Positions 1-64,000 of a stretch of 64,000 nucleotides of DNA are shown here, piece after piece. The first letter of the stretch is position 1, and each line of letters opens with the position of its first letter. Under the pieces are notes generated by a model. It had not been told where the DNA came from. It did not search any database and worked only from the letters and a program-made list of their open reading frames with translations. The position numbers and the translations under genes are program-made. This DNA comes from Oribacterium sp. WCC10 (GTDB lineage Bacteria > Bacillota > Clostridia > Lachnospirales > Lachnospiraceae), in contig NZ_FOPH01000015.1 of assembly GCF_900113415.1 (NCBI RefSeq), forward strand, positions 1 through 64,000, read 5' to 3'.

Positions 1-247
1 CTTCATCTGTTAGCTGAAACATCTCCTTTATAATAAGAGCACCTATAATTACGTTAATCGGAGTGTTACGGCGTGAAGGCTGATCACTGTACAATACTCG
101 GAAAGGCTCTTCATCTATAGCTGGAAAAATATTTTCAGAAAAAAATTTAGCCCATGATTTTTCAAGCATTTTTACTTCTCTTTGGGTTAAATTAGAAGTA
201 GAATCAAACAAGCTGATTTGCTGAGATGAATTTGTTGCAAATGACAT
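1..247 (-). CDS. IS1182-type transposase, N-terminal part (cut by window edge)
   Basis: The first 82 codons of a transposase read leftward off the window. The protein begins MSFATNSSQQISLFDS and continues with an SDQPSRRNTP segment, which I recognise as the N-terminal (DUF772-type) domain of IS1182-like DDE transposases. The ATG at 247-245 is preceded by GGAGG at 256-260. The DDE catalytic part would lie left of base 1, so intactness cannot be judged. The upstream 5-bp inverted repeat at 324-341 could belong to the IS end, but no terminal repeat can be paired without the other end. Confidence 0.85.
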   Translation of the reverse strand, partial: MSFATNSSQQISLFDSTSNLTQREVKMLEKSWAKFFSENIFPAIDEEPFRVLYSDQPSRRNTPINVIIGALIIKEMFQLTDE

Positions 248-386
248 AAACTATACCTCCAACAGATCCTATCTCTATTATACTATTTAGAAAAGGTAAT
301 GTATTAGGTTTTTAAGGTTCTAGCGCCCCATTTGTCGGGCGACTCATTATATCATGACGTGATCTGTTCGCACCCCTATAGATTTT

Positions 387-422
387 AAAAAGACTGCATT
401 CCATTACAGAATACAGTCTTTT
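387..422 (-). terminator. intrinsic terminator of the macAB-like operon
   Basis: AAAAGACTG and CAGTCTTTT form an inverted repeat with an AT-rich loop. Read leftward the stem is followed by a T run. It sits just downstream of the permease stop codon. Confidence 0.75.
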
Positions 423-443
423 GTAAATAAGGTGTTATCTTTT

Positions 444-1634
444 TTAGTCTGATCTCAGTGCATCAATCGGGTTCAGTGTTGCCGCGCTTCTTGCTGGCAT
501 GTAACCGAACACGAGACCGATGGCCATTGAGATGGTGAAGGATGCGATGACCCAGCCGATGGATGGCTGAGCATCTATGTCCATCATCTTTCCGGCTACA
601 GTGGTTCCGATAAATCCGATAAATATACCGATGATACCACCCATGGAACTGGTTACTGCGGCTTCAATGACGAACTGCGTCAAAATAGTTGAACGCTTTG
701 CACCGAGAGCCTTTCTGATACCGATTTCCCTGGTTCGTTCGGTTACCGAAACCAGCATGATGTTCATGACTCCGACTCCGGCAACCAGAAGGGAGATTCC
801 TGCGATACCTCCAAGCATGAGAGACATTTGCGCGATCATCTCATTCATGGAGTCGAGAAGTTCACTCATGGCTGTGACAGTGTAAAGGTCATCATTCTTG
901 AAGATGGTATAGAGAAAGTCTTCTATGACCGTTGTGACGGTTGAGGCCTCCTCCACATATTCATCCCGGAGAGTAAAGGTGTAGTTGTTGATGGTTCCGT
1001 TTCTTGAAAGCTTCACAGCTGCTGTATATGGAATGTAAACGAAATCATCGCTTCCGCCTTCGCTCATCTCATCACTGGATGAGGTCTGTCTCTCAACAAC
1101 ACCGACTATCTGGTATTTTGTACCGTTTACACTGATTCGCTCTCCGATGGCTTTTTCCGCAGACTCGTAGTAAGTCTCCGCCACATACAGTCCGATGACT
1201 GCCACCTTCTGTCTTGCTGCGATATCCGCATACTGGATGAAACGACCTTTTTCAAGATCGTAGCTCATGATATCGAGATAATCCTCGGATACACCTGTTA
1301 CAGAAGTATTTGAGGAATTTTCATTGCCAACCTTGACTGTCGCACTGACGGAAACCGTCGGTGACAGATGAGAAAAATACTTCTCGTTGTCTTCGTAGAA
1401 ATCGTACATTTCATCCACGGAAACGGAACGGGAGTTCAGGTTGATGACATTTACTGTGATACGGTTCGTTCCCATTGATGCAAAGCTTGATGTCATGTAG
1501 GACATCTCACCGTTTACTATTCCGACAAGGATGATAACGGCTGCCACACCGATGATGATACCAAGCATCGTCAGGAACGAACGCATTTTATTTGACCAAA
1601 TGCTCTTTAGAGCAAGATTAAATGAGTTTAGCAT
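444..1634 (-). CDS. MacB-like ABC transporter permease (FtsX fold)
   Basis: A 396-residue permease of the MacB/FtsX type. The N-terminal membrane helix (FLTMLGIIIGVAAVIILV) is followed by a long extracytoplasmic MacB periplasmic-core-like domain of roughly 230 residues, then three C-terminal helices with the GIRKALGAKRS segment and the typical family ending ARSAATLNPIDAL. I chose ATG 1634 rather than the upstream ATG at 1706 because MLNSFN starts the conserved cytoplasmic segment and GGAGG lies just before it. The start overlaps the end of the ATPase gene by 17 bases, implying translational coupling. With the ATPase and adaptor it forms a MacAB-type mechanotransmission transporter; the substrate is unknown. 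Confidence 0.93.
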   Translation of the reverse strand: MLNSFNLALKSIWSNKMRSFLTMLGIIIGVAAVIILVGIVNGEMSYMTSSFASMGTNRITVNVINLNSRSVSVDEMYDFYEDNEKYFSHLSPTVSVSATVKVGNENSSNTSVTGVSEDYLDIMSYDLEKGRFIQYADIAARQKVAVIGLYVAETYYESAEKAIGERISVNGTKYQIVGVVERQTSSSDEMSEGGSDDFVYIPYTAAVKLSRNGTINNYTFTLRDEYVEEASTVTTVIEDFLYTIFKNDDLYTVTAMSELLDSMNEMIAQMSLMLGGIAGISLLVAGVGVMNIMLVSVTERTREIGIRKALGAKRSTILTQFVIEAAVTSSMGGIIGIFIGFIGTTVAGKMMDIDAQPSIGWVIASFTISMAIGLVFGYMPARSAATLNPIDALRSD

Positions 1635-2637
1635 AATCCTCCGCTGTTCCGTCATAAACCACTTTGCCGTCAGAGATTCGCACGATTCTTTTAGCTTCAA
1701 GTGCAATGGAGTTATCGTGGGTGATCATGACGACGGTATTACCATCCTGGTTAATGTCTTTCAGGAAGCCAAGCACCTGTCTTGAGGTTTTTGAATCAAG
1801 AGCTCCTGTCGGCTCGTCCGCAATGATAAGCTCGGGATCCCCTGCAAGGGCTCTTGCGATGGAAACTCTCTGCTGCTGACCACCGGAAAGCTGTGCCGGT
1901 TTCTGCATCCATTTATCAGAAAGACCGACACGTTCAAGCTGACGCATTGCACGCTCCTTCTGCTCATGCTTTGGAACTCCGGCATAGAGAAGCGGCAGGC
2001 AGACATTATCCAGAAGATTGTCTTTGGGAAGCAGGTTGTACTGCTGGAATATGAAGCCTATCTTTTTGTTTCTGATAGCGGCAAGCTCATCATCCTTCAT
2101 GGACGATGTGTCCTGCCCGCTGATCAGGTATCTTCCGCTGGTTGGTACATCCAGGGCACCGATGATATTCATAAGGGTGGATTTTCCGGAACCAGACTTA
2201 CCAACTATGGCTACAAACTCTCCTTTATAAATGTTTATGGAGATGCCGTCGTTGGCATGAACCTCTTCCGACCCCATCTTGTATATCTTATATATATCGT
2301 GCAGTTCAAGAAGCGGGAGCTCACCGATATGTTCTTTGGGAATGTAGACCACCTGACCGTTTGGCCCCGAGGCTGAGGCTGCCTCCTGGGCGGCCTTCAG
2401 CTTTGCAATTTCGTCATGATTCTCGGCATATTCGTCAGGTTCATCATCCTCTTCTGCTTCGTTTTGAACCTGTACGGGTTTGATGGAAGCATTATCGGAA
2501 GCTGTCTTATCAGATATATCCTTTTTAGAGATGTCTGTACATATATCCCGGGTAACGGAAAGGTCTTCTATTTCAAGAGCGTCAGTTCCGTTAGCAATAT
2601 CAGTTTTGTTTATCTTTTTAAAATCTTTTAATGACAT
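1618..2637 (-). CDS. MacB-type ABC transporter ATP-binding protein with acidic N-terminal extension
   Basis: A 339-residue ATPase of the LolD/MacB class. Walker A GKSGSGKST is at residues 146-154, the signature LSGGQQQR near 250-257, Walker B LIIADEPTGALD near 270-281 and the switch His in ITHD near 307. The ABC domain starts only around residue 108. The first ~100 residues are an acidic, low-complexity extension (many Asp, Glu, Ser, Lys) not usual for LolD/MacB ATPases, so the protein is about 100 residues longer than typical stand-alone members. ATG 2637 is preceded by AAGGAAG. It is 11 bases downstream of the adaptor gene and overlaps the permease gene. Confidence 0.94.
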   Translation of the reverse strand: MSLKDFKKINKTDIANGTDALEIEDLSVTRDICTDISKKDISDKTASDNASIKPVQVQNEAEEDDEPDEYAENHDEIAKLKAAQEAASASGPNGQVVYIPKEHIGELPLLELHDIYKIYKMGSEEVHANDGISINIYKGEFVAIVGKSGSGKSTLMNIIGALDVPTSGRYLISGQDTSSMKDDELAAIRNKKIGFIFQQYNLLPKDNLLDNVCLPLLYAGVPKHEQKERAMRQLERVGLSDKWMQKPAQLSGGQQQRVSIARALAGDPELIIADEPTGALDSKTSRQVLGFLKDINQDGNTVVMITHDNSIALEAKRIVRISDGKVVYDGTAEDYAKLI

Positions 2638-2648
2638 TTTTTTCTTCC

Positions 2649-4442
2649 TTAGAATGGGCCTCCGCCGCCACCGCTGCGGCTTCCGCCTGATCCACCACCG
2701 GGGCCACCGCTGGGACCGCCTGATCCGCCGCCCGGACCACCGGAACCACCCGGTCCGCCCTGATCGCCGAAGCCGCCCATCATCATACTCATATCATCGG
2801 ATACAGTTGACTGGGATACGTAAACCTCATCGCCTTCTTCGAGATCACCGGAAACTATTTCAACGTAGCTGTCTGAGGTGAGTCCTGTTTCTACGGTTAC
2901 GGAATGGAAACCGTCAGGTACATTGCTGCCTGATCCCGGCATCTTGACATCTGATCCATCCGGAGAGGACTTCTGTTCGTCAGAGTTTTCGGAATCGTAG
3001 GTTTCTCCATCCTTATTCTTTACATATACCTTGTTGCCTCGCTGGAGAGCATCAACCGGTATCGCAAGAGCATTTTCAGCTTCATCAAGGATGATGACGC
3101 CTTCTACATTCATACCCGGAAGGAGGCCTCCGAACTCGGTCATGGTTACAGTTACAGGATAGTAGGTAACGCCGTTTGATGAGGTTCCTTCCATAGAGAT
3201 CTTTGTGACAGTTCCCTTGAAGGTCTCATCTTCAAATGCATCCGCCGTTACCTCAACTTCCTGACCTACTTTGACATTGGATATATCAAGCTCATCAATG
3301 TTCATCTCAAAGGTTACTTCAGTAAGGTCGTAAATGACTGCAAGTGAAGTTGCGGAAGAACCGTTCTGAACATTTTCACCTACATTTACCGATTTGGTCA
3401 CAACTGTACCAGAAATCGGTGCAGTGATGGTGTAGTTCTCGTATGTATCAGTAGTGGAATCAAGGCTTGACTGTGCGCTTTCAACTGATGACTTTGCACT
3501 GTCCAGCTTGTCCTTATAGGAATAAATGATGTCGTTGATGTCGTCTGCGTCAGCAACAAAGAGAGCCTGTCCGGCAGTGACATAATCACCTTCATTAACC
3601 AGAAGCTGTGTAACGGTTACGGAAGATGTCAGATTATCTGCCTTCAACGAGAAGTCTCTTGCTGCTTCAAAGGTACCGTCTCCGGATGAATTCATTCCGT
3701 TAATGCTGGCTGTTGCTGCCATATCGGTTGTGAGACCGCCGGGATTTGATACCTCGATGGTTACGTATCTTACAAGCTGTCCGCCTGAAAGAGTTGTCTC
3801 CATGGAATCAACTGAAGTTACGGTTCCGTAAATCTCTTCCAAAGTATCCTCGATGATAACTGAAGCCGTACTGCCCACCGGGATCATGGCTGCTTCAACA
3901 GAAAGGAACGGTACATCAAGCTTCATAGTGGAATCATCGTAGATTTCGGCAATCTCCGTATTGGAACTTACCTGATCTCCGATTGTGATATTCAGAGTTT
4001 TGATGTGTCCTGTGTACTTGGACTTAACGGTATTGCCGCTGAAGTCGGATACTGCCTTGTCATAGTTGTTTGCGGCTCTTGAGTAGCTGTTCTCGGAACG
4101 CTCAAGAGAACTGTTGGCGGAACTTAATTTTGAGTCCATGGATGAGGCATCTATCTGATAAAGTACCTGCCCCTCTTCCACCACATCTCCTTCCTGAAAG
4201 TCTGCGGAGATGATGGTTCCGTCTACCATGGAAGTGATCTTGTAGCTGTCCTTCGGCGAGATTGTTCCGGAACTTGACAGTGATGACTGAATGGTCTGTC
4301 TTGATACAGTATCTGTTTTTACGTCGGTACTTCCGGCAGCCTTGACTGTTTTTTTGGAGAGATAGTAATACCCTCCGCCTGCCACCATCGCGAGAACCAC
4401 CGTTCCGATGATAAGCTTTTTAACTGGTAATTTGAATTTCAT
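2649..4442 (-). CDS. MacA/HlyD-like membrane fusion adaptor with glycine-rich tail
   Basis: A 597-residue adaptor of the RND/MacA type. One N-terminal membrane anchor (KKLIIGTVVLAMVAGGGYYY) is followed by a lipoyl-like half (YKITSMVDGTI, EGDVVEEGQVLYQID), a coiled-coil hairpin region, the second lipoyl half (ITAPISGTVV, NVGENVQNG) and beta-barrel and membrane-proximal domains. There appear to be two adaptor-like biotinyl/lipoyl units (a second near DYVTAGQALFVAD), making it longer than usual. The last ~45 residues are almost entirely Gly, Pro and Ser. ATG 4442 (MKFKLPVKK) is chosen over 4478 because GGGAG lies seven bases before it and the anchor follows directly. Confidence 0.92.
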   Translation of the reverse strand: MKFKLPVKKLIIGTVVLAMVAGGGYYYLSKKTVKAAGSTDVKTDTVSRQTIQSSLSSSGTISPKDSYKITSMVDGTIISADFQEGDVVEEGQVLYQIDASSMDSKLSSANSSLERSENSYSRAANNYDKAVSDFSGNTVKSKYTGHIKTLNITIGDQVSSNTEIAEIYDDSTMKLDVPFLSVEAAMIPVGSTASVIIEDTLEEIYGTVTSVDSMETTLSGGQLVRYVTIEVSNPGGLTTDMAATASINGMNSSGDGTFEAARDFSLKADNLTSSVTVTQLLVNEGDYVTAGQALFVADADDINDIIYSYKDKLDSAKSSVESAQSSLDSTTDTYENYTITAPISGTVVTKSVNVGENVQNGSSATSLAVIYDLTEVTFEMNIDELDISNVKVGQEVEVTADAFEDETFKGTVTKISMEGTSSNGVTYYPVTVTMTEFGGLLPGMNVEGVIILDEAENALAIPVDALQRGNKVYVKNKDGETYDSENSDEQKSSPDGSDVKMPGSGSNVPDGFHSVTVETGLTSDSYVEIVSGDLEEGDEVYVSQSTVSDDMSMMMGGFGDQGGPGGSGGPGGGSGGPSGGPGGGSGGSRSGGGGGPF

Positions 4443-4514
4443 ATATGCTCCCAAAACTGTACGTGAATATGAGGCCAATGTTTATGCCTCTTTAGGATAT
4501 GACCCGATAATAAA

Positions 4515-5615
4515 TCACTTCGCTACCGCTGTGATTTCTTTCGTTCCATCGGAACTGAGTGACCATACAACTGTCACCGTATCATCAACTTCCTTACTGC
4601 CGTATACGGAGAAGGCGTACGCCACATCATCATTACCGATATCGAATTCCTCGCCGCCGATGACTACAGAAGTAGGAGTCATGAGGTTTGTTGAGCTGTA
4701 GTAGATACTGTCGATGGTTCCTGTAGTGGTACCCATATCGGATCCGCTGGATGAATATGCGTAAACAGACTTTGTTGAAGAATTGTAGTAAACAACAACC
4801 GGATCTCCGCTGGAAGCAGCATCTTCAATCTCGTCAACAGAGGATGTTTCACCATTGAGGGTACAGCTTGCCGAGCTTTCGCTGAATGGGATAATGCTTG
4901 AAAGACTCTTGTCCACTTTGAGAAGATATGGTCCCTTGAGGTTTGATTCCAGAGTACTGAGAAGATTAAGTTCGTCATTATCGGAAAGATTGAAACCGAA
5001 TATCTTTCCGTATATTGTGTTGTCCGATTTGGTGCTGGACTCATTGGCGTAGGTATTGGTCTTCATAAGGTTGTAGAAAAGATTCACACAATCCTCATAG
5101 GTAAGAAACTCATTCACACCTTTGCTGATGTTTTCAACGAGACCTATGGCTGTGGACTTGGCATTTCTGTTGGAAACCAGATTTCCTGAAAAGTCTGAGT
5201 TTGAATATCCGAGCAATGTAAGACATGCTTTTTCAGCTTCAGCCATCTTGATGCCCTGGTCGGGCTTGAAAAGACCTCCCAGATATGCGCTGAGCCATCC
5301 CTGCTCTGCAGCGATTCGTATATAGGAAGCGTACTCCGAGGTCGAAAGTACATCTGAAAATACCGAAACATTGGATTCGGCAGCCACCATGGTGTGATAA
5401 GTTGAAGCCATGACCAGCATTTTTGCAAATTGAGCCCTTGATACCGGCTGTTCATTTAAAGTGACATCGAAATTCTCTATGATTTTTGCACTTATAAGGG
5501 CATTTTTTCTCTGGGTAAGTGTTGTCGATGCAAATGCTGTTAACGGTGTATATGAAACGATACTCACTATGCCTGTAACTGCTGCAAGTGAGCCGTATAT
5601 AAATCTTTTGTTCAT
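4515..5615 (-). CDS. secreted SLH-domain protein heading the transporter operon
   Basis: A 366-residue protein with an N-terminal signal peptide (positively charged start, hydrophobic core, cleavage likely after AFA near residue 29). Residues ~55-170 resemble S-layer-homology repeats: PVSRAQFAKML, FSDV, YIRIAAEQGWLSAYLGG, FKPDQGIKMAEAEKACLTLLG. SLH modules bind secondary cell-wall polymers, so the protein is probably wall-attached. The C-terminal ~180 residues are unrecognised. ATG 5615 has AAAGGAG nine bases upstream. It is the first gene of the row leading into the MacAB-like genes, with a 72-base gap, so a role beside the exporter is inferred. Confidence 0.82.
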   Translation of the reverse strand: MNKRFIYGSLAAVTGIVSIVSYTPLTAFASTTLTQRKNALISAKIIENFDVTLNEQPVSRAQFAKMLVMASTYHTMVAAESNVSVFSDVLSTSEYASYIRIAAEQGWLSAYLGGLFKPDQGIKMAEAEKACLTLLGYSNSDFSGNLVSNRNAKSTAIGLVENISKGVNEFLTYEDCVNLFYNLMKTNTYANESSTKSDNTIYGKIFGFNLSDNDELNLLSTLESNLKGPYLLKVDKSLSSIIPFSESSASCTLNGETSSVDEIEDAASSGDPVVVYYNSSTKSVYAYSSSGSDMGTTTGTIDSIYYSSTNLMTPTSVVIGGEEFDIGNDDVAYAFSVYGSKEVDDTVTVVWSLSSDGTKEITAVAK

Positions 5616-5885
5616 CTATGCTCCTTTCATATAAATAGGATGATTGCGGGGCGCAAAGCCTCAAAAAACGAAGCTGAAAGTGATTTTAGGAATGAAAGCT
5701 GAAACGAAACTGAAAATTCTTTCAGGAAAGAGCTGCGATGGCAAGTTTCACAGAAAAAACACAATTTGAAAACATATTTGCCGCTTCTCTGCGAGAGAAG
5801 GAGTAATATCCGAAACCATCCGGAATCTGACACCGGTGATGTTTTCGTTTTGGATTAGGCAGGGGTGCCTAAAGGAACTTGTATC

Positions 5886-5915
5886 AGTATACTATCTTTA
5901 AAGAAGATATTTGAA
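5886..5915 (-). promoter_or_regulatory. candidate promoter of the SLH-macAB operon
   Basis: TTCAAA (5915-5910) and TATACT (5891-5886) separated by 18 bases, reading leftward. The rest of the leader (5616-5885) has no recognised element. Moderate match to the sigma-A consensus only. Confidence 0.35.
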
Positions 5916-5960
5916 TTTTCAGATTGTTTTCAGCTTGGGGAGATATAGTTTTGAGATATA

Positions 5961-6038
5961 ATTAAGTGAGAGTCGAAAGTATTTGTCACTCACTTATGGT
6001 GCAAGCACATGATTTGGTACTTTTGCCCCTTACATCAT
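5961..6038 (+). repeat. MITE-like repeat family 1, short copy
   Basis: Left end GTGAGAGTCGAAAGTATTTG and right end GATTTGGTACTTTTG..CCTTACATCAT match the two ends of the longer copies at 22327 and 30647, but the middle is missing. The left end folds on itself (GTGAG with CTCAC). It lies between a TATAAT at 5957-5962 and the response-regulator start, so it forms most of the 5' leader of that operon. Confidence 0.7.
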
Positions 6039-6070
6039 ATTGTAGTATGAAAAATCGAAAGGATATATTG

Positions 6071-6742
6071 ATGAAAGTTTTAGTTGTTGAAGATGAAAAG
6101 CTTTTGGCGGATTCCATTAAGGAACTTCTTGAGGATAAAGGTTATGAAGCAGATGCGGTATATGACGGGGAGTCCGGAGTGGATTTCGCTGAGACAGGAG
6201 TTTACGATCTTATAATACTTGATGTCATGATGCCGAAGATGAACGGATATCAGGTGGCAAAGAAGTTGCGTCAGACACACGTGAGTACTCCCATACTGAT
6301 GCTTACAGCCAAATCAGAGCTTATGGACAGAGTTGAGGGTCTTAATTCAGGTGCTGACTACTATCTCACCAAGCCTTTTGACAGCAGAGAACTTCTGGCC
6401 TGTGTTTCAGCGCTTCTCAGACGTCAGGGGACTGAAGTGGATGAACTCACATTCGGAAATACAGCCCTTGACCTTGGAACCGGTACACTCACCTGCAACG
6501 GAACCGAACTGAGATTAAGTGCCAAGGAATTTGAAGTCATGCGAATGCTCATGCAATCAAAGGAAAAGAATCTCTCCAAGGAAACTATTCTCAGCAAGGT
6601 TTGGGGATATGATTCCGATGCGGTGGAGAATCACGTTGAAGTATATGTAGGATTTCTGAGGAAGAAGCTTAAATCCATCGGCTCTGATGTGAACATTGTG
6701 GCTGCCAGACGTCTTGGATACCATCTGGAGCTTGAGGAGTGA
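6071..6742 (+). CDS. OmpR/PhoB-family response regulator
   Basis: A 223-residue regulator. The receiver domain (1-~115) has the acidic pocket VVEDEK, the phospho-acceptor Asp in LIILDVMMPKMNG, the Thr of MLTAKS and the Lys of LTKPFD. The winged-helix DNA-binding domain follows (LRLSAKEFEVMRML, ending VAARRLGYHLE). ATG 6071 is chosen because the longer open frame from 5966 runs through a repeat element, and AAAGGA precedes this ATG. Six bases separate it from the kinase gene. It diverges from the SLH-MacAB operon, which it may control (inference). Confidence 0.95.
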   Translation: MKVLVVEDEKLLADSIKELLEDKGYEADAVYDGESGVDFAETGVYDLIILDVMMPKMNGYQVAKKLRQTHVSTPILMLTAKSELMDRVEGLNSGADYYLTKPFDSRELLACVSALLRRQGTEVDELTFGNTALDLGTGTLTCNGTELRLSAKEFEVMRMLMQSKEKNLSKETILSKVWGYDSDAVENHVEVYVGFLRKKLKSIGSDVNIVAARRLGYHLELEE

Positions 6743-6748
6743 CAGTAA

Positions 6749-8245
6749 ATGGATAAGATAAAGTTACTTAAGATCCGTTTTATTGCGGTAACCATGACTA
6801 TAGTCACCATTATGCTTTTGATCATTTTCGGTCTGATGCTTAGTCTCACCAAACGTCGTATATATTCCAACAGTTTGAAGATGATGCAGGGAGTTGCAGA
6901 TATGCCTATAGGCATGAATCGTAATATACGACCGGAAAAGAGAGACAGAAACAGTTCCCAGGATGTACAGCTTCCGTTTTTCAGGGTTGAAGTTGATTCT
7001 GACGGAAACATTGTGGATACAGACGGGAACTTTTACGACCTGACAGATGAAGCCTCCATCAATTCACTGGTTTCAGAGGTACTTTCAAGTGATGAAAAAG
7101 TCGGTGATCTAAAGGATTATTCGCTAAGATACATGAAGGTAAATTCAACTCCTTTTAGAGAAGGTGATATGAACAGGAATGATGGCCCCAAACCGGAATC
7201 AGTTCCGGGTGAGGTGTCGGAATCATCAGGAACCGGTATAGACAAAGAAACTCCGCCTGCTCCTGATGGTGATAAAAAGGAAAGGGTTGAAGTAAAGAAT
7301 CCAGGTTCTGAGGAAGCTCCCGCTAAGGATCCTGACGGAAACCAGGATAGTGATGTAAAAGATGATAAGAGACCTGAAGATCCCGGAAAGGATAAATGGG
7401 ATGGTAAAAGTAACAGGCTCATAGTATTTGCTGATATGTCATCAGAGATAGCTACTATGCATAATCTCGCAAGAAACTGCATTTTCAGCGGATTTCTAAG
7501 CTTTTTCGTTCTGCTTGCCATTTCAATATACTTTGCAAGATGGGCTGTAAAGCCTGTAGAGGATGCATGGAAACAGCAGAAACAGTTTGTTTCGGATGCT
7601 TCTCATGAACTGAAAACCCCGCTTACAGTCATACTTACTGATGCTGAGATGCTGAGATCAAAGGATTTTGATGAAGCTAAAAAGCGACAGTTTGCAGACA
7701 ATATCTTCACCATGTCGCTGCAGATGAGAGGCCTTGTGGAGAGTCTGCTCCAGCTTGCAAGAGTGGATAACGGTGCAGTTCAGAATGTTCCGCATAAAAT
7801 CATCGATCTGTCACAGCTTCTCGCCAATGAGATTTTGACATTTGAAGTGATCTTCTTCGAAAAGGGGCTGATGCTCACAGAGAATATTCAGAAAGGAATC
7901 AGTATAAAAGGGTCTGAACAGCATATCAAGCAGGCCGTGGAGATTCTGTTGGATAATGCTCAAAAGTATTCAGACAGTAACGGAACTGTCAATGTAAGCC
8001 TTGAAAAGAGCGGTTCACATAAGTGCATTATAAGTGTTTCAAATCCGGGGGCTCAGATCTCAGAGGAAAATCTCAAAAACATTTTCAAGAGATTTTATCG
8101 TATAGACGAGGCAAGAGCCATGAATCATTCCTATGGGCTGGGATTATCCATAGCACAAAACATAGTGAACAATCATAAAGGAAGAATCTGGGCGGAATCA
8201 AAAGACGGCCTCAATACATTCAGGATTGAATTGCCAATGGCATAA
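6749..8245 (+). CDS. membrane sensor histidine kinase
   Basis: A 498-residue kinase. Membrane helix 1 is at ~11-33 and helix 2 at ~245-264. Between them is an extracytoplasmic domain whose second half (~135-222) is very rich in Pro, Glu, Lys, Asp and Ser and probably disordered. After a short juxtamembrane segment the HisKA motif SDASHELKTPLT places the phospho-accepting His at residue 286. The ATPase domain has the N box ILLDNAQKYS and the G box YGLGLSIAQNIV. No separate HAMP domain is obvious. Cognate of the upstream regulator by adjacency. The low-complexity loop may help span the wall (inference). Confidence 0.94.
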   Translation: MDKIKLLKIRFIAVTMTIVTIMLLIIFGLMLSLTKRRIYSNSLKMMQGVADMPIGMNRNIRPEKRDRNSSQDVQLPFFRVEVDSDGNIVDTDGNFYDLTDEASINSLVSEVLSSDEKVGDLKDYSLRYMKVNSTPFREGDMNRNDGPKPESVPGEVSESSGTGIDKETPPAPDGDKKERVEVKNPGSEEAPAKDPDGNQDSDVKDDKRPEDPGKDKWDGKSNRLIVFADMSSEIATMHNLARNCIFSGFLSFFVLLAISIYFARWAVKPVEDAWKQQKQFVSDASHELKTPLTVILTDAEMLRSKDFDEAKKRQFADNIFTMSLQMRGLVESLLQLARVDNGAVQNVPHKIIDLSQLLANEILTFEVIFFEKGLMLTENIQKGISIKGSEQHIKQAVEILLDNAQKYSDSNGTVNVSLEKSGSHKCIISVSNPGAQISEENLKNIFKRFYRIDEARAMNHSYGLGLSIAQNIVNNHKGRIWAESKDGLNTFRIELPMA

Positions 8246-8269
8246 TCCTCCCGAACTATAAAGTTACAT

Positions 8270-8322
8270 AAAAAGCCGGACCCCGGTGGTATCTGTCAAT
8301 ACCCCGGGAAATCCGGCTTTTT
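8270..8322 (+). terminator. bidirectional intrinsic terminator
   Basis: AAAAAGCCGGA and TCCGGCTTTTT form an 11-bp perfect stem between convergent genes (kinase and MATE exporter), with T runs in both directions. An inner CCCCGG/CCGGG pairing strengthens it. Confidence 0.9.
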
Positions 8323-8340
8323 GTTATACAGACTTTCGAT

Positions 8341-8431
8341 CCTCTGGCGTCGGGGCACGGATTTTCAGAGGAAGCTTATGCTTTGCATTGAAAATCCGGC
8401 AAGGGAAAAGCTTTAATCAGCGTTTCCCCGG
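8341..8431 (+). repeat. repeat family 3, copy a (two-hairpin element)
   Basis: Contains GGCACGGATTTTCA, then a pairing TGAAAATCC after a TATGCTTTGCAT core, then a second hairpin GGGAAA..TTTAATCAGC..TTTCCC. Closely matches 43931-44020 on the same strand and 49213-49275 on the other. Confidence 0.65.
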
Positions 8432-8439
8432 AAATTTCT

Positions 8440-9828
8440 TCAGATCAGCTGGTGTCTAAGCCATTTTGTTCCCATGAATCTGTGGATGTAGAACAGGCCT
8501 CTCACCAGCCAGTCAAGGGACATACCGTACCATACGGCGATCGGTCCGAAACCCATGAATCTGATAAGAACGGTTGTGAGGGCTACTCTTGTAAGCCACA
8601 TTGACAAAGATGAAACCATCATGGTGTAGCTGACGTCTCCTGCGGATCTGAGACCATATGGGATGATGAAGCTCGGTACCCAGATGAGACATTTTACTAC
8701 GGTAATGTAGATCATCATATTGAAGCACATGGCGGCACTCTCCTGCTCCATACCCGCGAGCCACATGACAGGTTTGCAAAGTGCAAATGTCATAAGGCAG
8801 GAAGCGATGATGACATAATCACCTATCCTCATGTGCTTAACTATGTAGTACTTGGCCTCTTCTGTTTTGCCGGCGCCCAGAGTCTGTCCGGTAACGGTCA
8901 TGAGTCCCATGCCTACAGCGATAGCTGCTATTCCGTTGACATTTTCAAAGATGATGGTCATGGCCTGAGCTGCTATGGCGGTTGTGCCGAGAGTTGATAC
9001 AGATGACTGAATGGCAAGCTTTCCGAACTGGAACATGCTGTTCTCGATACCGGACGGGATGCCTATGAAAAGAACTCTCTTAATCATCTCTATGTCAGGC
9101 TTAATCAGATAATGTCTGATCACTATCGGTTGTGATGGACGTCGCAGTGAAATCATGATAACAACTGCCGAAAAGATTCGTGACATCAATGTAGACAGTG
9201 CGGCACCGAAAACTCCCCATCTGAATATAAAGATGAAAGTGAAGTTTCCGATGATGTTGAAAAGATTCGAAATCACCGAAATTTTCATGGGGAATTTACT
9301 GTTTCCACCTGCTCTGTAGAAGGCGGCTCCCACCTGATAAAGCCCTATAAACGGAAATGATGCCGCCGTAAGTCTGAAGTAAGTCTCTGAATTAGTCATG
9401 ACAGCCTCGTCCACCTGTCCGAAGATGAGGCGGAGGATGCCGGCATTAAACATTTCGGAAAAAAACGAAACTGTCAATGAGATGACAAGTACTGACAGAA
9501 TGATCTGCTGTGCGGCACTGTTGGCTTTTTGGTTGTTTTTTGAACCGAGGTATTGTGAGCAGATGATCGTGCCGCCGGTGGCGATGGCTGAAAACATCTG
9601 GATGACCAGTGTGTTCAGGGAATCCGTGAGAGACACCGCGGAAATGGCTTCACTGCCGACTCTTGTGACCATCATGGAATCTGCCATACCCATAAAGGAT
9701 GTAAGGAGATTCTCGATCATAAGAGGTATAAGAAGCTTTTTTAGATCAATATCGGTGAATTCGAGATCGTCCCATTTGATCCTGGCTTTGTCATATAGAC
9801 GATTCAATCTGAATAAATAGTGGTACAA
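8440..9828 (-). CDS. MATE-family efflux transporter
   Basis: A 462-residue multidrug-and-toxin-extrusion type protein with about 12 predicted membrane helices. Family features include the N-terminal LLIPLMIENLLTSFMGMADSMMV and repeat of this pattern in the second half (IGIPSGIENSMFQ). It probably exports cationic drugs or metabolites by Na+ or H+ exchange (family knowledge). The best start is TTG 9828, seven bases after AAAGGAG; the first ATG would remove the pre-helix segment. It stands alone, convergent with the kinase gene. Confidence 0.93.
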   Translation of the reverse strand: MYHYLFRLNRLYDKARIKWDDLEFTDIDLKKLLIPLMIENLLTSFMGMADSMMVTRVGSEAISAVSLTDSLNTLVIQMFSAIATGGTIICSQYLGSKNNQKANSAAQQIILSVLVISLTVSFFSEMFNAGILRLIFGQVDEAVMTNSETYFRLTAASFPFIGLYQVGAAFYRAGGNSKFPMKISVISNLFNIIGNFTFIFIFRWGVFGAALSTLMSRIFSAVVIMISLRRPSQPIVIRHYLIKPDIEMIKRVLFIGIPSGIENSMFQFGKLAIQSSVSTLGTTAIAAQAMTIIFENVNGIAAIAVGMGLMTVTGQTLGAGKTEEAKYYIVKHMRIGDYVIIASCLMTFALCKPVMWLAGMEQESAAMCFNMMIYITVVKCLIWVPSFIIPYGLRSAGDVSYTMMVSSLSMWLTRVALTTVLIRFMGFGPIAVWYGMSLDWLVRGLFYIHRFMGTKWLRHQLI

Positions 9829-9867
9829 CTGAAATCTCCTTTAATCTGTTGAAGCATTACGAGGATT

Positions 9868-9935
9868 TGTAACCGTTTTTCATTGAAAAACCGGTATGCA
9901 GCTTAAGAGAAACAATGACTGAAAACTGATGTTTA
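9868..9935 (+). repeat. partial relative of repeat family 3
   Basis: CCGTTTTTCATTGAAAAACCGG forms a hairpin like the first stem of family 3, followed by GAAACAATGACTG..ATGTTTACTC resembling its second stem. Lies between maf and the MATE gene. Similarity is judged by eye. Confidence 0.35.
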
Positions 9936-9936
9936 C

Positions 9937-10524
9937 TCAGAGGTTTCTGATTCTTTGGTACACTTCTGCTATGGGAAGTCCGACAACATTGTTGTAATCG
10001 CCGTCTATTCCCCTAATGAATCTTGCGAAGGATCCCTGAATACCATACGCTCCGGCTTTGTCCATAGGTTCCTCTGAGCCTGAGTACGATAGAATCTCAT
10101 CTTCAGTCATTGGGAAAACCTGTACAGTGGTTTTTATCGAAAAGCTTTCACGGTGATCTTCTGCTCCTTTTTTCTTTAGGATCAGTGTTACGCCTGTATA
10201 TACCTGATGATCTTTTCCCTGAAGTTCACGTATCATATCTGCAGCTTCATCATGGGAATGAGGCTTTCCCAGGATCTTTCCGTCGATGGCAACTACTGTG
10301 TCAGCACCAAGAACAAGAGTGGATCCGGAAAAAGGTATCTCCGTTTTAGAGGCTATATCAGAAGCTTTCTGCTCTGAGAGAGAAATGACTACCTCCTCGG
10401 GAACAGTGGATGTGACCTTTTCCTCTATGCTGCTTGGTATGATTTCCGGGTTGATGCCGATCTGCTCAAGAAGTTCCTTTCTTCTGGGAGAACCGGACGC
10501 CAGGATAAAACGATCTATATTCAT
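9937..10524 (-). CDS. maf: Maf-like nucleoside triphosphate pyrophosphatase
   Basis: A 195-residue Maf/YhdE protein. The hallmark LASGSPRRKELLEQ near the N-terminus, the SIEEK segment and LGADTVV are all present, and length is normal (~190-200). Family members hydrolyse dTTP, UTP or modified nucleotides to monophosphates, a house-cleaning role linked to septation arrest. ATG 10524 follows AAAGGAATC; the TTG one codon upstream is less likely. It diverges from the LacI-family regulator gene. Confidence 0.94.
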   Translation of the reverse strand: MNIDRFILASGSPRRKELLEQIGINPEIIPSSIEEKVTSTVPEEVVISLSEQKASDIASKTEIPFSGSTLVLGADTVVAIDGKILGKPHSHDEAADMIRELQGKDHQVYTGVTLILKKKGAEDHRESFSIKTTVQVFPMTEDEILSYSGSEEPMDKAGAYGIQGSFARFIRGIDGDYNNVVGLPIAEVYQRIRNL

Positions 10525-10544
10525 CAATGATTCCTTTCAAAAAA

Positions 10545-10558
10545 TGTAAGCATTTACA
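10545..10558. promoter_or_regulatory. LacI-family operator-like palindrome
   Basis: TGTAAGCATTTACA is a near-perfect inverted repeat resembling cre/LacI-family operators (family consensus TGWAARCGYTWWCA; one central mismatch). It is 15-35 bases downstream of a TATAAT (10573-10578, minus strand) that could serve maf, and upstream of the LacI-family gene, so it is a natural target for that regulator or CcpA. Confidence 0.45.
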
Positions 10559-10622
10559 AAAAGATTGAAACAATTATACAAAAATATGTCTCTTAATTCT
10601 ATATGCCATATTGACGGTATTG

Positions 10623-10651
10623 TTGACAACAAGAGGCAAGATAATTAAAAT
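10623..10651 (+). promoter_or_regulatory. promoter of the LacI-family regulator gene
   Basis: TTGACA (10623-10628), 17-base spacer, TAAAAT (10646-10651). About 100 bases before the start codon; AACCGGTT palindrome at about 10689-10696 lies in the leader. Confidence 0.6.
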
Positions 10652-10752
10652 TATCACAATTGAAAAAATGACGGAATAATCGCAGGTGAACCGGTTAAAT
10701 ATCTATCGGATACTTAAGTGATTGATATACCGTATAACATCGGAGAACATAT

Positions 10753-11763
10753 ATGGGACGTGAGGGAAAGATAACTATAAAGGATATAGCAGAGATGGCA
10801 GGGGTGTCAAAGACCACGGTTTCATTTTTTTTAAATGGAAAAACCGAGAAGATGTCACCTGAAACCAGAGACAAGATACAGGACATAATCAGAGAAACCA
10901 ATTATCGTCCGAATATAGCTGCCCGCACACTGAATCAGAAAAAGACACATCTTATAGGTGTTATCATAGGTGACATAACCAATACATTTTCAAACAGGAT
11001 CGTAAAAGGTATAGAGGATACGGCAAGGAAACGCGGATATCAGACATTGATAGGCAATTCTGCATACGACCCTGAGATGGAGTCAAGCTATGTCAGCAGG
11101 ATGCTTACACTTGGCGCTGACGGTTTTATCATTCAGCCGACGCCGGGATTTCGTGAGACTTCAGGGATGATCAAGGCGGAAAACAAGCCGTTTGTGTATT
11201 TCGACAGTAAGATTTATGAGGAGGATGCCTCATGGGTTAAGACAGATAACTATCAGGCGACCTACCGTGCCATAGATTCTCTGATTCACAAAGGATATTC
11301 CAATTTCCTTATGATCGGTGCGGATCCTTCAAGACTTAGTACCCGCATAGAGCGTTCATCCGGTTTCATCGACTGTGTAACCGAGAATGGGTTTTCATAC
11401 AGGAGTCTCTTGATTAAGGAGGGTGAAATCGACAATGCTGAAGTGGTGAGATTTGTGGAGGACAATATGAAGCCAGGGCATCCTACTCTTGTATACGTTC
11501 CAAACTGTTGGGCATTACCGGAGATACACAAGGCACTTCAGCAATTCAAGGATAAGGTTCCGGATCAGCTTGGCATCATAGGTTTTGATAATGTTGAATG
11601 GGCGGTGTTCTCATATCCGAAGATAACAACTATCGTACAACCGGCTTATGAAGAGGGGCAGAAAGCCGCAGAGATGCTCATTGATCAGATCGAAGAAACC
11701 AATAAAGAAAAGATACACCAGACATTGAAATGTTCAGTGAACTGGACAGAGTCAACCATGTAA
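10753..11763 (+). CDS. LacI/GalR-family transcriptional regulator
   Basis: A 336-residue repressor. The N-terminal helix-turn-helix ITIKDIAEMAGVSKTTVSFF is followed by the hinge (RPNIAARTLNQKKT), then a periplasmic-binding-protein-like effector domain (IGVIIGDITNTFSNRIVKGI) ending QTLKCSVNWTES. Members bind sugars or related small effectors. ATG 10753 is preceded by GGAG about nine bases upstream. No sugar-utilisation genes are adjacent, so the regulon is not evident; the 10545 palindrome is one candidate site. Confidence 0.94.
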   Translation: MGREGKITIKDIAEMAGVSKTTVSFFLNGKTEKMSPETRDKIQDIIRETNYRPNIAARTLNQKKTHLIGVIIGDITNTFSNRIVKGIEDTARKRGYQTLIGNSAYDPEMESSYVSRMLTLGADGFIIQPTPGFRETSGMIKAENKPFVYFDSKIYEEDASWVKTDNYQATYRAIDSLIHKGYSNFLMIGADPSRLSTRIERSSGFIDCVTENGFSYRSLLIKEGEIDNAEVVRFVEDNMKPGHPTLVYVPNCWALPEIHKALQQFKDKVPDQLGIIGFDNVEWAVFSYPKITTIVQPAYEEGQKAAEMLIDQIEETNKEKIHQTLKCSVNWTESTM

Positions 11764-11802
11764 AAAGCGTTCGAGGGAGATTTAACTCCTTCGAACGCTT
11801 TT
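11763..11802 (+). terminator. bidirectional intrinsic terminator
   Basis: AAAAGCGTTCGA and TCGAACGCTTTT form a 12-bp stem, immediately at the stop codon of the LacI-family gene. Confidence 0.9.
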
Positions 11803-11826
11803 CGGTTAGATGAGGTTTAATGTTCG

Positions 11827-11922
11827 TCAGCACTGATGTTTTGACTCCTGATCAAAGTAATCTGTAAGGATTCCTGCTCTATGTACACTAATGCACGTGT
11901 TGGCGCTGATCAGTGAGTGTCA
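11827..11922 (-). repeat. MITE-like repeat family 1, internal fragment
   Basis: Read leftward from 11922: GACACTCACTGATCAGCGCC..., then CATAGAGCAGGAATCCTTAC and AGATT. The same series occurs in the 22327 copy (CCACTCACTGATTAGCGCTA ... CATAGAGCAGGAATCCTTAC). It abuts the stop codon of the hybrid kinase gene. The outer ends are not recognisable, so it is a decayed or recombined copy. Confidence 0.6.
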
Positions 11923-14487
11923 TCAGGTTGACATCGAATCAATGATTTCTGTTGCGATTTCTGCATCCAGATTGTCAAGGGCTTCCCTGATCTCTGAGAT
12001 TTTTCCCTTCAGTGTATCTGAAAGCTTATATTCATCCAGTCTTGCCAATGTCTCTTCTACTGCTGTGTAGTCAAAGTCCTCAAGGTGGGTTTTGACATCT
12101 GTGAGGATATCATTCAGGACAGATACAGGTATTGCTTCTTTTTTCTTTGAAGCTGAAATATCTGCCTCATCCGCGTATCCTGCAGTACCTTCAGTTCCGA
12201 TATCGCCTGTTTTCGCAGAAAGAGTATCCAGCGGACTCAGATTCTGAAGATAGGATCTGTACAAATCAAGCATGGAATCCGTTAATGTTTCAATAGTCGA
12301 TATATCCGAAGCCTTTCCGGCTGTTTCAAGCTTCTGACACATCTCCGATAGTTCGATAGCTCCGATGATCCTTGATGTGCTTTTTAAAGCATGGACATCT
12401 ATGGTGAAGTTTTCCCAGTCTTTATCTTGATATTCTGATTCTATCTTATCTGCAGTCTTTGTGATATGTGCACGGTAGTCTTTCACTATCTCAAAAAGCA
12501 GTTCTTTGGTTCCGGTATTGGAGAGTGCGGTGGCAAGGTCGATGCCGGTAACGGATTCAAGTAACTCTGATATGGAGTCATGTTCTGTTTCCAAGGCTCC
12601 GGATTCATAGCCGATACGTCTTATGGCTTTAGGCGCCTTTATGGTTTCATCAAAGTTTTTGCTTCCCGGAAGTATCATTTTAGCGGCAGGAAGATACTTC
12701 ATAAGCTGAGCCTCAAGAAGCACCGGATCGACAGGCTTTGAAAGATAGTCATCAAAACCGGCTGCAAGGTACTCTTCTCTTGCACCGCTTATAGCGTTGG
12801 CTGTCAATGCGATGTATGGAACATCCGGATTCTTGTTTATAGTACTTGACTTCATCTGTTTTAAAGTTTCTATTCCATCCATCTTTGGCATCAGATGATC
12901 TACAAAAATGCAGTCATACTTGTTGGTACAAACCTTTTCGAGACCTTCGAATCCGCTCTGAGCCGTATCTACCATAAGCCGTGTTTCCTTAAGGAGACCG
13001 GTGATGACTTTCAGGTTCATGGCATTATCGTCTATCACAAGTACTTTACCTTCAGGAGATATGAAGCCCGGTTCATGGATGTTTTTGTTCCTGAGATGAG
13101 CCTTATGAGTTACCTTAAAATCTCCTATTGGAGTTGTGTCAATGATGCCCTGACGTATTTCAAATGAAAAATCACTTCCTTCACCGTAAACACTGCTGAC
13201 TTCAAGGTGTGTTCCCATGAGAGCCAGCAGATGCTTTGTGATGTTCATACCAAGGCCGGTACCTTCTATACTTCTGTTCCGGTCCTCTTCAATACGCTCA
13301 AATGGAGAAAACAGCTTTTCTATATCCTCGGATTTGATGCCTATTCCGGTATCGACCACGCAAAAACGGAGAAAGATCTCATCTGCTGTATACTGCTTGC
13401 TGGTAATATTAAGCGTTACTGAACCCTGCTCTGTGTACTTTACGGCATTTGTCAGGATGTTAAGAACACATTGACGTATTCGTATATCATCTCCGTATAG
13501 ATAATTGGGGATGTCCGGTGACACATTGATATTCAGAGTCAAAGCCTTTTGCTGAGCCCTGACACTGACCATGTTTACAATGTCATTTATCAGTGCACTT
13601 AACTCATAGTTTACAGGTATTATCTCCAGTTTACTTGCTTCGATCTTTGAGAAATCAAGTATATCGTTAATGAGAGAAAGAAGTGTCTGACCGGAACTCT
13701 GAATATTTGTGGCATACTCATTTAACTGAGGATCATCGTATTCTCTCAGTATCATTTCGTTCATACCAAGAATGGCATTGATAGGCGTACGTATCTCGTG
13801 GGACATTTTCGACAGAAATATACTCTTTGCCTTATTTGATTCCTGGGCAACAGATATTTCATTCTGAAGCTGTTCCTCACGAAGCTTACTGAGCTGATAT
13901 GAGGTGACGAAAAAAGCTATGCGCTCTCTTTGGGTAAAATAGTGGATACTGATGGCTACAATCGCAAATGTTGTACCGTTTACCACATCACCTCTCGCCA
14001 GTGAGCCGGACTTCACCATAAAAGAGCTTGCAATGAGCATTGCGTCAGTGATAAAGCAAATGATGATGTATGCCAACATGGAATCAGTGAACACAACAGC
14101 CGTTACGATATAGAGTGCAAGTATAGCGGTTGCGACCACCTGTGTATCCGAGGCCGACTCTATGATGCCGAAAACCAGAAGAAGAAAGATGGAGCCACGA
14201 CAGATGAACACGGCAAGTCCTGGAGTTATTTCTTTATTAATGTGGTAATAGATCCTGAGAAATGTAAGCAACAGAAAAAAGCCCAGATATTCAGGCAGCA
14301 TTTCAAATCTTGCAAAGCCCATAAGACTGAGTACAGTAAAGGCAGCCATGACATATTGAAAGACCTTGGTGAAGTTCAAACACTTTTGATAAGCCTGCAT
14401 GATCACCTTGTTTCGGCTTATTTCATAGGATGCCGGATCATATCCATAATGATTCAGATTTCTGAGTTTTTCTCTAAATTTCTCCAT
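11923..14487 (-). CDS. hybrid sensor histidine kinase with receiver and Hpt domains
   Basis: An 854-residue hybrid kinase. Six or seven hydrophobic segments occupy roughly the first 190 residues, followed by a short coiled coil. HisKA (FLSKMSHEIRTPINAIL, His ~230) and an ATPase domain (GTGLGMNITKHL) come next. A receiver domain follows (VLVIDDNAMNLKV, phospho-Asp in DCIFVDHLMPKMDG, LTANA, SKPVD), then a C-terminal Hpt domain with VHALKSTSRIIG. All relay residues are present, so phosphate can pass His-Asp-His within one protein; the output regulator is not nearby. The start is uncertain: ATG 14487 or TTG 14505, neither with a clear Shine-Dalgarno. Confidence 0.93.
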   Translation of the reverse strand: MEKFREKLRNLNHYGYDPASYEISRNKVIMQAYQKCLNFTKVFQYVMAAFTVLSLMGFARFEMLPEYLGFFLLLTFLRIYYHINKEITPGLAVFICRGSIFLLLVFGIIESASDTQVVATAILALYIVTAVVFTDSMLAYIIICFITDAMLIASSFMVKSGSLARGDVVNGTTFAIVAISIHYFTQRERIAFFVTSYQLSKLREEQLQNEISVAQESNKAKSIFLSKMSHEIRTPINAILGMNEMILREYDDPQLNEYATNIQSSGQTLLSLINDILDFSKIEASKLEIIPVNYELSALINDIVNMVSVRAQQKALTLNINVSPDIPNYLYGDDIRIRQCVLNILTNAVKYTEQGSVTLNITSKQYTADEIFLRFCVVDTGIGIKSEDIEKLFSPFERIEEDRNRSIEGTGLGMNITKHLLALMGTHLEVSSVYGEGSDFSFEIRQGIIDTTPIGDFKVTHKAHLRNKNIHEPGFISPEGKVLVIDDNAMNLKVITGLLKETRLMVDTAQSGFEGLEKVCTNKYDCIFVDHLMPKMDGIETLKQMKSSTINKNPDVPYIALTANAISGAREEYLAAGFDDYLSKPVDPVLLEAQLMKYLPAAKMILPGSKNFDETIKAPKAIRRIGYESGALETEHDSISELLESVTGIDLATALSNTGTKELLFEIVKDYRAHITKTADKIESEYQDKDWENFTIDVHALKSTSRIIGAIELSEMCQKLETAGKASDISTIETLTDSMLDLYRSYLQNLSPLDTLSAKTGDIGTEGTAGYADEADISASKKKEAIPVSVLNDILTDVKTHLEDFDYTAVEETLARLDEYKLSDTLKGKISEIREALDNLDAEIATEIIDSMST

Positions 14488-14583
14488 ATAAACATTGTTC
14501 GTCAAAAAATTGATGCGCTATAAATAGTCTTTGCACTTATATCATAAAGGTGGAAATCGCGCAACGAAAAATTAAATTAAGGA

Positions 14584-14630
14584 ATAAAAAATCAGAAGGA
14601 CTCCTTAAATTTAAGAAATACTTCTGATTA
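14584..14630 (-). terminator. terminator of the FHA-ABC operon
   Basis: ATCAGAAG and CTTCTGAT pair around an AT-rich centre; read leftward a run of six T follows. Directly downstream of the ABC permease gene. Confidence 0.65.
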
Positions 14631-14647
14631 TGTAATAATATCTGTTT

Positions 14648-15586
14648 TTAGCGCTTATCCCTGTCTATCATCTCAAGACAAAGAGTGCCGATGATTATAG
14701 CTACAGCCCCTATAAGTAAGAGAATGCCCCAGCATTTAAGAATATTTGATATGGTTCCCGCATAAAGATCCTTTTGCATGGAACGTGCGGACAGGACATC
14801 CATCTTGTAACGTATATCGGTTCTTTGAATATAATCCACGATGGATTGTATCTCGGGGACACTTCTGAACTGATATATGGCAGAAAACAGAGCATGGGAT
14901 GTCAGCTGATTATAATCCGCGACAGAACAAATAGCTATGGTTCCCCAATGGCTTAAGGTGATCATCTCAATGTATTGTGCAGGTCCTGAACTGAAGGAGA
15001 ATATGACTCCCGCAAATACAAGCTGTATGATGAGCATGAAAGGCATGACGGTCATAGCTGCTGTGGTGGTTTTTACAATGCAGGAAATCATGAGAGCCAT
15101 CATATCCGCACTGTAGGTTATGATCCACAGAGTGATACCGAAATCCAGAGTGAAATTTCCCGTCACTATGCTTTCTTTCGGGAATGCTATCCCGTACCAC
15201 TTGTAGATCGCAATGGAAATGACTACCTGCGTAAGACACATTATGGCCTGGTAAATCATGTGGGCACCTATATATGCCGTGATATGAAGGCCGGCTCTGT
15301 GCTCTCTTTTTATGATGGCACGTTCTCTGCAGACCACCTGAATGGAATTGAAGAAACCGTTCCATATACATACGCAGACTATGGCAAATGCTCCGGACTG
15401 AAGTCTCTCCATGTTTGTGAAGAGATTTTTTCCCATAACAAATGCTACAAGAAGTGCAATGGCCGCAGACAGAGGCAATCCCTTCCAGCCACGCTCATTG
15501 ATGAAAATTCTGAAGAGCTTTCCGAGATATATATGAATTTGTCTGAGTCTTCCGGTGTGATGTCTGGTCATAATATCATCAGCCAT
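14648..15586 (-). CDS. ABC-2/ABCG-type transporter permease
   Basis: A 312-residue membrane protein with about six helices (LSAAIALLVAFVMG, AFAIVCVCIWNGFFNSI, MIYQAIMCLTQVVISIAIY and others, final AIIIGTLCLEM). The CRERAIIKREHRAGLHITAY segment is typical of ABCG-like ABC-2 permeases between helices 2 and 3. The gene overlaps the upstream ATPase gene by 8 bases. I prefer ATG 15586, nine bases after GAGG; ATG 15592 is too close to it. It forms the channel for the FHA-ABC protein encoded upstream. Substrate unknown. Confidence 0.85.
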   Translation of the reverse strand: MADDIMTRHHTGRLRQIHIYLGKLFRIFINERGWKGLPLSAAIALLVAFVMGKNLFTNMERLQSGAFAIVCVCIWNGFFNSIQVVCRERAIIKREHRAGLHITAYIGAHMIYQAIMCLTQVVISIAIYKWYGIAFPKESIVTGNFTLDFGITLWIITYSADMMALMISCIVKTTTAAMTVMPFMLIIQLVFAGVIFSFSSGPAQYIEMITLSHWGTIAICSVADYNQLTSHALFSAIYQFRSVPEIQSIVDYIQRTDIRYKMDVLSARSMQKDLYAGTISNILKCWGILLLIGAVAIIIGTLCLEMIDRDKR

Positions 15587-17090
15587 TAGCATTTGCCTCA
15601 CTTCTGTACTTTGCGAATTTCTCGATGTAAAGGTCTGCCTGACCTTCGCCGCCCTCTCCTTCACTGTTTATGGCGAGAATTATCTCTTCCATGGTGTTCT
15701 TTCCAAAGAATTCCCTTGCTTCCGCCACAGTTCCGTAGAATGCAAGCTGTCCTGTCTGCTGACTGTTTTTGGCCAGAACTATGACCTTGTCAAACAGATC
15801 AACCACACGATCCGGGGTATGAGTTATGACCATGACTATCTTATTCTGATCCGCTATATGTCTCAGCTGCTTCATGAGATCTCTTGCCATGACGCCGTCG
15901 AGACCGGAATCCGGCTCGTCAAGTATGAACAGGCTTGGATCGGCCACAAACTCTATAGCTATGGACAAACGCTTGCGTTGTCCGCCGGAAAGCTTTTCCA
16001 CAAGTTCTCCTTTGACAGTATCAAGGCCGAAAAGCTCGAGAGTATTCTGGACTCTTTCCTTCCGGGCGTTGACACTGGCATAATTCGGCATACGCATCTC
16101 CGCAGCATTGGACAAAGTCATGACGACCGTATCTTCGCCCCTTAGAAGATCCTGCTGAGGAACCATGCCAATCTTGTATTTCATCTTGTCATAATCATCA
16201 TATACATCGATGTCGCCCTGCTTGATGTCGGCTTTGGCCTTTTCGTAGCCCGTGACAGCGTTAATAAATGTTGTTTTGCCGGCTCCCGAACCTCCGAGTA
16301 TCAGAACCATATTGCCGGGCTCCACTGTCAGACTGATGTCTTTCAAAAGAATATGTTTTTTGAAAATGTTTCGAACCGAACGTTCCTGTATGTTTATGGT
16401 CAGATTGTTGTTGGTGAAGGTCTCCTGATTGTAAGCTATATAATCTCCGACAAAAACAAAATGCGTTGAGCCAATGTTTATGACATCGTAAAGATTAAGA
16501 ACTTTGGTACCGGTGATGGCATTCTGATTGACGAGAACCGTTCCTGAAGTGTCTGCGTCCTCAAGCTGCCAGTGCCCTTCTGTGAATCTTATGATGGCAT
16601 GATGAGTCACCTCGCCCGTCGTATCCAGAGGTCCGATCGAAGCCTTGTCAACATTATCCTCGCTCAGATGACTGTAAATGTGATATACAGACTGCTCTTT
16701 ATCAAGCTGGATACGCTTCCACGCGATATCCCCCTTGAATTTCACGATAAATATAAAGATAAGGATGTCGTCATCCTTTTTAATTCTTATGACGTCACCA
16801 TCATTTAGTATCCTGTCCCGGTCAGGAGGTATTTCTTCATCATTGATAGTTGTGACATTCTCATCGGTCAGATTCTTATAATGCCAGTCTCCCAGAGCAT
16901 GAACTATTCTGCTCTGGGTTTTGGATAAGATTGAGTATTCCAATGCGAGTTTGGCATCATTTTTAAAATTGAAAAAACTCTGTTTTCCGATCTCGATTTC
17001 GGTTTCAACCTTAAACTGTTCAGGATCTTTACCGATCTTTATCACAACAAGTTTTGCGGGTCCGACCAGATCACCCAAAATTCCCGACAT
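15579..17090 (-). CDS. FHA-domain ABC transporter ATP-binding protein
   Basis: A 503-residue fusion. Residues ~15-115 and ~150-215 look like two FHA-type beta-sandwich domains (second with HHAIIRF, WQLEDADTSGTVLVN, IGSTHFVFVGD), and residues ~235-480 are an ABCG-like ATPase: Walker A GGSGAGKTT ~266-274, signature LSGGQRKRLS ~367-376, Walker B LFILDEPDSGLD ~387-398. FHA domains bind phosphothreonine, so transport may be gated by a Ser/Thr kinase, as known for FHA-ABC proteins of the mycobacterial Rv1747 type. ATG 17090 is preferred over 17102, since GGAGG overlaps the latter. Two genes form a complete exporter. Confidence 0.88.
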   Translation of the reverse strand: MSGILGDLVGPAKLVVIKIGKDPEQFKVETEIEIGKQSFFNFKNDAKLALEYSILSKTQSRIVHALGDWHYKNLTDENVTTINDEEIPPDRDRILNDGDVIRIKKDDDILIFIFIVKFKGDIAWKRIQLDKEQSVYHIYSHLSEDNVDKASIGPLDTTGEVTHHAIIRFTEGHWQLEDADTSGTVLVNQNAITGTKVLNLYDVINIGSTHFVFVGDYIAYNQETFTNNNLTINIQERSVRNIFKKHILLKDISLTVEPGNMVLILGGSGAGKTTFINAVTGYEKAKADIKQGDIDVYDDYDKMKYKIGMVPQQDLLRGEDTVVMTLSNAAEMRMPNYASVNARKERVQNTLELFGLDTVKGELVEKLSGGQRKRLSIAIEFVADPSLFILDEPDSGLDGVMARDLMKQLRHIADQNKIVMVITHTPDRVVDLFDKVIVLAKNSQQTGQLAFYGTVAEAREFFGKNTMEEIILAINSEGEGGEGQADLYIEKFAKYRSEANANG

Positions 17091-17156
17091 CCTTGCCTCC
17101 ATTGTGATGTACTGTTCTGATCAATATCCGGGTCCTAAGCATTATCGGACCGGGTA

Positions 17157-18503
17157 TTATAAAGCATATTTTTTATAGAGCTCTGCATGTGCGTAAACAA
17201 CATTCCAGGCCCCGGTTGTCTTTCCTGTTACAAGGATATAATGCTTTCCGCTTGCTCCTGTGAAATATGATACAGCGCAGTTGCCTGCCTTTGAAACATA
17301 TCCTGTCTTTGCCATCACTGCCTGCCCGCCTGTTGACTGGGTGTCGATACGCTTAAGGAAGAGGTTTGAGAATGTTATACCTGTTGAACGCTTATTGTTC
17401 GGCTTTGTGGTGTATGTTCTTGTAGACAGAACCGCACTTGCATAAGGGTTTGCAGCTGCATACTTCATAACAAGTGCCATGTCCCTGGCAGTCGTATAGT
17501 GATTGTCATTATAGAGCCCTGTACAATTAGTATAGTGCGTTGTGGCGGAAATACCAAGCTCTTGAGCCTTCTGATTCATGAGATTTACGAACTGATCCTC
17601 TGAACCTGCTATATGGCGTACAAGTGCAAGTGCCGCATCTGCACCTGACGGAAGAATGAGGCCGTAAAGAAGATCCTGGACTGTAACTTTTTCACCTGCC
17701 TTGAAACCGCAGTTGGAGGCATCGTTAGCATAGACATAATCTACTATGTCCTGTGTTATCTCCACGGTCTCATTCAGATCAGTGATATGTTCGCACGCTA
17801 CAAGCAGGGTCATGACCTTGGTCATGGAAGCCGGGTACATCTTTGCTTCACCATTCTTGTCCGCAACTACAAGGTTGGCATCGGAGTCAACAAGGATCGC
17901 GAAGTTTGCATTTACTTCCGGAGATGCTGTAAGGCTTGTTTTCAGAAAGCTTGTTGCAGATCCGGTATTCTGAAAATAATTGACTGTTGTTGAAGTGGTA
18001 TTGGTTGAATCAGTCGAAGTTCCGGTGGTGCCTGTTGTTGATGCAGTTCCGGTTCCGACTGTTACTGTTACAGAAGACGCTCCGTTTGATGAGGCACTTG
18101 TGATAGCTGTTGACTGAGTGTCTGTCACAGCCTGGCCTGAGCCTGTAGGCTGAACTGAGACATTGGCTGAATCTGCTGATGTGCCTGTCGGAGCTGAGAT
18201 GTCAACAGTGGTACCTGTTACGGTTGTGACACCGGCATCTGGTGAAACGTTTACTGAAGCAGTTGAAGCAGCTGCAGTTGTCTCTGTTACCGCAGTTGTT
18301 GATTCAATAGAGGGACCGCTTGAATAACTCTCCAATGAAGCAGAATTTCCTGTTTCGGAAACCACCACCGGTCCGTTATCGGAGATCTCCACTATGTTTG
18401 TCGCTGTATCTGCAAGTGTGACTGTAGAGACACTTACTGATGCCATAACTGCGATAAGAATTTCTGCGGCTGTCTTTTTGATATACTTTTTGTAGCTTTT
18501 CAT
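17157..18503 (-). CDS. D-alanyl-D-alanine carboxypeptidase (S11 family) with Ser/Thr-rich linker
   Basis: A 448-residue secreted penicillin-binding protein of low molecular mass. A signal peptide (KKTAAEILIAVMASVSVS..LADTA) is followed by about 135 residues of Ser, Thr, Ala and Val, probably a wall-spanning linker. The peptidase domain has the SxxK motif as SMTK (YPASMTKVM), a second motif LPSGADAA where S-x-N is usual, and KTG (MAKTGYVSKAG). It trims pentapeptide side chains of peptidoglycan. Start is uncertain: ATG 18503 (MKSYKK) fits the signal peptide; the in-frame ATG 18530 lies inside a hairpin loop. Neither has an adjacent Shine-Dalgarno (see 18513-18549). Confidence 0.9.
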   Translation of the reverse strand: MKSYKKYIKKTAAEILIAVMASVSVSTVTLADTATNIVEISDNGPVVVSETGNSASLESYSSGPSIESTTAVTETTAAASTASVNVSPDAGVTTVTGTTVDISAPTGTSADSANVSVQPTGSGQAVTDTQSTAITSASSNGASSVTVTVGTGTASTTGTTGTSTDSTNTTSTTVNYFQNTGSATSFLKTSLTASPEVNANFAILVDSDANLVVADKNGEAKMYPASMTKVMTLLVACEHITDLNETVEITQDIVDYVYANDASNCGFKAGEKVTVQDLLYGLILPSGADAALALVRHIAGSEDQFVNLMNQKAQELGISATTHYTNCTGLYNDNHYTTARDMALVMKYAAANPYASAVLSTRTYTTKPNNKRSTGITFSNLFLKRIDTQSTGGQAVMAKTGYVSKAGNCAVSYFTGASGKHYILVTGKTTGAWNVVYAHAELYKKYAL

Positions 18504-18512
18504 AATTTTTAA

Positions 18513-18549
18513 AAGCTGTGAATAAGCCATAGGGCGATATTCACAGCTT
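18513..18549 (-). promoter_or_regulatory. leader hairpin between Shine-Dalgarno and start of the carboxypeptidase gene
   Basis: AAGCTGTGAATA and TATTCACAGCTT form a perfect 12-bp stem with an inner GCC/GGC pair, leaving a four-base loop. An AGGAGAGGA ribosome-binding site lies just 5' (18553-18561). Read leftward the stem is followed by TTTTAAAAATT and ATG 18503. Folding would bring the binding site to about 12 bases from the ATG; alternatively the hairpin plus T run is an attenuator. Confidence 0.6.
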
Positions 18550-18703
18550 ATGTCCTCTCCTCATATTTTTAGCTATATATTAGCATGATGAGTCGATCAA
18601 TACTTTACTAAATGTTTTCAATAATTTGTAGATTAACAGTGGCATGGGCTTTTAAAGTAAACGAATGCCTTCATCGATAATAGCGTTCATTTGAACCGGA
18701 ATA

Positions 18704-20659
18704 TCAATGCCTGGTTTTCGCGCGCGAATCGGATCTATGTCTGTTCTTTAAGCCGGAAATATAGGTACGTCTTGCATCTCTTCGTGCCTTATCATGAGAA
18801 CTGCTACGGGATTTTGAATCCTGCATGTTTTTCCCTGTTTTATGGGTTCCTTGAGCATTGTCCGGCATCTTTCTAGGGCGAATGAGACATTCAGGACCAA
18901 AACCTATGAGATCTTCTCTATGCTCTTTCAGAAGAGCTTCTTTTACAAGATCATAGTTCTCAGGCTTTTTGTACTGGATAAGGGCTCTCTGCATCGCCTT
19001 TTCGTGAGGGTTCTTCGGTACATATACCTCTTCCATGGTGAGCGGGTTCAGGCCCGTATAGTACATGGTGGTGGACACGGTTCCCGGTGTGGGATAGAAA
19101 TCTTGTACCTGCTCCGGAATGTATCCCATATCACGGATATACTCCGCAAGAGTGATGGCATCCTTAAGTCTTGAGCCGGGATGGCTGGACATAAGATAAG
19201 GTACGATGTACTGATTAAGTCCCAGTTCTTTATTGATTTTCTCGAATTCCTTTACAAAAGAGTTGTACACTGACACATTGGGCTTACCCATCTCTTTGAG
19301 AACATTGTCGGAAACATGCTCAGGTGCAACACGCATCTGTCCTGATACGTGATACTTGCAGATCTCCTTCAAAAATTCCTTATTGGAATCCGCCATGAGA
19401 TAGTCGAAACGGAAACCGGAACGCACAAATACTTTCTTGACTCCGGGAAGTGAACGAACTTCACGAAGCATCTGCACATAGTCGGAATGGTCAACTTTCA
19501 GATTCTTGCAGGGCTCGGGCCATAGACATTTTTTATTTACACAGGCACCCTTGGTAAGCTGTTTTCCGCAGGCAGGGCCTCTGAACTCCGCAGTAGGGCC
19601 TCCAACGTCAAAGATATATCCCTTGAACTCAGGATCCTGAGTAATCTCCTTTGCCTCCTCCAGAACACTTTCATGAGAGCGGACCTGTACGATTCGGCCC
19701 TGATGCATGGTAAGTGCGCAGAAATTACATTCTCCGAAGCAGCCTCTTGCCTGGGTGATACTTTCCTTTATCTCTCCGAAGGCTGGAATACCGCCGTCTT
19801 TGTCGTAGATCGGATGCCATGCTCTCATGTAGGGCAGTGCATAAACATCATCCATCTCCAACTCGGTGAGAGGCAGAGCAGGAGGGTTCTGTACCACAAA
19901 CATGGCATGATCATAACATTCGTAGATGCGCTTTGCGCTTATGGGATCAGTATTTCTGTATTGGATTGCAAAGCTTTCTGCATACTTACGTTTGTCGTTC
20001 TTGATCTCTTCAAAATCAGGAAGTCTCACAGCATCATATATCTCGTCCTCGGAACGTGTCTTGTAGACCGTACCCGGAATCCAGGTAATATCTTTGACCT
20101 GAAGTCCTGAGTTAAGGGCGTCAGCTATCTCAACGATACTGTGCTCTCCCATTCCGTAGGAGATAATGTCGGCACCACTGTCCAGAAGTACTGATCGGCG
20201 AATGCTGTCCGACCAGTAGTCGTAGTGAGCCAGTCTTCTGAGGCTGGCTTCGATACCGCCTATTATGACAGGAGTATGTTTATATGTTTTTCTAATGAGG
20301 TTACAGTAAACGGTCACTGCTCTGTCAGGACGTTTGCCCATGACTCCGCCGGGAGTATAAGCGTCTGTCTTACGATGCTTCTTGGCAACGGTATAATGAT
20401 TTACCATGGAATCCATGTTTCCGGCAGATACAAGGAAGCCAAGACGCGGTTCACCGAACTCTGTTACAGAGTCCTTGTTGTTCCAGTCCGGCTGTGGAAG
20501 CATGGCAACCTTATAGCCGTGTGCCTCCAGAATTCTGGAAATGATGGCAGCACCGAAACTTGAATGATCGACGTATGCGTCGCCGCAAACATATACAAAG
20601 TCCGGCTGCTCCCAGCCTCTCTCCAACATATCTTCCTTGTTAATAGGTAAAAAGCTCAT
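18704..20659 (-). CDS. YgiQ-family radical SAM protein
   Basis: A 651-residue YgiQ-like (UPF0313) protein. The radical SAM cluster motif CxxxCxxC is at Cys307, Cys311 and Cys314 (ARGCFGECNFCAL). The N-terminal part (FVYVCGDAYVDHSSFGAAII) resembles the cobalamin-binding-like domain of the family, and further Cys-rich residues (CGKQLTKGACVNKKCLWPEPC) lie after the SAM barrel. The C-terminus ends in a basic tail. Function of YgiQ is unknown. ATG 20659 follows GAGGATAT. It is 25 bases downstream of the M20 hydrolase gene stop region and may be co-transcribed with it. Confidence 0.93.
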   Translation of the reverse strand: MSFLPINKEDMLERGWEQPDFVYVCGDAYVDHSSFGAAIISRILEAHGYKVAMLPQPDWNNKDSVTEFGEPRLGFLVSAGNMDSMVNHYTVAKKHRKTDAYTPGGVMGKRPDRAVTVYCNLIRKTYKHTPVIIGGIEASLRRLAHYDYWSDSIRRSVLLDSGADIISYGMGEHSIVEIADALNSGLQVKDITWIPGTVYKTRSEDEIYDAVRLPDFEEIKNDKRKYAESFAIQYRNTDPISAKRIYECYDHAMFVVQNPPALPLTELEMDDVYALPYMRAWHPIYDKDGGIPAFGEIKESITQARGCFGECNFCALTMHQGRIVQVRSHESVLEEAKEITQDPEFKGYIFDVGGPTAEFRGPACGKQLTKGACVNKKCLWPEPCKNLKVDHSDYVQMLREVRSLPGVKKVFVRSGFRFDYLMADSNKEFLKEICKYHVSGQMRVAPEHVSDNVLKEMGKPNVSVYNSFVKEFEKINKELGLNQYIVPYLMSSHPGSRLKDAITLAEYIRDMGYIPEQVQDFYPTPGTVSTTMYYTGLNPLTMEEVYVPKNPHEKAMQRALIQYKKPENYDLVKEALLKEHREDLIGFGPECLIRPRKMPDNAQGTHKTGKNMQDSKSRSSSHDKARRDARRTYISGLKNRHRSDSRAKTRH

Positions 20660-20683
20660 ATATCCTCAATTCATATCTTAAAA

Positions 20684-22120
20684 CTATATTGCGATGGGTT
20701 TTGCGCCGTCCTCTATAGGACAAACGTATCCGCAGGCTGTTCTCTTCTCGAATTCAGCTCTCGCTTCCTTAAGTATCTCAGGCTTTTCGTAAAGATCAAC
20801 TGCAGCACAGGCAAGTACTTTTCCTGCCTGAAGAAGTGCCTTATGCCCGATGGACGAACCACCGCAGGAAACATTCTGCCAGCTGTGACCCGGTGCTCCG
20901 TTTACAAAACCTGCTACATGAATCTGTGCAGTCGGGGTCTCCCATGATACGTCTCCGACATCTGTGGAGCCTGCCTGGAATGCAGTACTGTGATACAGCG
21001 GGATCAGGAAGTTGTTTATTCCGCACTTTCCGTGCTCACTGTGCTCTTCTGTGAATTCACGGATCGTATCATCAAATTTTGATGCAAATCCGGGTGCAGT
21101 GTTCTCCGGGCAGGTGGAGCTCAGTGCCTTGGCAAAACTTATCTCTTCATCAGTATAGGTGGGAAGTCCGACCTCTTTGAAGTTTTCGAAAAGAACATTT
21201 TCGAGAGTGAAGTTTGGTACCAGATCTGCAGTTCCATCGATAAATGTACGTGTGAAGTTTGTTTCAGTCATAAGAGCAGCGCCCTCAGCTATTTTATCGA
21301 CGCGTTTTAAAAGTTCAACACAGTTTCTTACTTTTCCTGCGCGAACCATATATAAAACCGTTGCATGTTCCTGAACCACGTTTGGTGAAACTCCGCCTGC
21401 ATCTGTTATGGCATAATGTACACGACAGTCAGAAGTCATATGCTCTCTCAGATACTGGACACCGGTATTCATGAGTTCCACCGCATCGAGAGCTGATCTT
21501 CCGTGTTCCGGATCTCCTGCGGCATGGGCTGAAACACCATGGAAGTCATACATTATCTGAATGGTTGAGTTATTGGTTCCGGTTTTCACTTCGTTCACAT
21601 CTTCAGGATGCCATGTGAGGGCCGCATCAAGGTCTTTCCATATGCCGTCTCTCGCCATGAATGCCTTTGCGGCACCCCCCTCTTCGCCCGGACATCCGAA
21701 GAAAATAACTGTTCCCTCATGACCTGAAGTCTCAAGATAATGCTTGATTCCGAAGGCTGCAGCAAGGGCTCCTGTGCCTAACATGTTGTGACCGCAGCCA
21801 TGCCCCGGAGCTCCTGACTTAAGAGGTTTATGACTTAATGCCCCACGCTCCTGACTTAAGCCTGAAAGAGCGTCGTATTCACCGAGTATTCCGATGACAG
21901 GATGTCCGGAACCGAAAGTTCCCGTAAAAGCAGTCTCAATATCGTCAAAATTCTTTTCAACCCTAAATCCGTTCTCTTCCAATACCTTTTCATAAAGAGC
22001 GGCAGATCTGTACTCTTTCAGACTAAGTTCGGGATTTGCCCAGATTTCATCTGATAAGTTTGTGAAGATATCGCTGTTCTTTACTATATAGTCTATTATC
22101 TGTTGCTTTAATTCTGTCAT
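20684..22120 (-). CDS. M20-family amidohydrolase (AbgB-like)
   Basis: A 478-residue metallohydrolase of the M20D type, resembling p-aminobenzoyl-glutamate hydrolase subunit AbgB: LSDEIWANPELSLKEYRS near the N-terminus, GILGEYDALSGLSQ, metal ligands in GHGCGHNMLG, FFGCPGEEGGAAK, and GVSAHAAGDPEHGRSALDA in the dimerisation domain. It probably cleaves an N-acyl or peptide amide bond; substrate unproven. ATG 22120 (MTELKQQ) is chosen because AGGA lies six bases before it; the longer frame adds a Cys-rich segment not seen in the family. Confidence 0.9.
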   Translation of the reverse strand: MTELKQQIIDYIVKNSDIFTNLSDEIWANPELSLKEYRSAALYEKVLEENGFRVEKNFDDIETAFTGTFGSGHPVIGILGEYDALSGLSQERGALSHKPLKSGAPGHGCGHNMLGTGALAAAFGIKHYLETSGHEGTVIFFGCPGEEGGAAKAFMARDGIWKDLDAALTWHPEDVNEVKTGTNNSTIQIMYDFHGVSAHAAGDPEHGRSALDAVELMNTGVQYLREHMTSDCRVHYAITDAGGVSPNVVQEHATVLYMVRAGKVRNCVELLKRVDKIAEGAALMTETNFTRTFIDGTADLVPNFTLENVLFENFKEVGLPTYTDEEISFAKALSSTCPENTAPGFASKFDDTIREFTEEHSEHGKCGINNFLIPLYHSTAFQAGSTDVGDVSWETPTAQIHVAGFVNGAPGHSWQNVSCGGSSIGHKALLQAGKVLACAAVDLYEKPEILKEARAEFEKRTACGYVCPIEDGAKPIAI

Positions 22121-22326
22121 TCTGTCCTGCTTTCCGGACACAAAGGTGTCCATGGTGTAAATGTTGATGCAACACATTGCACAGGAATGCGAGCATTTGT
22201 GTCCATCTTTGAACTGTAAAAATCCTTAAAAACTGCTGCGCTTTAAGCTATCTCCTGGAGCAACTCTGATTCCGACATGCTCCCAAGTGTTTTACGAAAC
22301 AGACAAGTCAGAAAAGGTTTTATATT

Positions 22327-22598
22327 ATGACGTGAGTGTCAAAAGTATTTACCACTCACTGATTAGCGCTAACGCACACATTCGTGTGCATAGAGCAGGA
22401 ATCCTTACAGATTCCTTTGAAGCGCTCAAAGCCGCGTGGCTCCTTCGATTAAAAATCGAAGGCAGTTGTGCTGCTGAACACGAATAACTCACGTCCTTTT
22501 GCTATGCAAAACGACTATGTTATTCGTGTTCGGGCGGGTCATAAAGTCTCAAATCAACGTGCAAGCACGTGATTTGGTACTTTTGACCCTTACATCAT
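22327..22598 (+). repeat. MITE-like repeat family 1, long copy
   Basis: A 272-base element. The left end GTGAGTGTCAAAAGTA and the complement of the right end (GTAAGGGTCAAAAGTA) are inverted repeats with 18 of 21 positions matching when the outer ATGA is included. Inside are several hairpins (GCACACATTCGTGTGC, CTTCGATTAAAAATCGAAG, GTGCAAGCAC). Compared with 30647-30845 it has an extra internal block. The right end stops one base before the TSCPD gene's stop codon. No coding capacity. The rest of the 22121-22599 gap shows nothing clear. Confidence 0.75.
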
Positions 22599-22599
22599 A

Positions 22600-22857
22600 T
22601 TATGCAATCTGACTAAGTGCCTGCTCGATGCCTTTTGCCAGCTGATCGGCGCAGGAAGTACCTTTGCCGCCGCAGACATTACCCTTTAAGATATCAACGG
22701 CCTTCTTTGCATCATATCCTTCAAGAAGCTTGCTTATGGCAAGAGTGTTTCCGGGGCAGCCACCGTGAAATCTGACATCCTTTAACTTTCCGTCCTCGAT
22801 TCCGAATTCAATCTGACTTGCGCAAACACCTGCTGTTCTCATGCTGTACTTTACCAT
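22600..22857 (-). CDS. TSCPD-domain protein
   Basis: An 85-residue protein matching the small TSCPD family: MVKYSMRTAGVCASQIEF, then FHGGCPGNTLAISKLLEG and a C-terminal CGGKGTSCADQLAKGI, with Cys residues positioned as in the family. Related TSCPD modules occur at the ends of vitamin B12-dependent ribonucleotide reductases and as stand-alone proteins; the stand-alone function is not known. ATG 22857 follows AAAGGAG. It is monocistronic and its stop codon abuts a family 1 repeat. Confidence 0.9.
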   Translation of the reverse strand: MVKYSMRTAGVCASQIEFGIEDGKLKDVRFHGGCPGNTLAISKLLEGYDAKKAVDILKGNVCGGKGTSCADQLAKGIEQALSQIA

Positions 22858-22954
22858 ATTATCTCCTTTTTTTAATAATAGAAGTATGTTATTCGTATCT
22901 ATAGTAAGTGTCAAATACTTTTGTAAGATCAAAGCGTGAATTTAATTGATGATA

Positions 22955-22997
22955 AAAATGACCTGCAGCTATTCATAATACAGAATAGCTGCAGGTC
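22955..22997 (-). terminator. terminator of the amino-acid ABC operon
   Basis: GACCTGCAGCTATTC (22960-22974) pairs perfectly over 15 bases with 22983-22997; leftward the stem is followed by ATTTTTATC. Confidence 0.88.
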
Positions 22998-23033
22998 GTG
23001 TATTGATGCCTGGATCTATGATTTGAGTGCTAT

Positions 23034-23789
23034 TTATGCTTCAAGCACCTTCCCGAGGAAATCCTTAAGTCTCGGATTCTTCGGATGATCAAATATCTGC
23101 TCTGGTGTGCCCTCTTCAATGATGTTTCCGTCTGCCATGAATACCACACGATTACCGACTTCGCGGGCGAAGCCCATTTCATGGGTAACGCATACCATGG
23201 TCATACCTGCCTTTGCAAGTTCCTTCATAACTTCAAGAACCTCGCCGACCATCTCAGGGTCCAGGGCGGACGTAGGCTCATCGAAAAGCATAACTTCCGG
23301 GTTCATGCAAAGCGCTCTGACGATGGCTACACGCTGCTTCTGTCCGCCGGAAAGCTGAACCGGATATGCCTTGGCTCTGTCCTTGAGACCTACGCGGTCA
23401 AGAAGTTCAAGAGCTTTCTTCTCCGCCTCGGCTTTGCCTACGTGCTTTACTATCTGAGGAGCCAGGGTCAGGTTTTCAAGTATGGTTTTATGCGGGAAAA
23501 GGTTGAAGTGCTGGAAAACCATTCCCATTCTCTCACGGAACTTATCAAGGTCGATCTTCTCATTTACGATATCCTGACCGTCGAAGATGATGCTTCCTTC
23601 AGTAGGTTCCTCCAAAAGGTTAAGGCTTCGTAAAAATGTTGACTTACCGGAGCCTGATGGTCCGATGACCACCATTACATCACCTTTGTTGATATCGATA
23701 CTGACTCCGTCAAGAGCCTTGATCTTTCCGTAGTTATAATGCTTCTTTAAATCTCTTACCTTTATAAGAGCTGAATTATCGGTTGTCAC
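23034..23789 (-). CDS. polar amino-acid ABC transporter ATP-binding protein (GlnQ type)
   Basis: A 251-residue ATPase: Walker [11 protein letters not shown]-loop [12 protein letters not shown], signature [15 protein letters not shown], Walker [15 protein letters not shown], and the [11 protein letters not shown] switch, all typical of GlnQ/HisP. The most likely start is GTG 23789, ten bases after AGGAGG; this overlaps the end of the permease gene by 14 bases. It drives uptake with the permease and binding protein encoded upstream. Confidence 0.94.
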
Positions 23790-24555
23790 TTTGACGCATC
23801 CTCCTCTCAACGTACTCGATTATCTTTGATGTCGGGAAGCACAGGCAGAAGTATAGGAATGTTGCCATGAGGAGAGGCTCTGCGATGATGAATGTCGCAG
23901 ACTGAACGCTCTTAACATTAAACATGATATCCTGTACACCGATGGTATAGCAGACTGAGGACTCCTTGATGATGGTTACAAACTCATTGGCAACCGCAGG
24001 AAGGATGTTCTTAATGGCCTGAGGAAGGATGATATGGTACATGGTCTGAGCCTTACTCATACCGAGAGATCTGGCAGCTTCTGTCTGACCGTGATCCACC
24101 CCTTCGATTCCGCCTCGAATGACAGCACTCATATATCCGCCTGAGTTAAGTGCCAGAGCAACCGCTGCCGGGAAGAACCTCTCAAACTGGATAAATCCCA
24201 GGAATGTAAACTTGGGAAGTGTCACAAATCCGAATACGATATAGTAAACAAGGAATATCTGAACCAGCATGGGGGTACATCTTACAAACTGTACATAGCA
24301 GTTTGCGATGAGCTGCACCGGATTAAACTTTGCGATGAAATCATACTGCTTCTTCTTTTTGATGTCGTCGGTCTTGATCTTCTCAAGATGTCTGAATGGT
24401 CTCACATCGGACAAAAGCATAAGTGCAAGTCCGAAAGCTAAGAAGAATCCGAAGAAAACTGTGCACAGTGCCAGAAGGATTGTAACTATCAAACCCTGCT
24501 GGAACATGTTGCCATAGGTAAGTATCTTTCCTATATTGGCCCAACTGATGGTCAT
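23776..24555 (-). CDS. polar amino-acid ABC transporter permease
   Basis: A 259-residue HisM/GlnP-type permease with helices at [36 protein letters not shown] and others, and the EAA loop [22 protein letters not shown] that contacts the ATPase. A charged insertion after helix 1 ([18 protein letters not shown]) is longer than usual. ATG 24555 follows AGGAAT. It lies 208 bases downstream of the binding-protein gene, with a terminator-like hairpin between. Confidence 0.93.
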
Positions 24556-24644
24556 AAAATATTCCTGCCTTTCAAAATAATGAAACTTTGTTTTGAAACA
24601 TCATAGCATATCATAGGGATAATGCTATGAAAACTTTAAAACGT

Positions 24645-24671
24645 GAAAAATCTCCGGGACTTAGCCCGGAG
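24645..24671 (-). terminator. intercistronic terminator-like hairpin
   Basis: CTCCGGG and CCCGGAG (24652-24671), followed leftward by ATTTTTCAC. It lies between the binding-protein gene and the permease gene and would lower transport-component expression relative to the binding protein. A second hairpin, CATAGCAT/ATGCTATG (24602-24629), sits closer to the permease. Confidence 0.65.
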
Positions 24672-24763
24672 AAAAATATTCTCTCGATTAGATGATATAT
24701 GCTTAAAGTATCACCATTGACTTTTTCGGGACCGGATATCACACGGATACCCTGTGGTCAAGA

Positions 24764-25717
24764 TTAGTTTGCGGCTGCCTGACCGTTTGCATCAAGCTGA
24801 CCCTCGTAAACATTGTCGGTATCTGATGCAAGCTCCTGAGCCTTTGTGATGTACTCATCCATTGATCCGTCTGAAAGAACCTGGTTAACAACCTCATTAA
24901 CCTTAGGGAGGAGATCACTGCCCTTCTTTAATGCGATGGCTGAACCCTCGGTGTCATACTCAACATCCCAGGCAATCTCTAACTCAGGATAGTTCTTGAT
25001 GTACTGCTCGGCAACAGCCTTCTCAATGAATGCGCCCTCAAGCTTTCCGGTAACAAGCTCTGAGATAATGTCTGTAACCTTTGCAAGACCGATAATGTTT
25101 GCATTTGGTGTATTGGTTTCTGCAAGACCCATCTGGATAGAACCTGTCTGAGCACCTACAGGAAGCTTATCAAATGCAGCATAGTCCTTATACTTGTCAG
25201 CGTCTGCCTTTCTGATAACGAAAGCCTGTCCGCCTGAGTAGTAAACGTCAGAGAAGTCGAAAGTCTGTGCACGCTCAGGGCTTGGTGAGAAACCTGAGAT
25301 TCCGAGGTCAATGTTTCCGTTCTGAAGTTCCATGAGGATACCATCGAAATCCATAGGAACTACCTGAAGCTCAAGACCCATCTCGTCAGCAATCTTCTGT
25401 GCTAGATCAATATCAAAACCTGAAAGCTCAGGAGTTCCGTTATTCATGTGGTAGAACTCATAAGGAGCGAAATCAGGTGATGTTCCGATAGTAAGCTTTC
25501 CTGCTGAAACAGTTGTGTAAGTCTCTTCACCTGCTGCCTCGGTAGCTGCTGTTGTGTCGGCTGCAGCTGCTTCAGTTCCTGCTGCTTCAGTTCCTGCTGC
25601 TTCTGTTGCGGCTGTGGTAGCTGCAGCTGTTGTTTCAGGTGCCTTTGATGAACCGCATGCTGCAAGTGAAGCTGCCATAAATGCTGCTGTCATAAGTGCT
25701 GTAAGACTCTTCTTCAT
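24764..25717 (-). CDS. amino-acid ABC transporter substrate-binding lipoprotein
   Basis: A 317-residue binding protein. Lipoprotein signal with lipobox LAAC (Cys21), then an Ala/Thr/Glu linker of about 45 residues with a repeated EAAGT unit, then a family 3 solute-binding domain: KLTIGTSPDFAPYEFYH, LSGFDIDLAQKIADEMGL, FDGILMELQNGNIDLGISGFS and PERAQTFDFSDVYY. The binding pattern suggests a polar amino acid; the exact ligand is not evident. ATG 25717 follows AGGAGG. First gene of the importer operon. Confidence 0.93.
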   Translation of the reverse strand: MKKSLTALMTAAFMAASLAACGSSKAPETTAAATTAATEAAGTEAAGTEAAAADTTAATEAAGEETYTTVSAGKLTIGTSPDFAPYEFYHMNNGTPELSGFDIDLAQKIADEMGLELQVVPMDFDGILMELQNGNIDLGISGFSPSPERAQTFDFSDVYYSGGQAFVIRKADADKYKDYAAFDKLPVGAQTGSIQMGLAETNTPNANIIGLAKVTDIISELVTGKLEGAFIEKAVAEQYIKNYPELEIAWDVEYDTEGSAIALKKGSDLLPKVNEVVNQVLSDGSMDEYITKAQELASDTDNVYEGQLDANGQAAAN

Positions 25718-25957
25718 AATATCCTCCTCAGAATTAAGAGCGACTGCTCTTTAGAATCGATACTTCATGATGATGAAAGATTTCATCACCTATACATCTC
25801 GGGTCAAATGTAATGAAAGATAAGTATATATAGAAATAAAACTTATATCTCTTTTCTAAAATATAACCTCGTTCTGTATGTTTTATGATTATAGTCTGTT
25901 TATTTATAAAATCAAGTATTTTTATTCAAAAAGATGCAATAAATTTGAATAATATGC
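25718..25957. other. intergenic region without recognised gene
   Basis: AT-rich leader of the importer operon. A small hairpin GATGAAA/TTTCATC lies at about 25770-25786. No known riboswitch or convincing promoter pair was recognised. Confidence 0.4.
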
Positions 25958-26003
25958 AAAAATGCCTGCATAAACAGCCGTCTCAAGCAAATTTATGCAG
26001 ACA
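25958..26003 (-). terminator. terminator of the lipoprotein/clostripain pair
   Basis: TGCCTGCATAAA (25963-25974) pairs with TTTATGCAGACA (25992-26003) with one wobble; leftward the stem is followed by TTTTTG. Confidence 0.65.
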
Positions 26004-26072
26004 TAAAAGTATATAAACATGTTTACAGGTTATTTTTATTTAACCGCTTTTCATATTCCTGTCGATACTTAC

Positions 26073-27242
26073 TTATCTGTATCCGGCTGCCTTAACGGCT
26101 TTTATACTATTCTTTGAATCTTTGTCACCATATCTGTAGAATTTATTCAACATAATAAGATAGTTGGTTCCATCCTTAAACTCTGAGTAGAATATAGTGG
26201 ATGCACACTGGACATCATAGTAGTCATTGGACAGCTTCATATAGTTTTCGGAGAAATGTTTATCTGTAGGATTTAACTTACAGCTTGAGTATTCCACTGC
26301 GTCCACATCACCGTAGAAATATCTGAAGTCCTCAAACAGGCTTGTATCAGAGTAGTCCGCTACGAAATCCTCGTCACTTCCCATATAGTCATAGTATTCT
26401 GCTGTTACATTTCTGACAGTGGCATAAGCTGCATCTCCATCGTAAACGTACAGGAAATCATCACCGTAATCTGCATAGAAGCTATCGGGGTATTTGATCA
26501 GTGCCCCCATGTTCTTTGATCGCATCTTCCAGATTCCGTCTCCGTCGTATGCGAAATCGACATCACCATAGTGAGGATTACCGTAGGATCTGTTCATCTT
26601 TTCACCTGAAGCATCAGCTTTAATCTCTGTTTCAGGAACGTATGGAGTCAGAAGATCTCCTTCATCGTCCAGGAGTCTGACCTTGCTGGCAATCTGCATG
26701 ATCTGTGGATCCTTGCCATTTTCTGTAAGCTCAATGGTATTTCCGTCGACTTTGAAAGAACCGTCTGAGGTTATATCTCCGCTCTTAAGGTCGTGAATCT
26801 CATATTTTCCGTTGTCATATAAATCAAGATACATATTATCGTACTTTTCATACTTCCAGCAGCCCACTACGTCTTTAGCGGTGTAGCTTAGTTTTTCTCC
26901 TGACTCAATGGCCTTTACTATGTCCTTATTTGGTTCTTTATCGGATTTTTCCTCTATTTTGTCGATATCTCCCGAATGGTCTTCCGCATCCTCCTTAAGG
27001 GTTTCCTTTGTGAGTTCCTTTGCTATGTTGTCCTTCTTTGACGCTGACTCCTCTTCTTTCTGTTTTTCGGTCGTTGCTTCTGTTGCAGATTCTGTTTCCG
27101 ACTCTGTTTTGGCTTCTGTCTCTGCCACAGTCTCCTCCATGGCGCCGGCTACGGGAACATCAGTAGCACCGCAGGCTGATATATTAACAGCAGCCATAAC
27201 ACCAAGCATACCGAACAGCATCGTTTTAAAACATTTTTTCAT
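26073..27242 (-). CDS. lipoprotein of unknown function
   Basis: A 389-residue lipoprotein: lipobox ISAC (Cys ~24), a long Glu/Thr/Ser/Lys linker to about residue 105, then a small beta domain with VVGCWKYEKYDNMYLDLYDNG..YEIHDLKSG that resembles lipocalin-like or DUF5640-like folds, and a C-terminal domain of about 170 residues rich in Tyr and Asp that I do not recognise. ATG 27242 follows GAGGTGG. It begins 13 bases after the clostripain-like gene, so the two are probably co-expressed and both are on the cell surface. Confidence 0.75.
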   Translation of the reverse strand: MKKCFKTMLFGMLGVMAAVNISACGATDVPVAGAMEETVAETEAKTESETESATEATTEKQKEEESASKKDNIAKELTKETLKEDAEDHSGDIDKIEEKSDKEPNKDIVKAIESGEKLSYTAKDVVGCWKYEKYDNMYLDLYDNGKYEIHDLKSGDITSDGSFKVDGNTIELTENGKDPQIMQIASKVRLLDDEGDLLTPYVPETEIKADASGEKMNRSYGNPHYGDVDFAYDGDGIWKMRSKNMGALIKYPDSFYADYGDDFLYVYDGDAAYATVRNVTAEYYDYMGSDEDFVADYSDTSLFEDFRYFYGDVDAVEYSSCKLNPTDKHFSENYMKLSNDYYDVQCASTIFYSEFKDGTNYLIMLNKFYRYGDKDSKNSIKAVKAAGYR

Positions 27243-27254
27243 TACTTCCACCTC

Positions 27255-29441
27255 TTAGTCATTATAAAACCAGTCCGTATAATAGGTGTTCTTATAAACA
27301 TCCTCCAGTAAAAACCGGATTGCAGTATTGGCACCTTCCATACGGCAGTAGCCCACAGTTAAATTTTCCTTTGGAACAGTGATGGTATCACCCATTTGTC
27401 CGAAACTTGTTTCATTTCCGTCATAGCTGTGAATGGTCGCTACAAAGCTGAGAGTATCACCTTCCTTCAGAGATTTGAGATTACGGGTTACATCTCCGCC
27501 CTCAGTGTCCATCTCTTCAACGATCCAATATCCACAAACCCTGGCACTTCCTTCGCTTTTTTCCGGTTGAAGCAGTTCCACTCTGATCCAAATGTAGTCG
27601 TCATCATTAAGTATTGCCGGAACATAACCGAATGCATAAGCAGTTCCATCAGTCCTCATTCCAAGATCCTGCATATAGTATGGAACGAAGACATTATTCA
27701 GTGTCATCCAGACATTATGATAACTGGCAACAATATAAGAGCCGTTTTTATTCTCAGACCAGATATCAACCCCCATTTCCATAAAGTCTTTACCCGTATC
27801 AAGCCATACTTCCTGTCCGCAGTAAGTCATCTTATCCAGCTGTTCCGGAGTCATATCAATGACATTGGCCCCATCCATCTCTCTGTAGGGAATCATTTCA
27901 GGAAGTCCCAGATCAGTTAAGGATTCATATAGCTTTGCCATGTCCTGACGGTACCACTCCTTTTCTGCGTACTCATGTCCGTCTGTTGTTTCCCCCGCTG
28001 TCTGTGCCATGATGGTGCAGAATCCTGAAAGGCTGTCAGTATAAGGGGAATCAAATTTTAATGCATCAAACAGACCAAGCATCTGATCGTACTTTTCCAG
28101 GCTGCGGTCGGGAAAATACATGGCTAATCCATTAGCATTTTTCATATTTGATTTAAAATAGATCACCGCATCAGAAACCGTATTCTTCAGTTCATTCCCT
28201 TCAGGTATCGATGACTTTTCAGCAAAATCAATGATGTCAACCTGTTCATAGTTACCGTCGCCAAAGCTTCTTGAGTCGCTTCTTGCTTTAGCGATAGTGT
28301 CGTATGCCCTGTTGGTTATGGTCCTGTCAGCACTTTCGGCAAAGTCGATAAGCTTTCGGTAGACTTCTCCGATTTTTTTCAGATCAATCAAAGAGAGGGT
28401 ATAAATGTCACCGCTCTCTTCATTTGAATCGGCAAAGTCATCTACTATCTGCATTCCTATTTTTTCCGGAGCGAGATTTGGATCCAAAAGGAGCTTTTGC
28501 ACCCAGTTGGTATAGTACCATCCGTCTCCCGGCTCCATTTCTTCCGAAGCGATCAGATAGTCGGCAAACGGGGCCAGTGTGTATGCGGTTTCAACAGTTC
28601 CCATGAGGCATGCATCAAAACCAATGAAGTCAAAATGACAATTCACAGCTTCAAATGCTTTTTTCATCTGCTGAAGACGCATCATAAAGCCTGAGTACTG
28701 TTCGTCAGCACCGAAGCCCATGACGGAACCTCCGCCATGATTCCAAAGGATCAGATCATAATGGTCTGCGGGATAGGCATTGACACCCCAGTTCAAAAAA
28801 TCTGCCAATGTCTCCGGCTTTGACATATTGGCAAGCTCTGTCTCATCTTTCAGTGTCAGTTCATGTGCGCCGACTTCGAAACGCTGGATTTTATCTGCGT
28901 CAATCGTGAAATCTGATCCCCACTTTCTGGATCCTCCGGTTTCAACCAGAATCTTTACGCTGCTATCACTTTTCCCGGTTGCTTCGATGGCATCCCCTAT
29001 CTCCTGTAAATCCATGGTTCCCAGATTGTTCTCGGACTCCAGATTGGAACCAACCATGTAGATCAGAACTACTGTATCAAGATGTCCGTCGTATACAGTG
29101 ATTTCCCGATCTGATAGTTTGAGTTTTGAGTCGCCTGATTCTTTAGTGTTCCCTTTCTTACCGGAAAGACCTCGTTTTACGTCCTGGTCTTCGACATCTC
29201 TGTCTAATGTTTCAGCAATAGAATCATTAGATTCTGATGAAGTTTCCGAAAAGGATTCAGAGGGAGAATCAGTGGATTTTGTATTGCATCCCGGGAGAGT
29301 GAAAATAAAAAAAAGCGCAGCTAAAAGAAAGGCTGTTTTTCTGATGTTGACTTCTCTTGAACCTGAACCTGTTGTGTTCAATGAACGTACCCGGAAGTCA
29401 GTGTCTGCCGGAAATATACCTTTGCCGATTCGTTTTGACAT
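27255..29441 (-). CDS. clostripain-family (C11) lipoprotein peptidase
   Basis: A 728-residue surface protein. A lipobox LPGC (Cys52) follows an unusually long cytoplasmic start; a Ser/Glu-rich linker follows. The C11 domain begins VVLIYMVGSNLES and carries the catalytic His235 in ILWNHGGG and Cys278 in GFDACLMG. Clostripain-type enzymes cleave after Arg or Lys. The C-terminal ~250 residues form a beta-rich domain (FVPYYMQDLGMRTDG and onward). ATG 29441 has AGGAG eight bases upstream. Pairing with the next lipoprotein gene suggests a shared surface role. Confidence 0.88.
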   Translation of the reverse strand: MSKRIGKGIFPADTDFRVRSLNTTGSGSREVNIRKTAFLLAALFFIFTLPGCNTKSTDSPSESFSETSSESNDSIAETLDRDVEDQDVKRGLSGKKGNTKESGDSKLKLSDREITVYDGHLDTVVLIYMVGSNLESENNLGTMDLQEIGDAIEATGKSDSSVKILVETGGSRKWGSDFTIDADKIQRFEVGAHELTLKDETELANMSKPETLADFLNWGVNAYPADHYDLILWNHGGGSVMGFGADEQYSGFMMRLQQMKKAFEAVNCHFDFIGFDACLMGTVETAYTLAPFADYLIASEEMEPGDGWYYTNWVQKLLLDPNLAPEKIGMQIVDDFADSNEESGDIYTLSLIDLKKIGEVYRKLIDFAESADRTITNRAYDTIAKARSDSRSFGDGNYEQVDIIDFAEKSSIPEGNELKNTVSDAVIYFKSNMKNANGLAMYFPDRSLEKYDQMLGLFDALKFDSPYTDSLSGFCTIMAQTAGETTDGHEYAEKEWYRQDMAKLYESLTDLGLPEMIPYREMDGANVIDMTPEQLDKMTYCGQEVWLDTGKDFMEMGVDIWSENKNGSYIVASYHNVWMTLNNVFVPYYMQDLGMRTDGTAYAFGYVPAILNDDDYIWIRVELLQPEKSEGSARVCGYWIVEEMDTEGGDVTRNLKSLKEGDTLSFVATIHSYDGNETSFGQMGDTITVPKENLTVGYCRMEGANTAIRFLLEDVYKNTYYTDWFYND

Positions 29442-29735
29442 GCGCTTTCTCCTATGAATACCATCTCAGCCCCAGTTAAAGGGAATATGATGAAACACCG
29501 GACATTAACTACAAAAAGTATACTAAAACAAAATAATTTTTACATTATTATTAATTGTGAAAATATTGTCCGACGCATTACCTGTTTAATGATTAATAAA
29601 ATCCGGAAATGATATATATAAATATTTGTAAAATCTGATAAATTTTAATTTGTGGGCATTTTATGGGAGATTCGCATTTCACCAAAGAAAAATGCTCGTG
29701 TACATCTCTGATTCTTTCAGATATAGGGATACATA
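29442..29735. other. AT-rich upstream region of the clostripain-like gene
   Basis: Very AT-rich. TATACT (29517-29522, minus) is a possible -10 without a good -35. Nothing else recognised. Confidence 0.3.
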
Positions 29736-29780
29736 AAGAAAGTGCGTTTGCCGGAGAAATAATTCTCTGACAACCGCACT
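29736..29780 (-). terminator. probable terminator of the histidine phosphatase transcript
   Basis: Imperfect hairpin between AGTGCG and CGCACT with inner AGAGAA/TTCTC pairing; leftward it is followed by TTCTTTATG. Confidence 0.55.
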
Positions 29781-29839
29781 GATGAGTTCAATATAAAAAT
29801 GGTATGAGTCAAGGGGCCAAAGCCTGTCCCATATGACTT

Positions 29840-29916
29840 GTGGCAGATTCATTTAGGAATCCGGCGTGTAGCACCGGTCCTCGCGAAGCGACCTTTTAAT
29901 GGACCGGTGTTCCCGG
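29840..29916 (-). repeat. structured repeat family 2, copy a
   Basis: A 75-base element sharing its layout with 33138-33212. Stem CACCGGTCC/GGACCGGTG encloses a TCGC-GAA-GCGA hairpin; a second hairpin GATTC/GAATC lies at the other end, separated by GTGTAG. In the other copy each stem differs in sequence but still pairs. Lies in the 3' part of the phosphatase transcript. Confidence 0.6.
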
Positions 29917-30003
29917 AGAGCACGAAGTGGAGCTTAAGCTTCATGGAAGTGCAGAATGCGGTGAAGGAGTGAGAGTACGAAGTACAAAACTCGTCTATTT
30001 GAC

Positions 30004-30585
30004 TCACTGAATATGTATGTCATCCAATATTCTGTGTTTTCCATTGACCGACTCAAAAACCCTTATCTCACAATTTTTTGGTTTTGGTCTCCAGTAGATT
30101 CCATTTGACCTGTCCATGAGGTATCCGGAAAGAGGACGCATGATGCCGCCATGGCAGGCAACGAGAACATTCTCATAGTCCTTCTTCTCAAGATCTTTAA
30201 GAAAAGAATGACTTCGTTCTATCATCTCAGACAGCTTTTCAACTGATTCAGGCGCCGGAAAAAGCTCCGGGATGTACCAGTAAAGCATCATGGCAGGTCC
30301 AAGAAGATAATAGTTTTTAAGCTCATACTTTCCGAAGTCAGCTTCTATCAGTCTGTCATCGATGATGATCCCGGATCTGTCAACGTTACCAATGATAGAG
30401 CCTGTTACTATAGCACGATTCAGCGGGCTTGCGTAAACTGCATCAAACCTGATATCGCCTATCTTCGCTCTTGCGGCCTTAGCCTGTTCTATACCGGTCT
30501 CGTTCAGTGGCTCGTCGGTTCTCCCCTGCATAAGATGCATTTTGTTGTATCTTGTCTGTCCGTGTCTTGCTATCCAGATCTTCAT
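30004..30585 (-). CDS. histidine phosphatase (phosphoglycerate mutase-like)
   Basis: A 193-residue enzyme of the histidine phosphatase superfamily. The catalytic motif is IARHGQT at the N-terminus, with GRTDEPLNETG, YASPLNRAIVTG, the Glu/Asp of DRLIEADFG and the second His in LVACHGGIM. Substrate cannot be predicted. ATG 30585 is chosen because the motif follows at once; AAAGGAA lies about 12 bases upstream. A family 1 repeat lies in its upstream region. Confidence 0.9.
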   Translation of the reverse strand: MKIWIARHGQTRYNKMHLMQGRTDEPLNETGIEQAKAARAKIGDIRFDAVYASPLNRAIVTGSIIGNVDRSGIIIDDRLIEADFGKYELKNYYLLGPAMMLYWYIPELFPAPESVEKLSEMIERSHSFLKDLEKKDYENVLVACHGGIMRPLSGYLMDRSNGIYWRPKPKNCEIRVFESVNGKHRILDDIHIQ

Positions 30586-30646
30586 TGATAAATGATTCCT
30601 TTCCTGAAATATAGTCTGAAAACAGACAATAGGAAACTTATATAAG

Positions 30647-30845
30647 ATGACGTGAGTGTCAAAAGTATTTGCCACTCACAAATGATGCGCAGCACGCACA
30701 CATTCGTGTGCAATGTGCTGCTGAACACTCATAACTCACGTCCTTTTGCTATGCAAAACGACTACGTTATTCGTGTTCGGGCGGGTCATAAAGTCTCAAA
30801 TCAACGTGCAAGCACGTGATTTGGTACTTTTGACCCTTACATCAT
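30647..30845 (+). repeat. MITE-like repeat family 1, copy c
   Basis: A 199-base element with the same inverted ends and the same right-hand half as the 22327 copy (from AACTCACGTCCTTTTGCTAT to CCTTACATCAT almost identical). Internal hairpins GCACAC/GTGTGC, TTTTGCTATGCAAAA and GTGCAAGCAC. Inserted upstream of the histidine phosphatase gene. Confidence 0.75.
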
Positions 30846-30854
30846 AAGATTACA

Positions 30855-30895
30855 AATAAAAAATAACCGCCACAGCCCCAACTGAACGGTTATTT
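30855..30895 (-). terminator. terminator of trpEG
   Basis: AAATAACCG and CGGTTATTT pair (30861-30895); leftward followed by a T run. About 140 bases after trpG. Confidence 0.75.
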
Positions 30896-31033
30896 CATCT
30901 AACTAATCATAAGGGCTGACCGTCTACGGAAAGCACCTCTTATATCCATAATAAATCAAGTTATACAGTATTTCAACAGTTTGCACAGAGCTGTTTGTTT
31001 TTTCTGTATTTCCCGTAGATATCCTGATTATAT

Positions 31034-31612
31034 TCATTTTTCTGTCAACTCAATGAAATTTTTGAGTATTTTTGCTCCTTCCGGTGTCATGATGGACTCC
31101 GGGTGGAACTGCAATCCGTAAACATTGTCGGAGCGGTCTTCCACAGCCATAACCTCTCCGTCAGTTGTGATTCCGCAAACCGTAAGCCCGGTTTCCTTCA
31201 GGGTCTCCTTCACAACTGCAAGTGAATGATACCTTGCCACTTTGATGACTTCGGGAAGTCCTCTGAACAGCGGACAAGTGGTGTCAATCTTTGTGTCTGA
31301 CTGCTTGCCGTGCATTAGCTTTTTCGCGTAGCTCACGGTTGCCCCGTATGTCATACATATAGCCTGTTCCCCAAGACAAACGCCTAATATCGGAAACTCA
31401 CCTCTTAAATCACTTATGACTTCAGGACAAACACCGGAATCTTCGGGGCGTCCCGGTCCAGGTGAGATAATGATTCCATCAGGGTTCATCGCTCTTATTT
31501 CATCAACGCTTATGGCATCATTTCGAACTACCCTAAGGTCCGGCTCAATACTTCCCACCATCTGATACAGGTTGTATGTAAAACTGTCGTAGTTGTCCAG
31601 CAATAAAATCAT
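31034..31612 (-). CDS. trpG: anthranilate synthase component II (glutamine amidotransferase)
   Basis: A 192-residue class I amidotransferase. ILLLDNYDSFTYNLYQ starts the protein; the catalytic Cys is in ILGVCLGEQAI and the His/Glu pair in GLQFHPES. It supplies ammonia to TrpE for anthranilate formation from chorismate. The ATG overlaps the trpE stop (ATGA-type coupling). In some bacteria the same subunit serves p-aminobenzoate synthesis; the upstream Trp T-box argues for tryptophan. Confidence 0.95.
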   Translation of the reverse strand: MILLLDNYDSFTYNLYQMVGSIEPDLRVVRNDAISVDEIRAMNPDGIIISPGPGRPEDSGVCPEVISDLRGEFPILGVCLGEQAICMTYGATVSYAKKLMHGKQSDTKIDTTCPLFRGLPEVIKVARYHSLAVVKETLKETGLTVCGITTDGEVMAVEDRSDNVYGLQFHPESIMTPEGAKILKNFIELTEK

Positions 31613-33066
31613 AATGTTTCGCCCTCCTTTAATGCCGTCACTACTGCCGCGGCCTTATTGATGCATTCCTGATATTCCTTCTCGGGTACAGAATCTGCAA
31701 CGATTCCCGCGCCGCTTCGAACAAACACCTTGCCGTTTTTCTTGTAGGCGATTCTGATGGCGATGCAGAGATCAAGATTACCGGTGAAGTCTATATAGCC
31801 GATACCTCCGCCATAGATGCCTCGTTTGTTGTTTTCGAGATCGTTTATGAGCTGACATGCGCGGATCTTTGGTGCGCCTGATAATGTTCCTGCCGGTAGT
31901 ATTGAACCAACCGCGTCAAGTGCATCACAGTCATCTCTGATTTCGCCGCGTACGGTTGACCCTATATGCATCACGTGGCTGTAGCGCTCTATCTCATGAT
32001 ACTTCTCCACTTTCACTGAACCGAACCTGCTGATACGTCCAATATCGTTTCTTCCGAGATCCACCAGCATGTTGTGTTCGGCCAGTTCCTTCTCATCCTG
32101 AAGAAGTTCCTCCTCGAGTCGCTTATCCTCTTCTTCGTTTTTTCCGCGGGGCCTTGTTCCTGCCAGAGGGAATGTATGAAGTACCCCATCCTGAAGCTTC
32201 ACCAGTGTTTCCGGCGATGCTCCGGCAACCTCAAGATCCGCACTTGAGAAATAGAACATATAAGGTGATGGATTAAGGGTCCTCAAAACCCTGTAGGTGT
32301 TAAGAAGAGAACCCTCATAGTCTGCCTCAAGCCTGTTGGAAAGAACAATCTGGAAAATGTCTCCTTCATGTATATAATGCTTTGCCTTCTCGACCATATC
32401 GCAGAAATGCTCCTTGTCGAAAAACGGCCTTACTTCGCTTAGTATTCTGCCGGGGTCTTCCTGGTTTGGAACTCCTGTTTTCAGGAGCTTGACAATGTTT
32501 TCTATTTCCATCTCGGCATTGCGATAAGCACTTTCGCCGCCGGAAAGTTTTACATCAACGATGACCATGATCTTCTGCTTCAGGTTGTCAAAAGCTATAA
32601 CCTTGTCAAAAAGCATCAGGTCAATGTCATTGAAGTGCTCAGTATCCTCAGCGTCAAGATTCAGAGTCGGTTCATAATATTTGAGATAATCGTAGGAAAA
32701 ATAGCCCACAAGTCCGCCGGTAAAAGGTGGCATCTCCCGCATTTTCGGCATCCTGTACTCGTCAAGGAGCTGGCGAATGTAATCGTCTGGGCGGTCGGTT
32801 TTTATATTGAGCCCACCGACCTTGAACTCGCCGTTAAGACAGGTTATCTCCATCTTCGGGTTAAATCCTATAAATGTATATCTGCCCCACTTGTCACGAC
32901 CCTCAACTGATTCAAGCATGAAGACATGGTCGGATACATTCTTGAGAATCCTGAGTGCTGTGATGGGTGTGAGGAAATCAGACAGAATTTCGCAGGCTAC
33001 GGGAATGTATTTGTAGCGTGTGTTGTTCCGGTACTGTTTCACTGTTTCATAAGATGGAATAATCAT
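31609..33066 (-). CDS. trpE: anthranilate synthase component I
   Basis: A 485-residue chorismate-utilising enzyme. The N-terminal domain holds the feedback-site-like LLESVEGRDKWGRYTFIG; the catalytic domain has IFQIVLSNR, SPSPYMFY-like NPSPYMFYF, GASPETLV, PLAGTRPRG, GRNDIGRI, TLSGAPKIRA and GGGIGYIDF. ATG 33066 follows AAAGGAG. It is transcribed with trpG from a promoter at 33641-33669 through a Trp T-box. Remaining trp genes are not in the window. Confidence 0.96.
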   Translation of the reverse strand: MIIPSYETVKQYRNNTRYKYIPVACEILSDFLTPITALRILKNVSDHVFMLESVEGRDKWGRYTFIGFNPKMEITCLNGEFKVGGLNIKTDRPDDYIRQLLDEYRMPKMREMPPFTGGLVGYFSYDYLKYYEPTLNLDAEDTEHFNDIDLMLFDKVIAFDNLKQKIMVIVDVKLSGGESAYRNAEMEIENIVKLLKTGVPNQEDPGRILSEVRPFFDKEHFCDMVEKAKHYIHEGDIFQIVLSNRLEADYEGSLLNTYRVLRTLNPSPYMFYFSSADLEVAGASPETLVKLQDGVLHTFPLAGTRPRGKNEEEDKRLEEELLQDEKELAEHNMLVDLGRNDIGRISRFGSVKVEKYHEIERYSHVMHIGSTVRGEIRDDCDALDAVGSILPAGTLSGAPKIRACQLINDLENNKRGIYGGGIGYIDFTGNLDLCIAIRIAYKKNGKVFVRSGAGIVADSVPEKEYQECINKAAAVVTALKEGETL

Positions 33067-33137
33067 GTGAGAAATCTCCTTTCAAAGATCCCGCTGCGCT
33101 TTTTATAGTAGAGGTACCAAAACCAGCCTCGCCATTT

Positions 33138-33212
33138 GTGGCAGATTTTCTGCGAAAATCTGTCATGTAGCGTCGGCCCTCGCAAAGCGAGATTAAATGG
33201 GCTGACGTTCCC
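33138..33212 (-). repeat. structured repeat family 2, copy b
   Basis: Same length and plan as 29840-29916 but with changed stems: CGTCGGCCC pairs with GGGCTGACG (one wobble), TCGC-AAA-GCGA inside, and AGATTTTC/GAAAATCT as the side hairpin. It lies inside the trpEG leader, between the T-box terminator and trpE. Confidence 0.6.
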
Positions 33213-33226
33213 ACCGCCTGGGGGGC

Positions 33227-33253
33227 ATCCCTGATTCTTTTAGAATCAGGGAT
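33227..33253 (-). repeat. 12-bp hairpin downstream of the T-box terminator
   Basis: ATCCCTGATTCT and AGAATCAGGGAT pair perfectly around a three-base loop, immediately after the T-box terminator in the trp transcript. No T run follows. Confidence 0.6.
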
Positions 33254-33260
33254 ATATAAT

Positions 33261-33298
33261 AAAAAACCCCGGCAGAATCAATTCTGATTCTGCCAGGG
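33261..33298 (-). terminator. T-box terminator
   Basis: GGCAGAATCA (33271-33280) pairs with TGATTCTGCC (33285-33294), extended by CCCC/AGGG and followed leftward by six T. The T-box antiterminator would compete with its 5' side. Confidence 0.92.
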
Positions 33299-33634
33299 AC
33301 GAATAATCTTCGCGGTGCCACCCTGCTTCACATACTATGTGCGCTTTGCGAGATACCAACATATCTCCGACTACTAACGTAAGCCTCACGTCACAGGATA
33401 CTCGGCAAACTTCCTGATAGATCGGGACATCTGATCCGGTGCAGATTCTCACTGTACCGGATAACGAACACATCAAAGTTGTGTTCGGAAATCTATCATG
33501 TACTGCCTTTCATTGTGCCCTTAGCGGTCCATTTGCGAAACTGTAATTCTGCCGGATTCTCACCATCGCCGGCTCTCTGTGAGAGCATATTCCGTTTTAT
33601 CTCCGCCTCAACGGTTTGTGGTTTCTATTAAATT
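33261..33634 (-). ncRNA. tryptophan T-box leader of trpEG
   Basis: The T-box sequence GGTGGCACCGCGAAGATT is at 33322-33305 (minus). Upstream is a Stem I-like region with the GGTGAGAA motif, and the specifier TGG (33531-33529) in AAATGGACCGC, the usual context after the specifier loop. Further hairpins follow (GAACACA/TGTGTTC, ATCCGGT/ACCGGAT). Uncharged tRNA-Trp should stabilise the antiterminator and allow trpEG transcription. Confidence 0.92.
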
Positions 33635-33640
33635 AAGATA

Positions 33641-33669
33641 ATTCTATGGTTGCTTTAAGTTGCTGTCAA
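33641..33669 (-). promoter_or_regulatory. trpEG promoter
   Basis: TTGACA (33669-33664), 17-base spacer, TAGAAT (33646-33641), placed directly upstream of the T-box leader. Confidence 0.85.
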
Positions 33670-33776
33670 TGAAAATGCCCAAAACCAAACAGAACAATAT
33701 TTCATATAAGCTAAAAGCAATATTCATATTGCTTTATAAACCACCAGAAAAATAACTGATTCTGATTATAATTTTC

Positions 33777-36356
33777 CTAAGAGCCTTCAATACCGGTCAT
33801 CATATAGCAGAAGATTTCATTTCCATCCTTATCTACACCTACGAATGCATTACCGTCATTATAGGTCATGTAACCGTCGTAAACTCTCGGATAATTCTCT
33901 ATAGCCATTACTTCATTCAGATTCTTGTCATAGACTTTGGAGGAGTCGCCGTTAGATTCTGACATTATGAGCAGCCATTCATTTGTGATACGGTCTTCGG
34001 ATGGATTGATATATCCGTCATATTCCAGTCTGGACTTGAGATTTTCGTCGTAGATCCACTGATGGTTTGTGTCATTTTTATTATCATATTTAGTGACGCA
34101 GATAAACGGGATATCAGCTGTTCCCTCAATGGTATAGAACTGATATGCATAGTCTGCATCGTTAATGATATCCTTCTGACCATTCTTCAGATTCAGAATC
34201 CAGACACCGATGTGTTCCTTATCTCCGGTGCACGGGTCGTCTCTTGTGGCATCAGTGTAGGCAACAGGAATCTTATCCGCAAAATACCAGTTACCAAGAT
34301 TGTCGGTGAAAAGCTCGTTTCCGTCATTGTCATAAACTGTCTGAGCCCAGTGTGAGTTCTCTACATATTCTCCGATATAGAATCCCCAATCGTAGCGACC
34401 CATGCTGTCATAGTACGGGAATGTCTTTATCAGTCTTCCATCATTATCATAGAGGAAGATTCCGGTATCCTTCTTCGCAAGGAAGTTGCCGTTGCCAAGA
34501 ATGTTTATGAAGTCGTAGTTGTCCTTTACAACAGGATTGCCATTTGTATCTATGATAAATGCATACTTTTCATCACGGACAAATGCTCTTCCGTTTTCAA
34601 ACGGCTGTGCATACTGATACGGTCCAAGAACGATTTTTCCGGTCGTTTCATCAATATAGTAGTAGCCGTCATTCAGATCAAATACGTAATAACCTTCACC
34701 GTAGGTTACGTCATCCAGAGAATATTCGTCCTGAAGCTTCTTTTCTATGGTGCCGTCATTGGCTTCAACCAGCTCCTTGTATGTCATGACGATCTTCCCC
34801 TTTGTATCATAGATTACAAAGTCAGTTCCTTCGCCCTTTGGTCTGCAGAGAACATGATCCTTCATGCCGGATATATAGCCATACTCAGGAGATACGAAGC
34901 TTCCATCCTCTGAGATGATCTGCTGGTGCGTCATGGATTCATCACCATAGTACTCTTCATCAGAAGAAACAGGAACGCCGGTTTCATCGTACTTTACGGC
35001 ACGATAGTACGGCAGGTAATACTGGTTGTATGAAAGCGGATCATAGTAGTCCATCTTTTCTATGGAGTTATAAACCGGATCAGTTACCAGTCTTCCATTG
35101 ATATCGAAGAAGCCACGCATATAGCCTGCGATATATGAGTAATCTTCATCATTGTCTTCGTTGCCGTAATTGTAGTACAAAGCACTTCCGTCATAAGGAA
35201 GAAGCATGCCGTAATCATTTCCCGGCTCCACTTCTGTAAGAGCACCGGCAGGGGCATCATTGAGACGTGTAAAATTTTCGGAATGAGGTGTTTTTCCGTC
35301 AGAAGCATTATCACCAAACGAAGACACATCCATGATGGAAACGTAGCCTTTTGAAGCGATGAGTCTCTGGCCGTCCTCAGTCATAAACCAGTCGTAGATC
35401 ACTCTGGCACCTTTGGCACGTTCATCGCCCGGATCAGTGTCTTCAGGGATGACGCAGTAGTATGCATTACGATGAGGGTAGGTTTCATTTCTGATGGTGT
35501 CCGGATTTGGATCCACACCGTCAACACCTATGATCTTGAGCCCATTTGCCATCTTCATATCGTTGGCATAATAGTAAACGGAATAACCGATGGCATTGGC
35601 GGAATTGTCATAGGACTTTACTGCGGTCATAAGTTCTCCCATCTCAGAAGCGACAAGTCCTGACGGAGCCTCCATCATCTCTGTATCCTTCATAATGAGT
35701 TTCTTGATGAGAGCCTGTGAACCGGCGCCTTCATTACGCTGGAACGGAACTATCTCGGCATCGTTTCCGCCTACTTCTTTCCAGTTGGTTATCTTTCCGG
35801 TGTAAATGTCTTTGATCTGTTCGGTTGTCAGAGAATTTACCGGGTTATCTTCATTTACAACAAAGATAAGGGCGTCTGTTGCGAAATTTTCAATTTGGTA
35901 TTTAAAGTCGGCTTCATCCATTTCTTCAAATACCTTTGCATTGGGTTCGCCTACGATAAGAATGTCAGCTTCTCCTGCAAGAAGATTTCTGAAGGACTGT
36001 GTTGTTCTGTTGAAGCGGCAAAGATCGGCAGTCTTCTCTGGTTCCTCGTTGAGAAGCACACCTGCAAGAGCCTTCCCCAGAGGAACTGTAGCGGTAGAAC
36101 CGTCCATTCTGGGGAAATTCTCTCTTGTGAAATGATATTCCGGGAGCTTTATAGGAGCTGTAGATTTCTTTTCCTGAGAATCCTTTTTATCAACGTTCTC
36201 CGTGTTTTCGCCCTCACCGTCTTTTTTTGTGGTTTCGGCTGCATCTGAGCCTGCGACGGTGGTTTCTGCATTTGTGGCAGCCGGTTTTGTTGTGGTACAT
36301 CCCACCATGGCAAGAGTTGTCATGGAAAGAATAAGTGGTAATAGATGTTTTTTCAT
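33777..36356 (-). CDS. lipoprotein fusing a phosphate-binding-like domain to WG-type repeats
   Basis: An 859-residue lipoprotein, lipobox MVGC (Cys ~19). Residues ~50-345 resemble PstS-type periplasmic binding proteins: DGSTATVPLGKAL near the start, ILIVGEPNAKVFE, ALIFVVNEDNPVNSLTTEQI, GKITNWKEVGG and EGAGSQALIKKL. After ~400 the protein is made of repeats with patterns such as YGYISG, FDINGRLVTDP, AFIIDTNGNPVV and WIYDENLKSRL, typical of WG beta repeats. PstS proteins are normally about 300 residues, so this is a fusion of a ligand-binding and a repeat module on the surface. No pst transporter genes are near. ATG 36356 follows GGAGG. Confidence 0.85.
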   Translation of the reverse strand: MKKHLLPLILSMTTLAMVGCTTTKPAATNAETTVAGSDAAETTKKDGEGENTENVDKKDSQEKKSTAPIKLPEYHFTRENFPRMDGSTATVPLGKALAGVLLNEEPEKTADLCRFNRTTQSFRNLLAGEADILIVGEPNAKVFEEMDEADFKYQIENFATDALIFVVNEDNPVNSLTTEQIKDIYTGKITNWKEVGGNDAEIVPFQRNEGAGSQALIKKLIMKDTEMMEAPSGLVASEMGELMTAVKSYDNSANAIGYSVYYYANDMKMANGLKIIGVDGVDPNPDTIRNETYPHRNAYYCVIPEDTDPGDERAKGARVIYDWFMTEDGQRLIASKGYVSIMDVSSFGDNASDGKTPHSENFTRLNDAPAGALTEVEPGNDYGMLLPYDGSALYYNYGNEDNDEDYSYIAGYMRGFFDINGRLVTDPVYNSIEKMDYYDPLSYNQYYLPYYRAVKYDETGVPVSSDEEYYGDESMTHQQIISEDGSFVSPEYGYISGMKDHVLCRPKGEGTDFVIYDTKGKIVMTYKELVEANDGTIEKKLQDEYSLDDVTYGEGYYVFDLNDGYYYIDETTGKIVLGPYQYAQPFENGRAFVRDEKYAFIIDTNGNPVVKDNYDFINILGNGNFLAKKDTGIFLYDNDGRLIKTFPYYDSMGRYDWGFYIGEYVENSHWAQTVYDNDGNELFTDNLGNWYFADKIPVAYTDATRDDPCTGDKEHIGVWILNLKNGQKDIINDADYAYQFYTIEGTADIPFICVTKYDNKNDTNHQWIYDENLKSRLEYDGYINPSEDRITNEWLLIMSESNGDSSKVYDKNLNEVMAIENYPRVYDGYMTYNDGNAFVGVDKDGNEIFCYMMTGIEGS

Positions 36357-36464
36357 GATACCTCCGTGGCTGGAAAATAATAAAGATGTAAGTAACGAAA
36401 GTTGATATCGAATCACTTTACACTCTAAGGGGAAAAAGCAACCCCAGGTGCGTCGGATAAAGGC

Positions 36465-36502
36465 ATGATGCGCATAGCATACCGGTGTGCTATGCGCATC
36501 AT
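36465..36502. repeat. strong 15-bp hairpin between lipoprotein and flavocytochrome genes
   Basis: ATGATGCGCATAGCA pairs perfectly with TGCTATGCGCATCAT around eight bases. No T run on either strand, so not a classic intrinsic terminator. ATGATGCGCA also occurs inside family 1 repeats. Confidence 0.6.
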
Positions 36503-36540
36503 GTATAAGTAGAAAATATCAGTAAACGCTCACAGCATTT

Positions 36541-38943
36541 TTACTTAATGGCTTCTGCAATGTCGGCACCAACCAGACGTCCGCTGGTGAATGCATAACC
36601 CATAGCTGCTCCGCCGTAGGTTACGTATGCCTTTGTTTCTGAAAAGAGAACACCCATACTGTCTGTACCAACTGCGTAGAGACCTTCCATAGGAGTTTCA
36701 TCCTTGGCACTGAGAACCTGGAAATTCTCATTTACATTGAGACCGCCACAGGTTGAGTAGCACCATGAAGAGCCTACGATTCCGTAGTAGCAGTCACCGG
36801 TTACAGCTCTGAGATACTTGGGATCCTTTGCAAACTCGGCATCCTCGCCCTTTTCGCAAGCTGCATTGTAGGTCTCAACTGTCTCGGCGAGAGTCTTTGC
36901 GTCAAGCACCATCTTGTCAGCCAGTTCCTCGATGGTGTCAGCCTTGAAAACATAGCCTGCATCGATGGCTGCCTGAAGAACTGTGTCGGCATTGTCCATA
37001 GGAACACCGGCAGGGATGCTTGAACCATAGCCAAGGTAGCTTGTTGAAGGACCAGCAGGCTCCTCATCAAAGCCTTCCTTTATAAGTTTTTCAACCTGAT
37101 CACGGCCGTAAATACTGTAGAAGTGAGGGCCTGAGATCCAGGGGTTAAACATTGAAAGTGCTGTTTCGGAAGTAAAACGCTTTGCATCCTTACCTACAGC
37201 AAGTGTGTCTGAAGAGATGGCCATGTTGAGTGGCAGATCACCTTGTGACCAGACTGCAGGACGACCAGTTGCGACACCTGTCTTGCCTTCGATCGGAACA
37301 GTCTCAAATCCCGGAAGGAATCCGTCAACACCACCAACGTGAACCATAGGAGCAACACTGATGTTGTAGGTTCCGGCACCGTTCCGGATAGCAGATTCTA
37401 TCATCTTTCCGTCATCCTGGTGCTGTCCGAAGAGTTTCCACTCACCCTTGAGAGGATAGTAAGTGTCACTCAGGTACTTCTCTTCCATCTCACCGCTTCC
37501 GGCGAAACCGCCGGTTGCAAGAACTACGGCTTTGGCGTGGATGACATATTCCTTACCATCCACCATGCTGCGGGCCTTGGCACCGGTGATCTTACCGTCT
37601 TCAACGATGAGTTCGTAAGCTTCTGTTTCAAGCATGTACTTTCCGCCAAGCTTCTCGAAGTTTTCAACTGTCTTCCTGAAGAAATCCTCTGTCAGCTTCT
37701 TTCCGCCGGAAATCGGTGTATAGGCTGCCCATTTATTACCGACAAAGCCGCTTGCGGGATCAAACTGGAATCCATATTGGGTAAGCCAGTCATCGGTATA
37801 TCCGCTTTCATCAAGGAAGAGTTTGACCATTTCAGGCTTTGCCTGTTGCTCCCCCTTATCATTTGTGGTGTACTCAAGCCATGCATCGTAGAGAGCGTCC
37901 TTATCGATGAGATCGTCGCCTGCCTTCTTTGTGATAGTCTCCTTCTTTATAGGATCATTCCACTCAGGAATCTCGGCTTCAACCTGGCTTGGAACATTGA
38001 TAGCCATCGGTCCGCTGGTGAGAACAGCATTACCGCCCCACTTTGCAGCCTTGTCAATGGCAAGAACCTGAAGATCCTGTTCTGCCGAGCTAAGGGCTGC
38101 AGCCATTCCTGAACCGCCCATTCCGACAACCAGAACGTCGGTATCGATTTCTTCGGTTTCATTGCTCTTTGGAATTGAGTTGTAGAAAACACTGATGTCC
38201 TTTGCGTCTCCGCCACCTGCTGTGATGGCTTCTGTAACCGCTGCTTCAACCGCCTGCTTTACACCGTTACTGGTTGCGGTAGCACCTGAGACACCATCGA
38301 TGGATACCGACTGATACTCAAGCATACGTGGAATCAGCTTATCTACCACTGTCTGAACCATTGCTTTGGTATCGGAAATGTTTTCCTGATCCACAGTGAT
38401 GGCTTCGATTTTGTCTTCTGAAACTTTAACCTTGACTGATACAGGCTCGCTGATTCTGAAGCCGATTCCCTGAGCTTCGTACTCACCCGGCTTCATCTTT
38501 ACAGTGACTTCAGATGAAACTCCCATAGCCTGATTGATACAGTCCTGAGCAGCTGTTTTGATAGCCTTACTTGTAAATGTTGCACCTGAAACTGCATCAA
38601 CATCGGCACTCTGAGCCTCCATGATGGCATCAGGAAGACTTTCTATAGCCTTGCTCCCAACGCCATCAGTTTCTTTGTTACCCACGATCTTTACACCAGT
38701 GATGTTGTCAGCATCAAAGGTCATGGTAACTGTTACGTTACCCCCGAAACCTGCGCTTGTTGCGCTGTACTCACCTGGCTGATATTTTCCCTCTGTTTTA
38801 CCTGAAGCTTCTGTTGCAGCTTCGCTTGCAGCCTGAGTGGTTTCTGCCGTATTTGCATCAGGTGGTACGTCATTACCTGAAGAACATGCCACGAGAAGTG
38901 CAAGGGGCAGTGCACAAGCCAGCATTTTTGTTGTTTTTCTCAT
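36541..38943 (-). CDS. surface flavocytochrome-c-like reductase with two FMN-binding domains
   Basis: An 800-residue lipoprotein (lipobox LVAC, Cys20). Two FMN-binding domains follow, each with the S-G-A-T flavinylation-type motif (SGATFTSKAI at ~119, SGATATSNGV at ~219). The rest (~265-800) is a FAD-binding fumarate reductase/urocanate reductase-like module: VVGMGGSGMAAALSSAEQ, GGNAVLTSGPM, VLATGGFAGSGEM and GLYAVGTDSMGVLF. Such proteins carry covalent FMN added by ApbE and pass electrons to an external acceptor. The acceptor cannot be named. ATG 38943 follows AGGAGG. Confidence 0.92.
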   Translation of the reverse strand: MRKTTKMLACALPLALLVACSSGNDVPPDANTAETTQAASEAATEASGKTEGKYQPGEYSATSAGFGGNVTVTMTFDADNITGVKIVGNKETDGVGSKAIESLPDAIMEAQSADVDAVSGATFTSKAIKTAAQDCINQAMGVSSEVTVKMKPGEYEAQGIGFRISEPVSVKVKVSEDKIEAITVDQENISDTKAMVQTVVDKLIPRMLEYQSVSIDGVSGATATSNGVKQAVEAAVTEAITAGGGDAKDISVFYNSIPKSNETEEIDTDVLVVGMGGSGMAAALSSAEQDLQVLAIDKAAKWGGNAVLTSGPMAINVPSQVEAEIPEWNDPIKKETITKKAGDDLIDKDALYDAWLEYTTNDKGEQQAKPEMVKLFLDESGYTDDWLTQYGFQFDPASGFVGNKWAAYTPISGGKKLTEDFFRKTVENFEKLGGKYMLETEAYELIVEDGKITGAKARSMVDGKEYVIHAKAVVLATGGFAGSGEMEEKYLSDTYYPLKGEWKLFGQHQDDGKMIESAIRNGAGTYNISVAPMVHVGGVDGFLPGFETVPIEGKTGVATGRPAVWSQGDLPLNMAISSDTLAVGKDAKRFTSETALSMFNPWISGPHFYSIYGRDQVEKLIKEGFDEEPAGPSTSYLGYGSSIPAGVPMDNADTVLQAAIDAGYVFKADTIEELADKMVLDAKTLAETVETYNAACEKGEDAEFAKDPKYLRAVTGDCYYGIVGSSWCYSTCGGLNVNENFQVLSAKDETPMEGLYAVGTDSMGVLFSETKAYVTYGGAAMGYAFTSGRLVGADIAEAIK

Positions 38944-38971
38944 ACTTTCCTCCTAATGTTTTGTACAAATC

Positions 38972-38987
38972 TGATAAAATTTTATCA
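38972..38987. promoter_or_regulatory. 16-bp palindrome before the flavocytochrome gene
   Basis: TGATAAAATTTTATCA is a perfect palindrome 29 bases upstream of the start codon. It could be an operator (FNR/CRP-like spacing is TGAT-N-ATCA) or a weak hairpin ending the gene fragment to its right. Confidence 0.35.
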
Positions 38988-38988
38988 T

Positions 38989-39581
38989 CTATTTTTCATA
39001 ATAAAAAGGAAATTTCTCTAAATGATTATGGAAAGTATTGAGTTTGGAATAATTCATTATTTCATCAAGGTGCAGATAATCATGGTCCTGAGCGATAGCA
39101 ACAAATTCATCACCGCCTATACGATATACCGGACTATGTTTGAAGTAATCACAAATGAGTGAGCAGCCATCTTTGATAAACTGATCTCCTGCCTGATGAC
39201 CTAAAGTATCATTTATGGTTTTCAGTCCGTTCAGATCAAATACGATTATAGCGAAATCCGGTGATTCGTTTTCTTCAATGAGGCTGTTTAGTTTTGCTTC
39301 AGCATCGATATATGCGTGTTTATTCTTTACACCTGTAAGAGGATCATAATTGGCTATTTTGCTCATTTCTGCCAAAGTCTTATAGTAGGTCTGATCTTTT
39401 CTGATTTGTGAATCGGTATCTATGATACCGATGATAAGGCTACAGTTACTACGCGTTTATTTATGAATTGATAAACTGCTACAGGTATACTGCTGTTTTC
39501 GATCAATTGTAATACTTCGGGGTTATATGAATACTTTTCCATACTGTTTAATACTATTTTATAGTGGTTATAGTTATGCAT
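38989..39581 (-). pseudogene. decayed PAS-GGDEF diguanylate cyclase gene
   Basis: Two open pieces in different frames. The first (39581 or 39542 to 39420) encodes the start of a sensor domain (IENSSIPVAVYQFINKRVVTVALS); the second (to 38989) reads LIIGIIDTDSQIRKDQ..., then YDPLTGVKNKHAY and an intact YRIGGDEFVAIAQ. The first piece matches the beginning and the second piece the end of PAS-type sensor domains of such proteins, so the middle is deleted and the frame lost; the C-terminal end also looks short. A shorter GGDEF-only protein from 39375 is possible but lacks its sensor. Confidence 0.7.
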
Positions 39582-40635
39582 CCCACGTATGTGTACTGAT
39601 GACATCGTCATCATCCTGCTCATACAGTTTTTTTTGACCGGTATTGTGTTTTGCACGTTTTACCTTCAGGGCTTCAGGAGTGGATTCTGCGCGGACGGTG
39701 CTTTTATATACTTTTTCACCCTCTTCTGTGACAGTTTTCTCTCCTGTTACACCTGCATCTTTAGACTTGTGAGAACTTCCTTTAATTACCTGTTCCCTAT
39801 AGTCTTTGTTATGGGATAATGTTTTTGCTTCGTCATCGTCATAAGCATGTCTAAAGCTGTCCTTTGTGTCATCTGTGGATGCGTTTACGTCATTTTCAGA
39901 ATGTGAAAGGCCGGTTTCTTCAGGTAATCTGCCATCACTGTCTTCATGATATTCAGTTTCCTCTTTTCTTCCTGCATTTCTAAGCTCTTCTTCTCTTGCT
40001 TCTCTGATTTCTTTCTCGGCTTTACGTTTTTCTGCATCTGTCGGAAGCTTTGCATACTCGCCCTTTTCGACATATGTTTTGAAGATAGTCTGCTTTTTCA
40101 TCAGTTTTCTGTATTCAGCTGCGCAGACAGCCATTTTATCTGCTTCCGATACATTTGGATTGTTGGATACCGAATTGACTTTGCTGAGTGCGGCGTTGCA
40201 TTCGTCTGCGATGACACGCTGAGTTTCGTCTTTGGTTCTGGCAGCACGCAGCTTCTTTTCAAAACTTTTCAGTTCTTCCTTTTCAGCCTGAATCTCGTTA
40301 TAGAGCTTTGTATCCTTTTGCCTTATGTAATCAAGTTCATCGGGAGACAAATTTCCACCGTACATATATTTGAGTCGGATCTTTGAAAGCTTGTCATCGG
40401 ATTCATCATTTTGCTGAGACTGCTTAAATGCATCTTCAATTTTTTGAGCTTCTGATTGAATCATGTCACGTATCTTATCAGAAGTCGTTCTTGTGTCATA
40501 TTTTACAGTTTTAGTTTCCTTTGATGTGAAATCACTTTTGGTCTTCCTCTGCTGCCATTTTTGCTTCATACTTTGGGTCCTGGAATAGTTTCCAATACTC
40601 CCGTAACGAGTAAAAAAAGATAGATCTATACTCAT
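39574..40635 (-). CDS. charged coiled-coil protein of unknown function
   Basis: A 353-residue soluble protein, no signal peptide or membrane segment. It starts MSIDLSFFTRYGSIGNYSRTQS and contains long Lys/Glu/Arg/Gln-rich helices (~95-225, e.g. EEELRNAGRKEE) likely to form coiled coils, then a disordered acidic and Ser-rich C-terminal third. I do not recognise the family; similar openings are seen in Lachnospiraceae hypothetical proteins. ATG 40635 follows GGAG by seven bases. Its 3' end overlaps the longest reading of the decayed GGDEF gene. Confidence 0.7.
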   Translation of the reverse strand: MSIDLSFFTRYGSIGNYSRTQSMKQKWQQRKTKSDFTSKETKTVKYDTRTTSDKIRDMIQSEAQKIEDAFKQSQQNDESDDKLSKIRLKYMYGGNLSPDELDYIRQKDTKLYNEIQAEKEELKSFEKKLRAARTKDETQRVIADECNAALSKVNSVSNNPNVSEADKMAVCAAEYRKLMKKQTIFKTYVEKGEYAKLPTDAEKRKAEKEIREAREEELRNAGRKEETEYHEDSDGRLPEETGLSHSENDVNASTDDTKDSFRHAYDDDEAKTLSHNKDYREQVIKGSSHKSKDAGVTGEKTVTEEGEKVYKSTVRAESTPEALKVKRAKHNTGQKKLYEQDDDDVISTHTWDA

Positions 40636-40783
40636 AGCAAACTCCATTCCCTTGTAAATGGCATAACTGCCGTTCCTTCGGCAGATAACACGAAATTGTG
40701 CTTTGTATCGATAACCAGGCTGCGTATACGCTTAAGGGCACACTTCGCCCGTTTCATTACAATCTGTATCGGCATTTTTCTAA

Positions 40784-40826
40784 AAAATAAAAGACTCAAT
40801 GCCCGAAATCACAGGAATTGAGTCTT
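40784..40826 (-). terminator. bioY terminator
   Basis: AAGACTCAAT (40791-40800) and ATTGAGTCTT (40817-40826) pair; leftward a T-rich run follows. Directly after the bioY stop. Confidence 0.85.
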
Positions 40827-40846
40827 CGTATGTTTAATAATTGTCT

Positions 40847-41446
40847 TTATGCTGCATTGGCAGTTCCTATAAGTCTTGCCTGATACAAGGTATGTCTGAG
40901 TGCAGGTCCGAGTATGAGAATCAGAACATTTTTGAGTAATGTCGTAGGAATGAACGGAATCACACATGCCGCGAGAGCTGCACCTAAGGTGTTGTGTGTC
41001 ATGGTCATGAACCAGAGAACTCCGATTCCGTAATTCAGAATATTACCTATAAGTATTCCGGAAAGTATGAGGGCATAATATATAATGATTTTTCCGGTGC
41101 CTTCTCTTTCACCGGAAAGCTTCACTGCCATCTCATAGAAAAGCCCTGCGGACAATGCAATAAACGGGAAAGAAATGATAAATCCGCCGGTTACCCCAAG
41201 GATACTTCCAAGTCCTCCTGAAAGACCGGTAAATACAGGAACACCTATGGAACCTAAAATAACATATGAAAGAGCTGAAAAGAATCCCCGTCTGCTGCCA
41301 AGAACTATTCCCGCAACAGGAATGATAAAGGTCTGTAACGTCATAGGAACTCCGCCGGGAAGCGGTATATTGAACTGACTGACTACGGTGATGACTGCTG
41401 TGAACAGCGCTATAAGACAAAGATCCAAAGTTTTTGTGCTTTTCAT
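40847..41446 (-). CDS. bioY: biotin transporter S component
   Basis: A 199-residue BioY protein with six membrane helices. Family landmarks are FNIPLPGGVPMTLQTFIIPVAG, LGSRRGFFSALSYVILGSIGVPVF and GGFIISFPFIAL. It binds biotin and works alone or with the shared ECF energy module, which is not encoded here. ATG 41446 follows GGAGG. A BirA-type operator overlaps its promoter, supporting biotin repression. Confidence 0.96.
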   Translation of the reverse strand: MKSTKTLDLCLIALFTAVITVVSQFNIPLPGGVPMTLQTFIIPVAGIVLGSRRGFFSALSYVILGSIGVPVFTGLSGGLGSILGVTGGFIISFPFIALSAGLFYEMAVKLSGEREGTGKIIIYYALILSGILIGNILNYGIGVLWFMTMTHNTLGAALAACVIPFIPTTLLKNVLILILGPALRHTLYQARLIGTANAA

Positions 41447-41517
41447 GATGTGCCTCCATGTGCATGATGTCGGTCCGTTGATGATTCGCTTAGTAACAGG
41501 CTGACTTGATCAATAAA

Positions 41518-41535
41518 ATGATGTAAGGGTCAAAA
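41518..41535 (-). repeat. solo end of repeat family 1
   Basis: ATGATGTAAGGGTCAAAA is identical to the right end (complement) of the 22327 and 30647 copies, then similarity stops. It lies in the bioY leader between promoter and start codon. Confidence 0.55.
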
Positions 41536-41560
41536 TTTGGAAAAAATTTTCAACGAGACA

Positions 41561-41589
41561 AATATATATTCCTTCTTGCAAAATGTCAA
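41561..41589 (-). promoter_or_regulatory. bioY promoter
   Basis: TTGACA (41589-41584), 17-base spacer, TATATT (41566-41561). The -35 hexamer lies inside the left half of the BirA operator. Confidence 0.75.
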
Positions 41590-41613
41590 CCTATAAATAT
41601 TCTCAGGTTGACA
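41584..41613. promoter_or_regulatory. BirA operator of bioY
   Basis: TGTCAACC-N14-GGTTGACA, an exact 8-bp inverted repeat matching the known BirA box form (TTGTnAACC-N14/16-GGTTnACAA). Overlaps the -35, so biotinyl-AMP-loaded BirA would block RNA polymerase. Confidence 0.8.
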
Positions 41614-41872
41614 CCGCGTAAAGAAAATTAATGTATGTGGTTAACATTTGTCGGAGACACTTTGCATTTTAGCCTGAAATCGGTGGTTAGATACCTTTAT
41701 ATCAGTTATAATCAAAAAGAATACTTGATGAATGCGGATTGTGAAATCAGGTGATTACCCAAATGGCTTACTATTCACTTATAATGTGTCGTTTGAATAT
41801 TGTGAATATGCCAGGTAAATAATACCCGGGCGCTTTTTCATCAGGAAAACTTTGATATCACAGGAGGAATAT

Positions 41873-43567
41873 ATGGATTACCAGTCAAGATATAACGAAT
41901 GGTTAGATAAGATCGATGATACAGATCCGTTAAAGCAGGATCTTATTTCTATAAAAGATGATGAAACTGAGAAGGAGGATCGTTTTTATCAGGATCTGTC
42001 TTTCGGAACAGCCGGACTCAGAGGCAAGGTTGGTGCAGGAACGAACCGCATGAACTTTTTTACAGTAGGTAAGGCTACTCAGGGAATTGCGGATTACATC
42101 ATTGCCCACGGTGAAGAAGCTATGAAGAAGGGTGTTGTTATCGCCCATGACCCGAGACATTTCTCAAAGGAGTTTTCAGAGCTTGCGGCAGGAATATTTG
42201 CAGCCAATGGTATAAAGGCATATACATTTCCTGCTCTTCGTCCGACTCCGGAGCTTGCATTTATGGTCAGCCGTCTCGGAACAATTGCCGGTATAAATAT
42301 TACCGCTTCTCATAACCCAAAGGAATATAACGGCTACAAGGCTTACTGGGAGGACGGCTGCCAGGTATCAAGTGAAGTTGCTGACGGTATGCTTGAGAAG
42401 ATCAATGCTGTTGACATCTGGACAGGCGTTAAGAAGTCTGATTACACTGAGGGCGTTAAAAGAGGAGCTATCACAGTACTTGGTGAAGAGTATGACAGAG
42501 AGTATCTTGATAAGGTAATAAGCTTAAAGATTCACGATGGTGACGAGCTTGACCTTGATATCCCGTTTGTATACACACCGCTTAACGGATGCGGTTCCAT
42601 ACCTTTCCGTGAGATGCTTAAGGAGCGTGGATTTAAGAATTGGAAGATAGTTCCCGAGCAGGAGATGCCGGATCCTGACTTCAAGACAGTCGGATATCCG
42701 AATCCTGAAGATCCAAAGGCATTTAAGCTGAGTGAACAGTACGGTCGTGAGTTCGGCGCTGAACTTCTCATGGCTACAGACCCTGATTCAGACAGATTTG
42801 CTATTGAAATCCGTGATGCCGAGGGCAACTACATTCCTCTCAACGGAAACCAGACAGGCTATCTTCTGGTAAATTATATCCTTGAGGGGCATAAGACAGC
42901 CGGTACTCTTCCTAAGAAGGGCGCTATGATCAAGTCTATCGTGACCTCTACTCTCTCGGATATCATCGCTAAAGCTTATGGTGTTGAGATGTTCGAGACA
43001 CTTACCGGTTTCAAGAATATCTGCGGAAAGATACCTTATCTCCATGAGAATGGCTATACATATCTTTTTGGTTATGAGGAGTCGGTTGGCTATGCAGCAT
43101 GCGAGGAAATCCGTGACAAGGACGGTATTTCAGCCGGAATGCTTGTGGCGGAAGCCGCTGCCTACTATAGAAAGCAGGGAAAGACACTTTGGGATGTGCT
43201 TCAGGAGATTTACGCAAAGTACGGTTACTTCGCTGAGGATGAACCAAACCTTGTTCTGGAGGGAATCCCGGGTGCACAGCGCATCAAGCGTATGATGAGC
43301 TATATCCGTGAGAACCATCCTGCTGAACTTGCAGGCTCAAAGGTAGTAAAGGTCATCGACTACAAGGACGGATATGAGGATATCCCGGCACAGAATGCCA
43401 TCAAGTTCTTCCTGGAGAATGGTTCATGGTTTGCCATCAGACCAAGCGGAACCGAGCCAAAGATCAAGTTCTACATTTACTCAAATCAGGATTCCAGAGA
43501 GCAGGCGCTTGCTGTGAACAGACAGTTGAAGGATGAGATACTTGAAATGATAAATGCGGTTGAATAA
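41873..43567 (+). CDS. phosphoglucomutase/phosphomannomutase (PgcA type)
   Basis: A 564-residue alpha-D-phosphohexomutase. The phospho-Ser loop is NITASHNPKEYNGYKAYW, the metal-binding loop ATDPDSDRFAI, the sugar-binding GYEESVGY and the phosphate-binding RPSGTEPKIKFY at the C-terminus. It interconverts glucose-1-P and glucose-6-P (or mannose forms), feeding cell-wall glycan and glycogen pathways. ATG 41873 follows AGGAGG; the longer frame begins at a TTG upstream of that site. The 41614-41872 leader holds AT-rich possible -10 boxes (TATAAT near 41709 and 41780) without good -35 partners. Confidence 0.95.
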   Translation: MDYQSRYNEWLDKIDDTDPLKQDLISIKDDETEKEDRFYQDLSFGTAGLRGKVGAGTNRMNFFTVGKATQGIADYIIAHGEEAMKKGVVIAHDPRHFSKEFSELAAGIFAANGIKAYTFPALRPTPELAFMVSRLGTIAGINITASHNPKEYNGYKAYWEDGCQVSSEVADGMLEKINAVDIWTGVKKSDYTEGVKRGAITVLGEEYDREYLDKVISLKIHDGDELDLDIPFVYTPLNGCGSIPFREMLKERGFKNWKIVPEQEMPDPDFKTVGYPNPEDPKAFKLSEQYGREFGAELLMATDPDSDRFAIEIRDAEGNYIPLNGNQTGYLLVNYILEGHKTAGTLPKKGAMIKSIVTSTLSDIIAKAYGVEMFETLTGFKNICGKIPYLHENGYTYLFGYEESVGYAACEEIRDKDGISAGMLVAEAAAYYRKQGKTLWDVLQEIYAKYGYFAEDEPNLVLEGIPGAQRIKRMMSYIRENHPAELAGSKVVKVIDYKDGYEDIPAQNAIKFFLENGSWFAIRPSGTEPKIKFYIYSNQDSREQALAVNRQLKDEILEMINAVE

Positions 43568-43569
43568 TA

Positions 43570-43856
43570 TGACATAAGTGCCATAAGTCTATCTCCCGTT
43601 TGTGCTTGCACAAAAATGGGAGATAGACTTCATGACACGCCCCACATGGAGCACGTAAGGACGCTTTCTGCGGACTGGGAGTGCGGAATGTGGGAGAATC
43701 GTGATAGCGCTATGCGCGGAACGATTCGATGTCGATTTTTGACACTCACTGATGATGCGCAGCACACACATTCGTGTTCGGGCACACTTAAGTGCGAACG
43801 GGACGAACACTGCAAGCGGGATGTGCTCTCAATTGAGTGAGCCGGCGCCCGCCCTT
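43570..43856 (+). repeat. degenerate repeat family 1 relative with long hairpins
   Basis: Begins ATGACATAAGTGCCATAAGT, like a family 1 end, and contains TTTTTGACACTCACTGATGA, TGCGCAGCACACACATTCGTG and GTTCGGGC as in the 30647 copy. It also has a double hairpin: AAGTCTATCTCCC/GGGAGATAGACTT enclosing TTTGTGC/GCACAAA (43582-43632), which may end the phosphohexomutase transcript. Order differs from the other copies, suggesting rearrangement. Confidence 0.5.
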
Positions 43857-43930
43857 ACAGTTTCTGAATTGAATTAGTCAGATTGATCAAAACAACTAAG
43901 GAAACACTGATTAAATAAGTGTTTTCTTAT

Positions 43931-44020
43931 AGCCTCCGGAGTATGGCACGGATTTTCAAGGGAAATTGATGCTTTGCATCGAAAATCCTGCCGGGGAAAC
44001 TCTTTAATCAGCGTTTCCTG
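43931..44020 (+). repeat. repeat family 3, copy b
   Basis: GGCACGGATTTTC, a GATGCTTTGCATC core, GAAAATCC, then GGAAAC..TTTAATCA..GTTTCC. Matches 8341-8431 in sequence and pairing. A further hairpin of the second type (GAAACACTGATTAAATAAGTG region, 43902-43927) lies just before. Confidence 0.65.
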
Positions 44021-44055
44021 AGGTAAAGGGAATTTGTGGTATTACCTAAACGAAA

Positions 44056-44084
44056 TTGAAGAGCTTTCAAGCATGTGTTAAAAT
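44056..44084 (+). promoter_or_regulatory. hom promoter
   Basis: TTGAAG (44056-44061), 17-base spacer, TAAAAT (44079-44084). The predicted start (~44091) falls inside the hairpin at 44088-44113. Confidence 0.65.
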
Positions 44085-44087
44085 TAT

Positions 44088-44124
44088 ATGAGTGGCATCT
44101 GTATGCCACTCATATTCTTTTTTA
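44088..44124 (+). terminator. terminator-like hairpin before hom
   Basis: ATGAGTGGCAT and ATGCCACTCAT form an 11-bp perfect stem with loop CTGT, followed by ATTCTTTTTTATTC. Located about 40 bases before the hom start codon. Confidence 0.75.
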
Positions 44125-44161
44125 TTCTATCTATCCATATGGTAAAGAAATCGGAGAAATC

Positions 44162-45454
44162 ATGAAAAAGATCAACATCGGAATGCTTGGCATCGGAAAT
44201 ATAGGAAAGGGAACATATCAGACTCTTGAGATGAGCCGTTCAAAGATAGAACAGTCTACAGGTATGTCTCTTGAGATCGTAAAGATCCTGAATCGTCACC
44301 CTGAGATTGACAGGGGTATCGATATCCCAAAGGAAAAGTACGTAACAGACGCGTATGATATCATCAATGACCCGGATATAGACATAGTTGTGGAGCTTAT
44401 CGGCGGTATCGAGCCGGCCACTACATTTATGGCAGATGCATTGAAGGCCGGAAAGCACGTGGTTACTGCCAACAAGGCGGCTATCGCAGCCAACGGACAG
44501 ATGCTCCAGGATCTTGCTTACAAGAATCAGCTGATGCTTCGTTTTGAAGCAAGCGTTGCGGGAGGAATTCCTATCCTCAATGCTATCTCCAGTGCTCTTA
44601 TCTCCAATGAGTTCAGTCAGGTACAGGGTATTCTGAACGGCACAACCAACTACATACTTACAAAGATGGCTGAAAACGGAACACCATATGAGGAGGTTCT
44701 GAAGGAAGCACAGGCCAAGGGATTTGCAGAGGCTGATCCTACAGCTGATGTTGAAGGAATCGATGCAGCAAACAAGCTGTCCATTCTTATATCTCTTCTG
44801 TTTGGTATAGGCATCAAGCCTGCAGATATTCCTACAAAGGGTATCACCACCGTGACCAGTGAGGATATCGCATTTGCAAAGGAGTTTGGTTACAAGATAA
44901 AGCTTCTTGCCACCGCTCATAACGAGGAAGGAAAGGTCACCTGCAATGTAGAGCCAACGCTCGTTTCAGAGAATCATCCTCTTGCCAATGTTAATAACGA
45001 GTTCAATGCCGTATATATCACAGGCAATGCTGTTGACAATCTTATGTTCTACGGCCGCGGAGCCGGTCCGCTCCCTACAGGAAGTGCGGTTATCGGTGAT
45101 GTGGTAAGTGTTGCGAGAAAGATTGAAAAAGGTGCCGCTTACGATCTGCTTCCTCATCTCAGATATGATGCGAATCTTGAGTTCGCCGGTGAAGGAGCAC
45201 ATCAGTACTATATCCGCTGCCATGCTGTGGATCATCCGGGAGTTCTCGGTCAGATCGCTTCTACCCTCGGTGTTTACGGTATCGGTATCAAGACCATGAT
45301 GCAGCGAGCCGGTGACAATTCAGGCGGAACAGTTCCGATGATCTTCATTGTTTACGATATCGACAAGAGTATTCTAAGTACTGCACTTAAGGTTCTCGTT
45401 GAGAACAGATCAGTTTCTTCTGTTGACAATGTTTTAAGAGTTTTGAAATCCTGA
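44162..45454 (+). CDS. hom: homoserine dehydrogenase
   Basis: A 430-residue enzyme reducing aspartate semialdehyde to homoserine with NAD(P)H. The nucleotide-binding start is INIGMLGIGNIGKGTYQ; VVTANKAAIAANG, LNGTTNYILTKM, EADPTADVEGIDAANKL and GRGAGPLPTGSAVIGD are family signatures. A C-terminal ACT domain (HPGVLGQIASTLGVYGIGI) suggests allosteric control, often by threonine. ATG 44162 follows GGAG; the frame further left runs into the upstream hairpin. Confidence 0.96.
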   Translation: MKKINIGMLGIGNIGKGTYQTLEMSRSKIEQSTGMSLEIVKILNRHPEIDRGIDIPKEKYVTDAYDIINDPDIDIVVELIGGIEPATTFMADALKAGKHVVTANKAAIAANGQMLQDLAYKNQLMLRFEASVAGGIPILNAISSALISNEFSQVQGILNGTTNYILTKMAENGTPYEEVLKEAQAKGFAEADPTADVEGIDAANKLSILISLLFGIGIKPADIPTKGITTVTSEDIAFAKEFGYKIKLLATAHNEEGKVTCNVEPTLVSENHPLANVNNEFNAVYITGNAVDNLMFYGRGAGPLPTGSAVIGDVVSVARKIEKGAAYDLLPHLRYDANLEFAGEGAHQYYIRCHAVDHPGVLGQIASTLGVYGIGIKTMMQRAGDNSGGTVPMIFIVYDIDKSILSTALKVLVENRSVSSVDNVLRVLKS

Positions 45455-45455
45455 G

Positions 45456-45491
45456 AAAAGAACCATCCGCGAATGCGGATGGTTCTTTTTA
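45456..45491 (+). terminator. bidirectional terminator between hom and the EAL gene
   Basis: AAAGAACCATCCGC and GCGGATGGTTCTTTTT form a 14-bp stem with loop GAAT; convergent genes on both sides use it. Confidence 0.92.
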
Positions 45492-48400
45492 ATACTCTTC
45501 CAGCCTTTTCTTTTTCATTCTGGTGTATGCCAGATTCACCACATCCTGTACAGTGGCCGCTTCAGAAGCTCTGGCGATTCCATAATCTGCATGAACAGAA
45601 CATTTAATGCCATTAAGTAAAGTTATGGCATGAATTTCCGCTTCTGCTCTCTGTACCAGATCTACCATATCATTGAAGCTGGTGGTGGCTTTACAGATGG
45701 AGAACTGTCCTCCGCTGGTTCTCGCCAGTATGAAACTGTCCTTGAATGTTGCTCTCAGTATATCTGCAACTCTGAGCAGAAGTTCCTGAGAAGCGGTATC
45801 GCCATAATCCTCCTGTATATCTGTATATTCCGCTACGTCAAGAACCACGTGCATATAGTTTATGCGATTCTTCCGGTAATTATCGTTAAGTTCAAGCGAT
45901 GCGATCATCAGTCCTCTTCCGTCCATGAGTCCGGTGACAGGATCCACGAGGTTAAGATTTCCCGAAGTATTACTCTTCGACTGCATCTCTTCCATATCTA
46001 AAAACGATCCCATGATTCCATATATCTTTCCCCTGTGATATAGAGGATATTTAGTCATGGCGATACGATGAACCACGCCCTTAACGATAGTCTGTCTGAT
46101 GGCCTCATGCACAGATTCCCCTTTATTTAGTATGGACATATCTGTTTTTCTGGAAATGCTGCTGTCCACATGCCATCCGATCTCCTCATTGGTTTTGCCG
46201 ATGATCTGATCCGGAGTCATACAGTAATAATCGTAAAATGCCTTGCTGGCACCAAGAAATCTGAAGTTTCTATCCTTCCAGAAGAACTTGACGTCACTCT
46301 TGTTGATCAGGATATCCCAAATGTTTCCGGAAACGTCCAACTCCTGCTCGTCATTTCTGTAATTGTGCCGAACAAGCCTTTCCACGATGGCCATGGCAGA
46401 AGGATCGTTGATTATGGCCGGCTTGCTGCTGACCAAGAGCTTGTGAGCATTGGAGCCACGGAAGGATGTAACGGTGAATTCGGTCCATTCGTAGCTTCCG
46501 TCTATCTGACGCATGCGGAATAATGCCGAGAAATTGCCTCGCTGGTTCACCTTTAGAGAGTCTTGTACATTTTGGGATGATACAAACTGTTTCCATCTCT
46601 CCTGTTCTGTAGGATGAATGTACTGAAGAACATGTTCAGAATAATACTTCTCTGCATCATCAATAACATCCCCTACTTTTTCTGAAGGAATGTTGCTTGC
46701 GATAATACTTCCTTTATGTTCATTGATGTCAACATAATGAATACTGTCATAATTGAACATGATCTTCCTTGCTATGATATCAAGCTCAGAAGTATGGCTT
46801 CTGTCATGATCGTATACAAGGTTATCCATGGAAGTATAGAGAATATAGCTTTCATTACTATCGGCTATGATCTTGAAGGAAAGCTTGTAATAGTTGTTAT
46901 TGGCAAGGAAAGTCATATATTGTCCGGAATTAAGTTTTTTGGCCTTGAACGCCAGATCTCTGCATTTCCGTCCTTTTGGACTCTCCGGCATATTCATGTC
47001 AGCCTCTATTGCTTCAAGATCTTTGTAACCGGCTGTAAGAAGAGTTCTGTTGAACTCCTCATTGCTGAAAAGTCCCTTAAATGTGTTGCCGTCAAACAGG
47101 AACAGTGCTGCCGGTGTATCTACTATTACATTTGTAAGACCGGCCTTATCATACATGATAGAGTAGTTGCGGGCTTCCCACTTCATGCTTCTGCTCTGAA
47201 GGAGGCTTAACATCTCTATGTGATGCATGGCTTTTCCGAAATACAGTCCCTGAATCTTTTCACAGCCAACACTCTTCAGAAACTCCAAGTGTTCTTCGGT
47301 TTCTACCCCTTCTGCCAATGTATGCATTCCTAGTTTTTTGGCCATCTCAATGATCATGGATACGATGGTTTTGGCTCTGTCATTGAAATGCTGGAAGAAA
47401 TCCAGATCTATCTTTATCTCGTCAAAAAAGAAATCCTTGAGGAAATTAAGAGACGAGTATCCGCTTCCGAAATCATCCATGATCACGGAAAAACCTTCAT
47501 CGTGGAACCGGCTGATGGCTGTACTGATGGCACCATCATCAGAAACTATGGAAGATTCAGTGATCTCAATGCTGATGAGATTTTTTCTGATGCCGTACCT
47601 GTTCACCACTTCGGACACAACCTTCACAGGATCATTGATGACGAAATCTGTTCTTGAGAAATTGACGGAAATGGGAACTACCGGCAGGTTCTCATCCTGA
47701 CGTTTCCTGAGTATTTCCGCCACCTTTGTGATCATGTAGTTGTCAAGTTTATAGGATATCCTGTTCTGTTCAAGAAGGTAAATGTAATCCCCCGGGGTCA
47801 TCAGTCCGTAACGGGGATCTTTCCAACGTGAAAGAGCTTCGAAACCGCAGAGTTCCCCTGTCAGAGTACGTACAACGGGTTGAAGATATACCTGTATCCA
47901 CTCCTCTTCTATGGCCTGATCAAGGTGTTTTATGATATAGTCCTTTTTTGTGTTTTCATCTGCAAGTTTTTCATCGAACCACACAAAACCGGAATTATAG
48001 TTACTACGTAAAGTATCACAGGCCATACGTGCTCTGTCACAGGCGATGTCCACGGAAGTGGAGTCATTAACAGAACAGATACCCATACGTACGGGCAGAG
48101 TATGACCGTTGTTTATGTTCTGTATCTGCTTGATGATTCCGTCAAGCTCGATCTCAATGCCTACAGCTCTGGTGAAAACATAATACCTGTCTTCACCGAA
48201 ACGGGAACAATGCTCATTTCCGAAATGCTGTTTCAAAATGTCAGCAATCTCGCAAAGAAGCCTGTCGCCCTCTTCCTGACCGTAGCTGCTGTTGAATCCC
48301 TTCATATCCTTGAGATCAAGCGTAATAATAACAGCCTGGTCGTATCTTTTAAGAAGATCAGGTATGTCATTACCTGCTTTTTCCAAAAAAGAACTACGAC

Positions 48401-48506
48401 AAAGGAGCCCGGTGAGAGTATCGTACTCCAACCGAACCGGCATATTGAATCTATCCAAAGTTTTATCTATATCATCAAGCTCAGTTATATTTACTGATTC
48501 ATTCAT
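45489..48506 (-). CDS. GGDEF-EAL-PAS-GGDEF protein, probable c-di-GMP phosphodiesterase
   Basis: A 1005-residue cytoplasmic protein. An N-terminal GGDEF-like domain (YDTLTGLLCRSSFLEK) has a degenerate active site (SRFGEDRYYVF). The EAL domain is intact by eye: FEALSRW, the Asn of VNFSRTDFV, the Glu of IEITESSIV, DDFGSGYSSL, the Lys/Asp of EIKIDLDFF and AEGVETEEHLEFL. Then come a degenerate middle region, a PAS-like domain (WKDRNFRFLGASKAFYDYYC) and a second GGDEF (DPVTGLMDGRG) with SGGQFSI in place of GGDEF. It should hydrolyse c-di-GMP, with the GGDEF parts as sensors. ATG 48506 has AGGAG 14 bases upstream. Confidence 0.9.
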   Translation of the reverse strand: MNESVNITELDDIDKTLDRFNMPVRLEYDTLTGLLCRSSFLEKAGNDIPDLLKRYDQAVIITLDLKDMKGFNSSYGQEEGDRLLCEIADILKQHFGNEHCSRFGEDRYYVFTRAVGIEIELDGIIKQIQNINNGHTLPVRMGICSVNDSTSVDIACDRARMACDTLRSNYNSGFVWFDEKLADENTKKDYIIKHLDQAIEEEWIQVYLQPVVRTLTGELCGFEALSRWKDPRYGLMTPGDYIYLLEQNRISYKLDNYMITKVAEILRKRQDENLPVVPISVNFSRTDFVINDPVKVVSEVVNRYGIRKNLISIEITESSIVSDDGAISTAISRFHDEGFSVIMDDFGSGYSSLNFLKDFFFDEIKIDLDFFQHFNDRAKTIVSMIIEMAKKLGMHTLAEGVETEEHLEFLKSVGCEKIQGLYFGKAMHHIEMLSLLQSRSMKWEARNYSIMYDKAGLTNVIVDTPAALFLFDGNTFKGLFSNEEFNRTLLTAGYKDLEAIEADMNMPESPKGRKCRDLAFKAKKLNSGQYMTFLANNNYYKLSFKIIADSNESYILYTSMDNLVYDHDRSHTSELDIIARKIMFNYDSIHYVDINEHKGSIIASNIPSEKVGDVIDDAEKYYSEHVLQYIHPTEQERWKQFVSSQNVQDSLKVNQRGNFSALFRMRQIDGSYEWTEFTVTSFRGSNAHKLLVSSKPAIINDPSAMAIVERLVRHNYRNDEQELDVSGNIWDILINKSDVKFFWKDRNFRFLGASKAFYDYYCMTPDQIIGKTNEEIGWHVDSSISRKTDMSILNKGESVHEAIRQTIVKGVVHRIAMTKYPLYHRGKIYGIMGSFLDMEEMQSKSNTSGNLNLVDPVTGLMDGRGLMIASLELNDNYRKNRINYMHVVLDVAEYTDIQEDYGDTASQELLLRVADILRATFKDSFILARTSGGQFSICKATTSFNDMVDLVQRAEAEIHAITLLNGIKCSVHADYGIARASEAATVQDVVNLAYTRMKKKRLEEY

Positions 48507-48545
48507 ATCTTGATTATGTGCTCCTGAAAAAACTAAAATTATCAA

Positions 48546-48896
48546 CGAGCGTTAAAGTAACAGATGTTCCAAAGTATTAAAAATCACACTTTTATTTAGG
48601 ACACACCTATCCTTTTTTAATCTATCAAATGAATCATCACAAAAGTGTCACAAAAAATAATTCTTCTATAACCGGAAAGCATAAGACACATTCGTAAAAG
48701 CAATACCCGGAATGGCGCCTTTTCATGCTGTTTGTGACAGTACTGTGATGAAAACTCTGCTAGGATGAAGGAACAAAATTCTTTTTACGATTAAAGGATA
48801 GTAAAACGCGGTTTTGCCGGTGATATTGCCGGAAAACGGCATGTAGATTCAGTACTTTCCGAATGATATATATAATCATATCGGAAGGTTATCAGA
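48546..48896. other. intergenic region
   Basis: AT-rich space between the divergent EAL gene and a small open frame. No convincing promoter pair or structure was seen. Confidence 0.3.
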
Positions 48897-49070
48897 ATGG
48901 GGGTCAGACATATGACGAATTTCAATATGATACAGGATATATTTGTAAGTGTTTTTCCTTTGATTTCAGTTGCATTATTGGGCGCATTGGTGACAGGGAT
49001 TATCAGAAAGACAAAAGAACCTGAAGCAAAACCGGTTAAGGTCAGGGTAAGAAAAGAATACAGAGACTGA
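48897..49070 (+). CDS. small single-pass membrane protein (hypothetical)
   Basis: A 57-codon open frame (52 codons from the internal ATG at 48912). It encodes one hydrophobic helix (VFPLISVALLGALVTGII) followed by a basic tail with KEPEAKPVKVRVRKEY. AAGG lies nine bases before ATG 48897, and GGGGG about eight bases before ATG 48912. The hydrophobic-then-basic arrangement is typical of small membrane proteins, but I do not recognise a family and there is no paralogue to compare. Confidence 0.45.
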   Translation: MGVRHMTNFNMIQDIFVSVFPLISVALLGALVTGIIRKTKEPEAKPVKVRVRKEYRD

Positions 49071-49212
49071 TTTAGAATTACGTGGAAGTACTTTGGAAAC
49101 AGTTTTCCACATAAGTTCATTTACTCTTCAAAAAAATCCGGGAGATGAAACAAGTTGTTCATCTTCCGGAGTTTTATTTTGCTGATTACTTGTTATCCGG
49201 TGTACCGGGTAT

Positions 49213-49275
49213 ACGCTGATTAAAGCGTTTCTTGCCTGAAATTCGATATCCTGCAACAATTTCCCCTGAAAAAAT
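49213..49275 (-). repeat. repeat family 3, copy c (inverted)
   Basis: Read leftward: CAGGGGAAATTGTTGCAGGA ... GAATTTCAGGCAAGAAACGC then TTTAATCAGCGTAT. The TTTAATCAGCGT stretch matches copies at 8341 and 43931. Lies downstream of cysE. Confidence 0.5.
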
Positions 49276-49326
49276 GTACTCCGACGTAAAAGCACTGAGA
49301 AGTGTTTATATATTTCTATGTACGCC

Positions 49327-50172
49327 TTAAATACCTGCTCCACATTCGCCGAAGAACTGCTCTGCTTCCGGCGTGTCAGGAGAATAAAGGATACGACTTC
49401 CTGCGGGCACAGAGCTGACGATCCAGGTACTTGCACCGATGACGGAATTATCACCGATGTAGGTATTACCGCCAAGTATGGTGGCATTGGCATAGATGAC
49501 TACATTGTTGCCGATGTTAGGATGACGTTTGATATCCTTGACAGGATTGCCGTTTTCATCCACCTCAAAGCTCTTTGCACCGAGAGTTACTCCCTGATAG
49601 AGTTTAACATGATTTCCGATAACCGTCGTTTCGCCTACTACGATACCTGTTGCATGATCAATGAAGAAATGCTCTCCGATCTTTGCACCAGGGTGAATAT
49701 CAACACCGGTCTTTTCATGGGCAAATTCCGTCATCATACGTGGAATAAGCGGAACATGCATGTCATAAAGAATGTGAGCAATTCGATATATCGCTATAGC
49801 TTTGAAACCGGGGTAGCAGAGAACTATCTCTTCACGGTTTTTGGCAGCCGGGTCACCGGCGTAAAATGATTCGATATCTGTGAAAAGTATCTTTTTAACC
49901 TCTGGGATACTTGTCATAAATGTTTCTGTAAGCTGTTCAGGGTCAATACCCTGAGTCATATTTCCCGTGGCCTTAAAGGCTATCTTTATCTGAGATTCAA
50001 GTCTCCTGGCAATGGATTTTAGATTGGTTGATTCCTTGGTATAAAATCCCCCCGGAAACATCAGTGAAAGAATATCCATAACTATGGATCGTACTTCCCT
50101 TATCTCAGGAACTTTTGTTTTGAAGGTACCTACAGTATCTATTTCTTGCTGCAACTTTGCTAAATTTATCAT
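49327..50172 (-). CDS. cysE: serine O-acetyltransferase (EpsC type)
   Basis: A 281-residue enzyme making O-acetylserine from serine and acetyl-CoA. An alpha-helical N-terminal domain is followed by the left-handed beta-helix with GVDIHPGAKIGEHFFIDHATGI, VVGETTVIGNHVKLYQGVTL and HPNIGNNVVIYANATILG. The catalytic His is in DHATG. The N-terminal region is of the longer EpsC-like type rather than E. coli CysE. ATG 50172 follows AGGGATG. It is 84 bases downstream of cysK, which supplies the next step, and shares the leader at 51323-51602. Confidence 0.94.
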   Translation of the reverse strand: MINLAKLQQEIDTVGTFKTKVPEIREVRSIVMDILSLMFPGGFYTKESTNLKSIARRLESQIKIAFKATGNMTQGIDPEQLTETFMTSIPEVKKILFTDIESFYAGDPAAKNREEIVLCYPGFKAIAIYRIAHILYDMHVPLIPRMMTEFAHEKTGVDIHPGAKIGEHFFIDHATGIVVGETTVIGNHVKLYQGVTLGAKSFEVDENGNPVKDIKRHPNIGNNVVIYANATILGGNTYIGDNSVIGASTWIVSSVPAGSRILYSPDTPEAEQFFGECGAGI

Positions 50173-50256
50173 CTTACATCCCTATAAATGAAAACAATCT
50201 CTGTGAACAGTTACGCGTTCCATTATAGCATCAAGTTAGATGATACATCAAATCAC

Positions 50257-51189
50257 TTACTCAGTGAAAAGCGGTGTTGAGTAATATCTGTCTCCACTGT
50301 CAGGAAGAAGTGCTACGATTGTCTTTCCTTTATTTTCAGGTCTCTTTGCAAGATCAATGGCAGCATGAAGTGCGGCACCGGAAGAGATACCGACAGAGAT
50401 ACCTTCCTTTCTTGCGAGAAGCTTTGCGGTTGCAAATGCATCCTGACTTGAAGCCTTATATACTTCATCATACACCTTTGTATTGAGAACATCAGGTACA
50501 AAACCTGCTCCGATTCCCTGAATCTTGTGAGCGCCGGCCTTGCCCTCAGAGAGAACAGGTGAATCTTCAGGCTCAAGAGCTATTACCTTGACATCAGGAT
50601 TCTGCTCTTTCAGATACTCTCCTGTTCCGGTTACTGTTCCGCCGGTTCCTACTCCTGCAATAAAAATGTCTACCTTACCGTCAGTATCTCTCCAGATCTC
50701 CGGACCGGTTGTTGCCTTGTGTACTGCCGGATTTGCCGGATTAACAAACTGTCCGGGTATGAAACCTCCCGGGATCTCACTGGCAAGCTCTTCTGCTTTT
50801 GCGATAGCACCCTTCATACCCTTGGCACCTTCGGTAAGCACAATTTCGGCACCGTAGTTCTTGAGAATGCTTCTGCGCTCAACGCTCATTGTCTCCGGCA
50901 TGGTAAGAATGATTCTGTATCCCTTTGAAGCTGCAATGGCAGCAAGTCCGATACCTGTATTGCCGGATGTAGGCTCGATGATGACTGAACCTTCCTTAAG
51001 AAGACCTTTTTCCTCAGCATCCTCTATCATAGCCTTTGCGATACGATCCTTGACACTTCCTGCCGGATTCAGATACTCAAGCTTTACAAGAACTGTAGCC
51101 TCAAGACCAAGCTCCTTTTCGATATTTACAACCTCAACGAGAGGTGTATTTCCAACGAGTCCAAGTGTTCCCTTATAAATGTTTGCCAT
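50257..51189 (-). CDS. cysK: cysteine synthase A (O-acetylserine sulfhydrylase)
   Basis: A 310-residue PLP enzyme forming cysteine from O-acetylserine and sulfide. The PLP Lys is in [35 protein letters not shown] and ISSGAALHA are PLP/substrate loops. ATG 51189 follows AAGGGG. First structural gene after a leader that carries a Cys-rich small ORF and a terminator, so its expression should rise when cysteinyl-tRNA is scarce (inference). Confidence 0.96.
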
Positions 51190-51322
51190 AACTTATTCCC
51201 CTTTATATTTTGATTTATATTTTTTTCAATATTCAATTTTTATTTATTTCGAAAGTCGTGTTGATGCAATGAGGTTTGATGTCATTCTGTCAAAGATTTG
51301 CAGATTTATGAAGTCAGGATAT

Positions 51323-51353
51323 AAAAAAGCCCGGAAGATTATCTCTTCCGGGC
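51323..51353 (-). terminator. attenuator terminator of cysK-cysE
   Basis: GCCCGGAAGA (51353-51344) and TCTTCCGGGC (51338-51329) pair perfectly over 10 bases with loop GATAA and are followed leftward by six T. It lies 134 bases before cysK, inside the leader transcript. Confidence 0.88.
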
Positions 51354-51431
51354 ACTTAACTTCGTTAAATCAAGGCTTCACATCAGCATGAACATCGACA
51401 TGACAATAAAAGAGCCTCTTTAAACGCCCGG
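51348..51431 (-). promoter_or_regulatory. antiterminator pairing in the cysK leader
   Basis: CCGGGCGTTTAA (51431-51420) can pair with TTAAGTGCCCGG (51359-51348) over 12 continuous base pairs (two G-T). The second strand includes the first six bases of the terminator's 5' arm, so the two structures exclude each other. The first strand lies 11 bases beyond the last of four consecutive Cys codons. Confidence 0.6.
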
Positions 51432-51493
51432 GTATCTGTCATGCAGCAACAACACTGGTTAATTCTGTTTTCTGCTATCATTACGTTAAGCAT
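51383..51493 (-). CDS. cysteine-rich leader peptide of cysK-cysE
   Basis: A 36-codon ORF starting ATG 51493, eight bases after GGAGG (51506-51502). The peptide has Cys-Cys-Cys-Cys at codons 14-17 (TGT TGT TGC TGC) and ends Cys-Arg-Cys-Ser-Cys before TGA. Seven of 36 residues are Cys, upstream of genes for cysteine synthesis. It lies between a near-consensus promoter and an intrinsic terminator. Low Cys-tRNA should stall the ribosome at the Cys run, leave the antiterminator strand free and permit transcription; ample cysteine should let the ribosome disrupt it and favour termination. Two shorter ATG frames nearby end within five codons and are less likely. No family match is needed; the peptide is probably not functional itself. 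Confidence 0.75.
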   Translation of the reverse strand: MLNVMIAENRINQCCCCMTDTRAFKEALLLSCRCSC

Positions 51494-51573
51494 CGTTCAT
51501 GCCTCCATGTGTTATATAGAATGTCGGGAGTGATAAGCATTGTTAATTCCTACCGAATCACTCTGATATAACA

Positions 51574-51602
51574 ATCATATAAGCTTTTTTTATTGATGTC
51601 AA
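51574..51602 (-). promoter_or_regulatory. promoter of the cysK-cysE leader
   Basis: TTGACA (51602-51597), 17-base spacer, TATGAT (51579-51574). Expected start ~51567, about 75 bases before the leader ORF. Confidence 0.8.
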
Positions 51603-51644
51603 CGATTTAGATATTCCGTGTGAGTATACATGATATAACTTGAT

Positions 51645-51980
51645 TCATTTTACAAGCTTCACAAACTCATTTTTCTCAAGACTTTTCATATAGACGCTGA
51701 GTCTCTCGTATAGAGGTTCCGCTTCTTCCCCGAAGTGATCGTGAACCATCTGACCTATTTCATATACACTTTTTTTACCATCTATACATCCGAAGATAAA
51801 GCTTCCCATACCTTCTATGTGAATATATGAAATCTTTGGCTTTTTGAAGAATTTTTGCGCCAGTCTGTTTGTGAAGCCTTTGTTTTCCATTTCAACTATG
51901 ACCTCCCCGGACTCGGAGCGAGTCCAGCGGAGGTCATTGTTTATCTCATATATACGATCTAAAAAATTATTATTTTGCAT
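51645..51980 (-). CDS. PqqD-like small protein
   Basis: A 111-residue protein with a PqqD-type fold pattern: short beta start (IYEINNDLRWTRSESGEVIVEM), then SYIHIEGMGSFIFGCIDGKKSVYEIGQMV and a helical end. PqqD proteins hold peptide substrates for radical SAM enzymes, but no partner enzyme is next to it. ATG 51980 overlaps the OPT gene stop by 11 bases, so it is translated from the same message. The Shine-Dalgarno is weak. Confidence 0.75.
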   Translation of the reverse strand: MQNNNFLDRIYEINNDLRWTRSESGEVIVEMENKGFTNRLAQKFFKKPKISYIHIEGMGSFIFGCIDGKKSVYEIGQMVHDHFGEEAEPLYERLSVYMKSLEKNEFVKLVK

Positions 51981-53850
51981 TTTTCTTAACCATAGCTGCC
52001 TTAAGTACCAAAGCAGAAACGATGATAATGAGAACAAGTGCAGGGATGTTTCCAGAAGGAACCATTGCACTTAAGTTAATACGATCAGTTACTCCCATAA
52101 CTGTGAGAACTGCAAGGAGTACACCGATGATACCCTCTCCGGCGATAAGTCCTGAACAGAAAAGGATACCCTTTCCGGACTCTCCGTTCTCCTTACCGAA
52201 CTTCTTGTCTGCAAAGAGCTTGATGAGACCACCGATCATGATGGTGGATGAAAGCTCAAGAGGAAGGTAAAGACCAATTGAAACAGGAAGTGCGGCAATA
52301 CCAAGTATCTCAACAGAGATGGAAATGAATGCACCGATAAAGATAAGTGCCCATGGAAGGTTACCGCTCATTACACCTTCGATGATCATCTTCATCATAG
52401 TAGCCTGAGGAGCAGCGAGCTTGTCTGAACCAAAGCCGTAAGCATTGTCCAAAAGGATCATAACACCACCGATGGCAAATGCTGCTGCAACTGTACCGAT
52501 GATCTCACCGATCTGCTGCTTCACAGGAGTAGCACCAAGGATGTAACCGGTCTTGAGATCCTGAGAAGTATCACCTGCCATACATGTTGCGATACAGATG
52601 ATAGAACCGATGGCGATGGCGCCCTGCATACCCATAACACCTGTATCACCTGCTGCCTTAAGACAGATTGTAGTGATAAGGATGGTGGCAATGGTCATAC
52701 CTGAAACAGGGTTGTTTGAGCTTCCTACGAGACCAACCATACGTGATGAAACGGCACTGAAGAAGAAACCGAATACAACGATGAGGATGGCGCCGAGAAG
52801 TGTTACAGGCTCAACAGGAACGATCCATATTGCAAGTATGATAAGCACGATAGTGCCGAGAACAAGGCGGATGTCCATGTCGATGGCTGTACGCTCGTTT
52901 GTAACCTTACCTGCATTTGAAATGCTCTTAACTGAATCTATAAATGTTCTTACGATAAGAGGGAGTGTCTTTATAAGGCTGATGATTCCGGCCGCAGCAA
53001 CTGCACCGGCACCGATATACTTGATGTAGTTTGACCAAATGGCTGAAGCGCCGCCTGTTGCATAAAGCTCTGATACAGAAACGCTTGCAGGATACATCAC
53101 CATGTCTCCACCGAAAGTTGCGATGAGAGGAATCAGCACGAACCAGCCAAGAACACCACCGGCAAACATATATGCAGAAATTCTTGGTCCGCAGATGTAA
53201 CCTACTGATATAAGTGCAGGATAAACCTCTGCTGACAGCTCGGTTTTAAGTGCATTGATCTTTAATGTTACAACACCCTGAACAGCCATAAGACCGTCAA
53301 CGATGAACTTAACCAAAGCACCAAGTCCCATTCCGAGGAATACTGACTTTGCTGAGGAACCGCCCTCTTCTCCTGCGAGAAGTACTTCAGCACATGCTGT
53401 TCCTTCAGGATAAGGAAGTACGCCATGCTCCTGAACGATAAGTGCATTACGAAGCGGTACCATGAAAAATACACCTAAAAGTCCGCCGAAAAGAGCAGTG
53501 ATAGTTATAGCTACAAGTGAAGGCTTGTCCATGATGCCTTCCTTGGCCCAAATAAAAAGAGCCGGCATGGTAAAGATAGTTCCGGCTGCAAGTGACTCAC
53601 CTGCTGAACCGATGGTCTGAACCATATTGCTCTCAAGAACTGAATCTTTATTCAGAATAACTCGGATAACAGCCATGGAAATAACTGCTGCCGGGATAGA
53701 TGCAGATACTGTCATACCAACTCTGAGTCCCAGGTAAGCATTGGCTGCACCAAAGATTACTGCAAGGAAAAGTCCCATGACAATGGATGTGACCGTCATC
53801 TCCGGAATAACCTTATCCGCAGGGATATACGGTTTGAATTGATCGTTCAT
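51970..53850 (-). CDS. OPT-family oligopeptide transporter
   Basis: A 626-residue OPT protein with about 15 membrane helices. It starts MTVTSIVMGLFLAVIFGAAN after a short lead; AYLGLRVGMTVSASIPAAVI and GGSSAKSVFLG are conserved OPT positions. It probably imports small peptides or metal-chelating peptides with protons. ATG 53850 is supported by a -10 box lying over the longer open frame; AGGAG is 13 bases upstream of it. Followed by an overlapping PqqD-like gene. Confidence 0.93.
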   Translation of the reverse strand: MNDQFKPYIPADKVIPEMTVTSIVMGLFLAVIFGAANAYLGLRVGMTVSASIPAAVISMAVIRVILNKDSVLESNMVQTIGSAGESLAAGTIFTMPALFIWAKEGIMDKPSLVAITITALFGGLLGVFFMVPLRNALIVQEHGVLPYPEGTACAEVLLAGEEGGSSAKSVFLGMGLGALVKFIVDGLMAVQGVVTLKINALKTELSAEVYPALISVGYICGPRISAYMFAGGVLGWFVLIPLIATFGGDMVMYPASVSVSELYATGGASAIWSNYIKYIGAGAVAAAGIISLIKTLPLIVRTFIDSVKSISNAGKVTNERTAIDMDIRLVLGTIVLIILAIWIVPVEPVTLLGAILIVVFGFFFSAVSSRMVGLVGSSNNPVSGMTIATILITTICLKAAGDTGVMGMQGAIAIGSIICIATCMAGDTSQDLKTGYILGATPVKQQIGEIIGTVAAAFAIGGVMILLDNAYGFGSDKLAAPQATMMKMIIEGVMSGNLPWALIFIGAFISISVEILGIAALPVSIGLYLPLELSSTIMIGGLIKLFADKKFGKENGESGKGILFCSGLIAGEGIIGVLLAVLTVMGVTDRINLSAMVPSGNIPALVLIIIVSALVLKAAMVKKNAK

Positions 53851-53887
53851 AATTATTAAATTTCTCCTATCTTTTTGCGGTTGTTCC

Positions 53888-53916
53888 ATTATATATGTAC
53901 TTTAATAACAAGACAA
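53888..53916 (-). promoter_or_regulatory. OPT gene promoter
   Basis: TTGTCT (53916-53911), 17-base spacer, TATAAT (53893-53888). Predicted start ~53881, giving a leader of about 30 bases. Confidence 0.75.
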
Positions 53917-54020
53917 TCTAACAAAATGCCTATTTTATAACTGCATATTTATGTAGATATATGAATTATTTATAACCGTGCAAAGTTTTAAAGCTTTAAA
54001 GTTGCGTACCGGCATAGTAA

Positions 54021-54051
54021 ATAAAAAGAGATGCCGCGTACGACATCTCTT
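54021..54051 (-). terminator. terminator of the nucleotidase pair
   Basis: AAGAGATG (54026-54033) and CATCTCTT (54044-54051) pair; leftward followed by TTTATTTAC. Confidence 0.75.
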
Positions 54052-54099
54052 GATTGAATCGAAGTTCTATTCAGTTAATGCTTTAACTTCACTTTCATT

Positions 54100-55602
54100 C
54101 TACTCATTCTCTGCTCCTGTTGTAGTTCCATCCTTAAGGTGTATGATCAGTCTTCCGGTGCCTTTGGCATTCTGGTGCTGACCCTTTTGAAGATACTCCT
54201 CAAGGATCTTTGCACTTCCGGTGGCTATTTCTCTTGATGCATGATTCATCTCAAGCTCTTCTAAACTGATATCAAATCCGTCAAGAGTGTTGCGGAAATG
54301 GAATTCCTCAAGTCCCACCGTGAATACCCTGTCCTCATCTATCGGTTCGCCTTCAAAATCAAATCTCAGGAATTCATGTGTTTTCTGGTCATATTCAACC
54401 TGAAGTCCCTTTGAAAGCTGATAGAACTCTGTGTGTGCACCTTCAAGAGCCTCATCTCTCAGCATCCTCATGATGCCGTGTTTAATCTGTTTTCCTGTCC
54501 AGTAGGTTGCATGGATCGGTTTATTATAAGGATAGTTTTCATCGAAATCCCCTTTAGTCACAACCGGTCCCAGTTCTTCTGTGCGGATGGATCCGGAACC
54601 CAAAAGGAAGATATCAAGTCCCAGGGCATCTTTTAATATGTCGGAATATAGATCACCAAGCTCAGTCTCCATGATCCTTGATGGGTGAGTCAGCTTCCGC
54701 ACAAATTTTGTCAGGATTCGACCGTATTTTTCATCCGTCGCATTCTTGTAATTAAGTATCAGTCCCTCTATGGCAGGATCTCTTGGACAGGTTTTCTCAT
54801 TGATTGGTATAGGCTTCCATGTAAAGCTGTCAATCTTGTTTTCATCGGTATCTACCATGATGTCAAATCGCCCGATCTGGTCAGTGCCTGTTCCTGCCTG
54901 TACGATGGGGATGTCATTTACGATAGCCGGTTCCTCCAGAAATGTATGGGAATGCCCGCCTATTATTACATCCACGCCCCATGCGGGATCCAGCATTGCG
55001 GCAAGCTTTTTGTCCTCCTCAAATCCTATGTGGGTCAGAAGCACTGTGAAGTCTATATCGATGGCATTGTATGAATCACAGATTTTGCCGATTTCCTCTG
55101 CCGCATCCTCAAGGGTAATGAACGTACCGATTAGCTGATCCGACTTGCACTGCATCAGGGCAACCTCTGTGAGAATGCCTATGAACAGAATCCTCATACC
55201 GCCGACTTCCAGCACCTTACATGGCTCGAAGAGTCTTTTGTGATTGGTCTTTATATGAAGGTTTGCATTGATAATTGGAAACTCGGCACATTTTTCAAGG
55301 AAAAGGAGGTGAGCGATTCCGTAATCAACCTCATGATTTCCCAATGTCACTATGTCGGGGGACAGCATATTCATGATCTGTATGGTGGACAGGCCGTGAT
55401 ATTCTGAATCAATGACAGAGCCTCTGAACATATCGCCGGCTATGCAGTAGAGTACATTTTCCTCCTCATTACGAACCTTGCTGATATAACCGGACAGCAT
55501 GGACACGCCGCCAACGAGGTTCTCATCCACCTGCTCCGCAAGGAAATCCCCGTGCATATCATTGGAATGCAGTAATGTTAGTTTTTTCAAATGTTTTTCC
55601 AT
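54100..55602 (-). CDS. 5'-nucleotidase-like metallophosphatase, copy 2
   Basis: A 500-residue UshA/CpdB-family enzyme lacking a signal peptide. The calcineurin-like domain has LLHSNDMHGDF, AGDMFRGS, TLGNHEVDYG, LLTHIGFEEDKKLA and IIGGHSHTF, covering the metal ligands; the C-terminal nucleotide-binding domain has LLGSGSIRTEELG. It likely removes phosphate from nucleotides or cyclic nucleotides, inside the cell unless exported otherwise. ATG 55602 follows AAGGAAG. It is 107 bases downstream of a close paralogue at 55710-57215. Confidence 0.92.
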   Translation of the reverse strand: MEKHLKKLTLLHSNDMHGDFLAEQVDENLVGGVSMLSGYISKVRNEEENVLYCIAGDMFRGSVIDSEYHGLSTIQIMNMLSPDIVTLGNHEVDYGIAHLLFLEKCAEFPIINANLHIKTNHKRLFEPCKVLEVGGMRILFIGILTEVALMQCKSDQLIGTFITLEDAAEEIGKICDSYNAIDIDFTVLLTHIGFEEDKKLAAMLDPAWGVDVIIGGHSHTFLEEPAIVNDIPIVQAGTGTDQIGRFDIMVDTDENKIDSFTWKPIPINEKTCPRDPAIEGLILNYKNATDEKYGRILTKFVRKLTHPSRIMETELGDLYSDILKDALGLDIFLLGSGSIRTEELGPVVTKGDFDENYPYNKPIHATYWTGKQIKHGIMRMLRDEALEGAHTEFYQLSKGLQVEYDQKTHEFLRFDFEGEPIDEDRVFTVGLEEFHFRNTLDGFDISLEELEMNHASREIATGSAKILEEYLQKGQHQNAKGTGRLIIHLKDGTTTGAENE

Positions 55603-55709
55603 AAATTCACTTCCTTACCGGGAGCATCACCCCTCTTATCTATTCAAAGGAGCTGATGCTTTATGCCGGGATCTCCCGGAAAACCGGCACCCCTGTCTTA
55701 ATCTCTGAC

Positions 55710-57215
55710 TTATCTTCCTCTTTCAGCCAATGCCTGTTTTGCTTCATTTGTCAAATGAAGGTTTAGTCTTCCTTCTATCTTTGCATCCTGATGCTGTCCC
55801 TCTACAAGCATTTCCTCCAAAACCTGGGCACATGAGGTTGCGATCGCGCGGTGCTTGTGATTCTTATCAAGCTCTTCCATCTTAAGGTCGAAGGAATCTT
55901 CAAGATTCCTGTAATGATATTCCTGCAATCCTACTGTGAATATCTGGTCATCCGTAACAGGTTTACCATTGAAATCAAATTTCAGGAAAGAATGGGTCAC
56001 CATGTCGTATTCTATGGAAAGACCTTTGGAAACCTGATAGAATTCCGTATGTTCGCCGAAAAATGCTTCGTCTCTCATCATTCTCATGATGCCATGCTTA
56101 AGCTGCTTCCCTGTCCAGTATGTAAGGATGGCCTCATCGTCATAAGGAAATGTTTCCATGAGATCTCCCTTTGTAACAACAGGACCAAGTTTCCTGGTTC
56201 GTATGGAGCCCGATCCAAGAAGGAAAATGTCTACACCAAGAGAATTCTGAAGGATGTCCGCCAAAAGATTTCCAACTTCGGTTTCCATGTAACGGGACGG
56301 ATTTGAAAGCTTTCTTGTAAATTTAGTAAGAATCCGGCCATATTTCGCATCAGTCACATCTTTGTAATTCTTGATGATATCTTCCATTGCAAGGTCTTTG
56401 GGGCAGGTTTTCTCATTGATGGGAACCGGCTTCCATGTAAAGCTGTCTATCCTGTTCTCATCAGTGTCTATCATGATATCGAAACGCCCGATCTGATCGG
56501 TACCTGTTCCGGCCTGAACGATGGGGATACCGTTTACGATTGCAGGTTCTTCAAGAAAAGTATGGGAATGGCCTCCTATTATAACGTCTACTCCCAATGC
56601 AGGATCCAGCAGGGAAGCCAGCTTTTTGTCCTCTTCAAAACCAATATGTGTCAACAGAACAGTAAAATCGATATCAATAGAATTATAGGTATTACATATC
56701 TTTCCGACTTCCGCTGCTGCCTCCTCAACGGTTATGAAGGTCCCAATGAGGTCGTCCTTTTTGCAGTCATTTAAAACCATCTCTGTCAGTATTCCTATGA
56801 AGAGAATCTTCATGCCGTCAACTTCCAGGATTTTGTAGGGTTCAAAGAGTCTCGTATTATTGGTTTTGATATGCAGGTTTGCATTAACGATCGGAAATTC
56901 GGCACATTTTTCCAGAAAGAGAAGGTGGGCGATTCCGTAATCTACTTCGTGGTTTCCTAAAGACACTATATCGGGGGCAAGCATATTCATGATCTGTATA
57001 GTGGACAGTCCCTGATACTCTGAATCTATGATGGAGCCTCTGAACATGTCTCCTGCTATACAGTAAATGACATTTTCTTCTTCCTGACGTACTTTACTGA
57101 TGTAACCTGACAAAAGGGATAATCCTCCTACAAGATTCTCATCCACCTTCTCCGCAAGGAAATCTCCATGCATGTCGTTTGAATGCAATAGAGTGAGTTT
57201 TTTGATATTGCCCAT
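55710..57215 (-). CDS. 5'-nucleotidase-like metallophosphatase, copy 1
   Basis: A 501-residue paralogue of the next gene with the same motifs (LLHSNDMHGDF, GNHEVDYG, GGHSHTF, GSGSIRTRKLG), matching for long stretches and diverging mainly in the C-terminal domain. Also without a signal peptide. ATG 57215 follows GGAGG. Tandem location and equal length point to a local duplication; divergence across the C-terminal domain suggests different substrates. Confidence 0.92.
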   Translation of the reverse strand: MGNIKKLTLLHSNDMHGDFLAEKVDENLVGGLSLLSGYISKVRQEEENVIYCIAGDMFRGSIIDSEYQGLSTIQIMNMLAPDIVSLGNHEVDYGIAHLLFLEKCAEFPIVNANLHIKTNNTRLFEPYKILEVDGMKILFIGILTEMVLNDCKKDDLIGTFITVEEAAAEVGKICNTYNSIDIDFTVLLTHIGFEEDKKLASLLDPALGVDVIIGGHSHTFLEEPAIVNGIPIVQAGTGTDQIGRFDIMIDTDENRIDSFTWKPVPINEKTCPKDLAMEDIIKNYKDVTDAKYGRILTKFTRKLSNPSRYMETEVGNLLADILQNSLGVDIFLLGSGSIRTRKLGPVVTKGDLMETFPYDDEAILTYWTGKQLKHGIMRMMRDEAFFGEHTEFYQVSKGLSIEYDMVTHSFLKFDFNGKPVTDDQIFTVGLQEYHYRNLEDSFDLKMEELDKNHKHRAIATSCAQVLEEMLVEGQHQDAKIEGRLNLHLTNEAKQALAERGR

Positions 57216-57542
57216 AAAAACCTCCGTTATACTGAAATTACAAAAACCACTGATTCTATATTCAAAAGCAAAACCCTGACTATGTTTTAGATTTTATGGA
57301 AACAATGATTAACCCGGTGTTTCCTGACAAATCGTCGCAAGAAATAGTTTTCACTTTCTAAAATCCCATAAAACTTATATCTATAATCGTCGCATATGTA
57401 TTGTATATCGTCAACATCATATCGGGATATAAATACGTACGATTTGTGCAATATGCTTATATTTGCGTCAAATACTTTGATTATGCAGCAAATATTTAAG
57501 TATTCAATGATGCATTCATAAAACACTTTTTTATATTTCTGC
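57216..57542. other. intergenic region upstream of the PTS promoter
   Basis: AT-rich. GGAAACAATGATTAACCCGG ... GTTTCC (57298-57329) resembles the second hairpin of repeat family 3. No gene or further signal seen. Confidence 0.35.
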
Positions 57543-57571
57543 TTGACATATACTTATCGAAATGTTAATCT
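57543..57571 (+). promoter_or_regulatory. ptsG promoter
   Basis: TTGACA (57543-57548), 17-base spacer, TAATCT (57566-57571). Start expected near 57578, just before the antiterminator site. Confidence 0.75.
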
Positions 57572-57585
57572 CCTATCGTTCAATT

Positions 57586-57615
57586 CAGTATGTAACTGTT
57601 CGCAGGCATTCACTG
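57586..57615 (+). promoter_or_regulatory. ribonucleic antiterminator site (RAT) of ptsG
   Basis: A 30-base site from CAGTATGTAACTG through loop TTCG to CAGGCATTCACTG. It matches the LicT/GlcT RAT layout: outer stem CAGT/ACTG, TGTNACTG..GCAGGC core, and it overlaps the 5' arm of the terminator at 57604-57661. The likely binding protein is encoded at 60014-60874. Confidence 0.75.
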
Positions 57616-57661
57616 TACATAAAATGCTTTTTGGTTTATGTGGTGAAGTGTCTGTTTTTTT
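57604..57661 (+). terminator. RAT-overlapping terminator of ptsG (T1)
   Basis: AGGCATTCAC..ACATAAA pairs with TTTATGT.GTGAA.TGTCT with small bulges and is followed by seven T. RAT formation and this hairpin cannot coexist. Confidence 0.7.
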
Positions 57662-57693
57662 ATGCCTCCGCGTAAACGCGGAGGCATTTTTTG
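57662..57693 (+). terminator. second terminator hairpin before ptsG (T2)
   Basis: ATGCCTCCGCG and CGCGGAGGCAT pair perfectly over 11 bases with loop TAAA, followed by six T. It does not overlap the RAT. Confidence 0.85.
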
Positions 57694-57731
57694 TACAGGA
57701 GCCTGAATGAACATATAAACAAGGAGGATGT

Positions 57732-59897
57732 ATGAAAGACAAGATTTTTTCAGTTTTACAGCGTGTAGGACGAAGCTTTATGCTTCCTATCGCTATGCTC
57801 CCGGTTGCAGGTCTCTTACTTGGACTTGGTAGCAGTTTCACTAACCCGACAACAATTGCCACTTATCATATGGAGGCGATTCTCGGAAGCGGTACACCTA
57901 TGAATTCACTTCTTAACATCATGAATTCTGTTGGAAGTGCCATCTTCAGTAACCTTCCACTCATCTTTGCAGTCGGTGTTGCCATCGGTATGGCAAAGAA
58001 GGAGAAGGAAGTTGCAGCTCTTGCGGCTATGATCGCTTTCTTCGTAATGAACATTACTATTGAAGCTATGCTCAACATCACAGGAATGGTTGTTGACGGT
58101 GCAGTTGCAGAAGGCGTACTTGAGGGTACAGTTACAAGCATCGTTGGAATCAATACCCTTCAGATGGGTGTGTTCGGTGGTATCATCGTAGGTCTTGGTG
58201 TTGCTGCTCTTCACAATAAGTTCTATAAGATAGAGCTTCCGGCAGCCATCTCTTTCTTCGGTGGTTCACGTTTCGTTCCTATCGTTTCAACATTTGCATA
58301 TATCGGTGTTGGAATCCTCAGCTTCTATCTCTGGCCATTCGTTCAGAAGGGAATCTTCGCTCTCGGTGGTCTTGTAACAGGAAGCGGATATATCGGAACA
58401 CTTATCTTCGGTCTCATCAAGCGTGCACTTATCCCATTCGGACTTCACCACGTATTCTACATGCCATTCTGGCAGACAGCCGTTGGCGGACAGATGGAAG
58501 TTGCAGGTAAGCTTATCCAGGGTGGTCAGAACATCTTCTTTGCTCAGCTTGCTGATTCTCAGAATGTAACACACTTCAGTGCAGATGCGACAAGATACTT
58601 CTCCGGAGAGTTCATTTTCATGATCTTCGGTCTCCCGGGTGCAGCCCTTGCCATGGTACGTACAGCAAAGCCTGAGAAGCGCGGACAGGCCGCAGGTCTT
58701 CTTCTCTCAGCAGCTCTTGCTTCAATGTTTACAGGTATCACAGAGCCTATCGAGTTCTCATTCCTTTTCGTAGCACCAATGCTTTTCGTAGTACAGGTTG
58801 TTCTCGCAGGTTCAGCATATATGATTGCACATATGCTCAATATCGCAGTTGGTCTTACCTTCTCAGGCGGACTTCTTGATCTCTTCTTTTTCGGTATCCT
58901 TCAGGGTAACGAGAAGACAAGCTGGATGCTCATCATTCCTGTTGGTATCATTTACTTCCTGCTTTACTACTTTATCTTCACTTTCCTTATCAAGAAGTTT
59001 GATCTCAAGACACCGGGTCGTGAGGATGATGATCAGGAGACACGTCTTTACAGAAAGGCAGATTATCTTGCAAAGAAAAACGGCGAAAGTTCAGATGCTC
59101 AAGCCGTAACAGATGAAAAGAGCGACCTTATCATGAAGGGTCTCGGCGGAAAGGCAAATATTTCTGACGTTGACTGCTGTGCTACCCGTCTTCGTGTAAC
59201 TGTTAAGAAGTCTGAACTTGTAAACGATGGACTTCTCAAGGCTTCAGGTGCATCAGGTGTTGTGCATAAGGGTAACGGCGTACAGGTTATTTACGGACCT
59301 TCAGTTACTGTCGTTAAGTCAAATCTTGAGGATTACCTTGAGACACAAGAAGACACAGAGTATCATGCCGAGGATAATGCTTCTTCAGACACTTCATCAC
59401 AGGAAACTGCTTCTGCTTCTGAAAAGGCAGTTAAGAAGACAATCATTATCGGAAGCCCGCTTAACGGTGAGGCCAAGGATCTCTCAGAAACACCGGATGA
59501 GGCATTTGCCGGCGGTATGATGGGTCAGGGTGCATGCATGGTTCCGGGTTCAGATACTCTCTATGCTCCTTGTGATGGTGAAGTAACATTTGTATTTGAT
59601 ACAAAGCACGCTATCGGCTTTGAAACAGAGGATGGCATCAGCATGCTCTTCCACATGGGTATCGATACAGTTAAGCTTGACGGACAGGGCTTCACAGTTC
59701 TCGTTGAGAACGGCCAGAAAGTAAAGAAGGGTGATCCGATGCTTAAGATGGATCTTGATTTCATCAGCAAGAACGCACCATCTATCGCATCTCCTGTTCT
59801 TTGCACAGATCTCGATGACAACATGAAGGTTCGTCTCATAAAGACCGGAAAGGTTACTAAGGGCGAAGACCTTATTGCTATCGACATTCTCGGGTAA
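57732..59897 (+). CDS. ptsG: glucose-type PTS permease, IICBA
   Basis: A 721-residue PTS transporter. EIIC (1-~440) has the family motifs LPVAGLLLGLGSSF, IPFGLHHVFYMPFW and ITEPIEFSFLF. EIIB follows with its phospho-Cys in DVDCCATRLRVTV (Cys483), and EIIA with His641 in LFHMGIDTVKL. Domain order C-B-A matches Bacillus PtsG, and the GLHH..PFW region is closer to glucose than to N-acetylglucosamine types. Sugar is phosphorylated on entry with phosphate from HPr. ATG 57732 follows AAGGAGG. Controlled by the RAT switch upstream. Confidence 0.93.
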   Translation: MKDKIFSVLQRVGRSFMLPIAMLPVAGLLLGLGSSFTNPTTIATYHMEAILGSGTPMNSLLNIMNSVGSAIFSNLPLIFAVGVAIGMAKKEKEVAALAAMIAFFVMNITIEAMLNITGMVVDGAVAEGVLEGTVTSIVGINTLQMGVFGGIIVGLGVAALHNKFYKIELPAAISFFGGSRFVPIVSTFAYIGVGILSFYLWPFVQKGIFALGGLVTGSGYIGTLIFGLIKRALIPFGLHHVFYMPFWQTAVGGQMEVAGKLIQGGQNIFFAQLADSQNVTHFSADATRYFSGEFIFMIFGLPGAALAMVRTAKPEKRGQAAGLLLSAALASMFTGITEPIEFSFLFVAPMLFVVQVVLAGSAYMIAHMLNIAVGLTFSGGLLDLFFFGILQGNEKTSWMLIIPVGIIYFLLYYFIFTFLIKKFDLKTPGREDDDQETRLYRKADYLAKKNGESSDAQAVTDEKSDLIMKGLGGKANISDVDCCATRLRVTVKKSELVNDGLLKASGASGVVHKGNGVQVIYGPSVTVVKSNLEDYLETQEDTEYHAEDNASSDTSSQETASASEKAVKKTIIIGSPLNGEAKDLSETPDEAFAGGMMGQGACMVPGSDTLYAPCDGEVTFVFDTKHAIGFETEDGISMLFHMGIDTVKLDGQGFTVLVENGQKVKKGDPMLKMDLDFISKNAPSIASPVLCTDLDDNMKVRLIKTGKVTKGEDLIAIDILG

Positions 59898-59958
59898 AAA
59901 ACATATAATGACGATACAGAGCTAAAAAAACCTGATTAGCTTTAGATTCGAGATTTAT

Positions 59959-59993
59959 AACCCCTTTCAGGAATTGCCTGGGAGGGGTTTTTA
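59959..59993 (+). terminator. terminator after ptsG
   Basis: AACCCCT and AGGGGTT with inner CAGG/CCTG pairing, followed by TTTTTAAG. It lies before the antiterminator gene. Confidence 0.8.
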
Positions 59994-60013
59994 AGACAAA
60001 GGATAATATAAAT

Positions 60014-60874
60014 ATGTATCGTGTTAGAAAAGTATTAAACCATAATTCTATTATTGTTGTAGGATCTGATGAGAATACAACAGCTGATCCGGAGTGTGAT
60101 GAAGGTCTTAAGACTTATCTGGTTCTTCATAAGGGTATAGGATTCGGTGTAAAGATTACAGAGCGGATAGATATTCCCAAAGATGCATCCATATATTCTC
60201 TCGAAAAAACCACTGAACGAGGCAATGCCATGTCCATCGTCAATGCGGTTGATCCCATATGTCTTGAGATTTCGGATGCTGTACTTGATGAAGCCGAGAA
60301 TGTCTTCGGGAAAGTTGACAGAAGTATAGTCTTCCCTATGGCAGATCATCTGGCATTTGCTATTCAGAGAATCAAAAAGGGTGAAAGCATCAGAAACCCT
60401 TTGAAGGATGACATTCGTCTTCTCTTCCATATGGAGTATCAGGTTGCGGAAACCGTTGTTCCGATCCTTGAACAGAAAACGGGCCATATCGTAAATGAAG
60501 ATGAGATCGGTTTTCTCGCCTTGCATGTTCACTCTGCTATCGTTAATGAGAATGTAGCCAGATCTCTTCAGACTGCACAGATAGTACGTAACTGTATCTC
60601 CTATATCGAAGAAAAAACCGGCCATAAGCTGGAAGTTACATCTCTCGGATATAACCGTATGATGAATCATATTCGTTATATGGTTACCCGTATTGAGACC
60701 GGAGAACTTCTGAAAATGAATCTCAATGACTACATGGAGATGAAGTATCCGGATACATTTAAACTTTCTGCTGACATCTGCAATCAGATGAGCAGGCTTT
60801 TGAAGAAGTCGTATCAGGATGCAGAGATCGGCTATCTCGCAATGCACATAGCAAGAGTTATCGGAGTGGAATAA
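60014..60874 (+). CDS. glcT: BglG/GlcT-family transcription antiterminator
   Basis: A 286-residue regulator. The N-terminal RNA-binding CAT domain (YRVRKVLNHNSIIVV, GIGFGVK) is followed by two PRD domains with PTS-phosphorylated histidines, including FPMADHLAFAI, FLALHVHSAI, NHIRYMV and YLAMHIARV. It binds the RAT before ptsG and prevents termination when glucose is being transported. GlcT rather than LicT is suggested by the neighbour; this is inference. ATG 60014 follows AAAGGA at 12 bases. Confidence 0.88.
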   Translation: MYRVRKVLNHNSIIVVGSDENTTADPECDEGLKTYLVLHKGIGFGVKITERIDIPKDASIYSLEKTTERGNAMSIVNAVDPICLEISDAVLDEAENVFGKVDRSIVFPMADHLAFAIQRIKKGESIRNPLKDDIRLLFHMEYQVAETVVPILEQKTGHIVNEDEIGFLALHVHSAIVNENVARSLQTAQIVRNCISYIEEKTGHKLEVTSLGYNRMMNHIRYMVTRIETGELLKMNLNDYMEMKYPDTFKLSADICNQMSRLLKKSYQDAEIGYLAMHIARVIGVE

Positions 60875-60883
60875 GCATAAACT

Positions 60884-60923
60884 AAGGAATTCACGAATTA
60901 TAATGATTCGGGATTCCTTTTTT
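60884..60923 (+). terminator. terminator after glcT
   Basis: AAGGAATTC.CGAAT pairs with ATTCG.GGATTCCTT and is followed by a T run. Confidence 0.8.
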
Positions 60924-61106
60924 ATTACAGGGAATTGTTTGATTTTTTTTTTATTTCAGACTCATTTAAGCTTTCAGGGATATGATTCTCACATAACAAC
61001 TGAAATGAAGTTCAAAATACAATGAATTTCACATTTTCATGATTTGGGATTACGTCAGTTTAAATTCAATTTAACTGACTGTTCTGAAAGAAATGAGGAC
61101 ATTACT

Positions 61107-62645
61107 ATGAAGAAAAAAATACTTATGCTTATGGCAGCATCAATGCTTGCCACAAATATTGTTGCCTGCAGCGCTGAGACAGAAATACCTGTTGTTACAT
61201 CGGAAGATACGACTGAAAACAATGACTCTGCTTCTGATAGTGGTACTGAAGCCGCATCACAGGAAGATAAAAAGGATGTTGAAAGTCATGAGGAAAAGAC
61301 AACCTTTGAGAATGATGAAGACGGCGGTCATGCGATACACGCTGATGGCGAAGACATTTCCTATGAAAACATTGAAGTAAAAAAGACAGGTGAATCCGGC
61401 AGCGAGGAAGCTGATTTCTATGGTGACAATGCAGCCGTATTTGCTGAAAACGGCGCCACATTAAATATTAAGAATGCAGAAATCACGACTGATGGCGGTC
61501 ACGCCAATGCCGTATTCAGTTACGGTGAGGGTACTACAGTAAATATCTCCGATTCTACTATAAGGACAAACTCCAACAATTCCGGTGGTCTCATGACAAC
61601 AGGCGGCGGAACAATGAATGCTGAAAATCTTGACATAATAACCCAGGGTGGCTCATCGGCTGCTATCCGTTCTGACAGAGGCGGTGGAACCGTAAACGTC
61701 ACCGGTGGCTACTATGAAACAAATGGTTCCGGTTCTCCGGCTATTTATTCTACAGCTGATATCACAGTAAAGAATGCTGAACTTGTTTCAAATGTGGCTC
61801 AGGGTGTTGTTGTGGAAGGAAAGAATTCTGTTGTTCTTGATAATGTTAACCTGACAGCAAACAACACTAAGAAAAACAGCAAGAAATCAGATGTTTACCA
61901 GGCTGTAATGCTTTACCAGTCCATGTCCGGTGATGCGGATGAAGGAACTGCCATATTTAAGATGAACGGCGGTTCCCTTGTTAATAAGAACGGTGGAATA
62001 TTCTATGTAAACAACACAACTGCCGAAATAGATATAGAAGATGTTGATTTTACTTATGCAAGTGACGACTTCCTTCGTATTGAAGCTGCCGGATGGGGAT
62101 CTGAAGGCTCGAATGGCGGTCAGGTTACATTTACCGCAACTAAGCAGGCGTTTGAAGGAAATACTGTAGTTGACAACATTTCAACTCTCAATATGTATCT
62201 TAATGATGGAACAGTTTACTCCGGTGCGATAAATACTGACGGAGCGGCAGGTGCTGTATATGTAGAGATTTCTGAAGACTCCACATGGAAACTTACAGGA
62301 GATTCATACATCACAAGCCTTACCTGTGATGAGGATGCCATCGACCTTAATGGCTTTACTCTATATGTAAATGGAACGGCCTATGAGGAAGGCACAAGCT
62401 CAACAGGTGAAGCTGTTGACGCTTATAAAGGATCAACTTCCGATAAGAATACTAAATCTGACAAGGGTAAAAATGATTCAAAGCCTGATAGTGATCATGC
62501 AAAACCGGGAAATGGAGAAAAGCCTTCAGGCAAACCGGATAAAAAACCGGAGTCATCTGAGAACGGAAAGAAATCATCAAAAAACAGTGACGAAAAGTCC
62601 AATGACAGTTCTTCAAAGAAAATGTCAGCTGATAAGAAAGAATAG
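61107..62645 (+). CDS. beta-helix lipoprotein of unknown function
   Basis: A 512-residue lipoprotein (lipobox IVAC, Cys ~20). An Asp/Glu/Thr/Ser linker leads into a repeat region (~85-400) with units such as AVFAENGATLNIKNAEITTD, TTVNISDSTIRTN and GGGTVNVTGGYYET, typical of right-handed parallel beta-helices (adhesin or polysaccharide-lyase-like). The C-terminal ~60 residues are Lys, Ser, Asp, Gly and Pro and could interact with wall polymers. No lyase catalytic residues can be assigned. ATG 61107 follows GAGGA; the longer frame starts before it. Confidence 0.8.
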   Translation: MKKKILMLMAASMLATNIVACSAETEIPVVTSEDTTENNDSASDSGTEAASQEDKKDVESHEEKTTFENDEDGGHAIHADGEDISYENIEVKKTGESGSEEADFYGDNAAVFAENGATLNIKNAEITTDGGHANAVFSYGEGTTVNISDSTIRTNSNNSGGLMTTGGGTMNAENLDIITQGGSSAAIRSDRGGGTVNVTGGYYETNGSGSPAIYSTADITVKNAELVSNVAQGVVVEGKNSVVLDNVNLTANNTKKNSKKSDVYQAVMLYQSMSGDADEGTAIFKMNGGSLVNKNGGIFYVNNTTAEIDIEDVDFTYASDDFLRIEAAGWGSEGSNGGQVTFTATKQAFEGNTVVDNISTLNMYLNDGTVYSGAINTDGAAGAVYVEISEDSTWKLTGDSYITSLTCDEDAIDLNGFTLYVNGTAYEEGTSSTGEAVDAYKGSTSDKNTKSDKGKNDSKPDSDHAKPGNGEKPSGKPDKKPESSENGKKSSKNSDEKSNDSSSKKMSADKKE

Positions 62646-62699
62646 TAAACTTAACATTATGGAACTATCCATTCACAAGCTTTAGGAATTTCTTATCAT

Positions 62700-63467
62700 T
62701 CAACCCAGACCGACGTCTAATGCCATCATAAGAATGAATCCCAGTGCAAAAGATATTGTTCCGATGTTTGAATGCTCTCCCTCGGACATTTCAGGGATGA
62801 GTTCCTCTACCACAACATATATCATAGCTCCTGCTGCAAAGCTCAGAAGATAAGGCATCAGAGGAACGAAAAAACCTGATGCGGCAATGACCAGAAGTGC
62901 ACCTATCGGTTCAACTATTCCGGATAAAACACCATACCAGAAAGTCTTTACTTTAGGAACGCCTTCGCCCAAAAGCGGCATGGAAACTATTGCACCTTCA
63001 GGAAAGTTCTGTATCGCAATACCGATAGCCAGAGCCAAAGCTCCTGAAAAAGAAATAGTACTGTTTCCGTAAAGCCAGCCTGCACATACTATTCCTACAG
63101 CCATTCCTTCCGGCAGATTATGAAGGGTAACTGCAAGGACAAGCTTTGTTGTCCTCTTAAGTCCGCTTCTTGGGCCTTCCTCGCATTTATCCAGATGCAT
63201 ATGAGGTGTTACCATATCCATAAATAGAAGGAAAAGCATTCCTATTCCGAATCCAATTGATACAGGAATAAATCCCAGTTTTCCCATTTCTGCAGTCTGA
63301 TCAAGTGCAGGAAGAAGGAGACTGAAAAAAGATGCAGATACCATCACTCCCGAAGCAAAGCCTGTCAGGGCACGCTGCATCTTCTGACCCATCTCTTTTT
63401 TAAATAAAAATACACTGGCGGCTCCCAATGCTGTTCCTAAAAAGGGAATAATAATTATACTCCACAT
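62700..63467 (-). CDS. ZIP-family metal transporter
   Basis: A 255-residue ZIP protein with about eight helices. Conserved helices IV and V contain LAVTLHNLPEGMAVG and ALAIGIAIQNFPEGAIVSMP, with the His/Asn/Glu metal ligands; a His-containing loop (MVTPHMHLDKCEEG) lies between helices. Imports Zn2+ or other divalent cations. ATG 63467 is preferred: GGAG lies nine bases upstream, whereas ATG 63473 is only three bases away from it. Confidence 0.92.
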   Translation of the reverse strand: MWSIIIIPFLGTALGAASVFLFKKEMGQKMQRALTGFASGVMVSASFFSLLLPALDQTAEMGKLGFIPVSIGFGIGMLFLLFMDMVTPHMHLDKCEEGPRSGLKRTTKLVLAVTLHNLPEGMAVGIVCAGWLYGNSTISFSGALALAIGIAIQNFPEGAIVSMPLLGEGVPKVKTFWYGVLSGIVEPIGALLVIAASGFFVPLMPYLLSFAAGAMIYVVVEELIPEMSEGEHSNIGTISFALGFILMMALDVGLG

Positions 63468-63636
63468 AGTCATCAACTCCTTTTCTCAATGACAGGGGAT
63501 TCAAGTCATTTCTGTCCACGATATTCTACTGTCCTGTTTGAAATCAACAACAAAGGGCTGCCACAGACAGCCACTCCTTTATTAGTTTTAGATGTTCACA
63601 ATTAAAATGGATATATGAAATCACTACAGTATTTGG

Positions 63637-64000
63637 TTAATCTTCTCCCACCAAATGAACCGTCATATACTGATGTCCTACGGCAGGAAGAAACTTTTTT
63701 ATTACGTCATCAGTACGCATTTTCAGACTGGATGTATTGACACAGGGATGACATCCGATAAACTCGTCTTTCAACACATCCTCATCGATAAGAAGTTGTA
63801 CTTCATGTTCTTTGTCATTCATCAGTCCCATGATGCTGACAGAGCCCGGTTCTATATCCAGATACTTCAGCATATCCTCAGGCCCGGCAAAGGAAAGTCT
63901 GGAGGAATTTATCTGGGCAGACAATTCCTTTGTCTTAAACTTCTTATCACCCGGCATCATCAAGAGATAAAATGATGTCTTCTGACGATTACACAGAAAC
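63637..64000 (-). CDS. ProX/YbaK-type aminoacyl-tRNA deacylase, C-terminal part
   Basis: The frame continues right to the window edge (...NRQKTSFYLLMMPGDKKFK), so the start lies beyond base 64000. The visible 120 residues match the end of prolyl-tRNA-editing-like proteins: LLMMPGDKKFKTKEL, SSRLSFAGPEDMLKYLDI, PGSVSIMGLMND, VQLLIDEDVL and IGCHPCVNTSSLK. These hydrolyse misacylated tRNA (often Ala-tRNA-Pro). Confidence 0.9.
   Translation of the reverse strand, partial: FLCNRQKTSFYLLMMPGDKKFKTKELSAQINSSRLSFAGPEDMLKYLDIEPGSVSIMGLMNDKEHEVQLLIDEDVLKDEFIGCHPCVNTSSLKMRTDDVIKKFLPAVGHQYMTVHLVGED

Follow-up and report, generated by a model that had tools for sequence, protein, structure and literature searches.

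The leader preceding the cysK-cysE operon in the window (the whole stretch of 64,000 nucleotides analysed here, from Oribacterium sp. WCC10) is very probably a ribosome-mediated transcription attenuator that reads Cys-tRNA. It belongs, as a divergent representative, to a leader family found in at least five families of the class searched and in three genomes beyond that class. Three helices (A, B and C) make up the antiterminator, and its 5' half is traversed by an upstream open reading frame (uORF) with Cys codons. Our account of the uORF, its Cys codons, the geometry, the predicted antiterminator and terminator, and the gene context is based on the sequence and on comparison with relatives.

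All elements of the leader lie on the minus strand. A consensus scan places a sigma-70-type promoter at 51574-51602 (TTGACA-17-TATGAT, 11 of 12 consensus letters), and the 5' leader upstream of the ATG would measure about 70-80 nt. The Shine-Dalgarno (SD) sequence GGAGG (51502-51506) stands 8 nt upstream of the ATG at 51493, which opens a leader peptide ORF of 36 codons plus TGA (51383-51493, peptide MLNVMIAENRINQCCCCMTDTRAFKEALLLSCRCSC); relatives carry similar uORFs. Four consecutive Cys codons, TGT TGT TGC TGC (51443-51454), form the proposed sensing site, and a second cluster, C-R-C-S-C, closes the ORF (51386-51400). Beginning 11 nt past the final codon of the four-Cys run, CCGGGCGTTTAA (51420-51431) is complementary over 12 bp to TTAAGTGCCCGG (51348-51359); these are the 5' and 3' strands of helix A, the former supported also by covariation in the family. 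The 3' strand overlaps by 6 nt (51348-51353) the 5' arm of an intrinsic terminator (51323-51353), which consists of a perfect 10-bp stem (51353-51329) with the 5-nt loop GATAA, followed by six T. Folding of the truncated leader adds helix B, GAGGCT (51413-51418) with AGCCTT (51372-51377), and, together with family covariation, helix C, which falls in the region between the B strands (51378-51412), mostly within the ORF.

The operon itself consists of cysK (cysteine synthase A, 50257-51189, minus strand), which scores 447.7 bits with NCBIfam TIGR01139 (cut-off 350.95), and cysE (serine O-acetyltransferase, 49327-50172, minus strand), which scores 171 bits with TIGR01172, under the cut-off of 210.65, and 157.4 with NF041874 (EpsC), over the cut-off of 150. 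A preliminary description of this DNA had named the near-consensus promoter, the Shine-Dalgarno sequence and 36-codon ORF with both Cys features, the segment pairing toward a perfect terminator and the cysteine-synthesis genes downstream, and all of these are present. Its single 12-bp antiterminator survives as a pairing and not as the sole helix; in its place stands the three-helix fold. Upstream on the same strand lies a gene for an OPT-family oligopeptide transporter (TIGR00733, over cut-off; 51970-53889), and a small ORF sits between it and the cysK leader.

Some parts of this arrangement are commonplace. Dinucleotide shuffles contain on average 7.46 SD-led ORFs with two-Cys-codon runs per window, and the scans of 50100-52000 give 5 promoter-like sites (4.8 expected) and 1 terminator-like site (1.1 expected), no excess over shuffles, so that promoter and terminator weigh only as parts of the whole. 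A Cys-rich ORF that came to lie beside an ordinary terminator by chance is nevertheless an extremely improbable explanation. The window contains one SD-led ORF no longer than 60 amino acids with four consecutive Cys codons, whereas 100 dinucleotide shuffles average 0.01, one of them having such an ORF. When the upstream strand was shuffled in the same dinucleotide-preserving way, 2 of 5000 sequences equalled the score of the 12-bp pairing. Chance would also leave unexplained that the window's leader is found by a model built without it, and that the helices covary across the family leaders. The folding of 51320-51560 has a z score of -3.05.

Among the matches listed, most named relatives of the window's cysK come from Lachnospiraceae and other clostridia, and on this ground we take the class searched to be Clostridia. 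A search of the genus for cysK gave 11 places in 10 of 17 genomes, the window's among them, and with the best 80 of a longer list from a scan of the collection they make up a set of 91 cysK loci. Several of these have a uORF with a Cys run ahead of cysK, and a common leader was recognised on reading 16 of them. A DNA pattern of the shared leader occurs at 11 places in 10 of 299 genomes of the taxonomic family, and the reversed pattern has no match in these 299 genomes; nine of the 11 places precede an ORF that resembles O-acetylhomoserine sulfhydrylase (by ORF start, by eye).

Within the genus, locus L003, whose cysK comes nearest to the window's (91% identical), has a Cys-rich, SD-led uORF of its own and keeps the window's helices with different letters: helix A is TCCCAGACTT/AAGTCCGGGA with one mismatch, and helix B is AAGACT/AGTCTT. 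In an alignment with many gaps, the two leaders are equal at 131 of 160 letters. The stretches covered for nine further cysK loci in the genus (L004-L012), at 56-74% identity, contain no leader of this kind. The expectation that related leaders would share Cys codons, covarying antiterminators and terminators is thus borne out by L003 and by the family models described below, and not by L004-L012.

An alignment of 17 leaders (A1, made with MAFFT), from which the window was left out, was combined with the three-helix structure into a covariance model, R1. This model matches the window's leader at E 2.1e-4, the sole match in its genome. In the family set it finds 51 places, distributed over 40 of the 299 genomes (the window's own among them). 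The class set gives 20 places in 13 of 391 genomes, spread over five families (f1, f32, f45, f61 and f62), and the phylum set gives 5, each in a different genome of the 398; three of these genomes (families f114 and f180) lie outside the class. Among the 91 cysK loci, 22, including the window's, have a leader upstream in the orientation of cysK, directly before the gene in 8 and farther up in 14; the seven of these 14 that were looked at all stand ahead of a metY-type gene.

The leaders from which R1 was trained had been picked for their Cys codons. A second model, R2, spans the leader from helix A onward only and is blind to the uORF; it matches 42 of the 299 family genomes and misses the window's own leader at E 0.01. 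We took 45 of its 53 matches (E up to 1e-3), 44 of which are R1 places and the other a 47-base match in genome G037. Once the 11 training places were removed from these 44, 33 matches remained, and at least one Cys codon precedes helix A in 31 of them and at least two in 26, against a background of 54.7% and 13.6%, respectively, for stretches of the same length from the same loci (best of three frames).

For the structural counts, 85 leader rows were reduced to 82 by dropping two near-duplicates and a weak second match in L003 (82-232, minus strand, E 0.002), the peptide of which begins MNTKYMNKKNMCCRMCCRMCRPM and the downstream gene of which is cut by the end of the locus. A further 15 failed an automatic rule on helix-A score or position, leaving 67; the main leader of L003 was returned by hand, giving 68 for the geometry counts. 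A Cys distance is available for 64 leaders, and 58 of those also have a recognised T tract and form the set for equilibrium folding.

On 84 distinct rows, in an alignment fitted to the structure, 90.1% of the cells in helices A, B and C are paired, compared with 81.9% in shuffles, and 133 cells are double-changed, compared with 32.9 in shuffles (0 of 500 reach the observed number) and 30-39 in slid versions. The unfitted alignment A1 has 17 double-changed cells against 5.6 (0 of 500), a smaller gain because its slid versions reach 3-11. RNAalifold on A1 returned helix A only; B and C were placed by eye and then counted. Helix A changes its letters and keeps complementarity also in single leaders, as in CUCCCAGGCA/UGCCUGGGAG and CUCCCGGACA/UGUCCGGGAG. 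The sequence CGAAUG right after the Cys codons is nearly invariant in the family leaders and is part of no supported helix.

Two further pairings were considered. Pairing of the Cys-run area with the region past helix B (strand 1:1', the classical anti-antiterminator) was rejected as a general feature: the mean z is -0.49 over 67 leaders, and values of 0.05 or less are reached in 7 of the 67 (window 0.117), a weak tendency. A local hairpin of strand A with the adjacent 3' sequence has 82.3% of its cells paired (80.1% in shuffles), 13 double-changed cells (7.3 in shuffles, reached by 5 of 500; slid 2-12) and a covariation score of 0.169 (0.144 in shuffles, reached by 1 of 500; slid 0.003-0.095). 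This hairpin is weakly supported and was left out of the model.

The uORF and the helices are arranged in much the same way throughout the family. A permissive automatic rule places an SD-led ORF that reaches helix A in 66 of 68 leaders, and within the 33 nt upstream of helix A these 66 uORFs have at least two Cys codons in 58 cases, one in 6 and none in 2. The last Cys codon ends 9-14 nt ahead of helix A in 56 of 64 leaders and exactly 11 nt ahead in 31; the window's spacing of 11 nt is the commonest value. In 61 of 66 the uORF ends around or just past helix C, its stop codon 24-69 nt downstream of A's 5' strand; for at least two of the five outliers (L083 and L112) the automatic rule seems to have picked a wrong frame. 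Frame switching was entertained when a first choice of frame put the Cys-rich peptides of L123, L144 and L151 in other frames; it was dropped because a later start rule returns all three to the common frame.

Nearly invariant stretches of primary sequence together with three conserved helices would also be expected of a riboswitch-like RNA that binds a ligand or a protein, with the uORF a mere passenger or helper. The open frame through the 5' half in 66 of 68 leaders and the clustering of stop codons about helix C count against such an RNA, as does the recurrence of Cys codons among the matches of the uORF-blind R2. The leaders searched have no Rfam match either: at gathering score, Rfam 15 gave none at the window's leader or at the leaders in 40 other cysK loci, its matches falling elsewhere in the loci, and at E up to 0.5 it gave nothing at the leader in five family members. 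We regard a riboswitch-like device as quite unlikely, and prefer attenuation by a translating ribosome.

Counted from the first base of the A-site codon, a ribosome shields about 12 nt downstream. With this footprint, a ribosome waiting at the Cys run would stop just short of helix A, and one moving on would open all three helices. Once at the window's stop codon, it would mask helix C and extend about as far as helix B's 3' strand. This answers in part a caveat raised in the preliminary description, that a ribosome resting at the stop codon would not itself cover the antiterminator strand.

We hypothesize the following sequence of events. When Cys-tRNA is scarce, the ribosome would halt at the Cys run with its leading edge just short of helix A, and A, B and C would fold once the 3' strand of A emerges. 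With this strand occupied the terminator would not form, and RNA polymerase would continue into cysK-cysE. When Cys-tRNA is ample, the ribosome would pass over the 5' sides of helices A and B, and then over C, on its way to the stop codon, and would keep the antiterminator open until the 3' arm of the terminator is made, upon which transcription would stop. For the window's leader we infer translation, stalling, timing and the direction of control.

Equilibrium folding of the 58 leaders is consistent with this direction across the family. Helix A beats the terminator in 48 and 47 leaders with the ribosome at the first and the last Cys codon, respectively, in 23 with the ribosome at the stop codon, and in none with the ribosome on A. 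It also wins in 38 of the 58 when the RNA is free of ribosomes, and the device therefore needs timely translation. The window's own leader comes out as the terminator at equilibrium whichever of the five states is assumed (P(A) 0.00), which means that the decision has to fall during transcription, as in a kinetic switch. When the window's RNA is cut before the 3' arm of the terminator, P(A) is 0.66 in the stalled and ribosome-free states and 0.57 with the ribosome at the stop codon, which is a small change. In the cut RNA of 64 leaders, P(A) exceeds 0.5 in 63 without a ribosome, in 64 and 63 with a stalled ribosome, and in 57 with the ribosome at the stop codon; in most members, a ribosome that has reached the end of the uORF would thus fail to prevent A. 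The earlier proposal of an attenuator of the trp/his kind that reads Cys-tRNA is upheld by the Cys codons, covariation and terminators of the family, and departed from by the window's equilibrium fold, which is always the terminator.

Control at the promoter by a repressor of the CymR/Rrf2 type, with the terminator merely fixing the level, is a second way to read the region. The window has TAGGAATTA at 51544-51552 (minus strand), seen in the sequence as a candidate half-operator and presumably of the CymR/Rrf2 type. Upstream of the leaders, CCTATTGAC, which we take to resemble an Rrf2/CymR operator, is present in 57 of 82 cases and overlaps the -35 element in those read by eye, and the genome encodes two Rrf2 proteins over cut-off. 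A repressor would leave the covarying antiterminator, the Cys codons and their spacing unaccounted for, and we consider it unlikely as the sole control; repression of this type can act in addition to attenuation.

The genes behind the leaders are on the whole a sulfur amino-acid set (metY/cystathionine enzymes, transporters and cysK). Taking as downstream gene the longest ORF that begins within 1.2 kb of the leader, a rule that skips cysK in L003 and L032, where cysK stands first, we obtained for 82 leaders clusters of 43 PLP enzymes of Cys/Met metabolism, 16 solute-binding proteins, 7 cysK, 3 ABC permeases and 2 ABC ATPases, a cluster of 3 represented by one tested protein with a GST C-terminal domain, and 8 single proteins. 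These names rest on the members searched, several of which score under curated cut-offs; the searched members of the PLP-enzyme cluster match Cys_Met_Meta_PP, and L117 matches SBP_bac_3. A glutamate-cysteine ligase-like gene follows the leader of L134 at 492 nt. The single proteins without an evident tie to sulfur are cyclase-like, a short-chain dehydrogenase, a peptidase and an unassigned protein. Behind the leader of L122 (1501-1651, plus strand) an ORF at 1737, cut by the end of the locus, is (2S)-3-sulfopropanediol dehydratase-like, and behind that of L162 (600-757, plus strand) an ORF at 1777, 1 kb away, resembles a nitrogenase-like component 1 protein/reductase; these two could represent scavenging of organosulfur compounds under cysteine control.

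The peptides themselves raise the question of what is sensed. In 50 of 63 uORFs a Met stands two codons past the last Cys, in 44 of 63 an Arg directly follows it, and at least two Met codons surround the Cys codons in 55 of 64. Two tested leaders, moreover, precede MetQ/NlpA-like (L138) and MetN-like (L167) transporter genes, both under curated cut-offs. The uORF might then sense Cys and Met together, or stall through its nascent peptide (M-C-C-R-M...), with the RNA switch unchanged. We think this improbable, if less so than control by a repressor. In the window's peptide, Met is confined to positions 1, 5 and 18, and the Cys run is not followed by Arg. The residues past the Cys codons coincide with conserved RNA (GAAUG, CUCCCGGGC), and a constraint on the RNA can therefore explain them; as Met has a single codon, a synonymous change gives no test. 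For the window we keep to Cys-tRNA as the signal. Only slightly less doubtful is a wider proposal, which we put forward tentatively: that the family is an undescribed, conserved class of sulfur-sensing leaders in Clostridia that read M-C-C-R-M (Cys and Met) through a three-helix antiterminator, govern a regulon of Cys/Met synthesis, uptake and perhaps organosulfur scavenging, and replace Cys T-boxes there.

Attenuators of the trp/his type in E. coli combine an SD-led leader ORF containing runs of regulatory codons with mutually exclusive antiterminator and terminator structures ahead of a biosynthetic operon. The window's leader shares with them the SD-led ORF with a codon run, an antiterminator that uses a strand of the terminator, and biosynthetic genes downstream. 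It differs from them in its Cys codons, in a three-helix antiterminator with the 5' half inside the ORF, and in the weak support here for pairings that restrain strand A in ribosome-free RNA. By its plan the leader belongs to a known kind, within which the amino acid, the host group and the architecture of the antiterminator set it apart. In letting the uORF extend across the antiterminator's 5' half, it clearly departs from the textbook design.

In Firmicutes, the Cys T-box (RF00230) senses the charging of tRNA-Cys and controls termination ahead of cys genes by binding the tRNA directly, without translation. No match to RF00230 at gathering score was found at the window's leader or at the 40 other cysK loci searched. 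The genome carries five T-boxes over cut-off, and the genome search also gave a T-box-like match under the cut-off within the window (33292-33620, minus strand, 69.5 bits against 93).

In mycobacteria, poly-Cys leaderless uORFs are reportedly cysteine-responsive, to go by the title of Canestrari et al. 2020. That work appears in the reference list of PMC13236596. Cys-codon uORFs before mycobacterial cys genes had been predicted earlier, in leaders described as having no conserved terminator hairpin (PMC1262725). The run of Cys codons in a uORF ahead of cys genes is common to those uORFs and the window (PMC1262725); unlike the leaderless mycobacterial uORFs, the window has a 5' leader with a Shine-Dalgarno sequence, an intrinsic terminator and a covarying antiterminator. 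The uORFC-8-2 motif, upstream of cysS in Rhodobacterales, has two tandem Cys codons and a terminator and is predicted to act by ribosome-mediated attenuation (PMC8632094). As described there, it differs from the window's leader, which precedes cysK, in being alphaproteobacterial, confined to cysS and built of two prominent stems (PMC8632094).

Within Firmicutes, T-boxes have been named the usual device for synthetase genes (PMC1262725, 2005), and His leader peptides of hisS/hisZ in bacilli, which stand in for T-boxes, were described as without precedent outside Proteobacteria and Actinobacteria (PMC2965389, 2010). Leader-peptide attenuation has accordingly been regarded so far as rare in this group (PMC1262725, PMC2965389). 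The bacillar leaders differ from the window's in their His codons and hisS*/hisZ genes (PMC2965389). Rli60, which precedes ilv-leu in Listeria, is a proven ribosome-mediated attenuator with branched-chain codons in a 13-aa peptide (PMC5864092). It resembles the present case in joining a Firmicutes leader peptide and a terminator/antiterminator to an additional global repressor (CodY in Rli60), and differs in reading branched-chain codons (PMC5864092). Among the matches listed from the open-licence literature, none describes an attenuator with Cys codons from Clostridia or Lachnospiraceae, in keeping with the earlier suggestion that the leader may be a new type for clostridia. If the reading given here is true, clostridial anaerobes have a translation-based sulfur gauge ahead of many genes for cysteine and methionine supply, and the covariance model can be used to annotate leaders that now carry no label.

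A simpler Cys-codon leader was seen by eye upstream of cysK in four other clostridial loci (L060, L068, L074 and L089), with peptides that contain MMCCDMCCERRVCFAIPI or MKCCDVRCEMRIRFVVPI. In three of the four the stop codon stands just before the apparent antiterminator strand, and a strong terminator follows it; these leaders are possibly of independent origin. Elsewhere in the 64-kb window there are three copies of Clostridiales-1 RNA (RF01699), at 43570-43734 (plus strand), 30683-30844 and 22446-22597 (both minus strand). Two tandem, very similar ORFs at 54100-55602 and 55710-57215 (minus strand), with LTLLHSNDMHGDF near the start, presumably belong with proteins of the 5'-nucleotidase/metallophosphatase kind, which they resemble.
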